Positions 1-64,000 of a stretch of DNA of 64,000 bases are shown in pieces. Numbering within the stretch: the stretch's first letter is position 1; each line of letters begins with the position of its first letter. Source of the stretch: Chalara sp. BL73 (taxonomy: Eukaryota > Ascomycota > Leotiomycetes > Helotiales); contig CAKJVC010000065.1 of NCBI GenBank assembly GCA_918026815.1, forward strand, positions 186,001 through 250,000, read 5' to 3'. Made by a program: the position numbers and the translations under genes. The notes under the pieces were generated by a model that was not told the origin of the DNA, did no database searches, and worked only from the letters and a program-made list of their open reading frames with translations.

Positions 1-1
1 G

Positions 2-796
2 TACGAGGCATTAGCCAATATGCACCTGACACAACTAATTTTTCAACACAACGACCTCGTCTCGTCCGAGGACGACTGTCGGAACAAGTACGTCTCTCGT
101 CAAGTATTCCGAAGACTGGCTAAACAAGGTCGGCTATCAACATTCGGATTCGTTCAAGACCATTGGTCCGCCTGCGTCAAGACGGTGCATCCAAGGTGTC
201 CAGCTCCAGACAGATCGAGTCCCTTTCGCTTCTAGTGTGATAACTTCAGACTGGCCAATGTCCTCCTGGGCCCAGACGACGACGTGGCTGCCGTGATCGA
301 CTGGGAGTTCACATATGCTGCACCCACGCAATTTATGCTCGACCCTCCTTGGTGGTTACTATTCGAAACACCAGAAATGTGGCCTTCTGGTATCGAGGAA
401 TGGAGCAGGGCCTACGAACCACATTTGAAAATATGGCTCGAGGCGATGGTGGAAAAGGAAAAGGGGGCTGAGTTTCTCCACGCCTTGCCGCTTTCGGTGC
501 ATATGCAAGAAAGCTGGAAAATAGGCCGCTTCTAGCTCAACTACGCAGCTAGAAAGAGCTGGGCGTTTGATGCCGTTTTCTGGACGTACTTGGACGAGCG
601 CTTCTCTGGCGAGCGGGACAGAGAAGTTCTTGACAAGGACTTGTGGAAGACACGACTGCATCTCTTAAGCAAGGAGGAGCGACAGGCCATGGAGCCGTTT
701 GTACAGCAGAAGATGGAGGAGTCTCAGGAACGAACCCTGGTTGAGTGGGACCCGGCTGAGGCAAAGCAGCGTTTATCAGAGCTGTTGTTTGATTAA
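2..796 (+). pseudogene. Broken aminoglycoside-phosphotransferase-like (APH) gene, 5' end outside window
   Basis: One reading frame runs from the window edge to 796 and is interrupted by two in-frame TAG codons (233-235 and 533-535). The translation reads like fungal APH/protein-kinase-like phosphotransferases: a stretch NFRLANVLLGPDDDV followed by AAVIDWEFTYAAP, which fits the metal-binding loop region of that fold, then a C-terminal helical part (SWAFDAVFWTYLDERF) ending at a normal stop at 794-796. At 533 the context is GRF-stop-LN where relatives have GRFWLN, so a TGG probably became TAG, a change RIP would make. No frameshift is seen. The family acts on small molecules or is of unknown substrate in fungi. 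A second, unrelated-looking APH-type pseudogene lies at 29915-31590. Confidence 0.75.
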
Positions 797-1850
797 CTGC
801 CTGCCAAGAAGTCGTCCGGGCAGATCCGTACTGGTGAGGCAAAGCCTGCTAGTACTACAGACTAGAAGGGGCAAGATGCTGTGCGGGAAAATTGGGCCAA
901 GTTGAAGGCGGGAGTAGAAGAACGGAGACAAAATCTATATCATACAAAACGACAGCCATGTTCTCACTCCACCTTGGAGCAACAATACCTACTCGAGGCA
1001 AACATCATAAAAAGCTCGAATGGACGGTCTTCGCTTTCGAGCAGTGTGCTTCAGACTCGGCACGTGGGCCTTTCTATACTTTTTCCCAGGCATTAGAAGT
1101 TCTCAAAGTGTCACGTCTGTCAGGAATCGGCTTACGTGAGTATGCCAAGGAGCTAGAGCAGCTCACGCGCACACACAGATTACAGCCGTAATTGTAGAAA
1201 ATACAATCACCATATATCGCTCTTATAAGCCTGCATTCCATCGCCGTGATACCCTCACAGATCCTCTAATTGAGTCCCTGCCTAATACCTCCTATTTCTG
1301 ACAGATATTATTGTTGGTATATCATCACATAACGGCACGTAATTAGACGTGAATTGTGGGGCATACCTTCACTTACTTCGTAGCACGTAGAATAGAGGAA
1401 TACAATCAAGAACAATTACCATATCCATCAAGAGCAAGAGGTGGCCTACAAAGTAGAGTTACGCCTTTTGCCCCGTGAAAGGTAAGACACCGATACCAAC
1501 AATTATATCATATAAGATATTCCTAATATCAGAAAACCCAATATCATATCACAATATTAGAAATATTAATATCACACCACAACACTACTGACAACACCGG
1601 ATCAAGCAATCTACCAGTAGAGTTTGAAACGAGGTTGATCAGTGTCATTTCCAGATAGCTAAATGCTACTTTTTCCTAACATATCACCTCTAATTGACCC
1701 AACCCTGTTTTCCTCTTACAGTTCTGCTCATGTATTTAACATCCCTCAACTCTTCCTCGTTCTACCGCTGGCTTTATCGCGATGTTGAATCGCGGCTTTG
1801 ATACACCGTGGGGAGCCAGCCAACTCCCTTCAGAAGTGTACCAGGGGAGA
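797..1850. other. Intergenic, no gene recognised
   Basis: Short open frames exist (for example 892-1191) but none resembles a known family. From about 1490 to 1600 the DNA is AT-rich, with many ATATCA/AATATT words, typical of degraded fungal intergenic sequence. Confidence 0.5.
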
Positions 1851-2189
1851 TTAATTTATTCCGCAATTGAATGACTTGTACTTCCCAGCATTCGCAAGAC
1901 AGTTAGGTCCACCATACCGGGCGATGCCAACGTTGCCCTGGCAATTCAATCCCTCGTAGAAGTAGCAGATGCAATAGCCATTCGGAGCGAAGCAGTCTGC
2001 AACATTGACACTGTTTCCAAGCTGATAGTTGTAGCAGTCGTTGATTTGGCTCGCCCAATCCACATCAATCTGGCTGATATAGCTTGAACAGCCCGAATCA
2101 GAGTAGTAGTTGATTTGTAGCTCCTTGTAAGCATTGGCGAAGCCGACGAAGACGGCAGATACAGCGAGGAGTGCGCCGGTTGTATGCAT
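1851..2189 (-). CDS. Small secreted cysteine-rich protein (candidate effector)
   Basis: A 112-residue single-exon ORF. Residues 1-20 form a signal peptide (short polar N-end, hydrophobic run LLAVSAVFVGFANA, cleavage expected after A20). The mature 92 residues hold eight cysteines (34, 52, 66, 73, 75, 83, 97, 109), an even number that could form four disulfides, and many Tyr/Asn/Gly. I do not recognise the family. A TATA-like TTATAAG lies about 120 bp upstream on the minus strand. Size, signal peptide and cysteine content match candidate effectors or secreted antimicrobial proteins of plant-associated or competing fungi; that role is inference. Confidence 0.8.
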   Translation of the reverse strand: MHTTGALLAVSAVFVGFANAYKELQINYYSDSGCSSYISQIDVDWASQINDCYNYQLGNSVNVADCFAPNGYCICYFYEGLNCQGNVGIARYGGPNCLANAGKYKSFNCGIN

Positions 2190-3621
2190 GGTGAAACTTG
2201 AATATGACTTAGTATTTGATTTTTCCCACTTTGAAACATAACGTGAAATGATTCTGTCTGGTACATTGGCTGAAGGTGAGGAGAGATTGATATATACATA
2301 CCAGTACCCTTATAAGGTTAAAGTTTAAGAATAAGTTTGACTTGGCGAAGATTGATGAGCTGAGTCGTATTAAGACGTACGATAAAATAAGATGCAGAAA
2401 TCGAGCACAGTTTTATAGTTCAAAGCTTGAGAATTCTCTACGAGGTTTTATATCTTTTTCCTTTTTCTCGGGTCTCATAGTTCACCAATAGCAGATCAAT
2501 TTTTAACGAGTAAGGCAACCCTGAAGGAGTCCTTGGCAATAAGGCCGACTTTCCTTTTTTTCTCGCCGATCAACCCTAGAGCATCTATTACTGTTACACA
2601 CCAGAATGCGTGCGATTGGAGTATGTATAGCTGAAGAGGTTTCATTGGAGGGAGACATACCCATATTCAGCTGATGGTGAATTGGCTTACATCTACGAAG
2701 TAATCATAAACGAAACATCGACGGGTTATATTGTTCTTGGAAGAAATGCAGTCAGCTCGAGCATTATCTGTAAACGTATTGTCTTATACCAGGAGTCACA
2801 GGCTGTTATTCTTATTTTGTTAATTTTTTTTTTTTCAGCCTTAATTTTTTCGGCAAAGTGATATCCAAGAGAGAAATAAGGTTACATCGTGCATTAAAAA
2901 TATATCAATATCGCTTGGCGCTTACATGTTGTCAGATCACTCTACCCGTGGCAACACCACGTCTTTACGTGGATTGCTTGGGTTGAATATGATTGATTGT
3001 TGAAGGTAGAATGGAGGAGCGAGGATATGCCCCTTCGCTGGGTCATGTGACAAAGCCACATGACCTGTCCCCCATTCAGTAGCTAATCTGATCTACGTAC
3101 AAACACATGTCATATGTTGCTCGTTCAGAAGTATCGTATCGTGAAGAGGAAAAGCAAGCATCTTTAGGCGATATGCAGAAGAGTTTTCCATAAGCATGGT
3201 CACCGATCAATTGAGTATTCGAGTATACCGACTTATTTACGATCCTAGTAACAAGAATTCCAAGTCACATATGCCTATTAAGGAAGGTGGGAATCTCGAG
3301 TAAGAGTGGACATGGATTTGGTGCAAAACATCCTAGGCTAGGTGCTTGCTTGGTAGAATCATATCCCTTTCTCACCGACGGGTTGCCGTCACAGCGAAAG
3401 GAGGCTCTGGAGATCTAGATATATAAATCAAAATTTCCTCTATAATCCATACTCTTCAACCCCTCATCATTCTTCAACATTTTCCCTTCAAATCTCTCAA
3501 AGTCAACGCAATTCATATTACGTTGCCCTGGTTTATCCGAAACGCCAGACAACGATAGCCAGTAGCAAGTCCCTAGCCACTCTCACTTGAATATTCATGA
3601 TGCTAACTTTCATACCAGATA
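2190..3621. other. Divergent intergenic region between two secreted-protein genes
   Basis: It separates the leftward gene at 2189 and the rightward gene at 3622, so it contains both promoters. On the right side an ATATATAAAT box at about 3420 is followed by a CT-rich stretch (3435-3500), the usual fungal core promoter/transcription-start arrangement. A T12 run lies at about 2822-2836. No coding sequence is seen. Confidence 0.5.
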
Positions 3622-4089
3622 ATGGCTATACTCCGCAAAGCTGTCTTGATACTTGCCATCGCTGCAGTCCAGCTGTTTTCAGGATCCATAGCAGTGCCTT
3701 TGAGCGAGACCCTATCTCTCAATACCACTGATCCCATATTGGGAGCACGGGACAGCTACGAATGCTATGGAGGTGTTACTACCTCTGTAACACGTATGAA
3801 GAGTTCTGCCTTAAGACAATGCCAGAACCTGGCAAACATTCAACAGCCCCTGGGTGGATTTTATACCCAATCGTTCAGACTTGCAGTAGCTCCCTACCCG
3901 ACGATATACTCCGACTTTACGAACCAGAGATCGACTCCTTACTTCCTCACCTACGACAACTGCGTGGCCAGGTACTACCAAATCATCGATGGCTGCGATT
4001 ATCAGTCGGATAATAAACACGGCGGCGACCACACATATGATGATGGAACATTCTTCAAGACCTATGTCGTCTTGAGCCCTGGGAAATAA
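3622..4089 (+). CDS. Secreted four-cysteine protein (candidate effector)
   Basis: A 155-residue single-exon ORF. Residues 1-24 are a clear signal peptide (MAILRKAVLILAIAAVQLF, cleavage likely after SIA). Four cysteines (48, 67, 114, 125) could make two disulfides. The C-terminal half is rich in Tyr, Asp and Gly (DNCVARYYQIIDGC, then GGDHTYDDGT). There is one N-glycosylation sequon, N34-T-T. The family is not recognised. The start is the first ATG after a CT-rich leader and an ATATATAAAT box about 200 bp upstream. It is divergent from the other secreted-protein gene at 1851-2189. Confidence 0.8.
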   Translation: MAILRKAVLILAIAAVQLFSGSIAVPLSETLSLNTTDPILGARDSYECYGGVTTSVTRMKSSALRQCQNLANIQQPLGGFYTQSFRLAVAPYPTIYSDFTNQRSTPYFLTYDNCVARYYQIIDGCDYQSDNKHGGDHTYDDGTFFKTYVVLSPGK

Positions 4090-5796
4090 CAGGTTCTCCT
4101 ATGATACTTGGGGGGAGGGGGTTGTAAACTCCAATTCTCGAGGGAAACTGCATCGGCATCGTTCTTTCTTCGGAGACTAAGACTGTGGAAGGAGTTGGAA
4201 TGGCACAGGGGTTCGTCGGTTGCTGTCTTCACGTGTTTGTCAAAAATGGTGTTGGAATGGCACAGGGATGTTTCGTTGGTTTTTTTCTTCATATGACGCT
4301 GTTCAACTTCACTTTTGTTTCTCTTCTGCGAAGGTTTAAGATATGGAGGGCTTGATTAGGTGGGGGTAGGACCTCACTAGATACAGCGTGGCATCCTCAG
4401 GCATCGCAGGAACTCTCAACTAGTCCTATATTTTCTTACTATTCCGAACATATTCCTTGGCTGTGATTCCCCCTGCGAGTATTCTCGAAGGTCCCTCTCT
4501 TTTTGCTTCCTGCGGCCTCCATTTACAAATCCACAAGCACCAAATCCACAAGCATCGTATCCACTATTAAATTTTCACTTCTTGGTGCTTTCCCTCCTCA
4601 CTTGCTGTCCCGCTCTTTGCCAACACCCTAGAAAGTGATGTCTTGCTATGCTTGACTTTCCAACTCGGTTCGCTTAGGAGTTTACAATATGCAGCCACGT
4701 TAGTGGAGTTCATTTCTTAGGCCATTTATTATACTCAGTATTATGTGAGATGGGTTTCGGGGGAGTCCCCCGCTCCCGGTTTTAGCGCGGCCACACCGAG
4801 CATGACCTCCGCTTATGCAGGGTTGAGCGCCGCCAGTTCAGGCGAGGCGGGCCCTGTTCAAGTCGTCTGCAAGCCCCACATACCCCTTTGTAATCCTAAG
4901 GCGAGATGCATTTATGAAGGAGGAACGCAAACTTAATTTGGACTTCACATACGGCTATGTACACCTATCCCTTTTCATTTGCTAGAAATAGTGAGACTAC
5001 TTTGACTATGCCTACCACACACATGCATCTTAGATGCCTACATGGTCAGGATCAAAGAGCAGCGGCTATGTTTAGTGATAAATGGACACCAGTCACTACT
5101 CAATCTGCACCCTAACCTTTCGCTCGAGTAGATCGAGTTCTACTCCCGTCTACGGTCCAGAGGCTCCAGAAGCGCAGGACTATGAGCTCCAGTGTTGGCC
5201 GAGTACATACTCGGTACTCATGTAACAGGCATGCAGAGAGCGCTAATTTCGATCCTCAATACCCCTCTCTTTTCGAGTATGTGCAATGTGACCCGCAGAA
5301 CGGCTTACAGGATACCCCCTGAGATTCTAGCCGCTAGATTAGTCCTGTTCCCCTGCAATCTCAACCAATGAGCTCGCTACACTCGGTGTATCTAACGTCA
5401 ATCGAGAACAAGGTCCTTCAGCCTTACGTTTCCTCACAGCCATGAAGCTCCATGATTTTCGAATCAGTCGTGAGAGAGAAAACACTTCAAGACAGAAGCT
5501 GTTCTGCGACGGACCGAGCTTTATACGCTAGATATTATACCCTCGACACCTATGAAGTGTACGTGTACCCAGTCTTGTTACTATCATAGACACGACGTGA
5601 CGCTGGCTTGGACAAATCAGTTCCTCTCAATACGAACTCTACCCTCCCGGAATAATACTTACGATTGGGTGTCTTGTTTCTAAACGTCCTCTCAACCTCT
5701 AGGCGTCTGCAAGACTTCCGAAGAAGCGCCTCCCACTGTTTTCTGGACCGAATGGCTCTCATATTCTCAACACCACTAACTTTATGAACGAGCACG
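4090..5796. other. Intergenic, no gene recognised
   Basis: Only short frames without recognisable content. Nothing like an RNA gene or a repeat of the families defined in this window was found here. Confidence 0.45.
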
Positions 5797-6633
5797 ATGC
5801 CAAACCTGGCGAAATATGCGTCGGGTCAGACACAACAGCGAATGAGACATACCTCCCGAGCGATGTATGGTGTGAAACAACAATACCTTCTCTACGACCA
5901 AGCCTCTCATTACCCACGGGAACCTATGGCTACGCAAATGCTGTCAACCGTTGCGTTCCCTTACTGCGCGGGTCATCCAGCTAGTACATCTCTGCATCCA
6001 GGCCCGCAGCATTAGTTGTCCTGGACAGAATATCAGCAAAGTCCAGCTGACTCCAACCAAATTCTACAGGGTTACACTGTGAACATAGGGAGGATGGGAA
6101 ATATGACTTCGGCTGCTCCTGAAGTCATAGACGAACCCGAGGACGAAGCAACCAGCCTGGACCAGGCACACGCTACCTACCAAAATTCGCTGAGGGAGAT
6201 ATTCCATAACATAAGAAACAACGTGCTAGTAGAAGCCAGCGCCTCTCTTCTCGAAGTATCTGGCTAGTTGCTCTCGCATGCTGGAGATCTTGGTGAGTCG
6301 AAGATCCTCTGAACCTCAAAGTCTCATACCCCACGAGATTATTTTCAAGATGGCCAAGGAACTTGTATAGCTTTGCGATACTATCGACAAGCACGGACTC
6401 ATCGACTATCAATACGGCATCTGGGAAGAGAGAATTATAGCCAGTACGTTTCTGTCCCCTATCACCGATTTACTACAATTTAGCTGACTGAACTTAGTTC
6501 TCGGAGACTGTGCAGATATCTGGGAGGATTGCGAGAGGTGGTACTGTGCAAGGGCCAAATTGAAAAGTCCGCCTCGGGGAGAACGTCAACATAGCGACCT
6601 CGAGGTGGGGCGCCTTTACCAGTTTACCTTGTG
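5797..6633 (+). pseudogene. Decayed conserved fungal gene with relic intron
   Basis: Fragments of one protein can be followed through stops and a frameshift. From 5797 the frame is open except for TAG at 6013 and TAG at 6265; the latter sits in LEVSG-stop-LLSHAGDLG, where a Trp would fit, so TGG to TAG. In a shifted frame the sequence continues as IPHEIIFKMAKELV-stop-LCDTIDKHGLIDYQYGIWEE, reaches a relic intron at 6444-6497 (GTACGT donor, CTGAC branch, AG acceptor) and goes on as ILGDCADIWEDCERW to a stop at 6631-6633. It resembles widespread fungal hypothetical proteins with a SLREIF-NIRN segment whose function I cannot name. The stops fit RIP-type transitions. Confidence 0.6.
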
Positions 6634-7782
6634 ATAGGAATATGGGCTCGTGTTTGGTGTATGTTGAAGAAGAGAGAAAGTGGTCAGGCACCAATTGCAT
6701 GAAATGGAATTTCGTATGGGTTCGAACTTGTAATTCAATTGGATACGGATGTCTTTGTAATGTCTATTGGCTTTCAACGAGGTCCTGCGATGATGGTTTG
6801 CACAGAAATTCAGTAATACATCACAAACTCGCTGTCTTCTTTTCGTTGCGACTCCGCACTCCCAAGCTGGTTTTCTGACTCTTTGTTGCTTGAAACAGGC
6901 CTAGGTTTAGTGCTAATACACAAGCCAGTCAGCAGAAAGGTGCCAGCCTACGAAAGGCACGGCAACGCTCCTTGGTGATTGCAACAGTGGAGGCTTACTC
7001 TTAAAAGCTCCTTTGTGCGGTATAACCCGGCCAATCGAAGAAATGCCGCACGGCGATGTAGCTGGTTCTTACTTTGCTTCGCCGAGAATTATGTAGCAGC
7101 AGTGGCCCGCGGTAGGAGAGTACGGTGCTCATGTCTTTAAGGGGCTGGATCTGTCTTAGAGGTGATGCATAGAGAAGTGGAAACGGTATTACTATTATTA
7201 ATCTCGGTGTTATTCTTGGTAGGATCTTACAACATGCATGAGAATGGCTAAATCTGCCTGAGCTTCCCATCCTTGTTGGTCATTTCGCCCATCCGTCTTG
7301 TAGTGATCATTTGCCGCGCCACAAAGCTCAGGACGGACTTCAGGCGAGAGCAGTCAATTGGAGGGTATTTGTAAGAAGGGATTATTGTGGGACAATCTCT
7401 GTGAAATGCACATGAAAGTGGAAGTGTGGAACTACTTTCCTTGGAGATATTCATGCGTCTAGTCAAGTTCGAAAGCTGCAATTGCCAGGTGTGCTTCCTA
7501 TATGAACCAAAGCGCTTCTCCTTCAGGAGCCGCCTCAGAATTTCCCTTGAGAGCAAAACCAATCATTCGGCCTTCTGCCTACCATGGATAGTGCTATCTT
7601 TTACCAACCCCCTTCGGGCTTAAAAAGCCAACCTCCTCGTTTTCTAGGTGCCTCACATCCTCAATTGTATCAGGAGAATCTGTTGCATCTAATTCCGTTC
7701 ACCAAACCGCCTCACATCTTGATCCACGGAACGAGACTTGGGAAGAAAGGTTCTCCGCAGGTCAACGCTACAGGAATGATGC
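6634..7782. other. Intergenic, no gene recognised
   Basis: Short overlapping frames on both strands (for example 7248-7562 minus) have no recognisable motif and no start context that argues for a gene. Confidence 0.4.
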
Positions 7783-8181
7783 TCAAGACCTACTGCATAG
7801 CATTTTCACTATTTTAGTAGTTCCTGGATGTTTGAAATTGCATTGCCAAATTTCTTTATCAGTAAGCCAATCTTTAATAAGATTATTCCCGGTAGAGAAC
7901 CTCTCGACCTCCCTATCCGCAGAAACAATAAGCCATGCCTTTATGAGGCAGCATTGCCCGAGAACGTTGCTGAGTGTTTTCCCGACTTCAGCCACAAGTT
8001 TCGGACTTTTATCGCCATTATTGAGAGTCAGTGAGCCGGTGTGGGCCATGAACCTCATGTCATCTGCCATAGAGATTGCTAGTATCGTACAGCCACTAAG
8101 TTTTTCGGCGCGGAGACAGTCCCCAGGCCCCAATACGGTGTATTCGGTTTTGTCCATATCAACTAGTGTCTTTTCTCCCAT
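7783..8181 (-). CDS. Small hypothetical protein, 132 residues
   Basis: A complete ORF with a good start context (CAAGATGG). No signal peptide or membrane segment. The N-terminal part (VLGPGDCLRAEKLSGCTILAI followed by FMAHTGS) faintly recalls small CheD-like/deamidase-fold proteins, where a Cys and a later His in an AH context are catalytic; here C22 or C31 and H52 would be the candidates. This likeness is weak and could be chance. Neighbours give no clue to function. It could also be the 3' exon of a longer gene or a random frame. Confidence 0.35.
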   Translation of the reverse strand: MGEKTLVDMDKTEYTVLGPGDCLRAEKLSGCTILAISMADDMRFMAHTGSLTLNNGDKSPKLVAEVGKTLSNVLGQCCLIKAWLIVSADREVERFSTGNNLIKDWLTDKEIWQCNFKHPGTTKIVKMLCSRS

Positions 8182-10450
8182 CTTGACGAGTATGACTTTT
8201 CTTTTCGAGATAAAAGGTAGAGATAGTGTTGGTTCGAGTAGAAAGAAATTAGAGGATTGGGCTTGAGAGTTCTGGTAATAGAACTCAAAGTGTCTGGGGG
8301 CTCATCACATATATATACTCTTCCAGGACTGACTAGATTGAATATCACTACAAATAATAAACTTGCATGACTGATAATCAATAGATATGTCGCCTGCAGC
8401 AATATAAACCCAAAACTTATATAATAAATACAAGGAAAAAGTATAACGTACTCTGTCAGCGAGTGGTCGAGCAGGCACTTTAAACTAACGCTATATATTG
8501 TATTAAATAGCTTAACTAAACACACCTAATTCAGGAAAGCTTGAAATGACTACAGACTGCTCAGGCTATAACGCTCCTGAATATTCAAACCAATGTATCA
8601 TTCACGCAAAATAACTAGTAACCTACTGAGCCTTCTTTTTTTATCTCTTCGTCTAGCAGCCCGCCTTCGTTAAAGATAATCTGATGCCCCTGTTCCTAGT
8701 TTATGTGTGCAACGCTATAAAGTAATGGAAAGTGGATTCGCTTGGGCCAAAAAAGTTACAATTCTACTTATATCCTGTAGCAAGGTCACGTATACTGACC
8801 TCTCAGCAACTGTTTCCCACGGCTGCAGTGATCAGTTGGCTAAGACACCGATCAGGATGTGAAAATTCTAAGACGCTGGTTTTCCCTTTTCGAAGTTTAA
8901 AGCGTTTTCACGTTAGACTGTTAAAAAGAGGCACGACTCAGTGCGATTTTTCACTGGACGGTCGTCGATTTCTGGGAATTTATCTCGGTTATGAGCCGGG
9001 TTCATAAGGCTGAGTCGCACGAAGCCCCACGCCAATAAATTACCCTACTGTGGGGACGCTTAATGCCCTTGCATATGCCAAAGATGACATCAGCCAGCCC
9101 TAACCCTGCCTTAGAATAAGGCGTGGAGAGGATACCATTTTGGGTAAATGAGTTTCATGACTGCAGAACTTGGGTTCCTATTCCCCTCGCCCTCCAGTTA
9201 CCCCTGCACAGCTCAATATTCCCGCTGCATAGCGATTAGCCATTGTTATTCCAGCTTTAGTGCTTACCTCTTCAGCCTATTTTCCTTACCAGACACAATT
9301 TTGACAGCCATCACCGATCTTGTACTATTATAAACAGCTGGGCTTTTAAATATCGACTAAGTGATCCTCGTGAGTAACTTCTCGGCGTTCTCGCTTATCC
9401 TCGCAATGCGCACAAGAACAACCAATATATTATGCTTATGTTCCTCAGCCCTAAGCAAGCAGGTCAGCCATCCCGTTTCCTTACCCTCAGTTCCTTAGTG
9501 TCGTAAGCGCTGACAACTTAGTCGCGAGGCTTGCCAAGCTCAATAGTAGTGTCTTCCATGATCTCAGAATGCTCACTCAAAGTCTACAGAAGTCGCCAAG
9601 TAGGTGGGATTGTATCAGCTAATCTTAAATGAGCAGTTAGTCGCAATCCATTTTAGAGTTTTTTGTCTGAAGTCGTCCCTGCTTGTATTATCATTGCTCT
9701 CCAACCTTTTATTCTCATCCGGTAAAAACCCGGAAATTCTTAGTCGACGATATTGTAAGAAACGAAGATTAAGTCTTAGCTTCCCGACTCTTGTTAACGA
9801 ATACAGTTGTAACTTGTATCGCAGGACCAGAGAGAGAGCTCCAGGACTCTGATTAGATTGGAAGCTTGATAAGCAGCCACACTTATTCTCGATGGTAAAT
9901 AACGTTATAGGGCCTGACAATGTTGCTCGCTGCTTGATGCTGCTTCTGACAAGCCTGGTACCGATGCAATGGGGGCCAAAATTCCTTAGAGAGGTTGCGT
10001 GTAGTTGATGGCTCGGTGGGAGCTCGATGGTCAGGAGCCGAATACAGTCTCATTTCCCACTATCTTCTGTCCTTTTAAGTGAAGAAGAAGCGCAATCATA
10101 TATGTGTAGAACTTAAACCTCTGCTCCTGAGCAGCCTTGCCACCCAGCTGGTGAAAAAAAAAAAACTTTGTCAGCGATATTTAAGGGGTTTCCTTGTGTT
10201 TACTACAACAGTGTGGCGTCGTACTTATTCTCAGCCCTAGTAATACAGTAGAATAAGTTTTTACCAGAAACACCCTAAGGACAGCCCAGTTTTAGTAACG
10301 ACCAGAGAAGCTTTCGAAATTGGCCGAAAGCATTGGAAATTTAGAGAGACAGGTTAGAATCATCTGTTGATAATACGGTGTGCTAAATCAATAAAATTTC
10401 AAGCCAACACATGACAAAGGCTTAAGAGCCACTAGTTTGATACACATAAG
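8182..10450. other. Gene-poor intergenic region
   Basis: Only short frames and no recognisable coding sequence. An A11 run occurs at about 10156. None of the LTR families of this window is seen before 10451. Confidence 0.45.
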
Positions 10451-10707
10451 TGTAACAACTCAAGCTGAACAGGGATCTCAATCCGTAGATCCAGGTGGAA
10501 AGACTCAGAGGGTGTGAACAACTATCAATTGTCATAACTAAGAGAACAAGCTACGGACAAAAGAAGGGAAGGAAAGCAGTGCTCTATATACAGGAACTGG
10601 CCGGAGGCCAGGATAGGCGAGCTTTGCGGTGTCCGGCGCTGAGCTCCGTCCGAGCTCTGGGGCATCCGGTGCCAAGCTCCAAGCCAGAGAAGGCCAGGGC
10701 CGTGACA
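10451..10707 (-). mobile_element. Solo LTR, family A (copy A1)
   Basis: Runs TGTAACAACTC ... GGGCCGTGACA on the plus strand and matches the copies at 22149, 49647, 59264 and 63692. The TATATA box and the repeat of GTTATAAC-like sequence indicate that the sense strand is minus (TGTCACGGCCC ... GAGTTGTTACA). No matching 5-bp duplication is seen at the flanks, so the ends may be eroded. Confidence 0.8.
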
Positions 10708-10869
10708 TAGGGCCAGCATACTTTTATCTCTGATCGCGAGAAAGGAATGGCAAATGCTGTTATAGAGCTATTTCTGAGGCTATTCATCTTCATTGCTGTC
10801 AGCATATTGCAGATAACTTACAACAAAGATTTGGTAATAAAGTAAGGCCGTTGTTTTGGAGAGTATGTG

Positions 10870-11140
10870 AAGCAAAAACACCTTAGTTGTATCAAGCTGA
10901 AATGATGAAAATGAAAGAATTGAGTATCGACGCGTTCAATTACCTTTCTAATATCGACAAAAAGCTTTGGACTAAAGCCTACTCGCAATACCCTCAATTT
11001 GGTCACAACACTTCGAATATTGTTGAATCTTTAAATTCAGCTTGGAACAAATATCGCCAGGTGCCTCCTCCCCTTCGATTGCTGGATGGTATTTATCTTT
11101 TGACTCTAGAAATGTGGTTCAAAAGACTTACAGAAAGAAG
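10870..11140 (+). pseudogene. Mutator-like (MULE) transposase C-terminal fragment
   Basis: The frame reads KLWTKAYSQYPQFGHNTSN, then IVESLNSAW, PPPLRLLDGIY and EMWFKR. This order (GHNTSNIVES-N followed by a PP-RLLD helix) is the typical end of the MULE transposase domain in fungal elements. Only this piece remains; it runs head-on into the HET fragment at 11175-11329, so the junction is a rearrangement or insertion scar. Confidence 0.6.
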
Positions 11141-11174
11141 CAAAGCTGAAAGCCTCGCCGATATACCTATGGCC

Positions 11175-11329
11175 TTGTTCTTGCCCGTACCATCCGTCAC
11201 GTCTCTATATGTGACCTCTTCGGTATACCCCCATGTGTGCGAAAGGAGAGCATATTCGGGAATCTTGCCGCTAACGAGGTTCTGGGTCAGGCTAAACTCG
11301 CCATCGTTTTTGAATTCTAGTAGGCGCAT
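11175..11329 (-). pseudogene. N-terminal fragment of a HET-domain gene
   Basis: Starts MRLLEFKNDGEFSLTQ and contains the first HET motif (YALLSHTWG), then stops matching after TEEVTYRDVTDGTGKNK. It parallels the first about 50 residues of the HET-NACHT-WD40 gene at 19158 (MRLLKYHNNGKFSLTE ... AILSHTWG). Motifs 2 and 3 are missing, so it is dead. The DNA upstream is also shared with the 19158 gene (next entry). Confidence 0.8.
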
Positions 11330-11625
11330 TATTCAGACAGGATCCGCGAGAGTATCTGAGCCGAGGAATGTCGGTGAATGCTTGTCGTAGAGTCGATATA
11401 CGTGTATTTGTTGAGTTCGGAGTAAAGGTTGGATCGAGGTTGGTGACCGACAGCTCCGCTGGACGACAGCCTCTCGTGGTATCCGTTGTGCATCATCGCT
11501 ACGAGCGCGCCAGACCAACCAATCGTGGCCAGCCATCTAAACTATTTCGAGCGAGTCTAATTCGCGATCGAGCCATGCATCGTTTTTCTATCACTGAGGA
11601 TCTTGTAAAGAACCTGTACGTCAGC
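11330..11625 (-). promoter_or_regulatory. Duplicated upstream region of a HET-NLR gene
   Basis: This stretch aligns with 19159-19440, the region directly upstream of the HET-NACHT-WD40 start. Shared words include CATTATTCAGACAGG just before the ATG, GTATTTGTTGAGTT, GAGCGCGCCAGACCA and GCGATCGAGC. The copy therefore carried the promoter plus the first part of HET. Confidence 0.7.
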
Positions 11626-11833
11626 ATCTAGGTACGCGGTTGCACAAACGAAAAGTGGGTTGTATATCAAGGAGGCCAGAATATGGCTATAGTTATCCGA
11701 TTCGGTGGTATTGGCAAAAAATGGTCAGCATGCCCCGGAAACATGAAAAGCTTCTGCAAGGGCTTTACTGGCGCGGTTGCTTATTGTCAGATGCTAGAGT
11801 TGATAAGCTTTACCACTGCACCAAAAAGGTACA

Positions 11834-12055
11834 TGTTGGTATGAGTGAATAGCACACCCCGCGACGCACGGACCACATAGATGTATTATAGCTCTCGTAC
11901 CTAGATTAGCACTTTAAATGAATCAAGAACAAGTCAACCACCTGCAACGAGCATAATAGCACTGCTCTGAGATCGCGGTGCTGCATGCCCCGTGGGTAAC
12001 CGACTCAAGCAATTGCAAGTCATCATACGACGTGTCACAGAAAGTGATACAAACA
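11834..12055 (+). mobile_element. Solo LTR, family D (copy D1)
   Basis: Runs TGTTGGTATGAGTG ... GTGATACAAACA, 222 bp, and matches five other copies in the window. The ends TGTT/AACA and the perfect target duplication of copy D3 identify the family as an LTR. Its orientation relative to the lost internal region is unknown. Confidence 0.75.
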
Positions 12056-12605
12056 AAAACAAAGGGATAACAATACTTGGCGACTTCGGTAAATAACCCC
12101 AAGCCCTGTCTGGATCGGATCCATGGACGCCGCAACAAGGGTTTAGATTATTGAAGAACATGACACCTGAATTTCAAGGTTTTACGGAAGCGAACATACT
12201 AGAAACTACTAGAAACAAACTTCATAGTAGGAGTTTTTTTCTCCCACTCACGAGTATAACTTCTCCAGCCGCCCTCAACCTCGCTCGCGTCCTCGAAATT
12301 GACGTATTAGCTCCCGGACTCGCTTCCCTCGCTCTTGGTGCCCCACTGCACCGTCCTGTTCTACTGTTATATGAGCATAGGCCGTAAATTCGGCCACGGC
12401 ATCACAAGAGCAAGTTCACTCACTATATTTTGTAAGCGATTCTTTATCCATCACAAGTCTTCCATCGCTGCCTATTCTTCAAGACACCTATGTCATCGTA
12501 GTACTATACATAGTGCCTACCACGGTCGCTCCACAAGTCGCCCTCATTTCACAGCCGCACAACAGCAGCCGAAGCATTTTGACTGCATTCGAACACTAGG
12601 TGACA

Positions 12606-13823
12606 ATGAAGATTGAACCATTCACAATCGATGTGCCTCAAAGTGAGATAGATGCGCTTCGCACGCGCTTGGCCAACACTCGCTGGGCGCCCGAACTTGA
12701 TAACGAGAACTGGTCCTACGGAGTCAATGGCACCTATCTGCGCGAACTGATGACCTATTGGCGGGACGGTTTCGACTGGCGCGCACAGGAGGCACGGATG
12801 AACGACTTCCCACAGTTCCGCGCAGAGATCGACGGCGTACCGATTCACTTCATCCACGTGCGCGGCAAGGGGCCTAACCCCGTCCCCATTATTCTAAACC
12901 ACGGATGGCCCTGGACGTTTTGGGACTTTAAGGACATCATCATGGCGCTAGCCGACCCTGCTGCACATGGCGGCAATCCTGAAAACGCATTTGATGTTGT
13001 TGTCCCTTCGCTGCCGGGCTTCGCTTTCTCGGGGCCACTGCCCCGGAACGGTGTAGGCTATGTCGAAACAGCCAGCGTGTGGGCTAAGCTGATGAGGGAA
13101 TTGGGCTATGAGAAGTTCATCACCCATGGGGGTGACGCAGGCGCGTTTGTGAGTGCGCGACTTGGGCATGCGCATGCGGAATCGGTCATGGGCGTTCATC
13201 TGAGCTTCCCTATCCTGCCGGGAGTGCCTCATGACGCCGCCGACCCAGCAGGCTACACGCCGGAAGAACGCGCCTTGGTCGAAGGGCAGGAAAGAGGCCC
13301 GGGGGCCTTCCTCCACGTTTTAATCAATACCTTTGACCCGCAGACCCTCGCATGGGCGATGCACGACAGCCCCGTTGGTCAGGCCGCATGGATACTCCTT
13401 CGCCGCCGCGCCTGGAGCGATTGTCACGGAGACGTGGAGACCAAATTCAACAAGGATACGCTGCTTACGCATCTTTCGCTCTACTGGTTCACAAACAGCT
13501 TTATCGGCTCAGAGCTGTTTTGCCGAGCATCGGGATTTCCCCAGCCTATGGCTCTGGCTAACGACATCAAGCCCGAAATCAACGTGCCAACAGCTGTTGC
13601 CATACTGCCCAAGGACCTGATGTATAAGCCCCGCTCGCTTGTCGCCGCCCATAGTGATCTGCGCCAGTGGTCCGTATTTCCCAGTGGAGGACATTTCGGG
13701 GAAGCCGAAGAACCGAAGCTCATGACTGAAGATATTCGCTCATTCGCTCGCTCACTGCGCCGGGGCCGACCTTCGCCTATGAAGCGTTTCCACCAAATTA
13801 ATGCGAGATACTGCACTACCTGA
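12606..13823 (+). CDS. Epoxide hydrolase (alpha/beta hydrolase with EHN domain), possible bacterial origin
   Basis: A 405-residue intronless ORF; the start is the first in-frame ATG after a TAG at 12597. Residues about 4-110 are the N-terminal epoxide hydrolase (EHN) cap region (IEPFTIDVPQSEIDALRTRL), followed by the oxyanion-hole motif HGWP (99-102), the nucleophile elbow GGDAG with Asp177, and the catalytic His363 in GGHFG. Relatives usually have GGDWG, so the Trp-to-Ala change is unusual. The enzyme would open epoxides to diols through an Asp-ester intermediate. The gene is GC-rich compared with its flanks, has no intron, and its last about 18 residues after the usual end (SFARSLR) look like read-through of a lost stop. 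These points suggest transfer from a bacterium; the upstream flank carries a family D LTR. A fungal origin cannot be excluded. Confidence 0.85.
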   Translation: MKIEPFTIDVPQSEIDALRTRLANTRWAPELDNENWSYGVNGTYLRELMTYWRDGFDWRAQEARMNDFPQFRAEIDGVPIHFIHVRGKGPNPVPIILNHGWPWTFWDFKDIIMALADPAAHGGNPENAFDVVVPSLPGFAFSGPLPRNGVGYVETASVWAKLMRELGYEKFITHGGDAGAFVSARLGHAHAESVMGVHLSFPILPGVPHDAADPAGYTPEERALVEGQERGPGAFLHVLINTFDPQTLAWAMHDSPVGQAAWILLRRRAWSDCHGDVETKFNKDTLLTHLSLYWFTNSFIGSELFCRASGFPQPMALANDIKPEINVPTAVAILPKDLMYKPRSLVAAHSDLRQWSVFPSGGHFGEAEEPKLMTEDIRSFARSLRRGRPSPMKRFHQINARYCTT

Positions 13824-14972
13824 TCGGCTGGAACAGTGTTGAACGGTCCATGCCGCTCGCCGTCATGACAGCGGCCTCTTAACTCAAGCCCATCGACTCT
13901 TAATCGTTGAAGGGCCTGTTCGACTTTCTTATGCACTATGATCTATTTAGTTGAAGATTGTTCAATATGTAGCTTAAGTCCAAAATTAGATCGTTTTAAA
14001 TGGTGTGTTCACATACCTCTCTACTATACATGCTTTAGAATTTTGAAGTCCATAGCCGCTATGTTGCTACGAGGGTGCCTATCGTTCTATGATGTCCAGG
14101 ACAAGAAAGATGCAAGCGGTTGCTACCACATCATATACAGGGAAGTCTCTTGCAATAAGAGAATGCATATTTGTGCAGTCACCGGAAACAGCACCAGATT
14201 TCCGGATAACAACAGTGAAGGCCGCAACTACATTTATGAAATGCTGTAGTTTCACATTTTCACTTGCCATCCTCTTCCAAAGCGGCGTCCCCAACCCCTC
14301 AGAATTCTCCTGTCCTTTCCATCCATGGTAGGTAAAAAATGGGCCATCGGTATCACATTGGTGCCGATGAGTTTCAAGTGCGAATGATCTCAGACCCCAA
14401 GTGCCCCGTATTTGTCCCTGAAAGAGAACCAGATCCCCAAGCAGATTATTCGATTATTAAAGCAGATTTTTAGGTAACCATGACAACAGGCTCATGGCCT
14501 GGTCATAAATTTCGTTTTCCGTTCGCTCTTAAGCATAGGAGCTTCGGGTCGAGAAGGATGGAAGCAGCATTATCGGGTCTGCGGATGCCCCTCTCGCTGG
14601 GGAGAGTTCCTCAAAAAAGGAGGTTTCTTTCCACCACTGGGTAAGCTTACTGGCTCTTTCGGGAGTGCCGAGAAGCTCGGAAAAGTCGCGGAACGGGTAG
14701 CGTGAAAATAGAGGTTTTGTTGATCTACGGCATGTGTAGGAAGCAGAGATTTACAAATCCGCGTATAACCCACCAAATCACGTGGTCCGCACAACCCCCA
14801 TTTTGTTGTCAGAAATTAGCTTACGTAATAAGCCAAAGAACAGGAAAATCTCTTACAGGTATACAGTTGCTAGAAAAAGTATCTCTGCTAACGTCTATCC
14901 CTGAGTCAAGAAACGCACCCCGTCACGAGGCGAATCTACAGTTTAGACATCTCGAGTCTCTTCCTCACAAGT
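13824..14972. other. Intergenic with one degenerate repeat
   Basis: No recognisable gene. The only structure seen is the repeat shared with 52315-52395 (listed separately). Confidence 0.4.
14745..14815 (-). repeat. Degenerate repeat shared with 52315-52395
   Basis: Its reverse complement matches the distant copy: both have AAAATGGG, GTTGTGCGGACCA, GGTGGGT and ATACGCGGAT. The differences are almost all C in the 52-kb copy against T here (GACC against GATT, GGTCATA against GGTTATA, GATCCG against GATTTG), which looks like RIP damage of this copy. Confidence 0.6.
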
Positions 14973-15042
14973 TGTCACGATCCCAATACAGGCGCCAGTG
15001 AATGCCAGATGCGCTGTGCACGTGATCTCAAAGACCGTAACA
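14973..15042 (+). mobile_element. Internally deleted LTR, family H
   Basis: Begins TGTCACGATCCCAATACAGG and ends GACCGTAACA like the 208-bp copy at 34908, but about two thirds of the middle is missing. Confidence 0.65.
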
Positions 15043-15238
15043 TGAGGCAGCGACGGAGCTCTATCAGTCACTCTGGACTAGATACTTATATTGTCCATAC
15101 AGAGGATCAATGGATTCGTGGCAAATCAATTTAATACCACACTTTCTAGAAAATGCTAGAAAGGTGGCGATTCTAAAGTAGTATATAAGTAGATGGTACC
15201 CTAGGACCCCCCAAGCTATAAAGTTGTTTTTTTTAACT

Positions 15239-18200
15239 TTAAATGATAAGCTTTGCTCCTTTTTTAAAGTAAAAGAATGAAATTCTCCCGGACGAATGCC
15301 CAATAGCAAGACTCCTGTTCCAAGTAACTGAACAAGTTTCCCGATAATCGGGAGGCAGCCAAAGAATATTCGTATCGTTTTCCGCTACCCAATGATTAGA
15401 TACTTGTAGGACTAGGACCTGCTTGCCGTTGGGTGAGAAAGCTACTGAATTAGCCAGGTCAGTATGGCCCTCGAGCGTCTGCAGCGGTGCTCCCGTGGCC
15501 GCATCCCAGAGCCGTACCGTCTGATCGTGAGATCTAGACACGACCTGCTTGCCATCGGGTGAGAAAGCCACTGAAAAGACTGAGTTAGTATTGCCCTCGA
15601 GCGTTTGCAGCAGTGCTCCTGTGGCCGCATCCCAGAGCAGTACCGTTTTATCCCGGGATCCAGACACGACTTGCTTGCCGTCGGGTGAAAAGGCTACTGA
15701 ATCGGCGGAGTTAGTATGGCCCTCGAGCGTCTGCAGCAGCGCTCCCGTGGCCGCATACCAGAGCCGTACCGTCTTATCCCCAGATCCAGACACGACTTGC
15801 TTGCCATCGGGTGAGAAAGCCACTGAAAAGACTGAGCTAGTATGGCACTCGAGCGTTTGCAGCAGTGCTCCCGTGGCCGCGTCCCAGAGCCGTACTGTCT
15901 GATCGTAAGATCCGGACACGACCTGCTTGCCGTCGGGTGAAAAAACTACTGAATAGACGAAGCCAGTATGGCCCTCGAGCGTCTGCAGCAGTGCTCCAGT
16001 GGCCGCGTCCCAGAGCCGTACCGTTTGATCGTAAGATCCAGACACGACCTGCTTGCCGTCGGGTGAGAAGGCTACTGAATTGACCGGGTCAGTATGGCCC
16101 TCGAGCGTTTGCAACAGTGCTCCTGTGGCCGCATCCCAAAGCTGTACCGTTTCATCCCCAGATCCAGACACGACTTGCTTGCCATCGGGTGAGAAAGTCG
16201 CTGAACTGACCGGGTCAGTATGGCCCTCGAGCGTCTGCAGAAGTGCTCCCGTGGCCGCGTCCCAGAGCCGTACCGTCTGATCGTAAGATCCAGACACGAC
16301 CTGCTTGCCGTCGGGTGAGAAAGCCACTAAACTGACCTGGTCAGTATGGCACGCGAGCGTTTGCAGCAGTGCTCCCGTGGCCGCGTCCCAGAGCCGTACC
16401 GTCTGATCGCCAGATCCAGACACGACCTGCTTGCCGTCGGGCGAGAAAGCTACTGAATTAACCGGGTCAGTATGGCCCTCGAGCGTCTGCAGCGCGGCGT
16501 TCCAGTGTGCTTGCACTTTTGATTTCAACTGAATCCAATCTGGGATACAACCCTTGAACTTCTTTCGAACAATGCTATTTTCTGGCGCAAAAACAAGAGC
16601 AGAGCAATACAATTGAAGAGGTACCTGTTCGATTACTGATCGGTTATATAAAGCAAATCGCTTTGCATCATGGATAAATGCATGCAAATTGGGGCTGCTT
16701 TTAACCTAAAAGCGAGTTAATCAGACTTCTATTATACGATAGATAGCATACCAAAACATAACTCTCTAAAGACAATATTGCTTCAATCCCTTCTGTAGTT
16801 TTCCCCATCCACCCAAGAGCCTCAAGCCAGTGCAGTAAATGAGCCTGCAGAAACCGGTGGACTTCCTCGCTATCGTGAACCTGAGAGCCACTCTTTTTCA
16901 AATGCTGGACCCAGTAAAGGCATGCATATTGAACTTCAGGCGGGAGGCATTTCTCAATCCAACTACTCTCGACTTGGCTGGTTTGACTCCCAGGAGCATG
17001 CATTTCGCAAATGTCTTTCTTGAGTGTCTGGGATATTAACTGTATGCAGCTAGCAGCTAATATCTGGTGTGCTTTTTTCTCATCCACCCAGAAATCCTTA
17101 CATCGATCTTTGTTAAGCAGGAAATCGCGAAATGAAGGATGGTGTAGGCGGAGCGGGTGAGTCGGGTCCTTTGGAATATAAAGAATCGCATGAAAGTCTT
17201 CAAGTGTCCGGTTGATCTCTTCTTTTGGAAGGTGCAATAGCCTGCTCAATGAAAAGGAAGAAAGAGGCGAAAGTAATACCACTATACTTCCAAGCCTATG
17301 CTTTAACATACCGTATACCTCCTTTTTTTCCTCGTCCGAAAATTCCGAGGAGATCGAGTGCTCGAGGACAGTAAAGTAGATCTCGTTAAGGTGTTTCTCT
17401 GGAGCAGTAATAGCACCACTACTGCCCTTGAGAATTGTATCCAGTCTTTTGCGTGCGAATTGCTTCCCTTCACGGATAAAACGACATGTCGTTGCCGCCC
17501 AAATAAAAAGGCCACAAGCGTATAGCACTAGGTGTCGCAGAGCCACTTCGCCTGGCCAGTCTGCCCCAAGACTCCACTCATGCCTGATTATCCCTAGATT
17601 GTATTCCAGGAATAAAGAAATATCATAGTTAATAGTCGTAGGCGGTACGTTATGGAGCACAAAGTCCTGGTGTTCGGCGTCGGAGATCTGGTAAAAGCCG
17701 TGGCGTATCGGGATTTCAGGTCTGCTTGTTAACAAGACCCGAAGTCGGGTAGCTTTTAAAGTTCGAGCTTCAGCTAAAAGTTGCAAAATCATCCGAATAT
17801 GCTCATTTTTGTCGCACTCATCCAGGGCATCGACTACTAACACGTAAGAAGACGGAGACGAGCCGCTGCTAAGTTTTGACAACGGGAAAAAGATAAGCTG
17901 GCTCCACTGATCACGGAAGGATTGGCTTGCAATATCTTTGCGGTTGGAAATGGCATCACAAATGTAGTGTCGGAGAGAAGGTATATTGTTTGCGAGCTGT
18001 ACAGCAATGCTTGTAAAGAACTTGCCGGCATGGCCCACATCTCCGCCACCTCTTGAGAAAAAGAAGCTAGCCCCAAGGCGGTCTTTCTTACAGTATCTCT
18101 GGGCAATAGTCCGTGCAATTGTCGATTTCCCCGTGCCGGCTAAGCCACTGAGCCAGAATATACACCGCCTATCTTCTCCATCAGCCCAGTCGCATAACTC

Positions 18201-19158
18201 TTGTAGCAAGTCAACTCGAGTGTCCGGAAGGCAAGTGGGATCCTGTTGGCGGTCGAATGAATTGAACGCCGCCCCAGCAGCGGATGGAAGACGGTCCAGC
18301 TCTGGGTTGAGGGATTAGCGCTCCTTTTGATTGCTATATAAGGTGTAACATCAAATTTTTAGACTCACCTTTTAAAGATATGTCTCCTTCTCCGCAGAAC
18401 CATTTAAACGCTTTGTCTTTCAAAGGTTTATTGATCTCCTCTCGGAGCCGCTTTAACGCTTTCTTTTTCCCCTCGCCATAAAGAAGAGGGATCTGGATAT
18501 CGAATATTCCAAATAGCGAGTACGCCTTGTCTTCTTCACGTGTAGTCTGGCGATCTTCTGCCCATGATAACCGGTCTTCGATGTCGAATTGTGATAGAGG
18601 TGCTCCTCGGAGCGCAGAAACCGTAATCCCAGTTATTTCGTGGATTTGTCGCTCTAAGCTCCTTTTGTCCCCTAGACGGTCTTTTTCTTGAGAGAAAAAT
18701 TCAACCGAGCCTGGGCTCGGGGCTAGCAGCTCCTGGAGGGTCCAGCCTCGAGTAAACCATTTACTTGACCGAAATGCTGTTTCCCAAGTACATTCGGTGA
18801 GCGAATCACTGGCTTTCCGCTTCTTTGTCGACACATCCGAGAGATAGACATAGCATTTGGCTGCATTCTGATACCAGCGAAACATCGAGTTGATAGCCTC
18901 CTGAAGCTCAACAGCATTGGATTTGTCAATACAGCAGGTGTCTACCCAAAAGTAGTGCAAGTGATCGCGTCTGGCCTGTTCTCCGCAGAATCTGATCTTG
19001 TTAAAGCCCGTCTTGTTCCTTCCATTCCCTTCTATCATGTCCTTGAAGGTGACTTCCCCCAGTCCCCATGTGTGTGAGAGTATAGCATATAAGGGAATAT
19101 TATCGAAGAACTCCGTCAGGCTGAACTTGCCATTATTATGGTATTTTAGGAGGCGCAT
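15239..19158 (-). CDS. HET-NACHT-WD40 NLR (HNWD type)
   Basis: Three exons: 19158-18369, 18301-16752, 16705-15239. Introns are 18302-18368 (GTGAGT donor) and 16706-16751 (GTATGC donor); the joins keep frame and give 1268 residues. HET domain at 1-250 with all three motifs: AILSHTWG (25-32), YFWVDTCCIDK (69-79), WFTRGWTLQELLAP (133-146). NACHT ATPase with Walker A GLAGTGKST (316-324) and Walker B VVDALDE (419-425). A linker leads to eight full 42-residue WD40 repeats (852-1187), a partial ninth, and a C-terminal cap. Repeats are nearly identical except at a few positions. This is the architecture of the Podospora het-e/het-d/het-r vegetative-incompatibility proteins, in which WD40 repeats sense a partner and HET triggers cell death. 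The gene looks intact. Allorecognition or xenorecognition is inferred from the family. Confidence 0.93.
15491..16500 (-). repeat. Tandem 126-bp WD40-coding repeats
   Basis: Eight complete units of 126 bp inside the last exon of the HET-NACHT-WD40 gene, with a ninth partial unit. Units share long identical stretches, for example those coding FSPDGKQVVSGS and LWDAATGA. Changes gather at codons just after GHT and in GS-x-D-x-TV-x-LW. Confidence 0.9.
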
Positions 19159-19440
19159 TATTCAGACAGGGGCTAAGAGGATGTGCGAACGAAAAATGCC
19201 GGTGGATAGTCGTCGCAGGATCGATATGCATGTATTTGTTGAGTTAGGAGCATAGGTTGGATCGACGGTGTGCTTCGTACGGCTTAGCTGGGCGCACGGC
19301 GGGGTGCATCATCGCTTCGAGCGCGCCAGACCAGCCGATCGCATGGAAGCTGACCGGACTATTTCAAGCGAGTCTGATGCGCGATCGAGCTATGCATCGT
19401 CTTCCATCACTGAAGCGCATCTTGTGGTGAGGAGGAGCCT

Positions 19441-19749
19441 GTATACGCGCGGGGGTGCCGGTTATTTAGCGGTTTCTCGAACCACATAGGCACGTGCCTG
19501 GTGGGGCGCTGTTGCCTAACCGCTGCTTGTCACTAGCCCCCAGTCGGAACTGGGCAAAGGCTAAACCGCCATCCGGTGCTCAAAGCGAGAAGAGCTAAGG
19601 CGTTGGACTGGGACCGTCATGAGAAAAATACTTATAGAAGATCACGCACTGGTTTGAGGTGATAGTGCTGATGGTAGGTATCTAAACCCAATGATTATCT
19701 AGCCAACCACTACCCATCAAAGCAGTTGGACCACATTCCCTAACCCTAG
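19441..19749. other. Intergenic between NLR promoter region and pogo remnant
   Basis: No gene or repeat of the defined families is recognised. Confidence 0.4.
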
Positions 19750-20470
19750 CTGGCACTATGCAGCTATTCCGAGAGTCGATAAGATGAAGGTAGGGTCTTG
19801 TCGGCAAGACGTAGTACTACAAACACCTCAAACGCCATTGTAAGTAGAGGCTCTTATGTCGCTGCAAAACCTATTCATCCAACAGGATGCCCATACGCTT
19901 GATAGGACGAGCAAACAGAACCTACAGAGGCACTTGCAGAAATTTATCAAAGCTGCCCAGCCATGCTCTACCCCAGCCATGCTTTACCAAGAGTGTCCTC
20001 CGGGAAGATCAAATTCAATTCCTGACCACAATCAACAACGAACCAAAAGTTCGACGACCGACGAAGTCATTAGTGCTAGGGGAGGAGAAGGTCATGAGCG
20101 ATGAAGACCTTGAGGAAGCACGAGCGAAGCGTGTTGAAAAAGAGTCTACCCAAGAAGGTAAAGGCAAGGGAAAATGTAGTCGGAAGCGCAAAAGTGGTCC
20201 GCTCGAGGCAGAGGAAGGCACCGCAGACACAGCGAGACGTGGTCGGAAGCGCAAGAGTTCTGCGCTCGAGGCGCCAGAGCCAAAGAACAAGATGGCTCGG
20301 ATAAGTAGAGCCCCCAAGCCAGCAGGTGCCCCAGTAACGCAGGTAAGCGGAGCACAGGATGCGGAGGATGTGATTGCGCCAGAACCACTGGGAACTCCAG
20401 TATCACTAAGAGCCCCAGTGGCGCGAATGTGGTAGCAGAGGATAAGATTGCCGTTCGAAAATTTAATAGA
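19750..20470 (+). pseudogene. Pogo-type (DDE_1) transposase C-terminal remnant
   Basis: The reading begins with a stretch also present after the pogo remnant at 50222 (VGSCRQDVVLQTP, EALMSLQNL) and continues through a frameshift near 19980 into QIQFLTTINNEPKVRR, TKSLVLGEEKVMS, DLEEARAKRVEKE and a very basic tail with two RKRKS-type clusters. This is the charged tail of fungal pogo/Fot-like transposases. The DDE domain itself is absent. Confidence 0.7.
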
Positions 20471-20974
20471 GAATCGATGAGTCCGAGGCAGGCTCGGGCT
20501 AGCTTCGCGACCTATTGCTGTAAAGTAGAGTTAATGTTAGTCTTCGCCGGTTTTTGACACGATAGGTCGTACCAGCCTTTGGCGTCCTTCTACCATGCTT
20601 GCTCTACAATAATTATGCTATCGTCATACCCGCTATTGTACTCGCCATCCTTATGCGCGCCGTTATTGTGCACTCTCCATTGTCCCTTTCATTGTGCCTT
20701 GTTATGTGTCTTGGGTAGTGTTGCCTCTTATCACCGTGCACGCCGCTGTGCTCGCCGTCGTCAGTGTAGTCAGTAGTGTGTACGCCGTAATTACTGCAGT
20801 AATCTCACACCTTATTACGTACGGCAGTACAGGAGCCACCCCCGCCCCCCCTCCCCCCAAGAGTACGTACTAAATAGCACTGCAGCAATATACCTCCTAT
20901 CTCATACGTACAGCGTAATACGGCATAATACGGCATAATTACACGTGACCCAACTTGACCTTTTACTCTTCCTC
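20471..20974. other. Repeat-derived spacer
   Basis: Contains a C-rich tract (about 20838-20862) and short direct repeats of AATACGGCAT (about 20917-20938). Both lie just beyond the 3' end of the hAT transposase remnant, so this may be its terminal region. No gene is seen. Confidence 0.4.
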
Positions 20975-21265
20975 TAATTCAAAGGCTTTTCTTTATACCA
21001 GGACCTTAGACACTCTAATGCTGCAATCATCTTTACTAAAAGCTTATTGCGGCGATCTGTAACTGTAATTTTGCAAGATGAGAAGAGACGTTCTGGCTCT
21101 GCACTCATTGCAGGAATAGAGAGCAAGTTTAGAGCCATCTTACTCAAATTAGGGTATATGGCCTGCTGTTCAAGTGCCAGCTACCAATCCCTTACATCCT
21201 CAAAGTCATAGTTTAGCAGTGAACCGCAATATCGAGTATATTCGTCCTGGTATGGAGTAGTAGGC

Positions 21266-21647
21266 TGTAACAAATAGAGGGCAACAGGAGGGATTACAAT
21301 ATAACAGGTAAGAACACGTGACTGCAGTAGAAATAGTGATGTATTGATATCAAAAGTATGCTTGTCCGTCTAACAGATAAACTCAAGCTTGCTTTCTTCC
21401 TGAAAGCTCTAGCTGTTCCTTATATCCTTTCAACTGTGCTGTAGCTGTATGCCTTATGGCTGCTGTAGTTGTATGCCTGTGGCTGCTGTAGCTGTATGCC
21501 TGTGGCTGCTGTAGCTGTATGCCTGTGGCTGCTGTAGCTGCATGCTGGTGGCTGCTGTAGCTGTACGCCTGTGGCTGTTCAGAGGTGGAGCATGCCGCTT
21601 GCGGCCCTTGAGCTCCTATCCGTCTCTAACCGGCTCTGGCTGTTACA
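21266..21647 (-). mobile_element. Solo LTR, family G (copy G1) with 5-bp target duplication
   Basis: Runs TGTAACAAATAGAGGG ... GCTCTGGCTGTTACA, 382 bp. Flanked by TAGGC on both sides (21261-21265, 21648-21652), a perfect 5-bp duplication. It sits inside the hAT transposase remnant. A second copy in opposite orientation is at 58574-58924. Confidence 0.92.
21437..21580. repeat. 23-bp minisatellite inside LTR G
   Basis: About six tandem units of the 23-bp type CTGTAGCTGTATGCCTGTGG plus CTG, with small changes. The same unit, reverse complement, recurs in the LTR at 58574. Confidence 0.85.
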
Positions 21648-22148
21648 TAGGCACCTTTGCTTTTAAGGAGTTTCTTCCACTGAGTAAACTTATTTGGCGT
21701 TGTGTGTGTGGGAGCAAGAACAGGGCCAGTAGTAGTAGCAGTAGCTTGTCCTAGGAGTCTCTCTAGGCCCGTAGGCATATACTTCTCTCTCCATAGGGCC
21801 TCTAGAGAGGCCTTAGCTGAGCCCCACCACTCACCAATCCAGTGCTCCTCAATATACTACCACTTATAGGCCGGATGAAGGACAAGTGCGCCTACATATG
21901 CCGGTGTTTCACTAGTAAAAGCGTAGTATTTATCTAGTTTTGCCCAGCCAGAGTTAATACAAACTCATTACTAGGTCATCCTTATATTGAGCTTTGCCAT
22001 CCTCATATTGTTGAAGTATAAAATCTAAGGCAGGGAGTACTTCATCAAGGGTATTTCGGTTTAATTCTAGAGCCTTGGTAGTATGTGCGAGGTTTATAAG
22101 AAAACTTTAACCTATAAATTAAGGATTAATGATTAGTACAAAGATTAG

Positions 22149-22371
22149 TGTAACAACTCAAGCTGAACAGGGATCTCGATCCGTAGATCTAGGTAAAAGG
22201 ACTCAGAGATGTGAACAACTATCAATTGTCATAACTAAGAGAACAAGCTACGGACAGAAGAAGGGAAGGAAAACAGCGCTCTGTATACAGGAACTGGCCA
22301 GAGGCCAGGATAAGCGAGCTCTGTGGTGTCCGGTGCCAAGCTCCAAGCGAAAAGAGGCCAGGGCCGTGACA
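22149..22371 (-). mobile_element. Solo LTR, family A (copy A2)
   Basis: TGTAACAACTCAAGC ... GGGCCGTGACA, 223 bp, complete by its ends. No flanking duplication is evident. Confidence 0.8.
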
Positions 22372-22389
22372 CACGGGGACTTCTTAGCG

Positions 22390-22711
22390 GAAGGACTCAA
22401 AGGTGTGAACGACTATCAATTGTTAGAACGAAGAGAACAAGCTACAGACAGAAGAAGGGAAGGAAAGCAGCGATTTATATAGAGGGGGCCAGTGTAAGCG
22501 AGGCCTTGTAGTGTCAGGGGCCGAGCTCTAATATCACGGCCCTGGCCCTATCTCGCTTAGAGCTTGGCGACCGACACTACAGGGCCCGCTTATACTAGGC
22601 CCTGGCCAGTCTCCTGTATATAAAGCACTGCTCGCCTTCCCTTCTTCTGTCTGTAGTTTGTTCTCTTCGTTCTAACAATTGATAGTCGTTCACACTTTTG
22701 AGTCCCTCTAT
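22390..22711. mobile_element. Inverted pair of family A LTR fragments
   Basis: A plus-oriented piece (about 22390-22530) is followed by a minus-oriented piece (about 22534-22711). They pair through GACTCAAAGGTGTGAACGAC / reverse complement and through the GAAGAGAACAAGCTACAGAC region, forming a palindrome with arms of about 150 bp. Similar inverted A pairs occur at 49538-49861 and 59111-59558. Confidence 0.75.
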
Positions 22712-22809
22712 CTTCCAGCAGTGGTTACACCTTTTCTCTTTAGTTTAGAATCTTCGTATTTGATACCTTACAAACAGCTATCACTGGCGCCTGTATTGGA
22801 ATCGTGACA
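22712..22809 (-). mobile_element. LTR family H fragment
   Basis: Minus strand reads TGTCACGATTCCAATACAGG ... GAGAAAAGGTGTAACC, matching the first half of the copy at 34908. Confidence 0.7.
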
Positions 22810-22900
22810 TTATGAGCCTTTAGTGACAACATTTTAAGGATGGTTATAATGATATTGAGCGAGAGGGAGTTCGGGTGCATTTTTAGGATAGACTTCTTAT

Positions 22901-23125
22901 TGTTGGTAAGAGTGAATAGCACACCACGCGACGCACGGACCACATGGATGTATAGCTTTGTACATAGATCAGAACTGAGAATGAATCAAGAACAAGTCAA
23001 CCACCTACAAAGAGCATAATAGCACTGCGCTGAGATCGCGGCGCTACGTGCCCCGTGGGTGACCGACTTGAGCAATTGCAGGTTATCAGAAACCAAGAAG
23101 TATCACTCGTAGAGTGATACAAACA
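22901..23125 (+). mobile_element. Solo LTR, family D (copy D2)
   Basis: TGTTGGTAAGAGTGAATAGC ... GAGTGATACAAACA, 225 bp; no duplication at the flanks. Confidence 0.78.
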
Positions 23126-23181
23126 AGTACATTTGCATTGCTCATCAGGTGCTTTTATAACATACGTGTCCTCGTCTGCTG

Positions 23182-23217
23182 GATTGCAATCCCTCCTGCT
23201 GCCCTCTGTTTGTCACC
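23182..23217. mobile_element. Small fragment of LTR G end
   Basis: TTGCAATCCCTCCTG followed by CTGCCCTCTGTTTGTCAC matches the terminal 35 bp of the LTR at 58574-58924 with a few changes. Confidence 0.5.
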
Positions 23218-23263
23218 TCTGCGCGCTCCGTATTTGATTGTCCAGTTCCTGATCAAATTTGAC

Positions 23264-23478
23264 TGTTTGTATCACTCTCTGTGATACTTCGTATTGATGA
23301 CTTGCAATTGCTTAAGTCGGTTACCCATAGCACCGCGATCTCAGCGCAGTGCTATATATGCTCGTTGCAGGTGGTTGACTTGTTCTTGAATTGTTCTAAG
23401 TGCTAATCTACGTACGAGTGCTATAATACATCCATGTGGTCCGTGCGTCGCGATATGTGCTATTCACTCATACCAACA
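23264..23478 (-). mobile_element. Solo LTR, family D (copy D3) with target duplication
   Basis: TGTTTGTATCACTC ... CACTCATACCAACA, 215 bp, flanked on both sides by TTGAC (23259-23263, 23479-23483). This perfect 5-bp duplication shows that family D is an LTR that inserts as a unit, probably after LTR-LTR recombination. Confidence 0.9.
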
Positions 23479-23559
23479 TTGACATTCAAAATGTAGTAAG
23501 TTTTTGCCCTTGTAGACATTGAAGGATGGGATAGTAAATATGATGCTTTTTGGCCCAAC

Positions 23560-23748
23560 TGTCACGATCACGATCCTATGAGCCTGTTGGGGCGTATGAT
23601 AGGTGCTTCAATACGAGAATACTAAACTAAGGAGGAAAGGTGTAGCTGTTGCTGTGGCATCCTGATAAAGACCATGACCACGTGACCACCATAGGCGAGC
23701 TTGTAAGCGAACCAATGGGCGTATGGTGCGATATTGAGGACCGTGACA
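23560..23748 (+). mobile_element. Solo LTR, family H with target duplication
   Basis: TGTCACGATCACGATCC ... GAGGACCGTGACA, 189 bp, flanked by CCAAC on both sides (23555-23559, 23749-23753). It is diverged from the 34908 copy. Confidence 0.85.
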
Positions 23749-24072
23749 CCAACCAAAATGGCGGAGATGTCCGCATTATATTATCTGTCACAGATTATTG
23801 GTGCTTAGACTGCCCAGATAACATTAAATCGACTATTTCCTTGCATTGCACATCAGAGCGCACTGAGATAAGCATATAAAGAGCGATATAATCACATGGC
23901 CTGAAGAGTAATAGTGAAGTTTCTGGAATTTTCTAGATGGAGTGATTTAGTATGCTTAAAAGTCATCTGGTAGCAGCACCATAGTATTTTGGCATCTCAA
24001 ATACAATGTATAAAGTTTAGCTCCCCCAGGCCCCTCTTTACCAAAGTTATAAAAATATATATAATATACAAA
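23749..24072. other. Spacer downstream of the PNP-NACHT-ankyrin gene
   Basis: Contains the 3' flank of the minus-strand NLR gene ending at 24073 and AT-rich words near 24050. No gene is seen. Confidence 0.5.
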
Positions 24073-27000
24073 CTACTCTACTAAAAACAGCTGCTGAAGC
24101 CCATAAAAGTCTTCTGGCTCAGGTGCCCCGCGTATTACCAAGAGCTGTTCTACAACGTAATGACTATTGAATGCTGCTAGTTGTAAGGACTTCCAGCCAC
24201 TTCTGTTCTCTGTACTGATATCCGCGCCATTATCAAGCAGCAGGCTCACCACGGCTTCGTGCCCCTTTTCGGCAGCCCACGACAGCGGTGTCTGACCATT
24301 CGTAGCTTTGGTCTCGGGCTCAGCGCCATTGTCCAGTAGCAGCTTCACCACGGCTTCGTGCCCGCTCTCAGCAGCCCACGACAGCGGTGTCTGGCCATAC
24401 TTCGTATCCTTGGTCTCGAACTCAGCACCCTTGTCCAGCAGCAGCTTCACAACGGCTTCGTGCCCGCTCTCAGCAGCCCACGACAGCGGTGTCTGACCAT
24501 ACTCCGTATCCTTAGTCTCGAACTCAGCACCCTTGTCCAGTAGCAGCTTCACCACGGCTTCGTGCCCATTTTCAGCAGCCCACAACAGCGGTGTCTGACC
24601 GTACTGCGTATCCTTGGTCTCGAGCTCAGCACCCTTGTCCAGCAGCAGCTTCACAACGGCTTCGTGCCCGCTCTTAGCAGCCCACAACAGTGGTGTCTGA
24701 CCATACGTATCCTTGGTCTCGAGCTCAGCGCCATTGTCCAGTAGCAGCTTCACCACGGCTTCATGCCCATTTTCAGCAGCCCACGACAGCGGTGTCTGAC
24801 CGTACTGCGTATCCTTGGTCTCGAGCTCAGCACCCTTGTCCAGTAGCAGCTTCACCACGGCTTCGTGCCCGCTCGCAGCAGCCCACGACAGCGGTGTCCA
24901 ATCATTCGTAGCTGTGGTCTCGAGCTCAGCACCCTTGTCTAGTAGTAGCTTCACCACGGCTTCGTGCCCCTTTTTAGCAGCCGACAATAGCGGCGTCTGA
25001 CCATACGTATCCTTGGTCTCGAGCTTAGCACCCTTGTCCAGCAGCACTTTCACCACGGCTTCGTGCCCGCTCTCAGCAACCCATGACAGCGGTGTCTGAC
25101 CATACTTTGTATCCTTGGTCTCGAACTCAGCACCCTTGTCCAGCAGCAGCTTCACAACGGCTTCGTGCCCGCTCTTAGCAGCCCACAACAGTGGTGTCTG
25201 ACCGTACTGCGTATCCTTGGTCTCGAGCTCAGCACCCTTGTCCAGCAGCAGCTTCACCATGGCTTCGCGCCCGCTCTCAGCAGCCCACGAAAGCGGTGTC
25301 TGACCATTCGTATCCTTGGTCTCGAGCTCAGCACCCTTGTCCAGTAGCAGCTTCACCACGGCCTCGTGCCCGCTCATCGCAGCCAACGACAGCGGTGTCT
25401 GACCATACTTTGTATCTTTGGTCTCGAGCTCAGCACCCTTGTCCAGCAGCAGCTTCACCATGGCTTCGTGCCCGCTCATAGCAGCACACGACAGCGGCGT
25501 CCTGCTATAACTATCCTTCATATCGAGACTCTGCACTTGCCTAATAAGGATATTTGCTGCTTCGTGGACTCCAAAGTAGGCTGCTAAGTGTAGCCCAGTC
25601 ATTTGCTTCGGAATTTCTTGACTGTACTTCGTCTGCCACGGCCATCTCTTAACCGCCATTAGTGCTTGACTTGATGCTTCTACGTGGGCTTGTTTCTGAA
25701 GAAATTCCGTAACACCTTGACGCGAAGTCGGAGCGTCTCGAGCGTGATGTCCCCAATTATTTGCTGCGTAGTCGTATAACGTATTTGATTGAAGCCGTTG
25801 TTTAAACTCCTCGTCGTTTTGGCAAATTCCACTCTCGAACTCGTCGAATGAGAGGTACGAAACGCAGATTGTCGTAATATTAGCCTGTGCATCAGGGAAC
25901 CATTGGCTCTGTGTTCGTTCGAAGTATTCCTGGGTAGTGTAATGGACCAGTCGAATAATCTCGCTTTCCTCATCGATTGTGACTAATCCAGCACATACAG
26001 AGACTATGTCTTCAATATCTGAAAAGTTCAGTTCGTCGAGTTTAGGTTCGCCAACTTCAACTCCAAGCGCGTGCTGAAGCTCCGTTGTAGCGAGTGGTCT
26101 TTTTGCGCAGGTGATCCATGACAGAACTTGTTTAGCAAGCTTTCTTTGGTCTTCGATCTGGCCATTGATCCGTTCCATAGCATCTTTATATGCGTGGCCA
26201 TATGCTGCAGGTCCTGTTACTAAACCCTTTAAAGCGATTTGGACTGCTTTTGGCGATCTTTTCCCGACTATGGATTCGAGATAGAGCTGTGCAAGTAAAA
26301 ACCTAGTAGAGTTAGCGTGATTCAATTAGTGCTCGATATAAGCCACATACATCCCATCTACAGCCTTGACAATATCCGTCTTGATTTCTTCTTGCAATTG
26401 AGGACTCCGAGCCACAAATCCTGGAAGCCGGAACAAATGGCCATTTAGGTATTTTCGCACATCTTCTTCGCTAGCACGGATCTCTAGCTTTGAATGCTCC
26501 TCAAACTCCTTTTCGATGCTTAATATGTGCCGTGAAGTAGCAAAGAGATTTGCCTGGAGGTTAAAAAGGTTTAATAAGAATCTTTGTCGACAACCATCGG
26601 AAATTTGGCATTCATCAAGTGCATCAACAATAATAAAAACTCTCGAATACAGTGTAGTCACTACTTGGAGAGATCTAGAAATCTCGTCGAGAGATGGCCG
26701 TGTCCGTTTAGTTTTGTGTCGATCATAAAGCTCTCTTAAAGTGTCTGGCAAAAATGGCTGGCTCTCGGCTAATTGTTTTAGCAAGCTCGCGAGCAAGTTC
26801 TCGATCTTCTGCTCATCTTGACGCCGGAAGTTGCAGTAAATATACGCAATACCAATAGTTGAATCGTTGGAAAACCGTGTAGTAAGCTCTTTTACTACAA
26901 CCGATGTAAGAATTGTTTTTCCTGCCCCGGGAATTCCTGGACAGAATAACGTCTGTTGGTCGGTGTTTAGCCACATCTGGAACTGTTCCGATTCTAAAAG

Positions 27001-28204
27001 CCATTGGCCAGTTCCTAACTGTCGGCGGTTGATGAAATCACTTTGCTGGGGACCGTAATCAAGTGGTATAAGCCAATTAAGGACGTTTATGTCTTCATCA
27101 ATGTTTAACTTAGATTTTATCGTTTTAACATGTGCTTCAGTTTTAGACATAGTGCAAAGGACTTATATAAAATTAGCAGTCGCAAAACTCGCAGAAACTA
27201 TAAGAAAACTAACTATCCGAAAAAGTCTCTTTAATCTTTTTCTCATTTTCGATTTTACTAGGAGAGATCTGATAAAGAAGGTCTTTTGCATATGCTGCCG
27301 CCGCCATCGCTGCATAGCCTTGCCACTCCTTGTTTTTATGTGAGTCTGAGTAGTCACATATGCCCCGGATAACTAAGCATGGGAAGTGGTTCATCAACCC
27401 TGCCGCTTCCATTTCGAAGCACAAAACGTTCATTTCGGCTGCAAGTCGATCTCGAACTATAGCATCTTTCATCAACTGGTTTGCAGATGCAATCAGGCCG
27501 TAATGAATTTCTAGGTTGTCCTCATTTTCGCTTCGCTCGGGTCGCAAAACCAACTTTGATTGATCACTGCCACAAACTGTCGCACAGCTTGTTGCATTCG
27601 CCGGGTGAGTGATTTCTGATTGATATAGCCTGTCATTACTTGGATCTGGCCGCTTGTACTTTTTCCGTAGTCTGTGTTTCTTTTCGAGAACATTATCGAT
27701 AGCCGCTTCAATAAGCTGATATCCTTCAATCTCATAGTGCGCTTTGAGTCCATTCATTGCAGTTCGCAAAATCGCTGGAGGTTGGTTCAAGAACCCTGTA
27801 GTTTGGAAGCTTTGATCTTGTATCGTTTTGCCAAAGTCATACTGGAATACGCCACTTTTCCCATCGCGCGGGGCACTTACAACGATGTCCCCAAGACGAA
27901 TATCGTGTGTTTGGCTTGGTGCCCCGCCACCGATGCCAACCATCAGACCGATCCTGATATTCGGGAAGCTGTGCAGCATGTCTTTTGCTACTATTGCCGC
28001 AGAAGACGTGCCGTACTCCCCATCGGGCAAAACAGCAATAACTACATTATGTTTGCCGACTTTGCCTAGTGTGTAATTATTATTGTCATTTGTGGACACA
28101 TGTTCGGGTCCTTCGTGCTTTTCGTCAAGAAAGGCTTGCGCCGCGACGTACTCGGTACTTATAGCGCATATCCAGCCAACAGTATAATTGTTAGGGTTCG
28201 ACAT
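24073..28204 (-). CDS. PNP-NACHT-ankyrin NLR
   Basis: Three exons: 28204-27214, 27161-26351, 26302-24073; introns 27162-27213 (GTTAGT donor, CTAAT branch) and 26303-26350 (GTATGT donor). Joins keep frame and give 1343 residues. Residues 1-310 form a purine-nucleoside-phosphorylase/MTA-hydrolase-like domain ([31 protein letters not shown], and [20 protein letters not shown] with the catalytic-type Glu and Asp). NACHT follows with Walker A GIPGAGKT (406-413) and Walker [10 protein letters not shown] (506-514). The C-terminal half (835-1330) holds about 15 ankyrin repeats, of which 13 are nearly identical 33/34-mers. Fungal NLRs of this layout are known as a class; the PNP domain is thought to act as nucleotide- or nucleoside-directed effector. 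The gene looks intact. Its ligand is unknown. Confidence 0.92.
24250..25520 (-). repeat. Tandem ankyrin-coding repeats
   Basis: Thirteen units of 99 or 102 bp coding [24 protein letters not shown] motifs. The two unit lengths come from the presence or absence of one Tyr codon (KDTNG against KDTQYG). Near-identity of the units points to recent unit exchange. Confidence 0.88.
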
Positions 28205-29914
28205 GCTCGCTCGCGGGAGAATGTGATGAAAGGTCAGGCGGACGAGAGGGCTGTTCCCGATGTTCGGCTCTGGTCAAGTGTCTTCGATAGAGATTCGATT
28301 CCGCATAGCTTTCTAGAAATAAACCAACAGCTCAGCAACACTAATAGGCGGATCCTCGCAAAGGGAAGCAAGTTATTGCGGAAAAGCAAGAGGAAGAATG
28401 GAGAACGGACTGAGAGGGTAGGTGTCGCGAAATCAGCCCAAAGGGGGCTGAATCTCGGGAGTTGGTGTACAGGCTGTGGCTGTGGCTGCGCCAGCATAGC
28501 CACGTCGCCTACCATAAATGGCTTGTGGCCACATAGAATAGAAAGATATCGGATCTTTCACCGTGAAGCTTTTTCAAGAAGAGCATTGATAAAAGCCATA
28601 TTAGATCAGAGTTTCGGTACAAGAGTGTCGGATGGACTTTAAAATAGGAATACGGCGATCTTCTATTGCGATATCCAGGTTATGTTTCCAAAACCTAAAT
28701 TTTAAGGTGGTCGCTTCTTTTTGCTTGGCCGACCACCCGAAAAAAAAATGCAGATCTGTAAATCTGTCAGTTAATCCTCAATTGTATCGCAACCATTTCT
28801 CGTGATAGTTTGTACGGTGTTTTGAATTGATCCACTTCCAGCTCTTCCCCTACTTAATCGCGACCGTCAGAGCTTTTTAGCATTTCGGAGCGCTTAGAAA
28901 AAGGTTCTATTGTGGTGGGGACGATTTTCTTTCCTTTCACACTCTGTCACGTGATACTCATGAGTGGTCAGTCATGTGACCTGAGGAGCATGAGTTGTAT
29001 ATAACCTGCGCTTCCGGTAGGGAGGCGCACCATCATCAATACTACACACCTTTCCACCCTTCTATATTTTACACCTTTATAAGCTATTAACGTTTATCTA
29101 TTATATAGAGCTTAGGCTCGCCGGTGCTCTCTCTAGTATGCTACAGCCACCGTTATCGTGCCTATAAGTTTTGTGCTAGATCCTGTTGCTGTTCTTGCTC
29201 TTCAGCATGTTCCCCGCCACACTATGAAGAAAGAATATGGTTCCAAATTTTGGGGACACCCAGAGAGGAAATCAAGAAGTCCTAGAGTTACGCCGTACAA
29301 AGAGTGTGACACAAAACGCGACGTATTTTAGTCTGATCAAATAATACTGTATGTATATATAGTTGAAGCCTCAGGCGCCATGAGCTGGCTGTGGCTGAGG
29401 CCGTGAAGAATGTTTGCCTAAGGCTCTCAGGCACAAGTTTTGAACAATCCTGATTAGGCAACTATTGGAGGCACCTGCACCCCCACTTGAGCTTCGCCAA
29501 CGAAGCTGCCCGCTCTCATCATCCTATCACGATAAGGCCCCAACCAAATAAAAGCGACCGCACAAACAATACCCAGCATGACCGACCGATGGGGTCACGG
29601 TACAGGGGAGGAAGATCAGTACAAAGCAGGTCTTAATCAAGCCACGCATCACGGAGGCTGGCTCTGACCGTTTTGCAGGCAAAATTTGGTGTGGGTGGCA
29701 ACGCAAAAGATATAGCGGCTGCAATCTCACCCGGAAAACGCGCGAAGAAGAAATCGAGAGGAAAATAGGACGAAGAAAGAGAAGGAAGAAAAAGAGGGGG
29801 CCGAGCAGGAATGGAAAGAGTGGCGGGACAAAGAGAAAGAGAAAGATAAGCAGAAGACATAGACGTCCGGCAAATGAGTTTTAGCCTATGCTTCTATCAA
29901 TTACAGACTCAGCT
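28205..29914. other. Intergenic, NLR promoter side, no gene recognised
   Basis: Upstream of the PNP-NACHT-ankyrin start. At 28709-28740 a perfect 8-bp stem (GGTGGTCG / CGACCACC) flanks a 16-bp loop. At 28946 a TGTCACGTGATACTC stretch with GTATATAAC about 55 bp later resembles an LTR start, but no partner or end was found. No protein-coding gene can be supported. Confidence 0.4.
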
Positions 29915-31590
29915 GCAAGTTTCCCTCTTCAAGAAGTGGCCTGCTCTTTCGTTAAAGAGGACTTGTAACTGTTCTACATAATCTTCGCGGTCATTGATTC
30001 TTCTTTCACCAACTTTAGCAGATCCTGGGTACCAATACTGTGACAGCATTCCTTCAGTTTTTGTAGATAGAGGAGAAATCTGGGACTGATATAATCGCCG
30101 TCGACAAGAAAAACATCGCATTTACAAATGTAATGCAATGCCAAAACCACACAGCTCCGTATTTCCAGCTGCTGTGCATGATTGATGTCAATGCAAGCGG
30201 ATTTTTTGGCGTCATCTTGACTTCCTCCTCCTCAAATATATTCATAAACTCCGATGAACCATCTCAAACTCACGAAGGTTGTCTTCTGTTATCTCATCGA
30301 TAGCGCATCCCGAGAACCAATAGAGAACGGAAAGCAACTCAGCAGGTAGTGCACAAACCTACTCATGGCCGATAAGACATGTGATGTTCCAGTCTCTATC
30401 GATGAAAATGTTACTCGCATGGAAATCAGTGAGCTGGAGATAGAATGGCCCATTACGGGTTTCCCGCTGAATATAATGGTGCGAAATTGCTCTAAGTAAT
30501 GTTTTGGAAGCCATTTGTCCAAGACAGTCTCCCGTGCATGAAACGGCGTTTGGATTGCTGAGAAAGAATTCGTCATGGAAAGCAAGCACATCTGCAACAA
30601 AAAGCTCTGTGGAAGTGTATGTTTCATTTCTTGATATCGTTTTCGGGGAACTATCATTTTCTAATATAATAACGGAGCAAGGTAGTGGTCCGTTTGTCAA
30701 TGTGGTAGTGCCGTTGTTATGAAATTCGAAGGCTATTCGAGGCTGGGGAATGCTCGCTAAAGACAGGATCAAAGGCGCCATGCGTCGGAAGAGCTTCTGG
30801 CTTCGGACCGGGTCTTTTCGCTGTTTATCCCATGTATTAAAAGCATTTCACCTGTTTCGGCCCCGATATACTCAAGTAGCATATACGCAGTGGGCAGGCG
30901 CAGGTATGTTGGGCATGGGGCATATTGAGGCAAAGCTGGGTACCGAAGGTAGTTGCGGAAAGATCACTATAACATGCGCCAGAGGCGGAGATAAGATGGT
31001 ATACGTTGCTCGTTTGTGAACTATAAAAATGTTAGCAAGGAATTTGCAAGCAATATATAAACATTACATGTCGGTTATCAGAGACGCTAAAGCCGTATAA
31101 TTGTGGGATGGGATGTCAGGGCATCGATCTTGTATCCATACGTAAGTTCCCACCTCGCAGCTTAGCTTTTCGTCAATGGTGCCAGGGTATTTGGCCTCGG
31201 TAAGCTTGTGTGGTATAGAACAACGAAAGATCAGGTTCTGGTTAAAGCTGGCCGACCTTACTTCCACAGGTATATACACATTAAAGCTCCCACGAATCTA
31301 TTGGCTCTCTGCTTTGGCAATACAAGTGTCTTCATCGCGCAGTCTCAGGTGATGCCGAACAATTACCTGGATCGTTGCACACTGATCCCAGAGCTTCCGA
31401 AAGAGCCGTCTCCTTGCGCCAGGTACGTTGCTTCATTGGCGATGTTGACATCTTTCTTGCAGGCCGGACCGATGTAATGTGCCCCCCGTTGTCGAGCCCA
31501 AGAGCAGCTGGCATGGTGAAAGAAGCATTCCTAAACGACGGATCGAGATGTGGTGTATCCTAAACTTGATCTTTTTATGGATGTTGAGAG
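29915..31590 (-). pseudogene. Second broken APH/phosphotransferase-like gene, with relic intron
   Basis: The minus strand can be followed through several breaks. Pieces in order: KLWDQCATIQVIVRHHLRL, CIAKAESQ-stop-IRGSFNV (the stop stands where relatives have Trp), SFNQNLIFRCSIPHKL, KYPGTIDEKLSCEVGTYVW, a frameshift near 31100, LYGFSVSDNRH, a relic intron (GTAATG donor, GCTAAC branch, TTTATAG acceptor, about 31025-31070), FTNEQRIPSYLRLWRML, a frameshift, TWDKQRKDPVRSQKLFRRMA, SLASIPQPRI, QLTDFHASNIFID (the DFHxxNI catalytic/metal loop), a stop at about 30360, ALPAELLSVLYWFSG, and a C-terminal KMTPKNPLALTSIMHSSW block in another frame. Function is lost. RIP-type stops are present. Confidence 0.72.
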
Positions 31591-34500
31591 TTTCACAATT
31601 TTTTGCGCCTTAGAGTTGCTGCTGCACCAGAAGAGTCATTCGAGTTGGATTTTGCTTCGTCATAGAATGTCGCGGCTTTCGCTCTTCAGAGACCCTACCA
31701 AAGATAACGAGTTAGCTAGGCTTCTAAACACAAATGTATTTCTGCGTATGAGGGAGATGAGGTGGCACTTGCTGATCCCTTTGAGGTGCTAACTTACGAC
31801 CAGTATGGAATTTTCGCTACGTGAAGGGTTGCATTTTAGTAAGCTTTCTATAGGCTGTCAGGTGGTACGCTGAACTGGCCCCAAGCCGGGAAGGCCTAGC
31901 CGCCACAATACGGAGTACATTTAACGGAGATTGCTGTAAACACTATACAGTTGACCAGGGATCCTTGATCACTTGGCTGGAGGTACCAACCCATGTGGCG
32001 ACGACTCATGATAAGCACGCCTCGGTCGCCACAAAGCTACAATAACTTCTCAGCATTGTAGTGAAACTCGGAAATCCAGACCCAATCGTTCTATGAGCTT
32101 GAAAGGCGAAAAGAGCTCGATAGTGGTACTGTAGGTCGAAAGGTCTTATTAAACCATCAAGGGAGGCTCTCCACTAATTAGAGGGGCGGCGACAACGCGA
32201 TCGCAGTTTTCGGAGTAACTGGGGTCAGGAGTGTTCGGGAGCGGGCACATAACATAACTGATACAAAATCATTCACCAAATTTTAATGTGTTCACATAGT
32301 CAGAACCACTTGAATGTACAGTACCTATGTGGTTTGTCTCGTAACAGGGTGCGTCTCTCGGCCCAGTAGCTGTATGGTGATAGCCAAGCGCACTTCGGCT
32401 GCCAGCATTCCCCGTGACAGCTGTGGTATTACAGCCAGAACGTAGGTTCTACCGTCAAAGGATGGCTGAAGCCAAGCCGGCTATTTGTGGAGGAAAAAAA
32501 GAGCCCGACAGGTCGGTCAGCGGGTTCAGGGGGGAATCCAATTTAATAGAACACGGAAATACAGTCACAATCAGGAGGAGTATTGGTGATGCAATTCAGC
32601 CTCTCTCCATACCATGTGTGTACCATACAGATTTGTAGTAATTTGTGTGTGAAAAGTCTTCCGCGGTAGCGCCCTCTGTTTAGTCAGAGACATGTAACCC
32701 TCGTGCCTTCATAGCCTCGAGGGTGAATATCAACTTGCCTATCCAGCGATAAAATATCGACCTCACCACCACCCCTCCTTCACCCTTTTCCAACCTACAG
32801 CTTTACAACAACAACAATGAAGCCTTCAGAGATCTCGATCTTTCTCAGAGAAGTATTTCGAGGATCCAATCAATCCTTTATTCGATTCCCGGTTCCTTTG
32901 ATTTGCTCGCGAGAACCTATTTCTAACTGTCCACCTTCAGATCGAACATTTCCTCAACCTTTCATGCCTCGAACCCCATACTTCGATCATATTGAAGGTA
33001 ATAGAGGCACGTAAGCCTTCAGCATAAAGAATAGAAAGGTATCTCTCCTCTTTGTAACGCTTTCAATACGTCGACGTTGCGTAGATCGATCTCATGACCG
33101 GATTTCCTTCTCACCTTTGAATCACGACCTCTCTCCGAACCATCTTCGAAGCTTCCTCAACTTCACAACCCTTTCTCGACTTCACAACTCCACAGCTGTA
33201 AATATAAAGCAGAGCCAAGTTGTTCCTTGCTCCTCGTTCATATTGCTAACTACTGGCACCAGAACAGCTTCGTTTCCTCCTCGAACTCTTTCGAACCCTC
33301 TCGTACAAGGTGAAACTCTACGACCATATAATTGGAAATAAGGTCGAGGCTCGAGCAGGACAACACACTCCTTTCTTTTTTGGGCAGTTTTCGAAGTACA
33401 AGGTGAAGCAACAAAGTAAGAAGCTTTTGCAATTAACAAGGTCATGTGTCTAACGTCGTTGTAGTACGTTCAAGTCGTAGCATCAAGAGCGTGAGCCTGA
33501 AGAGACCTGACGGGTCTGAACCCAGCGCGACTACCTGCAATCAAACTGTACCGGTTGGCTTTAAGAACGTGCACGCTTCCGCCTGTACTGACCTTCCTCC
33601 TCCTGACTATAGTCACTGTGCAGTTTTCGGTCCCTCCGCTATTCTTTCAGGCCGGGGAACACTGCCAGCAAAAGTCTCCTGTTGTCTCGAGGAGCAGTGC
33701 TTTCTGCTAACCGTCATGTGATATTGAGCTTTTGGTTGCCCCTTAGTTGCAGCGATCTTCTACCTGTAACCTACCTGCTTGGCGGTTATAGGGGAAGATA
33801 CACCCACTCGACAGCCTGCGCAGCGTGCACACACTCCGGCTTAAAGTGGTCCAACGTGTTGTCTTTGATAGCAGTGTTGAAGTTGTTCGGCTCTAGTAGT
33901 CGTGCAATTGTCCCATAGTTGATGAGATTTCCTACCCGTAGCCCACCTTGTCTGTTGAGCTTCGGCTGCTCTTGGCGGCGAGGGCGGAGATTCAACCACT
34001 GGAGAGTTTGCTCGGTGTATTGCATCGTGAGCAAGCTTTAAAGTGTTTCAACGTGTTGTCGCTTTCAATCGCAGCAGCGTTGGAAATCCAGGTAAACTGC
34101 ACCACCTGCATTCTACCTAGTGGGGAACAGCTATTTGTGGATCATCGATCCTATATTATACTAGATTGGATCTGGACCTGGCTCTTTCTGGCTTTCTGGC
34201 TTTCTGGCTTCCGGCTTTTGGTTCTGGCTTTTCTGGATCTGGATTCTGGTACTCGATTCTAGTACTGGATTGTAGCTCCGTTTGTGAAGCTGATATGCTG
34301 ACTAATACAGCCACGTTCCAACATTCTTTCTAGCAATTCAACATTGCTGGAGCTTTTACTTCTTGGCCTATCTATGGGGATTGCATACTATCTGTCGGTG
34401 CAATGGTTGCTGAAGCTTTTCCTCCCTGCATCTATGAGTGTCTAGGCCACAGCTACGACCCCTACCCAAGCAACGGGGTGCTGAATTGTGCGCGTCCTGG

Positions 34501-34907
34501 CTCACGAAAGGCAGAGATAGGGGAACTGTGGAAGCGATCGTCGCTGAGCCGGTGGGTAGGACGTATGGCAGTTGGTGACAACTGCCGCTGGCGACCCGGT
34601 TTGGGACCCGTTCTTTGTCGGCCAAGACTCTCTCTTTCGTATAAAGGGGTTTCTAGGCTGGTAGCACTTTGAAGCCTCAATAGCTTGCTGATTCTTCAAA
34701 TTATCAACCGTAGCATATAAGCTCCTTTGCGCATTTGTTAAAAACGGTGGCCGAACAACAAATCGTTTACTTTTTTCTTTTTGCTCTTTAACATTTCTTG
34801 GTTCCTCAAAGTTTGGTCTAGAGCTAGAACTAGTTTTTGTTACTTCCTCACCTGGCGAGTAGAAATAACTTTTTCTTTATAAATTTATCCGGGGGGTGCT
34901 CTACAAC
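31591..34907. other. Large gene-poor stretch
   Basis: Only short frames. A low-complexity run of CTTTCTGG/CTTTTGG-type words lies at about 34180-34235. A pair of related words, AAAGTG(G/T)T(C/T)(C/T)AACGTGTTGTC, occurs at about 33844 and 34039, hinting at a diverged internal duplication. I see no coding gene I can support. Confidence 0.4.
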
Positions 34908-35115
34908 TGTCACGATCCCAATACAGGCGCCAGTGATAGCTGTTTGTAAGGTCTCAATACGAGGATTCTAAACTAGAGAGAAAAGGTGTAACTACTGCTG
35001 GAACTGCCCTCATATAACCATGGCCAGTTCCAGGGTCCTAGCTAGGCGAACCAATGAGCACTCGCTGTTGTGGCGCGACATGGTCAGTGCGCACGTGATC
35101 TCTAGGACCGTGACA
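34908..35115 (+). mobile_element. LTR, family H (longest copy)
   Basis: TGTCACGATCCCAATACAGG ... CTCTAGGACCGTGACA, 208 bp. Reference copy for the fragments at 14973 and 22712 and the copy at 23560. Flanks do not match, so either the ends moved or it is old. Confidence 0.75.
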
Positions 35116-35396
35116 TAGTCCACGGCATACTCACTGAGCGAAACCGGGAGGTCTTGGTCGCTGTCGCTGTCGATTCGCTTATTATATGCTATGATGTATT
35201 TTCGTTAGTGGAAGTTATGTCAAGCAAGCTCTGTGTTTACTAATGCAGACCTGCTTTGGCACAACCATGGGATACCTCACGACGTAGGCTAGGCTCGATT
35301 CTAGACCAGAAATTAGATGAAACTTCTGGTTTGTCATCTTTATGCATAGTTAAAACAGTAGAGTTATAAAAAGATGTCTTCGCACCTAATAATGGT
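35116..35396. other. 3' flank of the HET-NB-ARC-TPR gene
   Basis: No repeat or gene is seen. It probably holds the 3' UTR of the minus-strand gene ending at 35397. Confidence 0.4.
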
Positions 35397-38300
35397 CTAT
35401 CTAACGTTTAGCCGCCTTCCTAGCTTGCGGAGTTTCTGCTTAAAAGATATTGGCTTTGGCGCTCCTATTTCGGTACACTCATTTTGGCATGCTTCCGACT
35501 CGATAAACACAACTTGCAACGCCTGAAGCCGATCTTCAAGCTCCCTACACCATTTTGAGGAAGTTCCTTGGACAGTTGTGTAGAGCAAGCCTAGGTTGTT
35601 GACCGCACCGAGTGTCAGCGTGTGATTCGGTCCAAGTGCTTTCTCGTAACCTTGCAGCGCCCAAGTGTAGATGGCCTCTGCCTCCGCCAGCTTGCTTTGG
35701 TCGGCGTAAAGCATACCTAGGCAAACGACTGTTAAAAGTGTCGATGTGTGCTTCGGTCCAAGTGCCTCCTCGTAGCCTTGGAGCGCCCATGTGTACATAG
35801 CCTCCGCCTCCACTAGCTTGCCTTGGTTCTTGTAGAGGTTGCCTAGGTTGTTGACTGTTAAAAGTGTCGATGTGTGCTTCGGTCCAAGTGCATCTTTGTA
35901 GCCTTGCAGCGCTCGAGTGCACATGGCCTCCGCCTCCGCCAGCTTGCCTTGCTTGGCGTAAAGGCTGCCTAGGTTGCCGACTGTTAAAAGTGTCGATGTG
36001 TGCTTCGGTCCAAGTGCTTTCTCGTAGCCTTGCAGCGCTCGAGTGTACATGGCCTCCGCCTCCGCCAGCTTATCTTGGTCGGCGTAAAGGTTGCCTAGGT
36101 TGTTGACCGTACCGAGTGTCAATGTGTGCTCCAGTCCAAGTGCCTTTTCTTTACCTTGCAGCGCCCAAGTATACATGGCTTCCGCCTCCACCAGCTTGCC
36201 TTGGTCGGCGTAGAGCAAGCCTAGGTTGTTGACCGTATCGAGTGTCAATGTGTGCTTCGGTCCAAGTGCCTTTTTTCTACCTTGCAGCGCCCGAGTGTAC
36301 ATGGCCTCCGCCTCCGCCAGCTTGCCTTGGTCGGCGTAAAGGTTGCCTAGGTTGTTGATTGTATCGAGTGTTAATGTGTGCTTCGGTCCAAGTGCCTCTT
36401 GTCTACCTTGCAGCGCCCGAGTGTACATGGCTTCCGCCTCCGCCAGCTTGTCTTGGTTCTTGTAAAGGTTGCCTAGGTTGTTGACTATCTGCAGTGTCGA
36501 TGTGTGCCCCGGTCCAAGTGCCTCCTCGTAGCCTTGCAGCGCCCGAGCGTACATGGCCTCTGCCTCCACCAGCTTGCCTTGGTCAGCGTAGAGGTTGCCT
36601 AGGTTGTTGACCGTACCGAGTGTCAATGTGTGCTCCAGTCCAAGTGCCTTTTCTTTACCTTGCAGCGCCCAAGTATACATGGCTTCCGCCTCCACCAGCT
36701 TGTCTTGGTTCTTGTAAAGGTTGCCTAGGTTGTTGACTATCTGCAGTGTCGATGTGTGCTTCGGTCCAAGTGCCTCCTCGTAGCCTTGCAGCGCCCAAGT
36801 GTACATAGCCTCTGCCTCCGCCAGCTTGCCTTGGTCGGCGTAGAGGTTGCCTAGGTTGTTAACTATCTGCAGTGTTGATATATGCTTCGGTCCAAGTGCC
36901 TTTTTGCAGCCTTGCAGCGCCTGAGTGTACATGGCCTCCGCCTCCGTCAGCTTGCCTTGGTCGGCGTAGAGCAAGCCTAGGTTGTTGACTGTATCGAGTG
37001 TCGATATGTGTTTCGGTCCAAGTGCCTTTTTGTAGCCTTGCAGCGCCTGAGTGTACATGGCTTCCGCCTCCACCAGCTTGCCTTGCTCGGCGTAAAGTCT
37101 GCCTAGGTTGTTGACCGTATCGAGTGTCGATGTGTGTTTCAGTCCAAGTGCCTTTTCGTAGCCTTGCAGCGCCCAAGTGTACATGGCTTCCGCCTCCACC
37201 AGCTTGCCTTGGTCGGCGTAGAGCAAGCCTAGCATGTGAACCGCCCATTTTATTTCTTTTGGGTCTACTTTGCCTTCTAGTATAAACCGCTTTTGCCTAA
37301 TGGCATGCTGAAGCAACCGCCGCTGTAATATCCATGAATTTTTTTCATTTCTCATAGGAATCTCTGAAGCGATACAAGTTAATGCTAACTGTGCAAGCTT
37401 TGTATCCCACTCTTTATTTAACACAAACACCGTCCATAAATGTACACAGCTATGCACGCTATACCCTCCAGACCCAAACCGTTGCTGAGGTGATCGATCT
37501 AAATCAACTAGCCCAAAACTACAGAGTAAACGAACAGCTTCATTGAAATTCAGTTCGTCTTTTTTAAGCTTTTGTATCGATTCGTCCGCAGAGTTTGCAT
37601 GTCGAAGGAGGCCGAACCATAAGTCTTGTCTATCAAAATATGCCCACAGCTTAAGTAGTTTTGCTGATGCTCTATTTTGCTGTTGGATCCGATCAAAAGT
37701 AATCTGCCATGTTGTATGCAATGTGCGATCTTCATAAGAACTTAATGAAGGACTTGTTGTCTGAAGCTTTAACCACGATGCGTTATACAGCTGAAGATAA
37801 TCTGAGAAGCTTGTCGTCACATGCTCGAGATAAGCCCCTGCCGTAGATAAAGCAAGAGGTAGGCCGTCTAGTTCCTTGACAAGTGCTATAGCATCAGGAT
37901 CTATTTTATTAGCATTCTATTTATTCTCACTATCAAATTACACCGACATACCATTTTCAATACTTTTACGTCCCGACATATTAGACAAAATCTCAAGACT
38001 TTCTTTAATATCTGGAAACTTCTGAATATGAATTCGTTCACCTAGCATGACTTGCGACGACCGCGTCGTAATAATGATCGAGCCGTGATCAGACCGAGGA
38101 AGAAATTGACGAATGTCGACCGCTAAGCTGTCGGGATTACTAGGTGTCTTAGGGTTGTCGAAGTTATCGTAGATCATTAGCCATCTTGTGTTCCCGGGGG
38201 TGTCAAGCCAGGCCTTGACTATACTTACAACTTGATCGAGGTTTTTATTTTGATCTACGCTTAGTAGCGCACTATTTGAAGGATAATGCTTTAGCACCTG

Positions 38301-39382
38301 CTGAGCGACGTCCCGAAAGCTCAGCTTAAGAGAGTTTTCGTCATTCGCATTTAACCAAAAGATCGCTGTATACTTCTCTTTGTGTCGTTTGGCGTATATG
38401 ATCGCCAGCTGAGTTTTTCCTATACCCCCAAGACCATGTAGGACGATACAGGATTGACTACGGTGACTTTGAAGCAGCTCGTGCATTTCGGACAACTCTT
38501 TCTCTCTACCAACAAACTGTGTATCGTTAGGAAATGACGCACGGTCGAGCCCGACAGCAAATTGTTCGAAATCGGCCCCTATGCCAGTAAGTTTCGTTGC
38601 TTCAGTTAGCACATTTATACAAATAACTTACCTTTGTACAGCCTGTGGATCTCATCTTCCAGCCGCTTGAATGCCCGGTTTTTTCCTTCACCGTAAATTA
38701 AAGCCATAGACACACCGAAAATGCCGATTAAACAGTAGGCTCCATCTTCTTCAATACTAGTATTTCGACGCTCTGCCCAGGACTTCCGCTTTTTAATGCT
38801 AAAATTCGTTAATGCATCGCATCGGAGAGCACTTTTCGTGATTCCTGTAATCTCATGTATTATAAACTCAAGAGATAGTTTGCTCCCAAGTCGATCACCC
38901 TCCGAGCTAAAAAAGTTAACAAGCCTTGGTGCGATGAGCTCCTGAAGCGTCCAGCCTCGAGTAAACCATTGACTTTCTTTAAAAGCTTTTTCCCATGCCG
39001 TCTGGTCATCTATCTTGGTGTCGAGCTTGGAAACATCCGAAAGGTAAACGTAGCAGCATGCAGCGTTCTGATACCACCGAAACATGGAATTGATCGCTGC
39101 GCTAAGCTCAGCCGAACTCTTTTTATCGATGCAGCAAGTGTCCACCCAGAAGTATTCAAGTCCATCGACTGCAGCCTGCTTCGCGCAGAACTGAATTTTC
39201 CTCCACCCAGCCTTGCTTATAACCTTGCTCATGTCCGCGCCGACTTGTATATCCTGAAACATGACCTCCTCTTTTCCCCAAGTGTGAGAGAGTATTGCGT
39301 AGGCAGGGACATCTCCGCTAGTAGGTTCGCGAAAGACGATCTCGCCGTCCGGTTCGCGCTGTAAGAGGCGTATAAAAGCCAT
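35397..39382 (-). CDS. HET-NB-ARC-TPR NLR
   Basis: Three exons: 39382-38632, 38578-37952, 37900-35397; introns 38579-38631 (GTAAGT donor) and 37901-37951 (GTATGT donor, GCTAAT branch). Joins keep frame and give 1293 residues. HET domain 1-250 with AILSHTWG (29-36), YFWVDTCCIDK (77-87) and WFTRGWTLQELIAP (139-152). NB-ARC from about 270 with FVGREKEL, P-loop GLGGIGKT (299-306), LMIYDNFDN (Walker B), GSIIITTR and GLPLAL. A winged-helix-like linker leads to thirteen 42-residue TPR units (687-1232) of the kinesin-light-chain type (YADQGKLAEAEAMYTRALQG), then a short basic tail. The start lies beside TATAAAAG. The gene appears intact and belongs to the HET-NLR group linked to incompatibility and cell death in other fungi; its trigger is unknown. 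Confidence 0.92.
35600..37240 (-). repeat. Tandem 126-bp TPR-coding repeats
   Basis: Thirteen units with long shared stretches (those coding AEAMYTWALQG and VNNLGNLY). Variation falls mainly on the codons after ALQG and in the LGP-K/HT-S/L-TL segment. Confidence 0.88.
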
Positions 39383-39777
39383 GGCCGAAAGTCGGGTGAG
39401 TTCACATTATAAGCGCGACTTGCGCATGTCGTTCGGTATATCGGCACAAGGACTACGATTTGAAAGTCGACAGAATAGAAGCAAATGTCGAAAGACTAAT
39501 CGTCAGAAGATTGTACAGAGGTGGTTGGCTGCCCACAAGGCAGCAATGTGGCACAGGCTTGCGCAGCGGAGGCAGACACAACGTGAAAAGACTCTCAGTG
39601 TTGCTCATTTCATCAGCGCACTACACACTCAATTCTCGGATAGGTTGTTCATCGTTGAAAAAATGCCGCTGTGGTTGAAGGTTAACAAGTGAGGGTACAG
39701 GTGGTAATAGAGGGGGACTTGCTGATCCACTTTTATGCCACGCATATGACCGGCGCTAAAAATCGTGGCTCGGTAAA
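39383..39777. other. Upstream region of the HET-NB-ARC-TPR gene
   Basis: Holds the promoter. No other feature is recognised. Confidence 0.4.
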
Positions 39778-39954
39778 TGTTGAATATCACACCCTGCGAT
39801 GCACGGACCACATGGATGTATAGCTTTTGTACTTGTACGTAGATCAGGATTGAGAATGAATCAAGAACAACTCAACCACCTACAAAGAGCATACTAGCAC
39901 TGCGCTGAGATCGCGATGCTACCTGCCCCGTAGGTAACCGACTTGAGCGAATAT
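39778..39954 (+). mobile_element. LTR family D fragment (D4), cut by LTR A
   Basis: Begins TGTTGAATATCACACC, with a 9-bp deletion near the start relative to other copies, and stops at GACTTGAGCGAATA where a family A LTR begins. Confidence 0.7.
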
Positions 39955-40090
39955 TGTAACAACTCAAATCGAACAGGGATCTCGATCCGTAGATCAGGGA
40001 GAAGGACTCAAAGGTGTGAACAACTTGTCAATTGTTATAACTAAGAGAACAAGGTACAGACAGAAGAAGGGAAGGAAAGCAGTGGCCGGT
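39955..40090 (-). mobile_element. Truncated LTR family A (A4)
   Basis: Starts TGTAACAACTCAAATCG and matches other A copies through GGAAGGAAAGCAGTG, then breaks off at about 40088 before the pogo-type terminus. Confidence 0.7.
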
Positions 40091-40093
40091 GTA

Positions 40094-40247
40094 CAGTCAA
40101 ACCTCGATATATCGGAACGCTCGGTTCCACGCCAGTATTACGGTATATAGAGGATTCCGATGTAACGAGGTCTTACGTAATCGAGAATTGTTTGGATTCC
40201 AGCAGCTTTTTATAGTAGTATATACGTGTAAGGTGCTGGAGTAGTGC
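40094..40247 (+). mobile_element. Tc1/pogo-type terminal inverted repeat fragment
   Basis: Begins CAGTCAAACCTCGATATATC, directly after a TA, as expected for pogo/Tigger-like ends with a TA target. Inner repeats of the CGATATATCGGAACG / GGATTCCGATGTAACG type follow. The rest is cut off by LTR E at 40248. Confidence 0.55.
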
Positions 40248-40507
40248 TGTAACAATCGGTATGCCCAGGGCACGGCACGGAGGTCATGATACAGGAGCAA
40301 GAAGTGATGATCAGGGTATGAGGGGTTTCAGACCCAATACGGGGGAGAGTCGGAGTCGCCTATATAAAGGCCCGTTCCTATTCTCTACAGTTGCTCCTCA
40401 TGTTTTTGTATCCTTAGTACTTTAGACCTATAAGGCAATCACTATCAGCCTATTGTACGCGCTCCCATATGCCTCTATTCTAGCCCGTGATTCCTTGCGT
40501 CGTTACA
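40248..40507 (+). mobile_element. Solo LTR, family E (copy E1)
   Basis: TGTAACAATCGGTATGCCC ... CCTTGCGTCGTTACA, 260 bp, with CCTATATAAAGG as TATA box, so the sense strand is plus. No duplication at this copy. Confidence 0.82.
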
Positions 40508-40650
40508 CATTTATCACCACTTCACCTGCTTAATCGCGACTGTGGGAGTCGCTTCGAAGTTCGGAACGCTAGAGGGAAAGCTCATTAAGCAAAAATATGG
40601 CTCCAAGCCTTAGATAGCAGTTAAGCTATTTGAATTGACCCATAATGAGG

Positions 40651-40872
40651 TGTTTGTATCACTCTCTGTGATACTTCGTATTGATGACTTGTAATGCTTA
40701 AGTCGGTTACCCACGGGGCATGTAGCACCGCCATCTCAGCGCAGTGCTATTATGCTCGTTGCAGGTGGTTGACTTGTTCTTGAATTGTTCTAAGTACTAA
40801 TCTACGTACGAGAGTTATAATACATACATGTGGTCCGTGCGTCGCGGTGTGCGCTATTCACTCATACCAACA
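40651..40872 (-). mobile_element. Solo LTR, family D (D5) truncating a HET gene
   Basis: TGTTTGTATCACTCTC ... CACTCATACCAACA, 222 bp. Its right edge abuts HET coding sequence at 40873, so everything after the second HET motif of that gene is missing. Confidence 0.8.
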
Positions 40873-41458
40873 GGTTCCTTGTTGATCAAAACTGAGCTGA
40901 ATTGACGTGGATCTCGAGCTTTGAATAGCCCAGCATGTGGATTCGCTCCATGCAGAGCAGATATATTGAGAGTCGAGTTCTCATACACATACTCCATCAA
41001 GCCGCATTGGCGATTCCAGTCAGCCAGACTGCCCTCGCCAGATTGAATTATGCAGAGCGAATCAATCCAGATATTGAAGATACCCAACCTCCGCGCAGTG
41101 CGCATCGCATCCCGGAACGTTTGAGGCATAGTGTCCAGCGGTATCCCAGAACGGAACAAAGGCATCTGCTCAGTAGTAAGTTGAAGGAAATCAGGATTCG
41201 GCCCCCAGCAATAGCTCAAGGTTGCATATTCCCGGTGCTTCAGCATATCCTCTGAAGTGACCACCAGCCGAACAACACTCTCATCAGTCAAGTCCAGTAG
41301 TCGGTCAGGGCGCCAGTCTTTGGCATTTGAGGCCAGCTTTTTGCATAGCTTATGATGCTTTGAGCAATTTGCGAGCCATTCCATCCCCATAGTCATGACA
41401 AAATCATCTCCTGTATTTGCAGAGGTATCTTTGTCACTCATGGAAGGAGTGCGCATAC

Positions 41459-41652
41459 TGACGCGGGGAATGCGAGCAGCCGAGGCTCGCTTCGCATTCC
41501 TCATAGAGCTAGGTGCGCTTGGCGCGCGTTCTAGCTGTAAGGGACCTGAGCGTTCCCCTTTCTTTTGTTCTACAAGCGTGTATTCTACAATAGTATTATA
41601 TCACTTCGCTCACCTGATTGACTATTCTACAGCTCTGGTTTGCTCCGTCACA
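41459..41652 (-). mobile_element. Solo LTR, family B (copy in HET gene)
   Basis: 194 bp, same length as the copy at 63277-63470 and nearly identical. Sense strand TGTGACGGAGCAAACC ... with TATAATAC, minus strand. Flanking pentamers CATAC and CGTAG match at three of five positions, possibly an eroded duplication. Confidence 0.85.
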
Positions 41653-41728
41653 CGTAGTCGTTCCCTTTTGTTCCGACTGGGACCGCCGCAAACTCGAATA
41701 ATGTCGACTTTCCATGCGTAGTCCTTAC

Positions 41729-42668
41729 TAGACTGCGGAGGACCCAGTGGGTTATCGGCCAACCCAGTGGGTTCGACCCAACCCACTGGGTTGCCAAGCT
41801 ATTAGTAATATATTACTAATATTGGTTAGTTTACAGTTCCTGGCTGTACATTGTCACATAGTCAATTTATGGCCATTTGGTTCCTGGCTGTTATATAGTC
41901 AATTCATGGCCATTTAGTTCCTGGCTGTCATGTAGTCAGTTCATGGCCATTTGGTTCTTGGCTGTCATGTAGTCAATTCATGGCCATTTGGTTCCTGGCT
42001 GTCATGTAGTCAATTCATGGCCATTTGGTTCCTGGCTGTCGCTGTCAATTCATGGCTATTTGGTCCTGGCTGTTGTTGTCAATTCATGGGTTCCTGGCTG
42101 TTTTACATAGCTAATTTCCGATAATTTGCCTATTGGTTTTTGAAAGCCGGGTTAAACTTTAATATTTGTACTAATTTCTTGGCTTCGGTTATAAAACGAT
42201 ACAAGCCAATAGGTAAATTATCGGAAATTGACTATGTAAAACAGCCAGGAACTCATGAATTAACAGCGACAGCTAGGAACCAAATGGCCATGAATTGAGA
42301 ACGACAGCCAGGAACCAAATGGCCATGAATTGACTACATGACAGCCAGGAACCAAATGGCCATGAATTGACTACATGGCAGCCAGGAACTAAATGGCCAT
42401 GAATTGACTATATAACAGCCAGAAACCAAATGGCCATGAATTGACTATATAACAGCCAGGAACCAAATGGCCATGAATTGACTATATAACAGCCAGGAAC
42501 CAAATGGCCATAAATTGACTATGTGACAATGTACAACCAGGAACTGTAAACTAACTAATATTAGTAATATATTACTAATAGCTTGGCAACCCACTGGGGT
42601 GGGTTAATAACCCATTGGGTTGGGTTGTAAAATATTGTAATAACCCAGCCAACCCAGTCCGCAGTCTA
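41729..42668. mobile_element. 940-bp hAT-type MITE with internal palindrome
   Basis: Ends are inverted: TAGACTGCGGA at the left and TCCGCAGTCTA at the right. Flanked by a perfect 8-bp duplication GTCCTTAC (41721-41728, 42669-42676), the hallmark of hAT elements. Inside, AACCCA(C/G)TGGGTT-type words are followed by about seven tandem 37-bp units (GGTTCCTGGCTGTCATGTAG ...), and the same units occur in reverse on the other side of a centre at about 42160. It encodes no protein. Confidence 0.88.
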
Positions 42669-42967
42669 GTCCTTACTACTATATAGCACCCTTCCGGCAC
42701 TCTGGCTTCTGGTTCGTCGTCGCCAATAAAGTCGTAGATGCCGTTGAAGAGCAGTTGAATCCCTAATCCATCTTTACGCTCGATGGCACCAGCATCCAGT
42801 CCATAGGCGCGGACTACTTCTAGGGTTTTGGTACATATTAAGCATGAGGCATCCGAAGCTGCTTGAAGAGCACTCTGGGTAGTGTGATAGCGACCTGGGG
42901 AGAAACGTCCGACGTTGTTGATGTTCCACGTTGAAGGAAAGTTTGACCTGCAGACAGCGCAAAGCAT

Positions 42968-43241
42968 CGTATAGTAGCCTAGCGGTAGCTAAACAAGTAA
43001 TAATTGTGCGCCTTTAGCCCTAGACTACTCGATGTTACGCTATTTGTGAAAAAAAAAAAAAAAAAAAAATCTGAACTGCGCAACGAGATGATAAGACTTC
43101 TCAGCTACACACTACAAAAATAATCAAAGAGGATATCGAAATGCCAAAGCTAGTGAGATTCTGTAAGCCGCGAAGTCAAGATGTGGCAGGCCGTGATTGG
43201 TTCGTCCGTCTTGTGGCTATGTTTTGGTCGGCAAGAATAGC
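42968..43241. other. Upstream flank of the split HET gene
   Basis: Contains an A21 run at 43049-43069 and nothing else recognisable. Confidence 0.5.
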
Positions 43242-43462
43242 TGTTGGTACGAGTGAATAGCACACACCGCGACGCACGGACCACATGGATGTATTATAGC
43301 TGTCGTACGTAGATTAACACTTAGAATGAACAAGAACAAGTCAACCACCTGCAAAGAGCATAATAGCACTGCGCTGAGATCGCGGTGCTACGTGCCCCGT
43401 GGGTGACCGACTTAAGCAATTGCAAGTCATACGAAGAAGTACCACAGAGAGTGATACAAACA
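43242..43462 (+). mobile_element. Solo LTR, family D (copy D6)
   Basis: TGTTGGTACGAGTGAATAGC ... GAGTGATACAAACA, 221 bp, 45 bp beyond the 3' end of the HET gene at 43507. Confidence 0.8.
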
Positions 43463-43506
43463 GTTATATATATTATATTTAGGATTTGCGGTTTTAGTGT
43501 TCTGTT

Positions 43507-45447
43507 TCATCCTATTCGGAATTCGAGAAAAGCCTTTGGTACCCTACTCCACCAGGATCTAATATATTCCTGCTTTTTGAACCAAGGCAACTCTTTGAAG
43601 TTTGTGTCGTCCATTTTGCAGTGCGAGTGTAGGGCTTCGCGGCAATGGAAGCATCCAACTCGTTCCCAATATTCTCCTTTATTATACAGCACCAGTACTT
43701 TTGCTCCCATGACCAAGCCAACGCACTCCAAAGGGTCTGCTGAGTTAGCCCATATCTCATCGCCAAACACTCTTGTATAGTTATCTCGCCCATTTTGAAA
43801 TATGACGATTCCCTCGTGTACGACTCTGGCATGTGGTTCGTACTGACCTCCTAGATCTACCAGGTCGACGGAAATGCTCCACGCACGTATGATAATAAAC
43901 GGTAAAAAACTCTGCTCGGATCTATACAGAGTGTCCCAGCAGTTCTCAAGTGTTAGGTACTTCCCTTCGAAATCTTCGACGTGGATTTGTGTTGCTGATC
44001 CGCTGGCCTGGATCACGTCGGAGTCATGCCCGGTCGGAGTGAAGTCTGAGGTCCTAGCGTCGCCTCCGCGACAAAGGAAAATCTTGTCAAGATCGCCAGC
44101 ATAACCATACGTTATGGTGGAATACCATCCTGCCCACGACCAACTTGGAAATCCAGTTCTACGTAAGTTATTATCGTGCTTGCCGCTTTCAAACTGCCAA
44201 AAAAGGCCGAACTCAAACGATTTCTGCACATCTGGAAATATCGGGATCCCCCATAAATGGCGTACTTTCGGAATCAGGGTAGCATACGCACTGAAAACCC
44301 CCGAAAAGGCGAGCAAGATGTCTTCAGGGTATGACATCTCTCTGCCACTATAGCTACCTATAAAGGCGGCAAGATTCTTCATCGGGTTCAAGGGTGGCCA
44401 GCAGTACTCTTCGGAACGATAAAGGTTCTCCTGCACCGAAAAGTGAGTGGCTTCCCGGTACCATTTGAGCCCACAGTTAACCACGACTTCTATATCGGTG
44501 AAAACCACATGTCGACGAGAGAATAGCGCCTCTTGAAATGTCCAGCCTCTTTGAGCCCACGCGCAGTTTGTCTGAGCATCCACTAGTGTGCTATTGAACG
44601 GGAATAAATGGAACTCCAGATTTTCTGTAGTTGCACGGACTCGAGGCCGATCTCTCATACGGCTTACACCTGCCAGCCCATAGTTAGGGTTAGTTCCGGC
44701 AGCAGCTATGAGACACACTTGCGCGTTCTTGTAGATCTGGTCCATCTGGCGAATTTGCGCGTGCTTCTCTGACTGATCTTGGCTTATGCAGTATCTGTCT
44801 ACCCACAGATACCGAAAACCCAGGCGTAGCGTAACCTTAACGGAATCCTCTATGGTCCGTGGAAAACTACTTGCATCGGACAATTCCGATGAATTACCCC
44901 AGACGTAACTAAGAGCCACATAGTCGCAACCTTTGGGGGCTGTAATTACTGATCTAGACTGGCAATCGATAACGCGAATCGGCGCTGTAAACACAGCAAC
45001 TTCACTCAGAGAACATTGACTGCTATCTTGGTGGTGGTTCATGCATTCTAGAAGGCGGTCCTTGATCTGGCCATAGGCATCGTCGGGGAGTATCGCTAGC
45101 TCTTCATACCCTGGTCGCCCGCCCCCCTCGTGCACTTCGAAACCCCAATCTGGGTTAAAATAATCGTCGAAATGAACCAGGAGCGGTTTTTTGGAGAACA
45201 CCTCAAGGGATTCATTCTTCGACGGCTTACGCCTGACAACTGCGGTCAATCGAGAAAGAAGCCGACAAAATACACAAGAACGGCATTCTGGGCCACACTT
45301 CCAGCTGGATCCGGGGTCGCTGCGCCGGCGAATATAACTTCTAGGTCCGTCAGGGCTTCCATAAGTAACAAGCCCCCCTCGACAGGCTCCAACGAAGTCA
45401 GCATCCAGACAGTTGTCGCACAACTTCTTCCCTCTAAAGAGGTTCAT
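43507..45447 (-). CDS. HET-domain protein, 646 residues
   Basis: A single-exon complete ORF. The N-terminus has Cys pairs (CDNC at 10-13; CGPEC, C58, C61) that could bind metal, then the HET domain with ALSYVWG (178-184), YLWVDRYCISQ (213-223) and WAQRGWTFQEALFS (297-310). The C-terminal part ends in GFPSWSWAGW and strongly aromatic sequence, the usual HET-protein layout without NLR modules. HET proteins trigger cell death upon non-self fusion in several ascomycetes; whether this one does is unknown. A family D LTR lies directly downstream. No break is seen. Confidence 0.9.
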   Translation of the reverse strand: MNLFRGKKLCDNCLDADFVGACRGGLVTYGSPDGPRSYIRRRSDPGSSWKCGPECRSCVFCRLLSRLTAVVRRKPSKNESLEVFSKKPLLVHFDDYFNPDWGFEVHEGGGRPGYEELAILPDDAYGQIKDRLLECMNHHQDSSQCSLSEVAVFTAPIRVIDCQSRSVITAPKGCDYVALSYVWGNSSELSDASSFPRTIEDSVKVTLRLGFRYLWVDRYCISQDQSEKHAQIRQMDQIYKNAQVCLIAAAGTNPNYGLAGVSRMRDRPRVRATTENLEFHLFPFNSTLVDAQTNCAWAQRGWTFQEALFSRRHVVFTDIEVVVNCGLKWYREATHFSVQENLYRSEEYCWPPLNPMKNLAAFIGSYSGREMSYPEDILLAFSGVFSAYATLIPKVRHLWGIPIFPDVQKSFEFGLFWQFESGKHDNNLRRTGFPSWSWAGWYSTITYGYAGDLDKIFLCRGGDARTSDFTPTGHDSDVIQASGSATQIHVEDFEGKYLTLENCWDTLYRSEQSFLPFIIIRAWSISVDLVDLGGQYEPHARVVHEGIVIFQNGRDNYTRVFGDEIWANSADPLECVGLVMGAKVLVLYNKGEYWERVGCFHCREALHSHCKMDDTNFKELPWFKKQEYIRSWWSRVPKAFLEFRIG

Positions 45448-46701
45448 CTCTAAAAGCGAACGGAGATGCGATAGTGCGATGGGATGACTGAAGCCTGGCC
45501 GATGTGGCGACTTTAAGCTTCCAGTCCCCCGCTACAGTGCGGATTGATTCGCCGAGGCACCAGATACCACGCGTCAGGCCTAACCCTCGGGTCCGTGGAA
45601 ACACACACGGCACTTCCTAGACGCACTAAACTGTAGTTTAGGAACGAACCTGTATTGAATACGGCTGGACGTTTCAATGGAGCTACGCGGCTTCTTCAAC
45701 GAGCCTGGCAGCTGAGTGCCCAAGACCGTCATCCGCACACGCCTTTCTCTTGGCAGCCTAGCAGCCTACCTCAAACAGCTCTCCAGTAGCCCTAGAGAGG
45801 GGGGTGGAGGCAGCGATTATGCACCGTGATCTGATCTATCGCTTTGTATGGAGGCGGTTTGGTCGTGGTGGTCGGGGATGAAAAAGAAGGAGGGAGGGAA
45901 GTAGTAATGGGTGAGCAGGATGAACAAGCAAGGTACAGCGAGGTGCAAAAAGTTTGCACCCTTGTCGGCACCAAGAGTTTCTTCAGGGCAGTTTAAGTGC
46001 GCAATTTTAGTCCTACAACCCTGAAACTACGTATTAGCCATAACGCTAATACAACAAGGATGCGAACTTTTTGCACCCCACCGTAGGTAGGGGCTATCTC
46101 CACTTTGCGATCAGCAGCGTACCTGATGGCCAGGCTTGAGCGCTTCTTGGCGATTTGCCAAGGAATTAGCTGGCCTGGGCCAAGATTTTTCTGGCCTAGC
46201 CCAACTAGAACCCGACTTGGACATCAAGTTATCTTGTAGAAATTCAATGCGGCCTATTCCCTCTGCCGTACTCGTATCCGCCGACAACCCTAAAGTAGTC
46301 CGCCCTGGAGATATGAATGGACCTGTGCTGCAACCCCTGATTTACTCCCACGCTCTGAATCACATAATCAGAGCTTATCATTTTTCTGACGGCCTCGCAA
46401 TGCACTAAACTTATCGACGAGACTATTAAATCGTGTTGCTTTCCCGCCAGCCTACAAGGCTTTTTAAGGGGGGTTGGAGTGGTGACTTGTCATTCCAATG
46501 ACATGATTCGACATTAGATTTGTGGCACAACCCCCACGTCCCGGAAGTTTAGCGCGCGTTACGGAAGCTCTCTTTATCGTTCACTCGTATCGTTTTAAAT
46601 TCTGCTTCACGTTCTACCTTATCTTCATATCAACGACCTCACCTACTGGTCACCCTTCTACGGTAGCATTTCCGCCCTCGCGCACGACAAACCAGTCAGC
46701 A
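45448..46701. other. Divergent intergenic region between two HET genes
   Basis: Holds promoters of the leftward gene at 45447 and the rightward gene at 46702, plus the 136-bp TIR element at 45942-46077. The rightward leader is CT-rich (about 46610-46690). Confidence 0.5.
45942..46077. mobile_element. 136-bp MITE-like element with 26-bp terminal inverted repeats
   Basis: The left end reads GGTGCAAAAAGTTTGCACCC and the reverse complement of the right end reads GGTGCAAAAAGTTCGCATCC; 23 of 26 bases pair and all three differences are C/T transitions. The left TIR is itself partly palindromic (GGTGCAAA ... TTTGCACC). No clear target duplication. Superfamily unknown. Confidence 0.65.
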
Positions 46702-48567
46702 ATGGCCACAAATAACGACTGGCCGCCTCATCTATCAGCCCTTATCAAAATTCTTCATATACCCAAGGCAGCCGAGAAGATTCTCTATCATCTAGGGAAA
46801 CCTTCCACACCAGAGCAACTCCAGATCTTTTGGATCTTGAAATTGCTTCAAGGAGAGGAAGGCGGGACTTCTTTTAAGTCGCAGCCTTACTTCACATATA
46901 GCCCTATCGATCTCTCCCAACATATGTTCAGGCTCTGCAACCTTCTGCCAGCCGAATTTGACGACCCAGTTCTGTGCGAACTGATAGATGACTCCTTGGA
47001 TCTAGCTGAGAATTCCTATTCGGCATTGTCGTATACATGGGGAACACCGACTTCCGCAAGGCGGATCCGACTCAACAACAAGCCATTTCACGTGCAGCCA
47101 AACCTGTTCGCTGCTCTCAAGGCAATCCGGAAGACAGATGAGCCAGTGAAGGTATGGGTTGATGCAATATGTATCAATCAGCTGGAAGACGTAGAAAAAG
47201 GCCATCAAGTTTCGCGTATGGGTCAGATATACGCGAATGCAAAAGGGGTGGCAGCCTGGCTTGGTCATGGTACAGCCGGAAGCGACTTCGCCTTTCGTTG
47301 TTTGAAGTTGATGCGAATATCCGAGGACGTGCGGAGGGGAATGTATGGATCGCCTGACTATCTTAAAGTCAGCGCAATGCTACCTCATATCGAGCCCCCG
47401 GGAGCTGAATTGCGTGCGCTTTGTCGACTAGACTATTGGCAGCGTGCTTGGGTCAGGCAAGAGATTCTGCTGGCAAAAGATATTCAGCTTTATTGTGGCA
47501 GGTTGTCAATCAGTTGGAAGGAATTCGGCGTGAATGGCATGGCAGCCAATATTCCGGATATCGAGGACATACCGGAAAGCAGATTCGTCGGTGACTTCTA
47601 TTTCCACCGCACAAAGATGACAAACGAAGAACCGAAAACGCTTGAGCGATTGCTGGGCAAGTATGGAATGTCCAAGTGCAGTGATCTTCGCGATCGAGTA
47701 TTTGCACTCCTGTCGCTGTCATCAGATTGTACGGGGTTTGACAATCAACTGGCAGACTACACACTAGAACGACCAATGTTATTCTTTGCTGTCTTGGCTC
47801 ATTGCAAGCCAGAAGACCCTTCGGCCCTCGCAAACCAGCTGCAAGATATCCTACAGGTTCGCAGGTGTGATCTTATTCGCCTTTGGAATCAAGTCAATGA
47901 CCCAAACGATAACTATCACATCCCATCTGGCTCTCACCTCAAAACGACCGCCATCAATTTCATACGGCAAGTACATAATTTTAAGCACTCCGCCCAACTA
48001 TACAACGAACCAGCATCTAGCAATGCCGAAGCTGGTCGGCAAATATCCAGCGACCAAGAGCAAGAGTTTGTTGAGCGATCTTATCGTCTATTACCGGACT
48101 CACTGAAAGGGAATTTGGGTAATCTCACGTCCCCAGACCTGAGATTTTTCGCGATAGAGAAGTGCGAGATCGGCCTCATGTTCCGTCCTACCTTGTTCGG
48201 ATACGTCTACGAATGCTGCGCTCTGAATAAGGGGAACGGATGCCAACCAATCCGAGCCAAGCTTGAATTCTTCCAAGACAGCACCATCTACCGACTGCTT
48301 GCCCTAATACTCGAAAATGAAGATGCGATAGTATGGGACGGAGGCTTGGTACGCACGTTGAGTGGGTTGGAGAGCGGCGAACCAAGTCTCCCAGATTATG
48401 CCACCTTGTGTGCTATTTTCGACAGGTTGAGTCAGAACATAGTGCTCTGTCTAACAGCGTGTCGGTTTATTACGACAGAGGTCTTTGGTCATGCAATTTT
48501 TGAGCCTCGCCAAATCGGAGATGAAGCAGCAGATCAGACCGGAGCATTGGAAGTTACCGGTAGCTGA
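46702..48567 (+). CDS. HET-domain protein, 621 residues
   Basis: The reading frame is open from 46522, but the first ATG is at 46702 in good context (AGCAATGGCC) after a CT-rich leader, so that start is chosen. HET motifs: SALSYTWG (107-114), VWVDAICINQ (151-160) and WQRAWVRQEI. Downstream, LRDRVFALLSLSSDC is typical of the Pezizomycotina 'heterokaryon incompatibility 6/OR allele'-like HET proteins, as is the long C-terminal region. No intron or break is visible. It is divergent from the HET gene at 43507-45447, which belongs to a different HET subgroup (ALSYVWG/CISQ against ALSYTWG/CINQ). Confidence 0.9.
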   Translation: MATNNDWPPHLSALIKILHIPKAAEKILYHLGKPSTPEQLQIFWILKLLQGEEGGTSFKSQPYFTYSPIDLSQHMFRLCNLLPAEFDDPVLCELIDDSLDLAENSYSALSYTWGTPTSARRIRLNNKPFHVQPNLFAALKAIRKTDEPVKVWVDAICINQLEDVEKGHQVSRMGQIYANAKGVAAWLGHGTAGSDFAFRCLKLMRISEDVRRGMYGSPDYLKVSAMLPHIEPPGAELRALCRLDYWQRAWVRQEILLAKDIQLYCGRLSISWKEFGVNGMAANIPDIEDIPESRFVGDFYFHRTKMTNEEPKTLERLLGKYGMSKCSDLRDRVFALLSLSSDCTGFDNQLADYTLERPMLFFAVLAHCKPEDPSALANQLQDILQVRRCDLIRLWNQVNDPNDNYHIPSGSHLKTTAINFIRQVHNFKHSAQLYNEPASSNAEAGRQISSDQEQEFVERSYRLLPDSLKGNLGNLTSPDLRFFAIEKCEIGLMFRPTLFGYVYECCALNKGNGCQPIRAKLEFFQDSTIYRLLALILENEDAIVWDGGLVRTLSGLESGEPSLPDYATLCAIFDRLSQNIVLCLTACRFITTEVFGHAIFEPRQIGDEAADQTGALEVTGS

Positions 48568-48579
48568 AATTTTGCCATG

Positions 48580-48820
48580 GAAGTGCTGGATGATGCTTCT
48601 GGAAGGCCGAGCCCAGTTCTTATTTGGAGGCTTAAGTTAGTCGCTTATTTGTTGTGGAATGCTGGCGGGCGATGCTAAAGGCAAGGGAAGGTAGACACTT
48701 GATTTACACAGGATTCCCAAGGTCAGCCATTAGTTTCAAACACTTTTCGAGTTCTTTCTCCTCCGATGAAGTGAGATACTGTTGACCTTGGGCTTTTCTC
48801 TTCTTTTGAGCGCCGCTCAT
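48580..48820 (-). pseudogene. Pogo-type transposase N-terminal remnant (CENP-B/psq HTH)
   Basis: Minus strand: YLTSSEEKELEKCLKLMADL, GNPV-stop-IKCLPSLAFSIARQH, then in a shifted frame KPPNKNWAR. This is the psq-type helix-turn-helix and the K-P-PG-K-NWA segment at the start of fungal pogo transposases. The stop fits CAA to TAA. It ends right behind the HET gene at 48567. Confidence 0.7.
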
Positions 48821-49227
48821 AACTACGATGGAAGAGAGCAGTGAGAGCGGCTCCACTATGTTTTCATTCAGCATTATATGTGTGAGGCTCTCCCGGCAGG
48901 GCGGCCTCTGCAAGGGCTTTACTGGCGCAGTTGCCCATAAAGCATTACCTCTGTACCTTATATGACAATGCTATGAAGGGCGGGGAGCTCTGGATATCGA
49001 ATTTTTGCAAGATTCCACGTATCGGGTCGCTGTTCCCCTCTCTCAAGAGTATTTGGAACAGCCTAATTTGTTCTGTCGTTGTGTCTAGACGCTGATAACA
49101 AAAAGTTCTTGTATACGTGCCTTTAATCGAATCCATGTCCTGCTCCATATGATCAGGGAGGGCAGAAAGATCAAGTATGCCTCAATAGCTGGAGATGGAA
49201 GTTGTGTATTTTGCAACTTGAGGTCAA

Positions 49228-49486
49228 TGTAACAATCGGTATGCCCAAGGTGCGGCACAGAGTCAGAGGACAGGATCAAGGGGTGGATGATAAGGGTATG
49301 AGGGGTTTCAGAGCCGATACGGTGGAGAGTCGGAGTCGCCTATATAAATGCCTATTCCTACTCTCTACACTTACTCCTCATATTTTTGTATTCTTCGTAG
49401 GTAGACCTATTAGGCAATCACTATCAGCCTATTGTACGCACTCCCATATACCTCTATTCTAGCTGGTGGTTCCTTGCGTCGTTACA
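49228..49486 (+). mobile_element. Solo LTR, family E (copy E2) with target duplication
   Basis: TGTAACAATCGGTATGCCC ... CTTGCGTCGTTACA, 259 bp, flanked by GTCAA (49223-49227, 49487-49491). Confidence 0.92.
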
Positions 49487-49537
49487 GTCAAAGCGTACAG
49501 ACTACTAAAGCGATATTAATAAGTTATGGTTGGTGCT

Positions 49538-49627
49538 TAGTTATAACAATTGACAGTTGTTCATACCTTTGAGTCCTTCTCCCTGAGATCCACGGATCGA
49601 GATCCCTGTTCGACTTGAGTTGTTACA
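49538..49627 (+). mobile_element. LTR family A fragment (A5), inverted relative to A6
   Basis: Sense on plus: TTATAACAATTGACAG ... CGACTTGAGTTGTTACA. It faces the complete copy A6 with only 19 bp between them, so the two form an inverted pair. Confidence 0.78.
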
Positions 49628-49628
49628 G

Positions 49629-50222
49629 AACGAGCTAACAAGAAACTGTAACAACTCAAGTCGAACAGGGATCTCGATCCGTGGATCTCAGGGAGAAGGA
49701 CTCAAAGGTGTGAACAACTTCAATCGTTATAACTAAGAGAACAAGCTACGGGCAGAATAAGGGGAGGAAAGCAGGGCTTTATATACGGGAGGCTGGCCAG
49801 TAAGCGAGCCCTGTGGTGTCCGGAGCCAAGCTCCAAGCGAGAAAAGGCCAGGGCCGTGACAGAAACCACGCATCCTGATCTGTGACGGCTCCGGAACGCG
49901 CGAAACTTTCGAAATCTTAGAGTTCTGTTTCGAGAATAATATTCTTCTATGTCGCCTTCTCTCTTATACCTCCCACAAGCTCCAGCTTTGTGACGTGGCA
50001 GTGTTTGCTCCACTCAAGGCATACTATCGCGACCAGGTTGATCGACTCGAGCAAAAAAGCGCAAATACGATCGGCAAGACGCACTTCACCCCTCTATATA
50101 GCCCCGCGAGGAAAATAGCGTTCACGCCAAAGAACATCAAGGCTGGCTTCGCTGCAAGTGGTCTGTTCCCGCTCAATCCAGATAGGGTGCTTAGAAGTAT
50201 GCCCAACCCCCGGCTGAACTAG
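49629..50222 (+). pseudogene. Pogo-type (DDE_1) transposase fragment, split by LTR A6
   Basis: With the LTR at 49647-49861 and one GAAAC removed, the frame reads TERANKKPRILICDGSGT, then ETFEILEFCFENNILLCRL, SHKLQLCDVAVFAPLKAYY, VDRLEQKSANTIGKTHF, FTPKNIKAGFAASGLFPLNP, and stops at 50220-50222. ICDG and CDVAVFAPLK carry the second and third acidic residues of the catalytic triad. The tail continues as untranslated homology (VGSCQQDVELQTP) to about 50320. The 5' half is gone. Confidence 0.8.
49647..49861 (-). mobile_element. Solo LTR, family A (A6) with target duplication
   Basis: TGTAACAACTCAAGTCG ... GGGCCGTGACA, 215 bp, flanked by GAAAC (49642-49646, 49862-49866), inserted in the pogo transposase. 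Confidence 0.92.
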
Positions 50223-50722
50223 CCATTCCAAGAGCCGATAAGGTGAAGGTAGGGTCTTGCCAGCAGGACGTAGAACTGCAGACGCCTGTGACGCCTGTGG
50301 CAGAGGCTTTTATGTCGCTGCTGACCGGACCGTTATCCCAATCGGCGTCTTCTTCGAAGTAGGTACGAGGAGGAACGTAATTCCACTCATCCAAAGTCTT
50401 GTTCTGGTCTTCGCTCCACGAAGCTAACGTCCTATCTCTACCGTGGGGTTGGTATAGCTAGGAGCGAAATCGATGTCCTGTCTATCAAAAACTCTTTCAA
50501 TCAATTCCTGAAAGCACAGACCTTCATTCTGGGTTGTCACGTGATGACTAATAATACATTTTGGTTGGCTGCGCACTTCTCTCTAACATTGCTCGTTACA
50601 GTAAGCGAACGGCGCAGCCCCAACATATAGGCAGACGACTCCTCAGCTTTACAACCTTCTTACTCCCTCCTGCTACCTAAGTATTTCTCTGCTTGACTAT
50701 CCAGCGCACATTATCATTTGCA

Positions 50723-51829
50723 ATGGCTCGAACAAAAGAAACTGCTCGCAAATCAACAGGTGGGCCTGCCCCTCGGAGACCGCTCCCTGGCGGCGGCAGT
50801 CACCCGCCACTATACTATAACTACGGAAAACGTCCCTCACAGCAACAAATTATCTCGGAATACCCTATGGTTCCTGATACAGTATCAACTCCTCGTGAAG
50901 CAATTAGTTCAGCCGCTCAAAAAACGGTATTATCCACTCCGGAACTCATTGTCATCATTCTATCTCAGCTTCCGCACTCCTCTCTGCTCAAGGCCAAACG
51001 TGTCAATAGAACATGGGCAAGCCTTTTCGGACATGTAGAAATCCAAGCCGCGTTATTTCAGCATCCCAGGCCTAAAGGATCGGCTTTGTATGCCGAAACA
51101 CATTCAGATATATTGATGGATAAGTTCTCCACCTTTTGGCCGATCAACGGAGAAGACAAGGCGGTGTTCTCCAAAAGTTCTACCGTGAAGACCTTTCATC
51201 CCGAGAAGTGGAACGAAATACCCGTCGATGCATCGAATAGTCATGATCAATCAGAAACGCGTTTGCAAAACACAACAACTCTTCACCCGCAGCAGGAACG
51301 AGGACATGAAGACAAGTGCCCCTATTGGCAGCAGTGGCGACAACTTCTTATTTGCCAACCACCCATCGAAGCTCTAGAGCTTGTCCAAGAGGTCGGCCGA
51401 CGCGGAGGCGGGACTTTGGAATTCCGAACCGTCATTCCTCGTCCTGGCGGTTTACGGATGGGCTTTCTCTACGATGCTGTCAGGCATTGGCATGAAGTCG
51501 AGCGCAGCCCTGCTCAACTGCTATGGAACAGGAGAACCGGGGACCTTGCCTACCCTAACCAAATTTACGTGGACGGTCCTAGCTTCAAGACGATTGAGGA
51601 CAAGCCGTGCGTAACGATCTGGGGACACACAAGTGTAGGATGTGGCCAGCACGGGGGGCTGACATACAGAAACTACCCTGGGCAAAGAACCCAGGTTATA
51701 GAAAGTGGTGACGAAAAGGTAAAGTATTGTATGTCTAAAGCTAGGCATGTAAGCGTCGATTTGGGCATGCTCTACGCTTCTATGGAGCAAGATGCAGAAG
51801 ATCAAGAGGACCAAGAAGATGAGAACTAA
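50723..51829 (+). CDS. F-box protein with a histone H3-like N-terminal tail
   Basis: A 368-residue single-exon ORF; the first ATG (50723, context TGCAATGGCT) is used. Residues 2-18 read ARTKETARKSTGGPAPR, against ARTKQTARKSTGGKAPR in histone H3: 17 of the first 21 residues (Met included) match. The equivalents of H3 R2, T3, K4, T6, R8, K9, S10, T11 and R17 are kept; Q5 is E, K14 is P, K18 is R, Q19 is P. A Pro/Gly/Tyr linker follows, then an F-box (about 70-113: LSTPELIVIILSQLPHSSLL, AKRVNRTWASLF). The rest has no domain I recognise and ends in an acidic tail (EDQEDQEDEN). F-box proteins recruit substrates to SCF ubiquitin ligases. The tail could let it bind readers, writers or erasers of H3 marks; that is inference. 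Confidence 0.88.
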   Translation: MARTKETARKSTGGPAPRRPLPGGGSHPPLYYNYGKRPSQQQIISEYPMVPDTVSTPREAISSAAQKTVLSTPELIVIILSQLPHSSLLKAKRVNRTWASLFGHVEIQAALFQHPRPKGSALYAETHSDILMDKFSTFWPINGEDKAVFSKSSTVKTFHPEKWNEIPVDASNSHDQSETRLQNTTTLHPQQERGHEDKCPYWQQWRQLLICQPPIEALELVQEVGRRGGGTLEFRTVIPRPGGLRMGFLYDAVRHWHEVERSPAQLLWNRRTGDLAYPNQIYVDGPSFKTIEDKPCVTIWGHTSVGCGQHGGLTYRNYPGQRTQVIESGDEKVKYCMSKARHVSVDLGMLYASMEQDAEDQEDQEDEN

Positions 51830-52968
51830 GTGTCGGAATACCCGGGTCATAGATATTGCCTATACTTTAACCTGAGGGCACGCACGCATGTGTTCATGCG
51901 TAATGCTCGTTGAGGTTGTTGGATAAGTCTTGATTGATTCTAAGCTACGTGTCGCGAAAAGGTTGTAGGTCCCGAAGAGGGCCCACAACTCTTCACGTGA
52001 CTAGTTACATACGTTCCAACACTAAGTTATTAGATGAAAATCAGCTTAATTTACTTATGTTTAAACAGATGAAATATCGAAAGGCTGGAAATAGAAATTA
52101 AAATCATATCAGACGCTGTACAGCAGAAATGATCTCCGAAGCTTTTTTTTTGAAAGATGAAGTTGCGTGGGAACACCCGGGTTGTAGTAATTCGCTCAAG
52201 TCGGTCACTGTTGGTATGCCCCCCCTTACCTTCCACGGGGCAACGGGCGTAGCTCTATAGGCCACGCTCTTGCTCTTGATGGATATGGTAATTGTTGTTG
52301 TATTAGGTTCTACTCTAGATTCTACAAAATGGGAGTTGTGCGGACCATGTGACCTGGTGGGTCATACGCGGATCCGTAAACCCTTGCTTCCTATAATTGC
52401 AAAACCAGGTTTTATTGTGACGAAACATCATTTGCGGTCCCTACAAAAGTTGGGCAATTGGGCCTGACATCTTATTGCTTGTAGTTCGGGAGTAAACAAG
52501 GGAACGTGTCATTGCACAAGACGATTTGATTATTAACGGCTGAGAAGGTATTTTCAAATGCGTGGATAATTGTGCATTCGAAAATTATGGAGAACTCGGG
52601 AAAGCTCGAAATGTCACTAATTCTACTCCACAATCACTTCTACGCCCAGTCTCGGCCCGTGCGGCGGCCCGCAGCGCTGTCGTCCACGGTCGGAAAGCAT
52701 ATTTCTGGTGCAGAACGTTAGTCGGGAGTGCAGTTGCGCATTGTTTAGGTTAGCTTTGAGCAAATCCAACGATTCAGCCACAGCCTTGCCGGAGGCTCCC
52801 GTCGCCTGATCTTCCGCCCCCACCCTCATTAAGCGTAAGCAGCCAGCCTTGTCCTGCTTTCCACCTGGGGCTTCAGCCGTACCAACTCATGAAACTTTCA
52901 GCTTTTGAACAACAAACCGTCGTGCTTTCATCTACAAATCACGGCATATTTTGTCCCCAGAAAAGTTT
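51830..52968. other. Intergenic, with one repeat
   Basis: Contains the repeat at 52315-52395. A GC-rich patch at 52650-52690 is not part of any frame I recognise. No gene can be supported. Confidence 0.4.
52315..52395 (+). repeat. Less mutated copy of the repeat at 14745-14815
   Basis: TTCTACAAAATGGGAGTTGT, GCGGACCATGTGACCTGG, ATACGCGGATCCGTAAACCC. It keeps C where the other copy has T. Confidence 0.6.
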
Positions 52969-55900
52969 ATGATGGTGTTAACTACGCTTGATCCCGTCGG
53001 CGATGAGCCTGGTAGAGCATTGCCACACACTTTGGAGTATGTAGGACCAAGTTCACATCGATAGCGACCAAATTCACATCGACAGCGCTAACTATGTTTT
53101 GACAGTATCGTTGTTGTACACGGACTTAACGGTGATCCGCTCTCTTCGTGGACTCACCCGGTGACAAAAGCACTCTGGCCGCAAGACTTCCTGCCTCTCG
53201 ATATTCCCGAAGCCCGTGTGATGACATTCGGGTATAATGCAACTGCGGCATTCGGCAACACGACGGCAGATATTGTGGACCACGCGAAAGATCTTTTAGG
53301 GAGTCTCCTCGATAAACGAGAAATGGATGAAGAGCAGCGGAGACCGATTATATTCATTGCGCACTCTCTTGGAGGTATTGTTGTGAAGCAGGTATGCCGA
53401 AGCCTCGCGCATACAAATCCGTTATTTAACAAATCAGGCTTTGCTTTCAGCTCGGATCGAATCGCAATACTCCTTAATCAACGAGAGCACAATAGGTATT
53501 ATCTTTTTTGGCACCCCACATACCGGAAGCGAGAAAGCAACATATGGCAAAATTCTGGGAAGTGTTGCATCGGCTATGATCAATAAGCCTTCATCGAAGC
53601 TCCTTAGTGCTTTACAGAGTAATAGTGACATATTGGCCCGACTCACGTCTGATTTTAGACATCAATTGCCACAATACCAAATTGTCACCTTTTACGAAAC
53701 ACGACCGATGGGGCTGTTCAAAAAAGAGGTTAGTGCAAATGTGATGTGGCACGTCTGCTTCCTTAAACCTAATCGCCTACAGATTGTTGAGAAGCAGTCG
53801 GCATTGCTGCAGGTGGCTGGAGAGGACCAACAGCCGATTAATGCTAATCATCGGGATATGTGCAAGTTCGCAGCTCGAGATGATGAGAATTATGAAAAGC
53901 TGTTCAAGAGAATACGCCGAATGCTGAAAGCGAAGGATAATAATAAAGCTATTGAAGCATGTACGTAGCTATTTTTTACTGAGATAGTGTTGGGTATGCT
54001 TATATTTCATTATAGCTTCTGGTAACAAATACTATAATGTCCCACACAATGTCAGCGCAAGTTTCACTGGAAGAGACGACGTGTGTACTCAGCTTCGAGA
54101 CAGCTGTATTTTACGTAAGCCTACCGGCACACAGCGTCGCTTTGTACTATATGGTCTTGGTGGTTCCGGGAAAACCCAAGTTGCTTTAAAGTTTACGCAG
54201 GATCATCGCGAAAGGTACTGAATCCTATACGTACAATCTCTGCTAACAATAATCAGTTTCTGGGGCATATTTTGGATCGATTGCAGTTCTATACAGACAA
54301 TCGAACAAGGGTTCATTAAAATAGCTCAATTTTTCAAAATCGAAGAAAACATAGACGCAACGCGGACATGGTTCTCAAACATTTCAGACAATTGGCTTTT
54401 TTTATTCGATAACGCGGATAATACTTCGATTGACATTTCTCGATACTTTCCAAGCGGTGGACGAGGGACTATTGTGATAACTACCAGAAATCCCGAATGC
54501 AGAGTTCACCAGACTGTTGGCTCGTATGAGTTTTCCGGGATGAGAACCGAAGAAGCTATTACTTTGCTATTTAAGCTTATTGGCAAGGAAAAAAGGTCTC
54601 AACATGAGCATGAAGCTGCAAGAGATATCGTAGCTACATTAGGCAACCTGGCTTTGGCCATCACCCAAGCTGGTGCCGCTATCCGGCAAAATTTATGCCG
54701 GCTCGAGGACTATTGTGCGTTGTATCAACGTCGCCGGCAGGAACTTTTGAGCCGTGCGCCATCTCAAGCTAGATCTGATTATAAGTACACGGTTTACACG
54801 ACTTGGGAAGTTTCTATTGATATGATCAAAAGCTTGGAAGGTGAAGCACCTGGCCGTGCTTTAGAACTTCTTCGAATATTCTGTTTTTTTCACTATGACG
54901 GAATATCCGAAGAAATTTTCAAGCAGGGCTGGCAAAACCTGGAAAGTGGATCTGAGCTAGAGTATACAGCTCTAGGCCAGATTCGTTGGCTATATAAAAG
55001 CGACTTATCGGCATGGGATCCTTACACATTTCGAGAAGCAATGATTCTTTTATCATCTTTCTCCTTAATCAAGATTGATGAGTCTAACAATTTTTCTCTC
55101 CACCCGCTTGTTCATATGTGGGCTCGAGATAGATTAAATACGGAAGAGCAAATAAAGACGGCAGCTTTAACGGCGCTGATACTAGCAATTTCGATATCTT
55201 TTAGAGACGAAGTCTTTGACTTTATATATAGGAGATCTTTATTATCACATATTCTATGTTGCATGAAATATCTCAAGCTCCAGAATGAAACTATACACAG
55301 CCAGGAAGAGATCACAATAGCTTCGAAATTTGCTCGAATACACGTAGATTCTGGACAGTGGCGAAACGCATGCGAGCTTAGGGAAAAGGTGTTTGAGGCG
55401 AGGAAAAGAACGCTTGGAGATGAGCACCCAGATACTTTGATGTCAATGAACAATCTTGCATCAAGTTATAGCGATCTAGGTCGAATACAAGAAGCAGTTG
55501 AGCTTGAAAAAAAAGTGCTTGAAGTAAGAAAAAAAACGCTTGGAGATAAGCACCCAGATACTTTGAATTCAATGAACAATCTTGCATCAAGCTACAGCGA
55601 TCTAGGTCGAATGCAAGAAGCAGTTAAGCTTAAAGAAAAAGTACTTGAAGCGAGTAAAAGAACGCTGGGAGATGAGCACCCAGATACTTTGAATTCAATG
55701 AACAATCTTGCATCAAGCTACAGCGACCTAGGTCGAATGCAAGAAGCAGTTGAGCTTAGAGAACAAGTGCTTGAAGCAAGTAAAAAAACGCTTGAAAATG
55801 AGCACCCAGATACTTTGATATCGATAAACAATCTTGCATCAAGCTACAGCGATCTAGGTCGAATGCAAGAAGCAGTTGAGCTTAGAGAACAAGTACTTGA

Positions 55901-57623
55901 AGCGAGAAAAAGAACGCTTGGAAATGAGCACCCAGATACTTTGATGTCAATGAACAATCTTGCATCAAGCTACAGCGACCTAGGTCGAATACAAGAAGCA
56001 GTTGAGCTTGAAGAACAGGTGTTCAAAGCGAGAAAAAGAACGCTTGGAGATGAGCACCCAAGTACTTTAATTTCGATGAACAATCTTGCGTCAAGCTACA
56101 GCGACCTAGGTCGAATGCAAGAAGCAGTTGAGCTTGAGGAAAAAGTGCTTGAAGCGAGAAAAAGAACGCTTGGAGATGAGCACCCAAGTACTTTAATTTC
56201 GATGAACAATCTTGCGTCAAGCTACAGCGACCTAGGTCGAATGCAAGAAGCAGTTGAGCTTAGAGAACAGGTGCTTGAAGCGAGTAAAAAAACGCTTGGA
56301 GATGAGCATCCAGATACTTTGAATTCAATGAACAATCTTGCATCAAGCTACAGCGACCTAGGTCGAATGCAAGAAGCAGTTGAGCTTAGAGAACAGGTGC
56401 TTGAAGCGAGAAAAAGAACGCTTGGAGATGAGCACCCAGATACTTTGATGGGGATGAACAATCTTGCATCAAGCTACAGCGATCTAGGTCGAATGCAAGA
56501 AGCAGTTGAGCTTAGAGAACAGGTGCTTGAAGCGAGAAAAAGAACGCTTGGTAATGAGCACCCAAAAACTTTAATGTCGATGAACAATCTTGCATCAAGC
56601 TACAGCGATCTAGGTCGAATCCAAGAAGCAGTTGAGCTTGAAGAAAAAGTGCTTAAAGCGAGAAAAAGAACGCTGGGAGATGAGCACCCAGATACTTTGA
56701 ATTCAATGAACAATCTTGCATCAAGCTACAGCGATCTAGGTCGAATGCAAGAAGCAGTTGAGCTTAGAGAACAAGTGCTTGAAGCGAGTAAAAGAACGCT
56801 TAAAGATGAGCACCCAGATACTTTGATAAGGATGAACAATCTTGCATCAAGCTACAGCGACCTAGGTCGAATGCAAGAAGCAGTTGAGCTTAGAGAACAA
56901 GTGCTTGAAGCGAGTAAAAAAACGCTTGGAGATAAGCACCCAGATACTTTGATGGGGATGAACAATCTTGCATTAAGCTACAGCGATCTAGGTCGAATGC
57001 AAGAAGCAGTTAAGCTTAGAGAACAGGTGCTTGAAGCGAGTAAAAGAACGCTTAGAGATGAGCACCCAGATACTTTGATAAGGATGAACAATCTTGCATC
57101 AAGCTACAGCGATCTAGGTCGAATGCAAGAAGCAGTTGAGCTTAGAGAACAGGTGCTTGAAGCGAGAAAAAGAACGCTTGGAGATGAGCACCCAAGTACT
57201 TTAATTTCGATGAACAATCTTGCATCAAGCTACAGCGATCTAGGTCGAATACAAGAAGCAGTTGAGCTTGAGGAAAAAGTGCTTGAAGCGAGAAAAAGAA
57301 CGCTTGGAGATGAGCACCCAAAAACTTTGAATTCAATGAACAATCTTGCATCAAGCTACAGCGATCTAGGTCGAATGCAAGAAGCAATTGAGCTTGAAGA
57401 AAAGGTGTTCAAAGCGAGAAAAAGAACGCTTGGAGATAAGCACCCAGATACTTTGGCTTCGGCGAGCAATCTCAATGTCTTCTTAGACATGCTAGAGTCG
57501 CACATTTCATCACAGGATCTGAATGTAAGCTCTTTTGTAGATATCAAGCAAGCAGGAAAAGCAGAGTCTAGGGTCCGACGGAGGATGAAGATCTGGTTTA
57601 AAAGTAAGTTTGAAGGAAGATGA
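52969..57623 (+). CDS. Alpha/beta-hydrolase-NB-ARC-TPR NLR (sesB-like N-terminus)
   Basis: Proposed exons: 52969-53036, 53106-53391, 53438-53728, 53783-53960, 54016-54214, 54257-57623; 1462 residues, all joins in frame. Introns are 42-69 nt; the one at 53729-53782 (GTTAGT ... CAG, 54 nt) has no stop and keeps frame, so its removal is likely but not certain. Residues 23-300 are a lipase/esterase-like alpha/beta hydrolase: VVVHGLNG and the nucleophile elbow AHSLGG (Ser110), with NANHRDMCKF as the His region. NB-ARC follows with FTGRDDV, P-loop GLGGSGKT (321-328), LFLFDNADN and GTIVITTR. Seventeen 42-residue TPR units (698-1411; LASSYSDLGRMQEAVELREQ) follow, then a basic tail. SesB-like hydrolase domains are a known N-terminal type of fungal NLRs. 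The gene seems intact. Confidence 0.9.
55326..57473 (+). repeat. Seventeen tandem 126-bp TPR-coding units
   Basis: Units share GCTACAGCGA(T/C)CTAGGTCGAA and similar stretches almost without change. Two forms alternate at one position (LREQVLEA against LEEKVLEA/LEEQVFKA), and single-unit differences cluster at the HP-D/S/K-TL-x-S/G/R-MNN segment. Confidence 0.92.
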
Positions 57624-58017
57624 CAAGAACCGAAAACCGACCCAACCAGCGTTGCCACGACCTTTAGTTTACTCCCGTCACCTACGGCCCATTGGAATAA
57701 GTTGTACTATTTATGCGTGACGCTTAGAGTGCTGTAAGTGTTCTGAACAACTCCTTAACTCGGCAATCAGGTCAGCTTGCATTGCTGACAATCATAGATA
57801 GCCAAGCTCCGACACAAGAACTCCAAAAGCAAGCCAAGGACCCTGAAATCCAACCAATGAATGGGATGTCCTTTATCGTTAGAGCTTTGTAGTCAGACAA
57901 ATTGACCGTACTACAATAAACACGTGATCGGATTTTAGACCCTGCTGTGATTTTTCCAAAGCGGGGCTAAAAGAAGAATTATTTTGATATTATGCGCAAG
58001 GCATTAAATCTGCAGAC
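57624..58017. other. 3' flank of the hydrolase-NB-ARC-TPR gene
   Basis: No gene or repeat is seen; it presumably holds the 3' UTR. Confidence 0.4.
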
Positions 58018-58139
58018 TGTCACGGCCCTACCTCGCCTAGAGCCCTTTGGGACTCGGCCCCTGACACTACAGAGGCTCGTTTACACTGGCCCCTGGCTAA
58101 TCTCCTGTATATAAAACGCTGCTTTCCTCTCTTTCTGTT
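58018..58139 (+). mobile_element. LTR family A fragment (A7)
   Basis: Sense on plus: TGTCACGGCCCTACC ... CCTGTATATAAAACGCTGC, broken off after CTTTCTG. Confidence 0.75.
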
Positions 58140-58285
58140 ACGGTACTAGCATATATACCTTAGTACGCAATTGGTTCCCGACTAATTATTCTCGTCTTTT
58201 GTTCATGGCGCAGGTGGCGCCATGACAGGTCGGCTAAGTAAGCAACGTGACTAGAACTAGCGTATTCCACCACTAAGTGGCCCTT

Positions 58286-58545
58286 TGTAACAATCGGTAT
58301 GCCCAGGGCACGGCACGGAAGTCATGATACAGGAGCAAGGGGTGATGATCAGAATAGGAGGGGTTTCAGACCCAATACGGGGGAGAGTCGGAGTCGCCTA
58401 TATAAAGGCCTGTTCCTATTCTCTACAGTGGCTCCTCATGTTTTTGTATCCTTAGTACTTTAGACCTATAAGGCAATCACGATCAGCCTATTGTACGCAC
58501 TCCCATATGCCTCTATTCTAGCCCGTGATTCCTTGCGTCGTTACA
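58286..58545 (+). mobile_element. Solo LTR, family E (copy E3) with target duplication
   Basis: 260 bp with CCTATATAAAGG, flanked by CCCTT (58281-58285, 58546-58550). Confidence 0.93.
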
Positions 58546-58573
58546 CCCTTATCACTAAGTGGCCCATGCCAAG

Positions 58574-58924
58574 TGTAACAGCCAGAGCTGGTTAGAGACG
58601 GATAGGAGCTGAAGGGCCGCAAGCGGCACGCTCCACCCCTGAGCAGCCACAGGCGTACAGCTACAGCAGCCACAAGCATACAGCTACAGCAGCCACAGGC
58701 AGACAGCTACAGCAGCCACAGGCATACAGCAGCTACAGGCTGACAGCTACAGCACAGCTGGAAGGATATAAGGAACAGCTAGAGCTTTCAGGAGGAAAGC
58801 AAGCTTGAGTTTATCTGCTAGACGGACAAGCATACTTTTGATATCAATACATCACTATTTCTATTGCAGTCACGTGTCTTACCTGTTATATTGCAATCCC
58901 TCCTGTTGCCCTCTATTTGTTACA
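58574..58924 (+). mobile_element. Solo LTR, family G (copy G2)
   Basis: TGTAACAGCCAGAGCTGG ... GCCCTCTATTTGTTACA, 351 bp, reverse orientation of the copy at 21266. It carries the same 23-bp minisatellite with fewer and more varied units, and AAGGATATAAGG as possible TATA. No target duplication. Confidence 0.85.
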
Positions 58925-59110
58925 AATACACCAAAAATCGTTATTTTTCTATTACTATATTTCAACACTTACGTAATAAAAAGCTATGAAATTGTAACAT
59001 AATATTTTTGTAGGCTATAATTTAAACAATTTTCAATTTAGTCAAATTATTATTTATAGTTGCAGAAATATTAACAAAAATACATTTTTAGCTCCCAAAT
59101 TTTATTATTT
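58925..59110. other. Strongly AT-rich island
   Basis: About four fifths A+T (for example TTATTATTTATAGTTGC, AATATTAACAAAAATAC). No gene. It lies between LTR G2 and the family A palindrome and may be a RIP-degraded remnant. Confidence 0.6.
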
Positions 59111-59117
59111 TAGTAAC

Positions 59118-59263
59118 TGTCACGGCCCTGGCCCCATTTCGAGCTTGGCGCCAAGCACTGCAGAGCTCGGTAGAGCTTAGCCCCTGTTACCACAGGGCTC
59201 GGCACCCCAGAGCTTGGCAACCGACGCTACAGCGCTCGCTTACACTGGCCCCTGGCCAGTCTC
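59118..59263 (+). mobile_element. Partial LTR family A (A8), left arm of a palindrome
   Basis: Sense on plus: TGTCACGGCCCTGGCCCC ... CCCTGGCCAGTCTC. It is the near-exact reverse complement of the outer half of A9, so 59111-59263 and about 59407-59558 form arms of roughly 150 bp, including seven flanking bases (TAGTAAC / GTTACTA). Confidence 0.85.
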
Positions 59264-59551
59264 TGTAACAACTCAAGCTGCACAGGGATCTCGATCCGTG
59301 GATCTAGCTAGAAGGATGCAAAGGTATGAACAACTATCAATTGTTATAACGAAGAGAACAAACTACAGGCAGCAGAAGGGAAGGAGAGCAGTGCTTTATA
59401 TACAGGAGGCTGGCCAGGGGCCAGTGTAAGCGAGCGCTGTAGCGTCGGTTGCCAAGCTCTGGGGTGCCGAGCCCTGTGGTAACAGGGGCTAAGCTCTACC
59501 GAGCTCTGCAGTGCTTGGCGCCAAGCTCGAAATGGGGCCAGGGCCGTGACA
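59264..59551 (-). mobile_element. LTR family A (A9), complete and longest
   Basis: TGTAACAACTCAAGCTGC ... GGGCCGTGACA, 288 bp. It shares subfamily words (CTGCACAGG, GATGCAAAGGTATGAAC) with A10 at 63692 and has the same orientation, so the two may be the LTRs of the gypsy remnant between them. Its edge cuts the pol frame inside RNase H. Confidence 0.8.
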
Positions 59552-59556
59552 GTTAC

Positions 59557-61662
59557 TACAGTGTCCGAAGCGTCTGTCTTCAGCATGCACTGACTGTTTA
59601 AATCGTAGTGAGCCAGCAAAAGAGCACTTATTAGCATAGCTTTGAGCTTGTCGAATGCTTAAGTACACTTGTTGTCGAAAACAAACTCATGATCAGCACG
59701 AGTCAACTGAGTTAGCGGTGCCGCAATCTGGCTGTAGCTTCGAATAAACCTTCTGTAGAAATTGCAAAAACCTAGAAAAGATTGAACTCCTTTAACTGTT
59801 TTCGGAGGTTCCCAGTCTGCAATTACTCGTATTTTGTCTGGATCCACTTGAATGCCGTCAGTCGAAACAATGAATCCTAAGTACTTTGTCCGCTTTACAC
59901 TGAATTCACACTTTTTAATATCGGCTTGTAAGCCGGCAGCTTGCAATCTGTCGATTACTTGCTTTACGTGTGCTTCGTGCTGTAGCTCGTTTTCAGAGTA
60001 AATGAGAATATCATCAAGATATGCTGTGCAAACTACATCTAACAGATCTCGAAGAGTGTCGTTAATGTAGCTTTGAAACGTTGCCGGCCTATTAGTAAGG
60101 CCAAAAAGTAAAACTTTGTACTGAAACAAGCCGTAGCGAGTGCGGAATGCTGTAAGCTCTTCAGATTCTGGGGAAATCCGGATCCGGTGGAATGCCTGAC
60201 GGATATCTAGCTTTGTAAAGACTTTGGCTTTGCTTAGCTTAGCTAGCGTTTTGTTAATCAATAGCAAAGGATACCGGTTCTTCTTGGTTAACGAATTCAG
60301 TTTCCGGCAGTCGACACAAAAACGAAGTGAGCCGTCCGACTTCCGCGCAAACAAGACAGGTAATGCAAAAAGAGCTTTGCTAGTAACAACAAAACTTTTT
60401 CTTAAATTAGCTGTCAAGTAGTCTCGCATAGTTTCAAGCTCTTCAATTGAGTGCTTGTTCAAATAATAAAACCCTAAAGTATTGTTTCCCGTAAGCTCGA
60501 TTTTGTGGTCGATGCTTCGGTGTGGAGCTAAAGTGTCTGATTTTTGCTTCGAGAAAAAAGCTAAGCGACTATAGTAAGTACTCGGAATTTGGTTTTGCAA
60601 AGATTCTTCTAGCTCAACAGGCTGCTGTTTTTGCTTTCGATTTTCAATTATCCGGTCTAGGCCGTCTAACGTGATTGAAAATAGCTCGATTCCTTGTTGC
60701 CGAGCGTTTAGCATAAACCCGTTACTGGAAATCATTTTGATATCTAGGTGTGCACGCCGGCCAGGCCGGCTGTCAGGCCGACTATTTCCCCCTGTTTTAG
60801 TGAAGCCTCCTGGCTGAAGTTCCGGCTTGACTTCAGGCTTGTAGTCGTAAGGGCGAGAGAGCTCATTAGCCATGACTTTCAGGCTTTTGCTGGTTTCTCG
60901 AGCCCAGGTTGGCCCATAAGCGCTAGCTCGCATGAGCTTCTGGCTGGCTGTAGCAAAGCTCGATTTCTCGGGCATGAGCTTCTGGCTAGCTGTAGCTTCC
61001 CGAACAGCATGACTCGCCTGAACAGCTTGAACAGCTGGCTGTATAGCCTGCTGTGCAGCTTGAACAACTAGCTGCTGAACAGCCTGTACGGCTTGAACGT
61101 GCAAACAGTCCTTCGCTGGCAGAGCCTGAGCTAAGCTTACTGTCAGGGCTTTGATCTGAATGCCGTCCAGGCGTCTTTTGTCGTTTCTAGCGATTACTTT
61201 GTCTCGGCGTAGTATGTCTTGCTGGTATTGTATTTGAACTTGCTGAGGTCGAATATTGTCTCTTGAGTAAGTGGCTATAGTTCTAGAATACGTATGTACT
61301 AGTGGAAACTCTGAAGGCCACCGCAATTGTCGGTAGTGAACATCAATTAAAATCCGAAAATAATCAAAAAAGTTGCGTCCAAGAATCATGTCATGAGAGC
61401 CCAGCTCTAAAATAAGTAAAAAAAAGTTGTAAATCCGGCGGCCATCAATCTCAATATTAAACTTTTTGCCGTCGTATCCTTTCGGATATATAGAATGAAG
61501 AAGTCGCTTAGGCTTCAATTCAAGAATGCGGCAAAGGTCTAATGCAAAACGAGTGTCAATAAAAACATAACTACTAGCTCCGGTATCACCTAAAGCTTTG
61601 GCCTGTACTGCAATCCCATTTTTGTGAAGAGTGCATGCTACAGTGAAAGAATTGCCGGCCAT
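59557..61662 (-). pseudogene. Ty3/gypsy pol remnant (protease, reverse transcriptase, start of RNase H)
   Basis: Starts MAGNSFTVACTLHKNG. Aspartic protease: ALGDTGASSYV and later GSHDMILGRNFF. Reverse transcriptase: LPVLFARKSDGSLRFCVDC, VFTKLDIRQAFHRI, the active-site core TAYLDDILIYS, and LGFCNFYRRFI. An in-frame TAA at 59659-59661 stands in KCT-stop-AFDKLKAM where relatives have a codon, fitting CAA to TAA. The frame then goes on into RNase H (LKTDASDTVV) and is cut off by the family A LTR edge at 59551. The rest of RNase H and the integrase are absent, so the element cannot move on its own. Confidence 0.92.
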
Positions 61663-61706
61663 CAGTGAACTTAGGTCGATTTGTTAAAAATCGACCACGT
61701 GGGCCC

Positions 61707-61880
61707 TGTCACGTCGCGTGCTCCCAAGCACACGTGATCCATATTAGGCGAGCTCCCCGAGCGCCTCGTGTATATATAGCCCGCTCTCCTCGAGCTCCCT
61801 CTTCCTTCCTTAGCTATAGATTCTCGTATAGTACCACAGCTGCCCTCTGTATCTGTAGATCCACAGCTCGTGCCGTGACA
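61707..61880 (+). mobile_element. Solo LTR, family I, nested in the gypsy element
   Basis: TGTCACGTCGCGTGC ... CTCGTGCCGTGACA, 174 bp, flanked by GGCCC (61702-61706, 61881-61885). It has GTGTATATATAG as TATA box, so the sense strand is plus. It sits between gag and pol of the host element. It is the only copy in the window. Confidence 0.92.
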
Positions 61881-61903
61881 GGCCCTAAGAAAGGAGCCTT
61901 GGC

Positions 61904-63244
61904 TTAGGGCTGTTCGTTTTCCGACTCATCTGCGTCGGTTTCATCTTGTGCTTCATCACTTGAAGTGTTTTCTTGCTCAATTTCTTGAATTCTAGGTGTA
62001 GTTCGAGAATCTGGGCAGGAACTTGCAAAATGCCCTTTTTCACCGCATTTGAAGCAAGTGCTTTGAGAATGATCCGGAGCTGGACTACGAGCCGGGCTGG
62101 CCGTGCTGTCACGGCCCGTAGCTGGGCCTAGAGTAGCACGCTGAAGTGCTGGCGAAAAAGCTCGGTAAGCTTTCGGAGCCGGAAGGAGTCCTTGACGTTT
62201 AGGAGCCGAAACAGTATTTGTCCTAGCTTGACTAGCTGGTGCCGATGGAAATTGTCGATAGAATTCCTGCAAGTTAATACTTAGCCGTTGACGTTCGTGT
62301 ACTAGTTCCTGGTACGTAGTGTGCTAGTGGTGTGTAGCTAGAAGTCGGTTCTGGAATTCTCTATTTAGCTTTCTTCACAAGTGGCTTTTCTAAGTCGAGG
62401 AAAAAACCCGTCTTACTGCAGCCAAACGAGCAAACTCGGTATGGAAATCATTGAAATCCTGTGCAGCCTGTTGTTTCAAAGCCTAAAATTGGGTTTCGGC
62501 TTCTTCGGCTTCAAAATAGTTCCGAAAAATTGTGTCCAAGTAAGCTAGCATTTCGTTGACAGAAAGCCAAGGTTCTAAGCTATCTTCGTTATACCGAAGT
62601 GCTAAGTAACGTTGTGCTTTACTTGTAGTACAGCCGAACACGTAATCGATCCGCTCCTGTTCTGTAGGCCACTAGTCCGCATTTGCTCTAAGCTTCCCTC
62701 GTAATAAGGATTTCCAAGCAATGTACGTAGGCGAAGTGCCGTCGTTTAAAGAGTCTGGGTCTCGGTGCTTCGGAGAAAGCTTTTTTGAGTATAGCCGAGA
62801 CTTGTGCCGCCTATTAGGCTTAGACCTATAGTTGCTATTAAACGATGAGCTGTCTGATAGTGACGCGTCTGAGTCATTTCCTTCGTTCCGAAGTGACCGA
62901 GAAGTTGAAAGTTTTTTTACTGAAAGGACTAAGTTGCTTGGTCCCGTGGCCGCTAACCGTTCTAGCAACACACGAAACTGGCTGTCTGAAAGCTGAACAG
63001 GGGTTTTTAAAACATTAGCCACTTGCTGATTCAATTGATTGCGTACGTCTCTTTCAGGTTCTTTGCTAGCTGACGACCGACTCGTTTCCTCAGAGGTAGC
63101 AGCTGACGACTGTGTCTGACTCGTTGCTTCAAGAGTAGTACGGTCGCCTAATTGAACCAAAGGAGTACCTTCTGTTGAAGGAGGTCTGGAAAGCGTTCCT
63201 TGTCCTTTTCCGACGAGCTTCTTTTTTGTAGTTGTCGTGGGCAT
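61904..63244 (-). pseudogene. Ty3/gypsy gag remnant with zinc knuckle
   Basis: The likely start is the ATG at 63244 (MPTTTTKKKLVGKGQG); the frame extends further up only because of an LTR B insertion. A Ser/Thr-rich part is followed by a TAG at 62672 (RANAD-stop-WPTEQERIDYVFG), then the gag core (AQRYLALRYNEDSLEPWLSV, FRNYFEAEEAETQF, AQDFNDFHTEFARLA) with more stops, and a CCHC knuckle CFKCGEKGHFASSC (about 62050). The acidic C-terminus ends at 61904. All visible parts share one frame except for the stops. Confidence 0.88.
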
Positions 63245-63276
63245 ATTGCTGTAGAGTGAATTCGAAAATAAAGAGA

Positions 63277-63470
63277 TGTCACGGGGAATGCGAGCAGCCG
63301 AGGCTCGCTTCGCATTCCTCATAGAGCTAGATGCGCTTGGCGCGCGTTCTAGCTGTAAGGGACCTGAGCGTCCCCCTTTCTTTTGTTCTACAAGCGTGTA
63401 TTCTACAATAGTATTATATCACTTCGCTCACCTGATTGACTATTCTACAGCTCTGGTTTGCTCCGTCACA
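63277..63470 (-). mobile_element. Solo LTR, family B, in the gypsy 5' leader, with target duplication
   Basis: 194 bp flanked by AGAGA (63272-63276, 63471-63475). Sense minus: TGTGACGGAGC, TGATATAATAC as TATA, and an ATG-starting frame MRNAKRASAARIPR that runs out of the LTR into gag. Confidence 0.93.
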
Positions 63471-63691
63471 AGAGAAGTAGTAGTAATAGCTCAACTCGAC
63501 TAATTAGGAGGAGCGGTTCAACCAGTATGTGCTGAGAGCTGGAGTTGGTGTATACAGGCTTTGACTCTGGCCCATATCTTTACAGACCTCGTCTGTGGCG
63601 TCGTGGAATGATCTTCACGGTTCTGATTCAATACAAAAGAAAGGAATATTATTAAGCTCCGTCCCCGGAAGGTTTGTAGAGCTTGTTCTAA

Positions 63692-63915
63692 TGTAACAAC
63701 TCAAGCTGCACAGGAATCTCGATCCGTGGATCTAGGTAGAAAGATGCAAAGGTATGAACAACTATCAATTGTTATAACGAAAAGAACAAACTACAGGCAG
63801 AAGAAGAGAAGGAGAGCAGTGCTTTATATACAGGAGGCTGGCCAGGGGCCAGTGTAAGCGAGCCCTGTGGTGCCGGGAGCCAAGCTCTAAGCGAAATAGG
63901 GACAGGGCCGTGACA
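63692..63915 (-). mobile_element. LTR family A (A10), probable 5' LTR of the gypsy remnant
   Basis: TGTAACAACTCAAGCTGC ... GACAGGGCCGTGACA, 224 bp. Sense is minus, like gag and pol. It lies about 240 bp before the gag ATG once LTR B is subtracted. No typical tRNA primer-binding site (TGG...) follows it, so the link with the element is inferred from subfamily and position. Confidence 0.75.
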
Positions 63916-64000
63916 GCAGTAGTGATTCAATAAGAGCTGAAGGCGCAGAGATTTCTTAAGAATGAACTGGGTTCGAAAAGAGCCCTTATTTATATGGTGA

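Follow-up and report, generated by a model that had tools for sequence, protein, structure and literature searches.

A histone H3-like N-terminal tail on a family of fungal F-box proteins

To our knowledge, most known cases of histone mimicry come from viruses, and the others from a few animal proteins with short motifs. According to the respective reports, Sgo1 docks Survivin through an H3-like N-terminal tail (PMC9253516), PAF15 has an H3-like N-terminus that is recognized by the ubiquitin ligase UHRF1 (PMC7060239), and EZHIP acts as a K27M-like inhibitor of PRC2 (PMC6513997). In Dothideomycetes, a further report describes histone H3 captured by hAT transposons (PMC6710886).

Here, we describe an F-box protein from Chalara sp. 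BL73 that begins with an H3-like tail. Like Sgo1, it is predicted to present a free, Ala-led, H3-like N-terminal tail on a non-histone protein, but the likeness extends over about 20 residues, whereas the motif reported for Sgo1 is the four-residue AKER (PMC9253516). As in PAF15, an H3-like N-terminus is tied to ubiquitin chemistry, but the mimic there is described as a substrate, while here it sits on a presumed ligase adaptor (PMC7060239). EZHIP likewise carries an H3 mimic in which the target lysine is replaced (PMC6513997). However, its mimic is internal, corresponds to the K27 region, and uses Met, whereas the tail described here is N-terminal, with several lysines affected and various replacements. 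The hAT-captured H3 resembles our case in that H3 sequence lies outside the histone gene of a fungal genome, and a similar repeat is present in this genome (PMC6710886). Those captured copies are described as H3-like genes residing in repeats; by contrast, the F-box gene occurs once in this genome, with neither a histone fold match nor a codon memory of H3. Compared to SCF F-box proteins, a near-complete H3 tail precedes the F-box here, and the C-terminal domain lacks a confident fold match. An F-box is what recruits Skp1 and Cul1; Sgo1 is not known to have one. Among the matches listed from the open-licence literature, we recognized no F-box protein with an H3 tail and no histone tails in fungal reverse transcriptase (RT)-like genes.

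An F-box gene that begins like histone H3

The gene lies at 50723..51829 (+ strand) of the window, by which we mean the whole 64,000-nucleotide stretch analyzed, a part of contig C59. It is an intact single-exon ORF of 368 amino acids that needs no intron. The first 21 residues, MARTKETARKSTGGPAPRRPL (50723..50785, + strand), are identical to H3 at 17 positions when Met is counted. K4, K9, and S10 are intact, as is the full TARKSTGG context, and the substitutions are E at Q5, P at K14, R at K18, and P at Q19. A first-pass annotation of this DNA had reported such a match from the initiator Met, with K4 and ARKS intact and K14 and K18 replaced, and the ORF and its translation agree with it. Since an in-frame TAA lies 14 codons 5' of the ATG and no further in-frame Met occurs before residue 49, the H3 tail can only be the N-terminus within that exon.

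When the first 25 residues alone were searched, the best sequence matches were H3 peptides from the PDB (E 7.5e-7). In a fixed N-terminal register, 16 of 20 matches have a chance probability of 9e-17 per protein, or about 1e-12 over an assumed 15,000 genes. The genome (58.66 Mb in 199 contigs) holds 34 matches to MARTKxTARKS with at most three mismatches, compared to 8 for a reversed-pattern control; these are the F-box gene, the H3 gene, one gene on contig C176, a tandem pair on contig C126, 24 repeat-borne H3-like copies, and five others. The pattern MARTKxTARKST had no match in viral contigs and eight exact matches in a prokaryote collection of 257 billion bases; of these eight, we interpret seven as histone H3 and the remaining one as a chance hit. 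A chance origin of the H3 likeness is excluded: the similarity goes beyond chance and starts at the initiator Met. The short length of the tail is all that speaks for chance, an annotation error, or recent capture of an H3 exon, an explanation that would survive only if every homologous gene model were wrong and that is made exceedingly improbable by the 9e-17 match, by the codons, and by the presence of the tail in 33 of 40 homologues and its conservation there; the reading of seven of the eight prokaryote-collection matches as histone H3 is a further argument against chance.

Behind the tail lies a fast-evolving linker (residues 22-64; 50786..50914, + strand) with low pLDDT and no predicted secondary structure. 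It is followed by the F-box region (residues 65-115; 50915..51067, + strand) and by a conserved C-terminal alpha/beta domain (residues 211-365; 51353..51817, + strand), which is a candidate partner or substrate domain. The Pfam F-box match at residues 73-104 scores 20.3 bits (E 5e-4), just under the cut-off of 20.5, and an F-box is found at E 0.01 or better in 53 of 54 aligned family members, the window copy included, with a best value of 3.5e-7; the first-pass annotation had placed an F-box after the tail, and these matches bear it out. In the predicted structure, alignment of the window protein to F-box chains is weak, and the H3 tail has no predicted structure. Block means of pLDDT over residues 211-360 range from 76 to 95, and structure comparisons with the predicted model gave no confident fold match for the C-terminal domain. 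The histone fold (PF00125) is absent from the window protein, for which Pfam returns two F-box families only at E 10 or better.

The F-box gene is flanked by a HET-domain gene (46702..48567, + strand; Pfam HET E 2.3e-28) and an NLR-like gene (53100..57623, + strand), so that the three together span window positions 46702-57623. The NLR-like gene has several exons and combines an esterase-like start, a P-loop that was read by eye, DUF7779, and a long run of TPR units that closely resemble one another; its outer limits are approximate. About 1 kb 5' of the F-box gene, at window positions 49555-49719, there is a 74-bp inverted repeat whose arms are 99% complementary around a 17-nt loop. The surroundings had been described as RIP-marked, which the data do not confirm: the composite RIP index of the F-box gene is -0.44, and only 3 of 32 two-kb bins are positive (20-22, 58-60, and 62-64 kb).

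The F-box gene has one copy in the whole genome, and a candidate F-box relative on contig C184 is without the H3 tail. Bisporella sp. PMI_857 (Helotiales, Leotiomycetes) has proteins that share 97% and 99% identity with two other proteins encoded here, which suggests that the two fungi are close relatives, whereas the single F-box relative from Bisporella sp. PMI_857 among the 61 homologues found (P0135) is only 62-67% identical. Together, these values make the gene look accessory or fast-evolving and the family patchy. Such patchiness, along with the HET and NLR-like genes on either side, would suit an immune bait, in which foreign effectors acting on H3 would be drawn to the tail and the F-box would bring about their destruction or a signal. 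This is very unlikely in our view, as the neighborhood alone, from one genome, points that way and no such effector is known.

Conservation of the tail and variation at its lysines

We searched for homologues with residues 23-368 as the query, leaving out the tail so that it could not draw matches, and found 61. By BLAST extrapolation, the start of 21 of the 61 models falls at window residue 24 or later, which makes them uninformative on the tail. Among the 40 informative homologues, the H3 tail is present in 33, absent in six (P0136, P0170, P0171, P0173, P0176, and P0179), and degenerate in one (P0165). Orthologues were where the first-pass annotation expected a chance match or an artefact to come to light, and most of those informative on the point have the tail. 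Under the rule applied, at least 9 of 18 residues identical, 32 of the 40 pass, and P0178 (MRTKQTARKSTGD) was added by eye. Though 9 would suffice, 30 of the 32 score at least 15, and P0162 equals H3 at every one of residues 1-20. The gene model starts exactly at the tail Met in 29 of the 32 passing homologues; the three models reaching 5' of it (P0131, P0149, and P0177) are all metagenomic. Ala follows Met in 31 of these 32 tails.

Named carriers include Stipitochalara, Oidiodendron, Glarea, Bisporella, Venustampulla, Pseudogymnoascus, and Cadophora, along with Aphanocladium album and Lecanicillium saksenae. They fall in Leotiomycetes and Cordycipitaceae, a classification checked for Pseudogymnoascus, Bisporella, and Stipitochalara (Leotiomycetes) and for L. 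saksenae (Cordycipitaceae).

For comparisons along the protein, we used 31 sequences, consisting of the window copy and 30 of the 32 passing homologues; P0133 and P0177, which are shorter proteins, and P0178 were omitted. Mean pairwise identity is 0.765 in the F-box, 0.303 in the linker, and 0.50-0.65 elsewhere, and it reaches 0.764 in the tail, a value conditional on the sequences having been picked for bearing one. Because an N-terminus with no predicted structure is as conserved as the F-box, sequence comparison provides strong evidence that the H3 tail is a family trait kept by selection. Gene conversion with H3 would be an alternative to selection, against which the codons argue in the window copy. 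Beyond the tail proper, Ala also stands at residue 21 in 20 of 30 homologues (the window copy has P), and there the H3 likeness stops. In yeast, H3 is clipped after A21, which we take as a lead only for residue 21 of the F-box tails.

Retention of the H3 residue was counted at each position across the 31 sequences. From the N-terminus, it is 30 for A1, 30 for R2, 29 for T3, 26 for K4, 29 for Q5, 29 for T6, and 30 for A7, with the E at Q5 seen in the window copy only and R in one other sequence. It continues with 31 for R8, 19 for K9, 31 for S10, 29 for T11, 23 for G12, and 30 for G13, and ends with 5 for K14, 30 for A15, 30 for P16, 29 for R17, 3 for K18, 16 for Q19, and 28 for L20. Summed over the sequences, the H3 residue is found in 454 of 496 cells at the 16 non-lysine positions and in 53 of 124 at the four lysine positions; among 4845 subsets of positions, 11 have retention this low. 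Parsimony on a tree of the protein body gives 4, 10, 16, and 14 changes at K4, K9, K14, and K18, respectively, and 0-3 at the other tail sites except G12 (7) and Q19 (12) (Mann-Whitney p 0.003).

At K9 the replacements are R, P, Q, V, or H, and at K4 they are R or N (5 of 31); overall they are mostly A, P, V, or R, with no single one fixed. Lysine accounts for 8.6% of the tail and 3.4-6.3% elsewhere in the protein, so tail lysines are not depleted and avoidance of self-ubiquitination is insufficient as a reason for their loss. The pattern suggests that the tail's partner is independent of K14 and K18 and, in part of the family, of K9 or K4.

These counts bear on the possibility that K4 and K9 are methylated as in H3, and that the tail serves to dock writers of the COMPASS/DIM-5 type or readers of methylated lysine (HP1, PHD, or WD40) and brings them to the SCF. 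The window copy would fit, with its K4, K9, and TARKSTGG, and so would the frequency of K4 in the family. However, most neighboring non-lysine residues hardly vary, while K9 is present in only 19 of 31 sequences and K4 is replaced in five, and we therefore consider methylation-dependent docking quite unlikely. The emphasis that the first-pass annotation placed on K4/K9 methylation machinery is weakened in the same way, in that lysines are what varies most across the family (K9, K14, and K18), yet K4 is kept in 26.

Histone-tail segments elsewhere in the genome and the origin of the tail

Three further kinds of genes in this genome carry histone-tail segments. A DUF7025-AAA ATPase gene on contig C176 (L042:2775-5012) starts MARTKQTARKST over an inferred intron; its MARTKQTARK-ST would run across this 53-bp intron and is followed by an acidic stretch, DUF7025, and AAA. 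The splice model finds support in a relative, P0182, whose annotated sequence reads MARTKQTARKSTED. Among the 120 relatives listed (of 210 matches), a tail with at least 8 of 12 residues occurs in 8, with K4 in all 8 and K9 in 3; other close relatives are without it, so the AAA tail is patchy among the relatives listed. DUF7025 has 20 matches in the genome, 19 of them above the cut-off. On contig C126, a gene starting MARTKQTARQTTKG lies on a tandem duplication of about 7.5 kb (L043 and L044; C126:215827 and 223298), and no domain was found in it.

The third case is internal. An 879-aa open frame on contig C11 (L077:2145-4784) contains H3 residues 3-32 at 83% identity, with K14, K23, and K27 kept and K4, K9, and K18 replaced; its relatives are named reverse-transcriptase-like by their sources. 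Loops were cut from 70 of the 120 relatives listed (P0001-P0120; 627 matches), and 41 were H3-like, 30 H4-like, and 19 neither, compared to 0 H3-like and 1 H4-like after shuffling. In the 41 H3-like loops, K18 is kept in 13, K23 in 28, and K27 in 24, and non-lysine positions in 23-36. Among 25 H4-like stretches, the H4 lysine is present in 3 at K12, in 5 at K8, in 9 at K16 (where 13 have M), and in 17 at K20; this count was anchored on R-H/Y-R, a choice that by itself fixes R17 and R19. The RT-like family thus also loses lysines from a tail that is otherwise kept, at H3 K18 and at H4 K8, K12, and K16, though not at every acetylatable lysine.

Several of these observations are relevant to what the F-box tail does. 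A similar tail on non-F-box proteins implies that the ligase is not needed for the tail's role, whatever that is. Since H3 tails act as import signals, the tail may merely take the adaptor to the nucleus or to chromatin. Its basic character is consistent with this, and the AAA ATPase, the C126 gene, and the internal RT-like segment suggest portable targeting, but a basic signal would not require G13, A15, P16, S10, and T11 to be kept while lysines go, making import or anchoring by itself quite improbable. Alternatively, the tail could be a decoy or competitive inhibitor that blocks an H3-tail enzyme at its active site or reader pocket, with the F-box mainly setting the inhibitor's own turnover. 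A lysine replaced within a kept tail recalls the Met for K27 in EZHIP (PMC6513997), and the RT-like relatives with M at H4 K16 in 13 of 25 stretches are also in line with it. In the EZHIP report, however, M or I lowered H3K27 methylation and K or R did not (PMC6513997), whereas the F-box family has mostly A, P, V, or R and none fixed, and we regard inhibition as unlikely.

A broader reading is that ascomycetes repeatedly put histone tails on unrelated proteins (F-box, AAA, RT-like with H3 and H4 segments in one loop, and a further gene) as a docking module. Selection would keep the backbone and discard several acetylatable lysines, yielding largely acetylation-proof tails that engage readers whatever the chromatin state, and the F-box family would aim ubiquitination at those readers. 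Lysine loss is not uniform, however: H3 K23 and K27 are kept about as often as their neighbors in the RT-like family, the AAA tail is patchy, and the contrast between acetylatable and other lysines was drawn after the data were seen. As lysine loss recurs only in part, the odds of this broader reading are lowered, and we hold it to be somewhat doubtful.

The genome also has a repeat with an H3-like gene (MARTKKIATKSARK...), found on L045 from about position 6139 (contig C51) and in 25 other places. Its adjoining ORFs look like hAT transposase by eye, with only a weak zf-BED match in Pfam. Over about 2.4 kb, 12 of 14 other copies compared (L007-L021) are >99.8% identical to the L045 copy, making recent activity of the repeat likely. 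Capture of H3 by a hAT element of this kind was considered for the F-box gene and rejected, as the captured H3 is a multicopy repeat while the F-box gene is single copy, with codon agreement to H3 at chance level.

The first-pass annotation had proposed that the tail arose by capture of an H3 5' exon, which the gene structures and codons speak against. The intron of the genome's own H3 gene reads as lying inside the R8 codon, whereas the mimic runs through to residue 20 without an intron. At residues shared with H3, 3 of 16 codons of the window mimic agree, compared to 4.5 expected from codon usage, and for the four mimics of the genome pooled, the agreement is 17 of 60 compared to 17.9 expected, with usage taken from five ORFs of the genome. 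The codons are saturated against H3, which suggests that the protein sequence was what was kept. In addition, the upstream regions are unrelated. Because the codons hold no memory of the H3 gene, recent capture of the window copy appears unlikely, and the tail would be either an old fusion or convergent.

A putative adaptor for H3-tail-binding proteins

Of the first-pass reading, an H3 mimic on an F-box protein stands as real and conserved, while the lysine-centred mechanism and the exon-capture origin are not favored. Our best explanation, held tentatively and at slightly less than an even chance, is an SCF-type adaptor that uses its H3-shaped tail to dock a protein able to bind H3 tails, by way of residues other than the lysines. 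Such a bait-type adaptor is the simplest reading of a tail, linker, F-box, and conserved C-terminal domain in one protein. Sgo1 with Survivin (PMC9253516) and PAF15 with UHRF1 (PMC7060239) provide precedents for docking by an H3-like N-terminus.

The initiator Met would be removed, as expected for Met-Ala, to leave a free ARTK-like end. On its flexible linker, the free tail would then dock a protein that normally binds the H3 N-terminus, and the contacts would be those kept across the family, namely the free A1, R2, T3, Q5-R8, S10-T11, G13, A15-R17, and L20. Through the F-box, Skp1 and Cul1 would be brought in, and the docked protein would be ubiquitinated or held at the ligase. Since the family can do without K14 and K18, and to some extent without K9, the likeliest partner is a protein that requires neither acetyl- nor methyl-lysine. 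Candidates, offered as a guess, are a Bir1/Survivin-type BIR protein, a kinase acting on H3 at T3 or S10, or a PHD-type protein that reads the H3 end in its unmodified state. The genome has two BIR matches, which are adjacent and read as one gene.

If this explanation is true, histone tails that are fixed and less open to modification would be a means by which cells control chromatin proteins. The 31 sequences form a natural mutational series of the H3 tail, which would tell which of its residues a partner needs.
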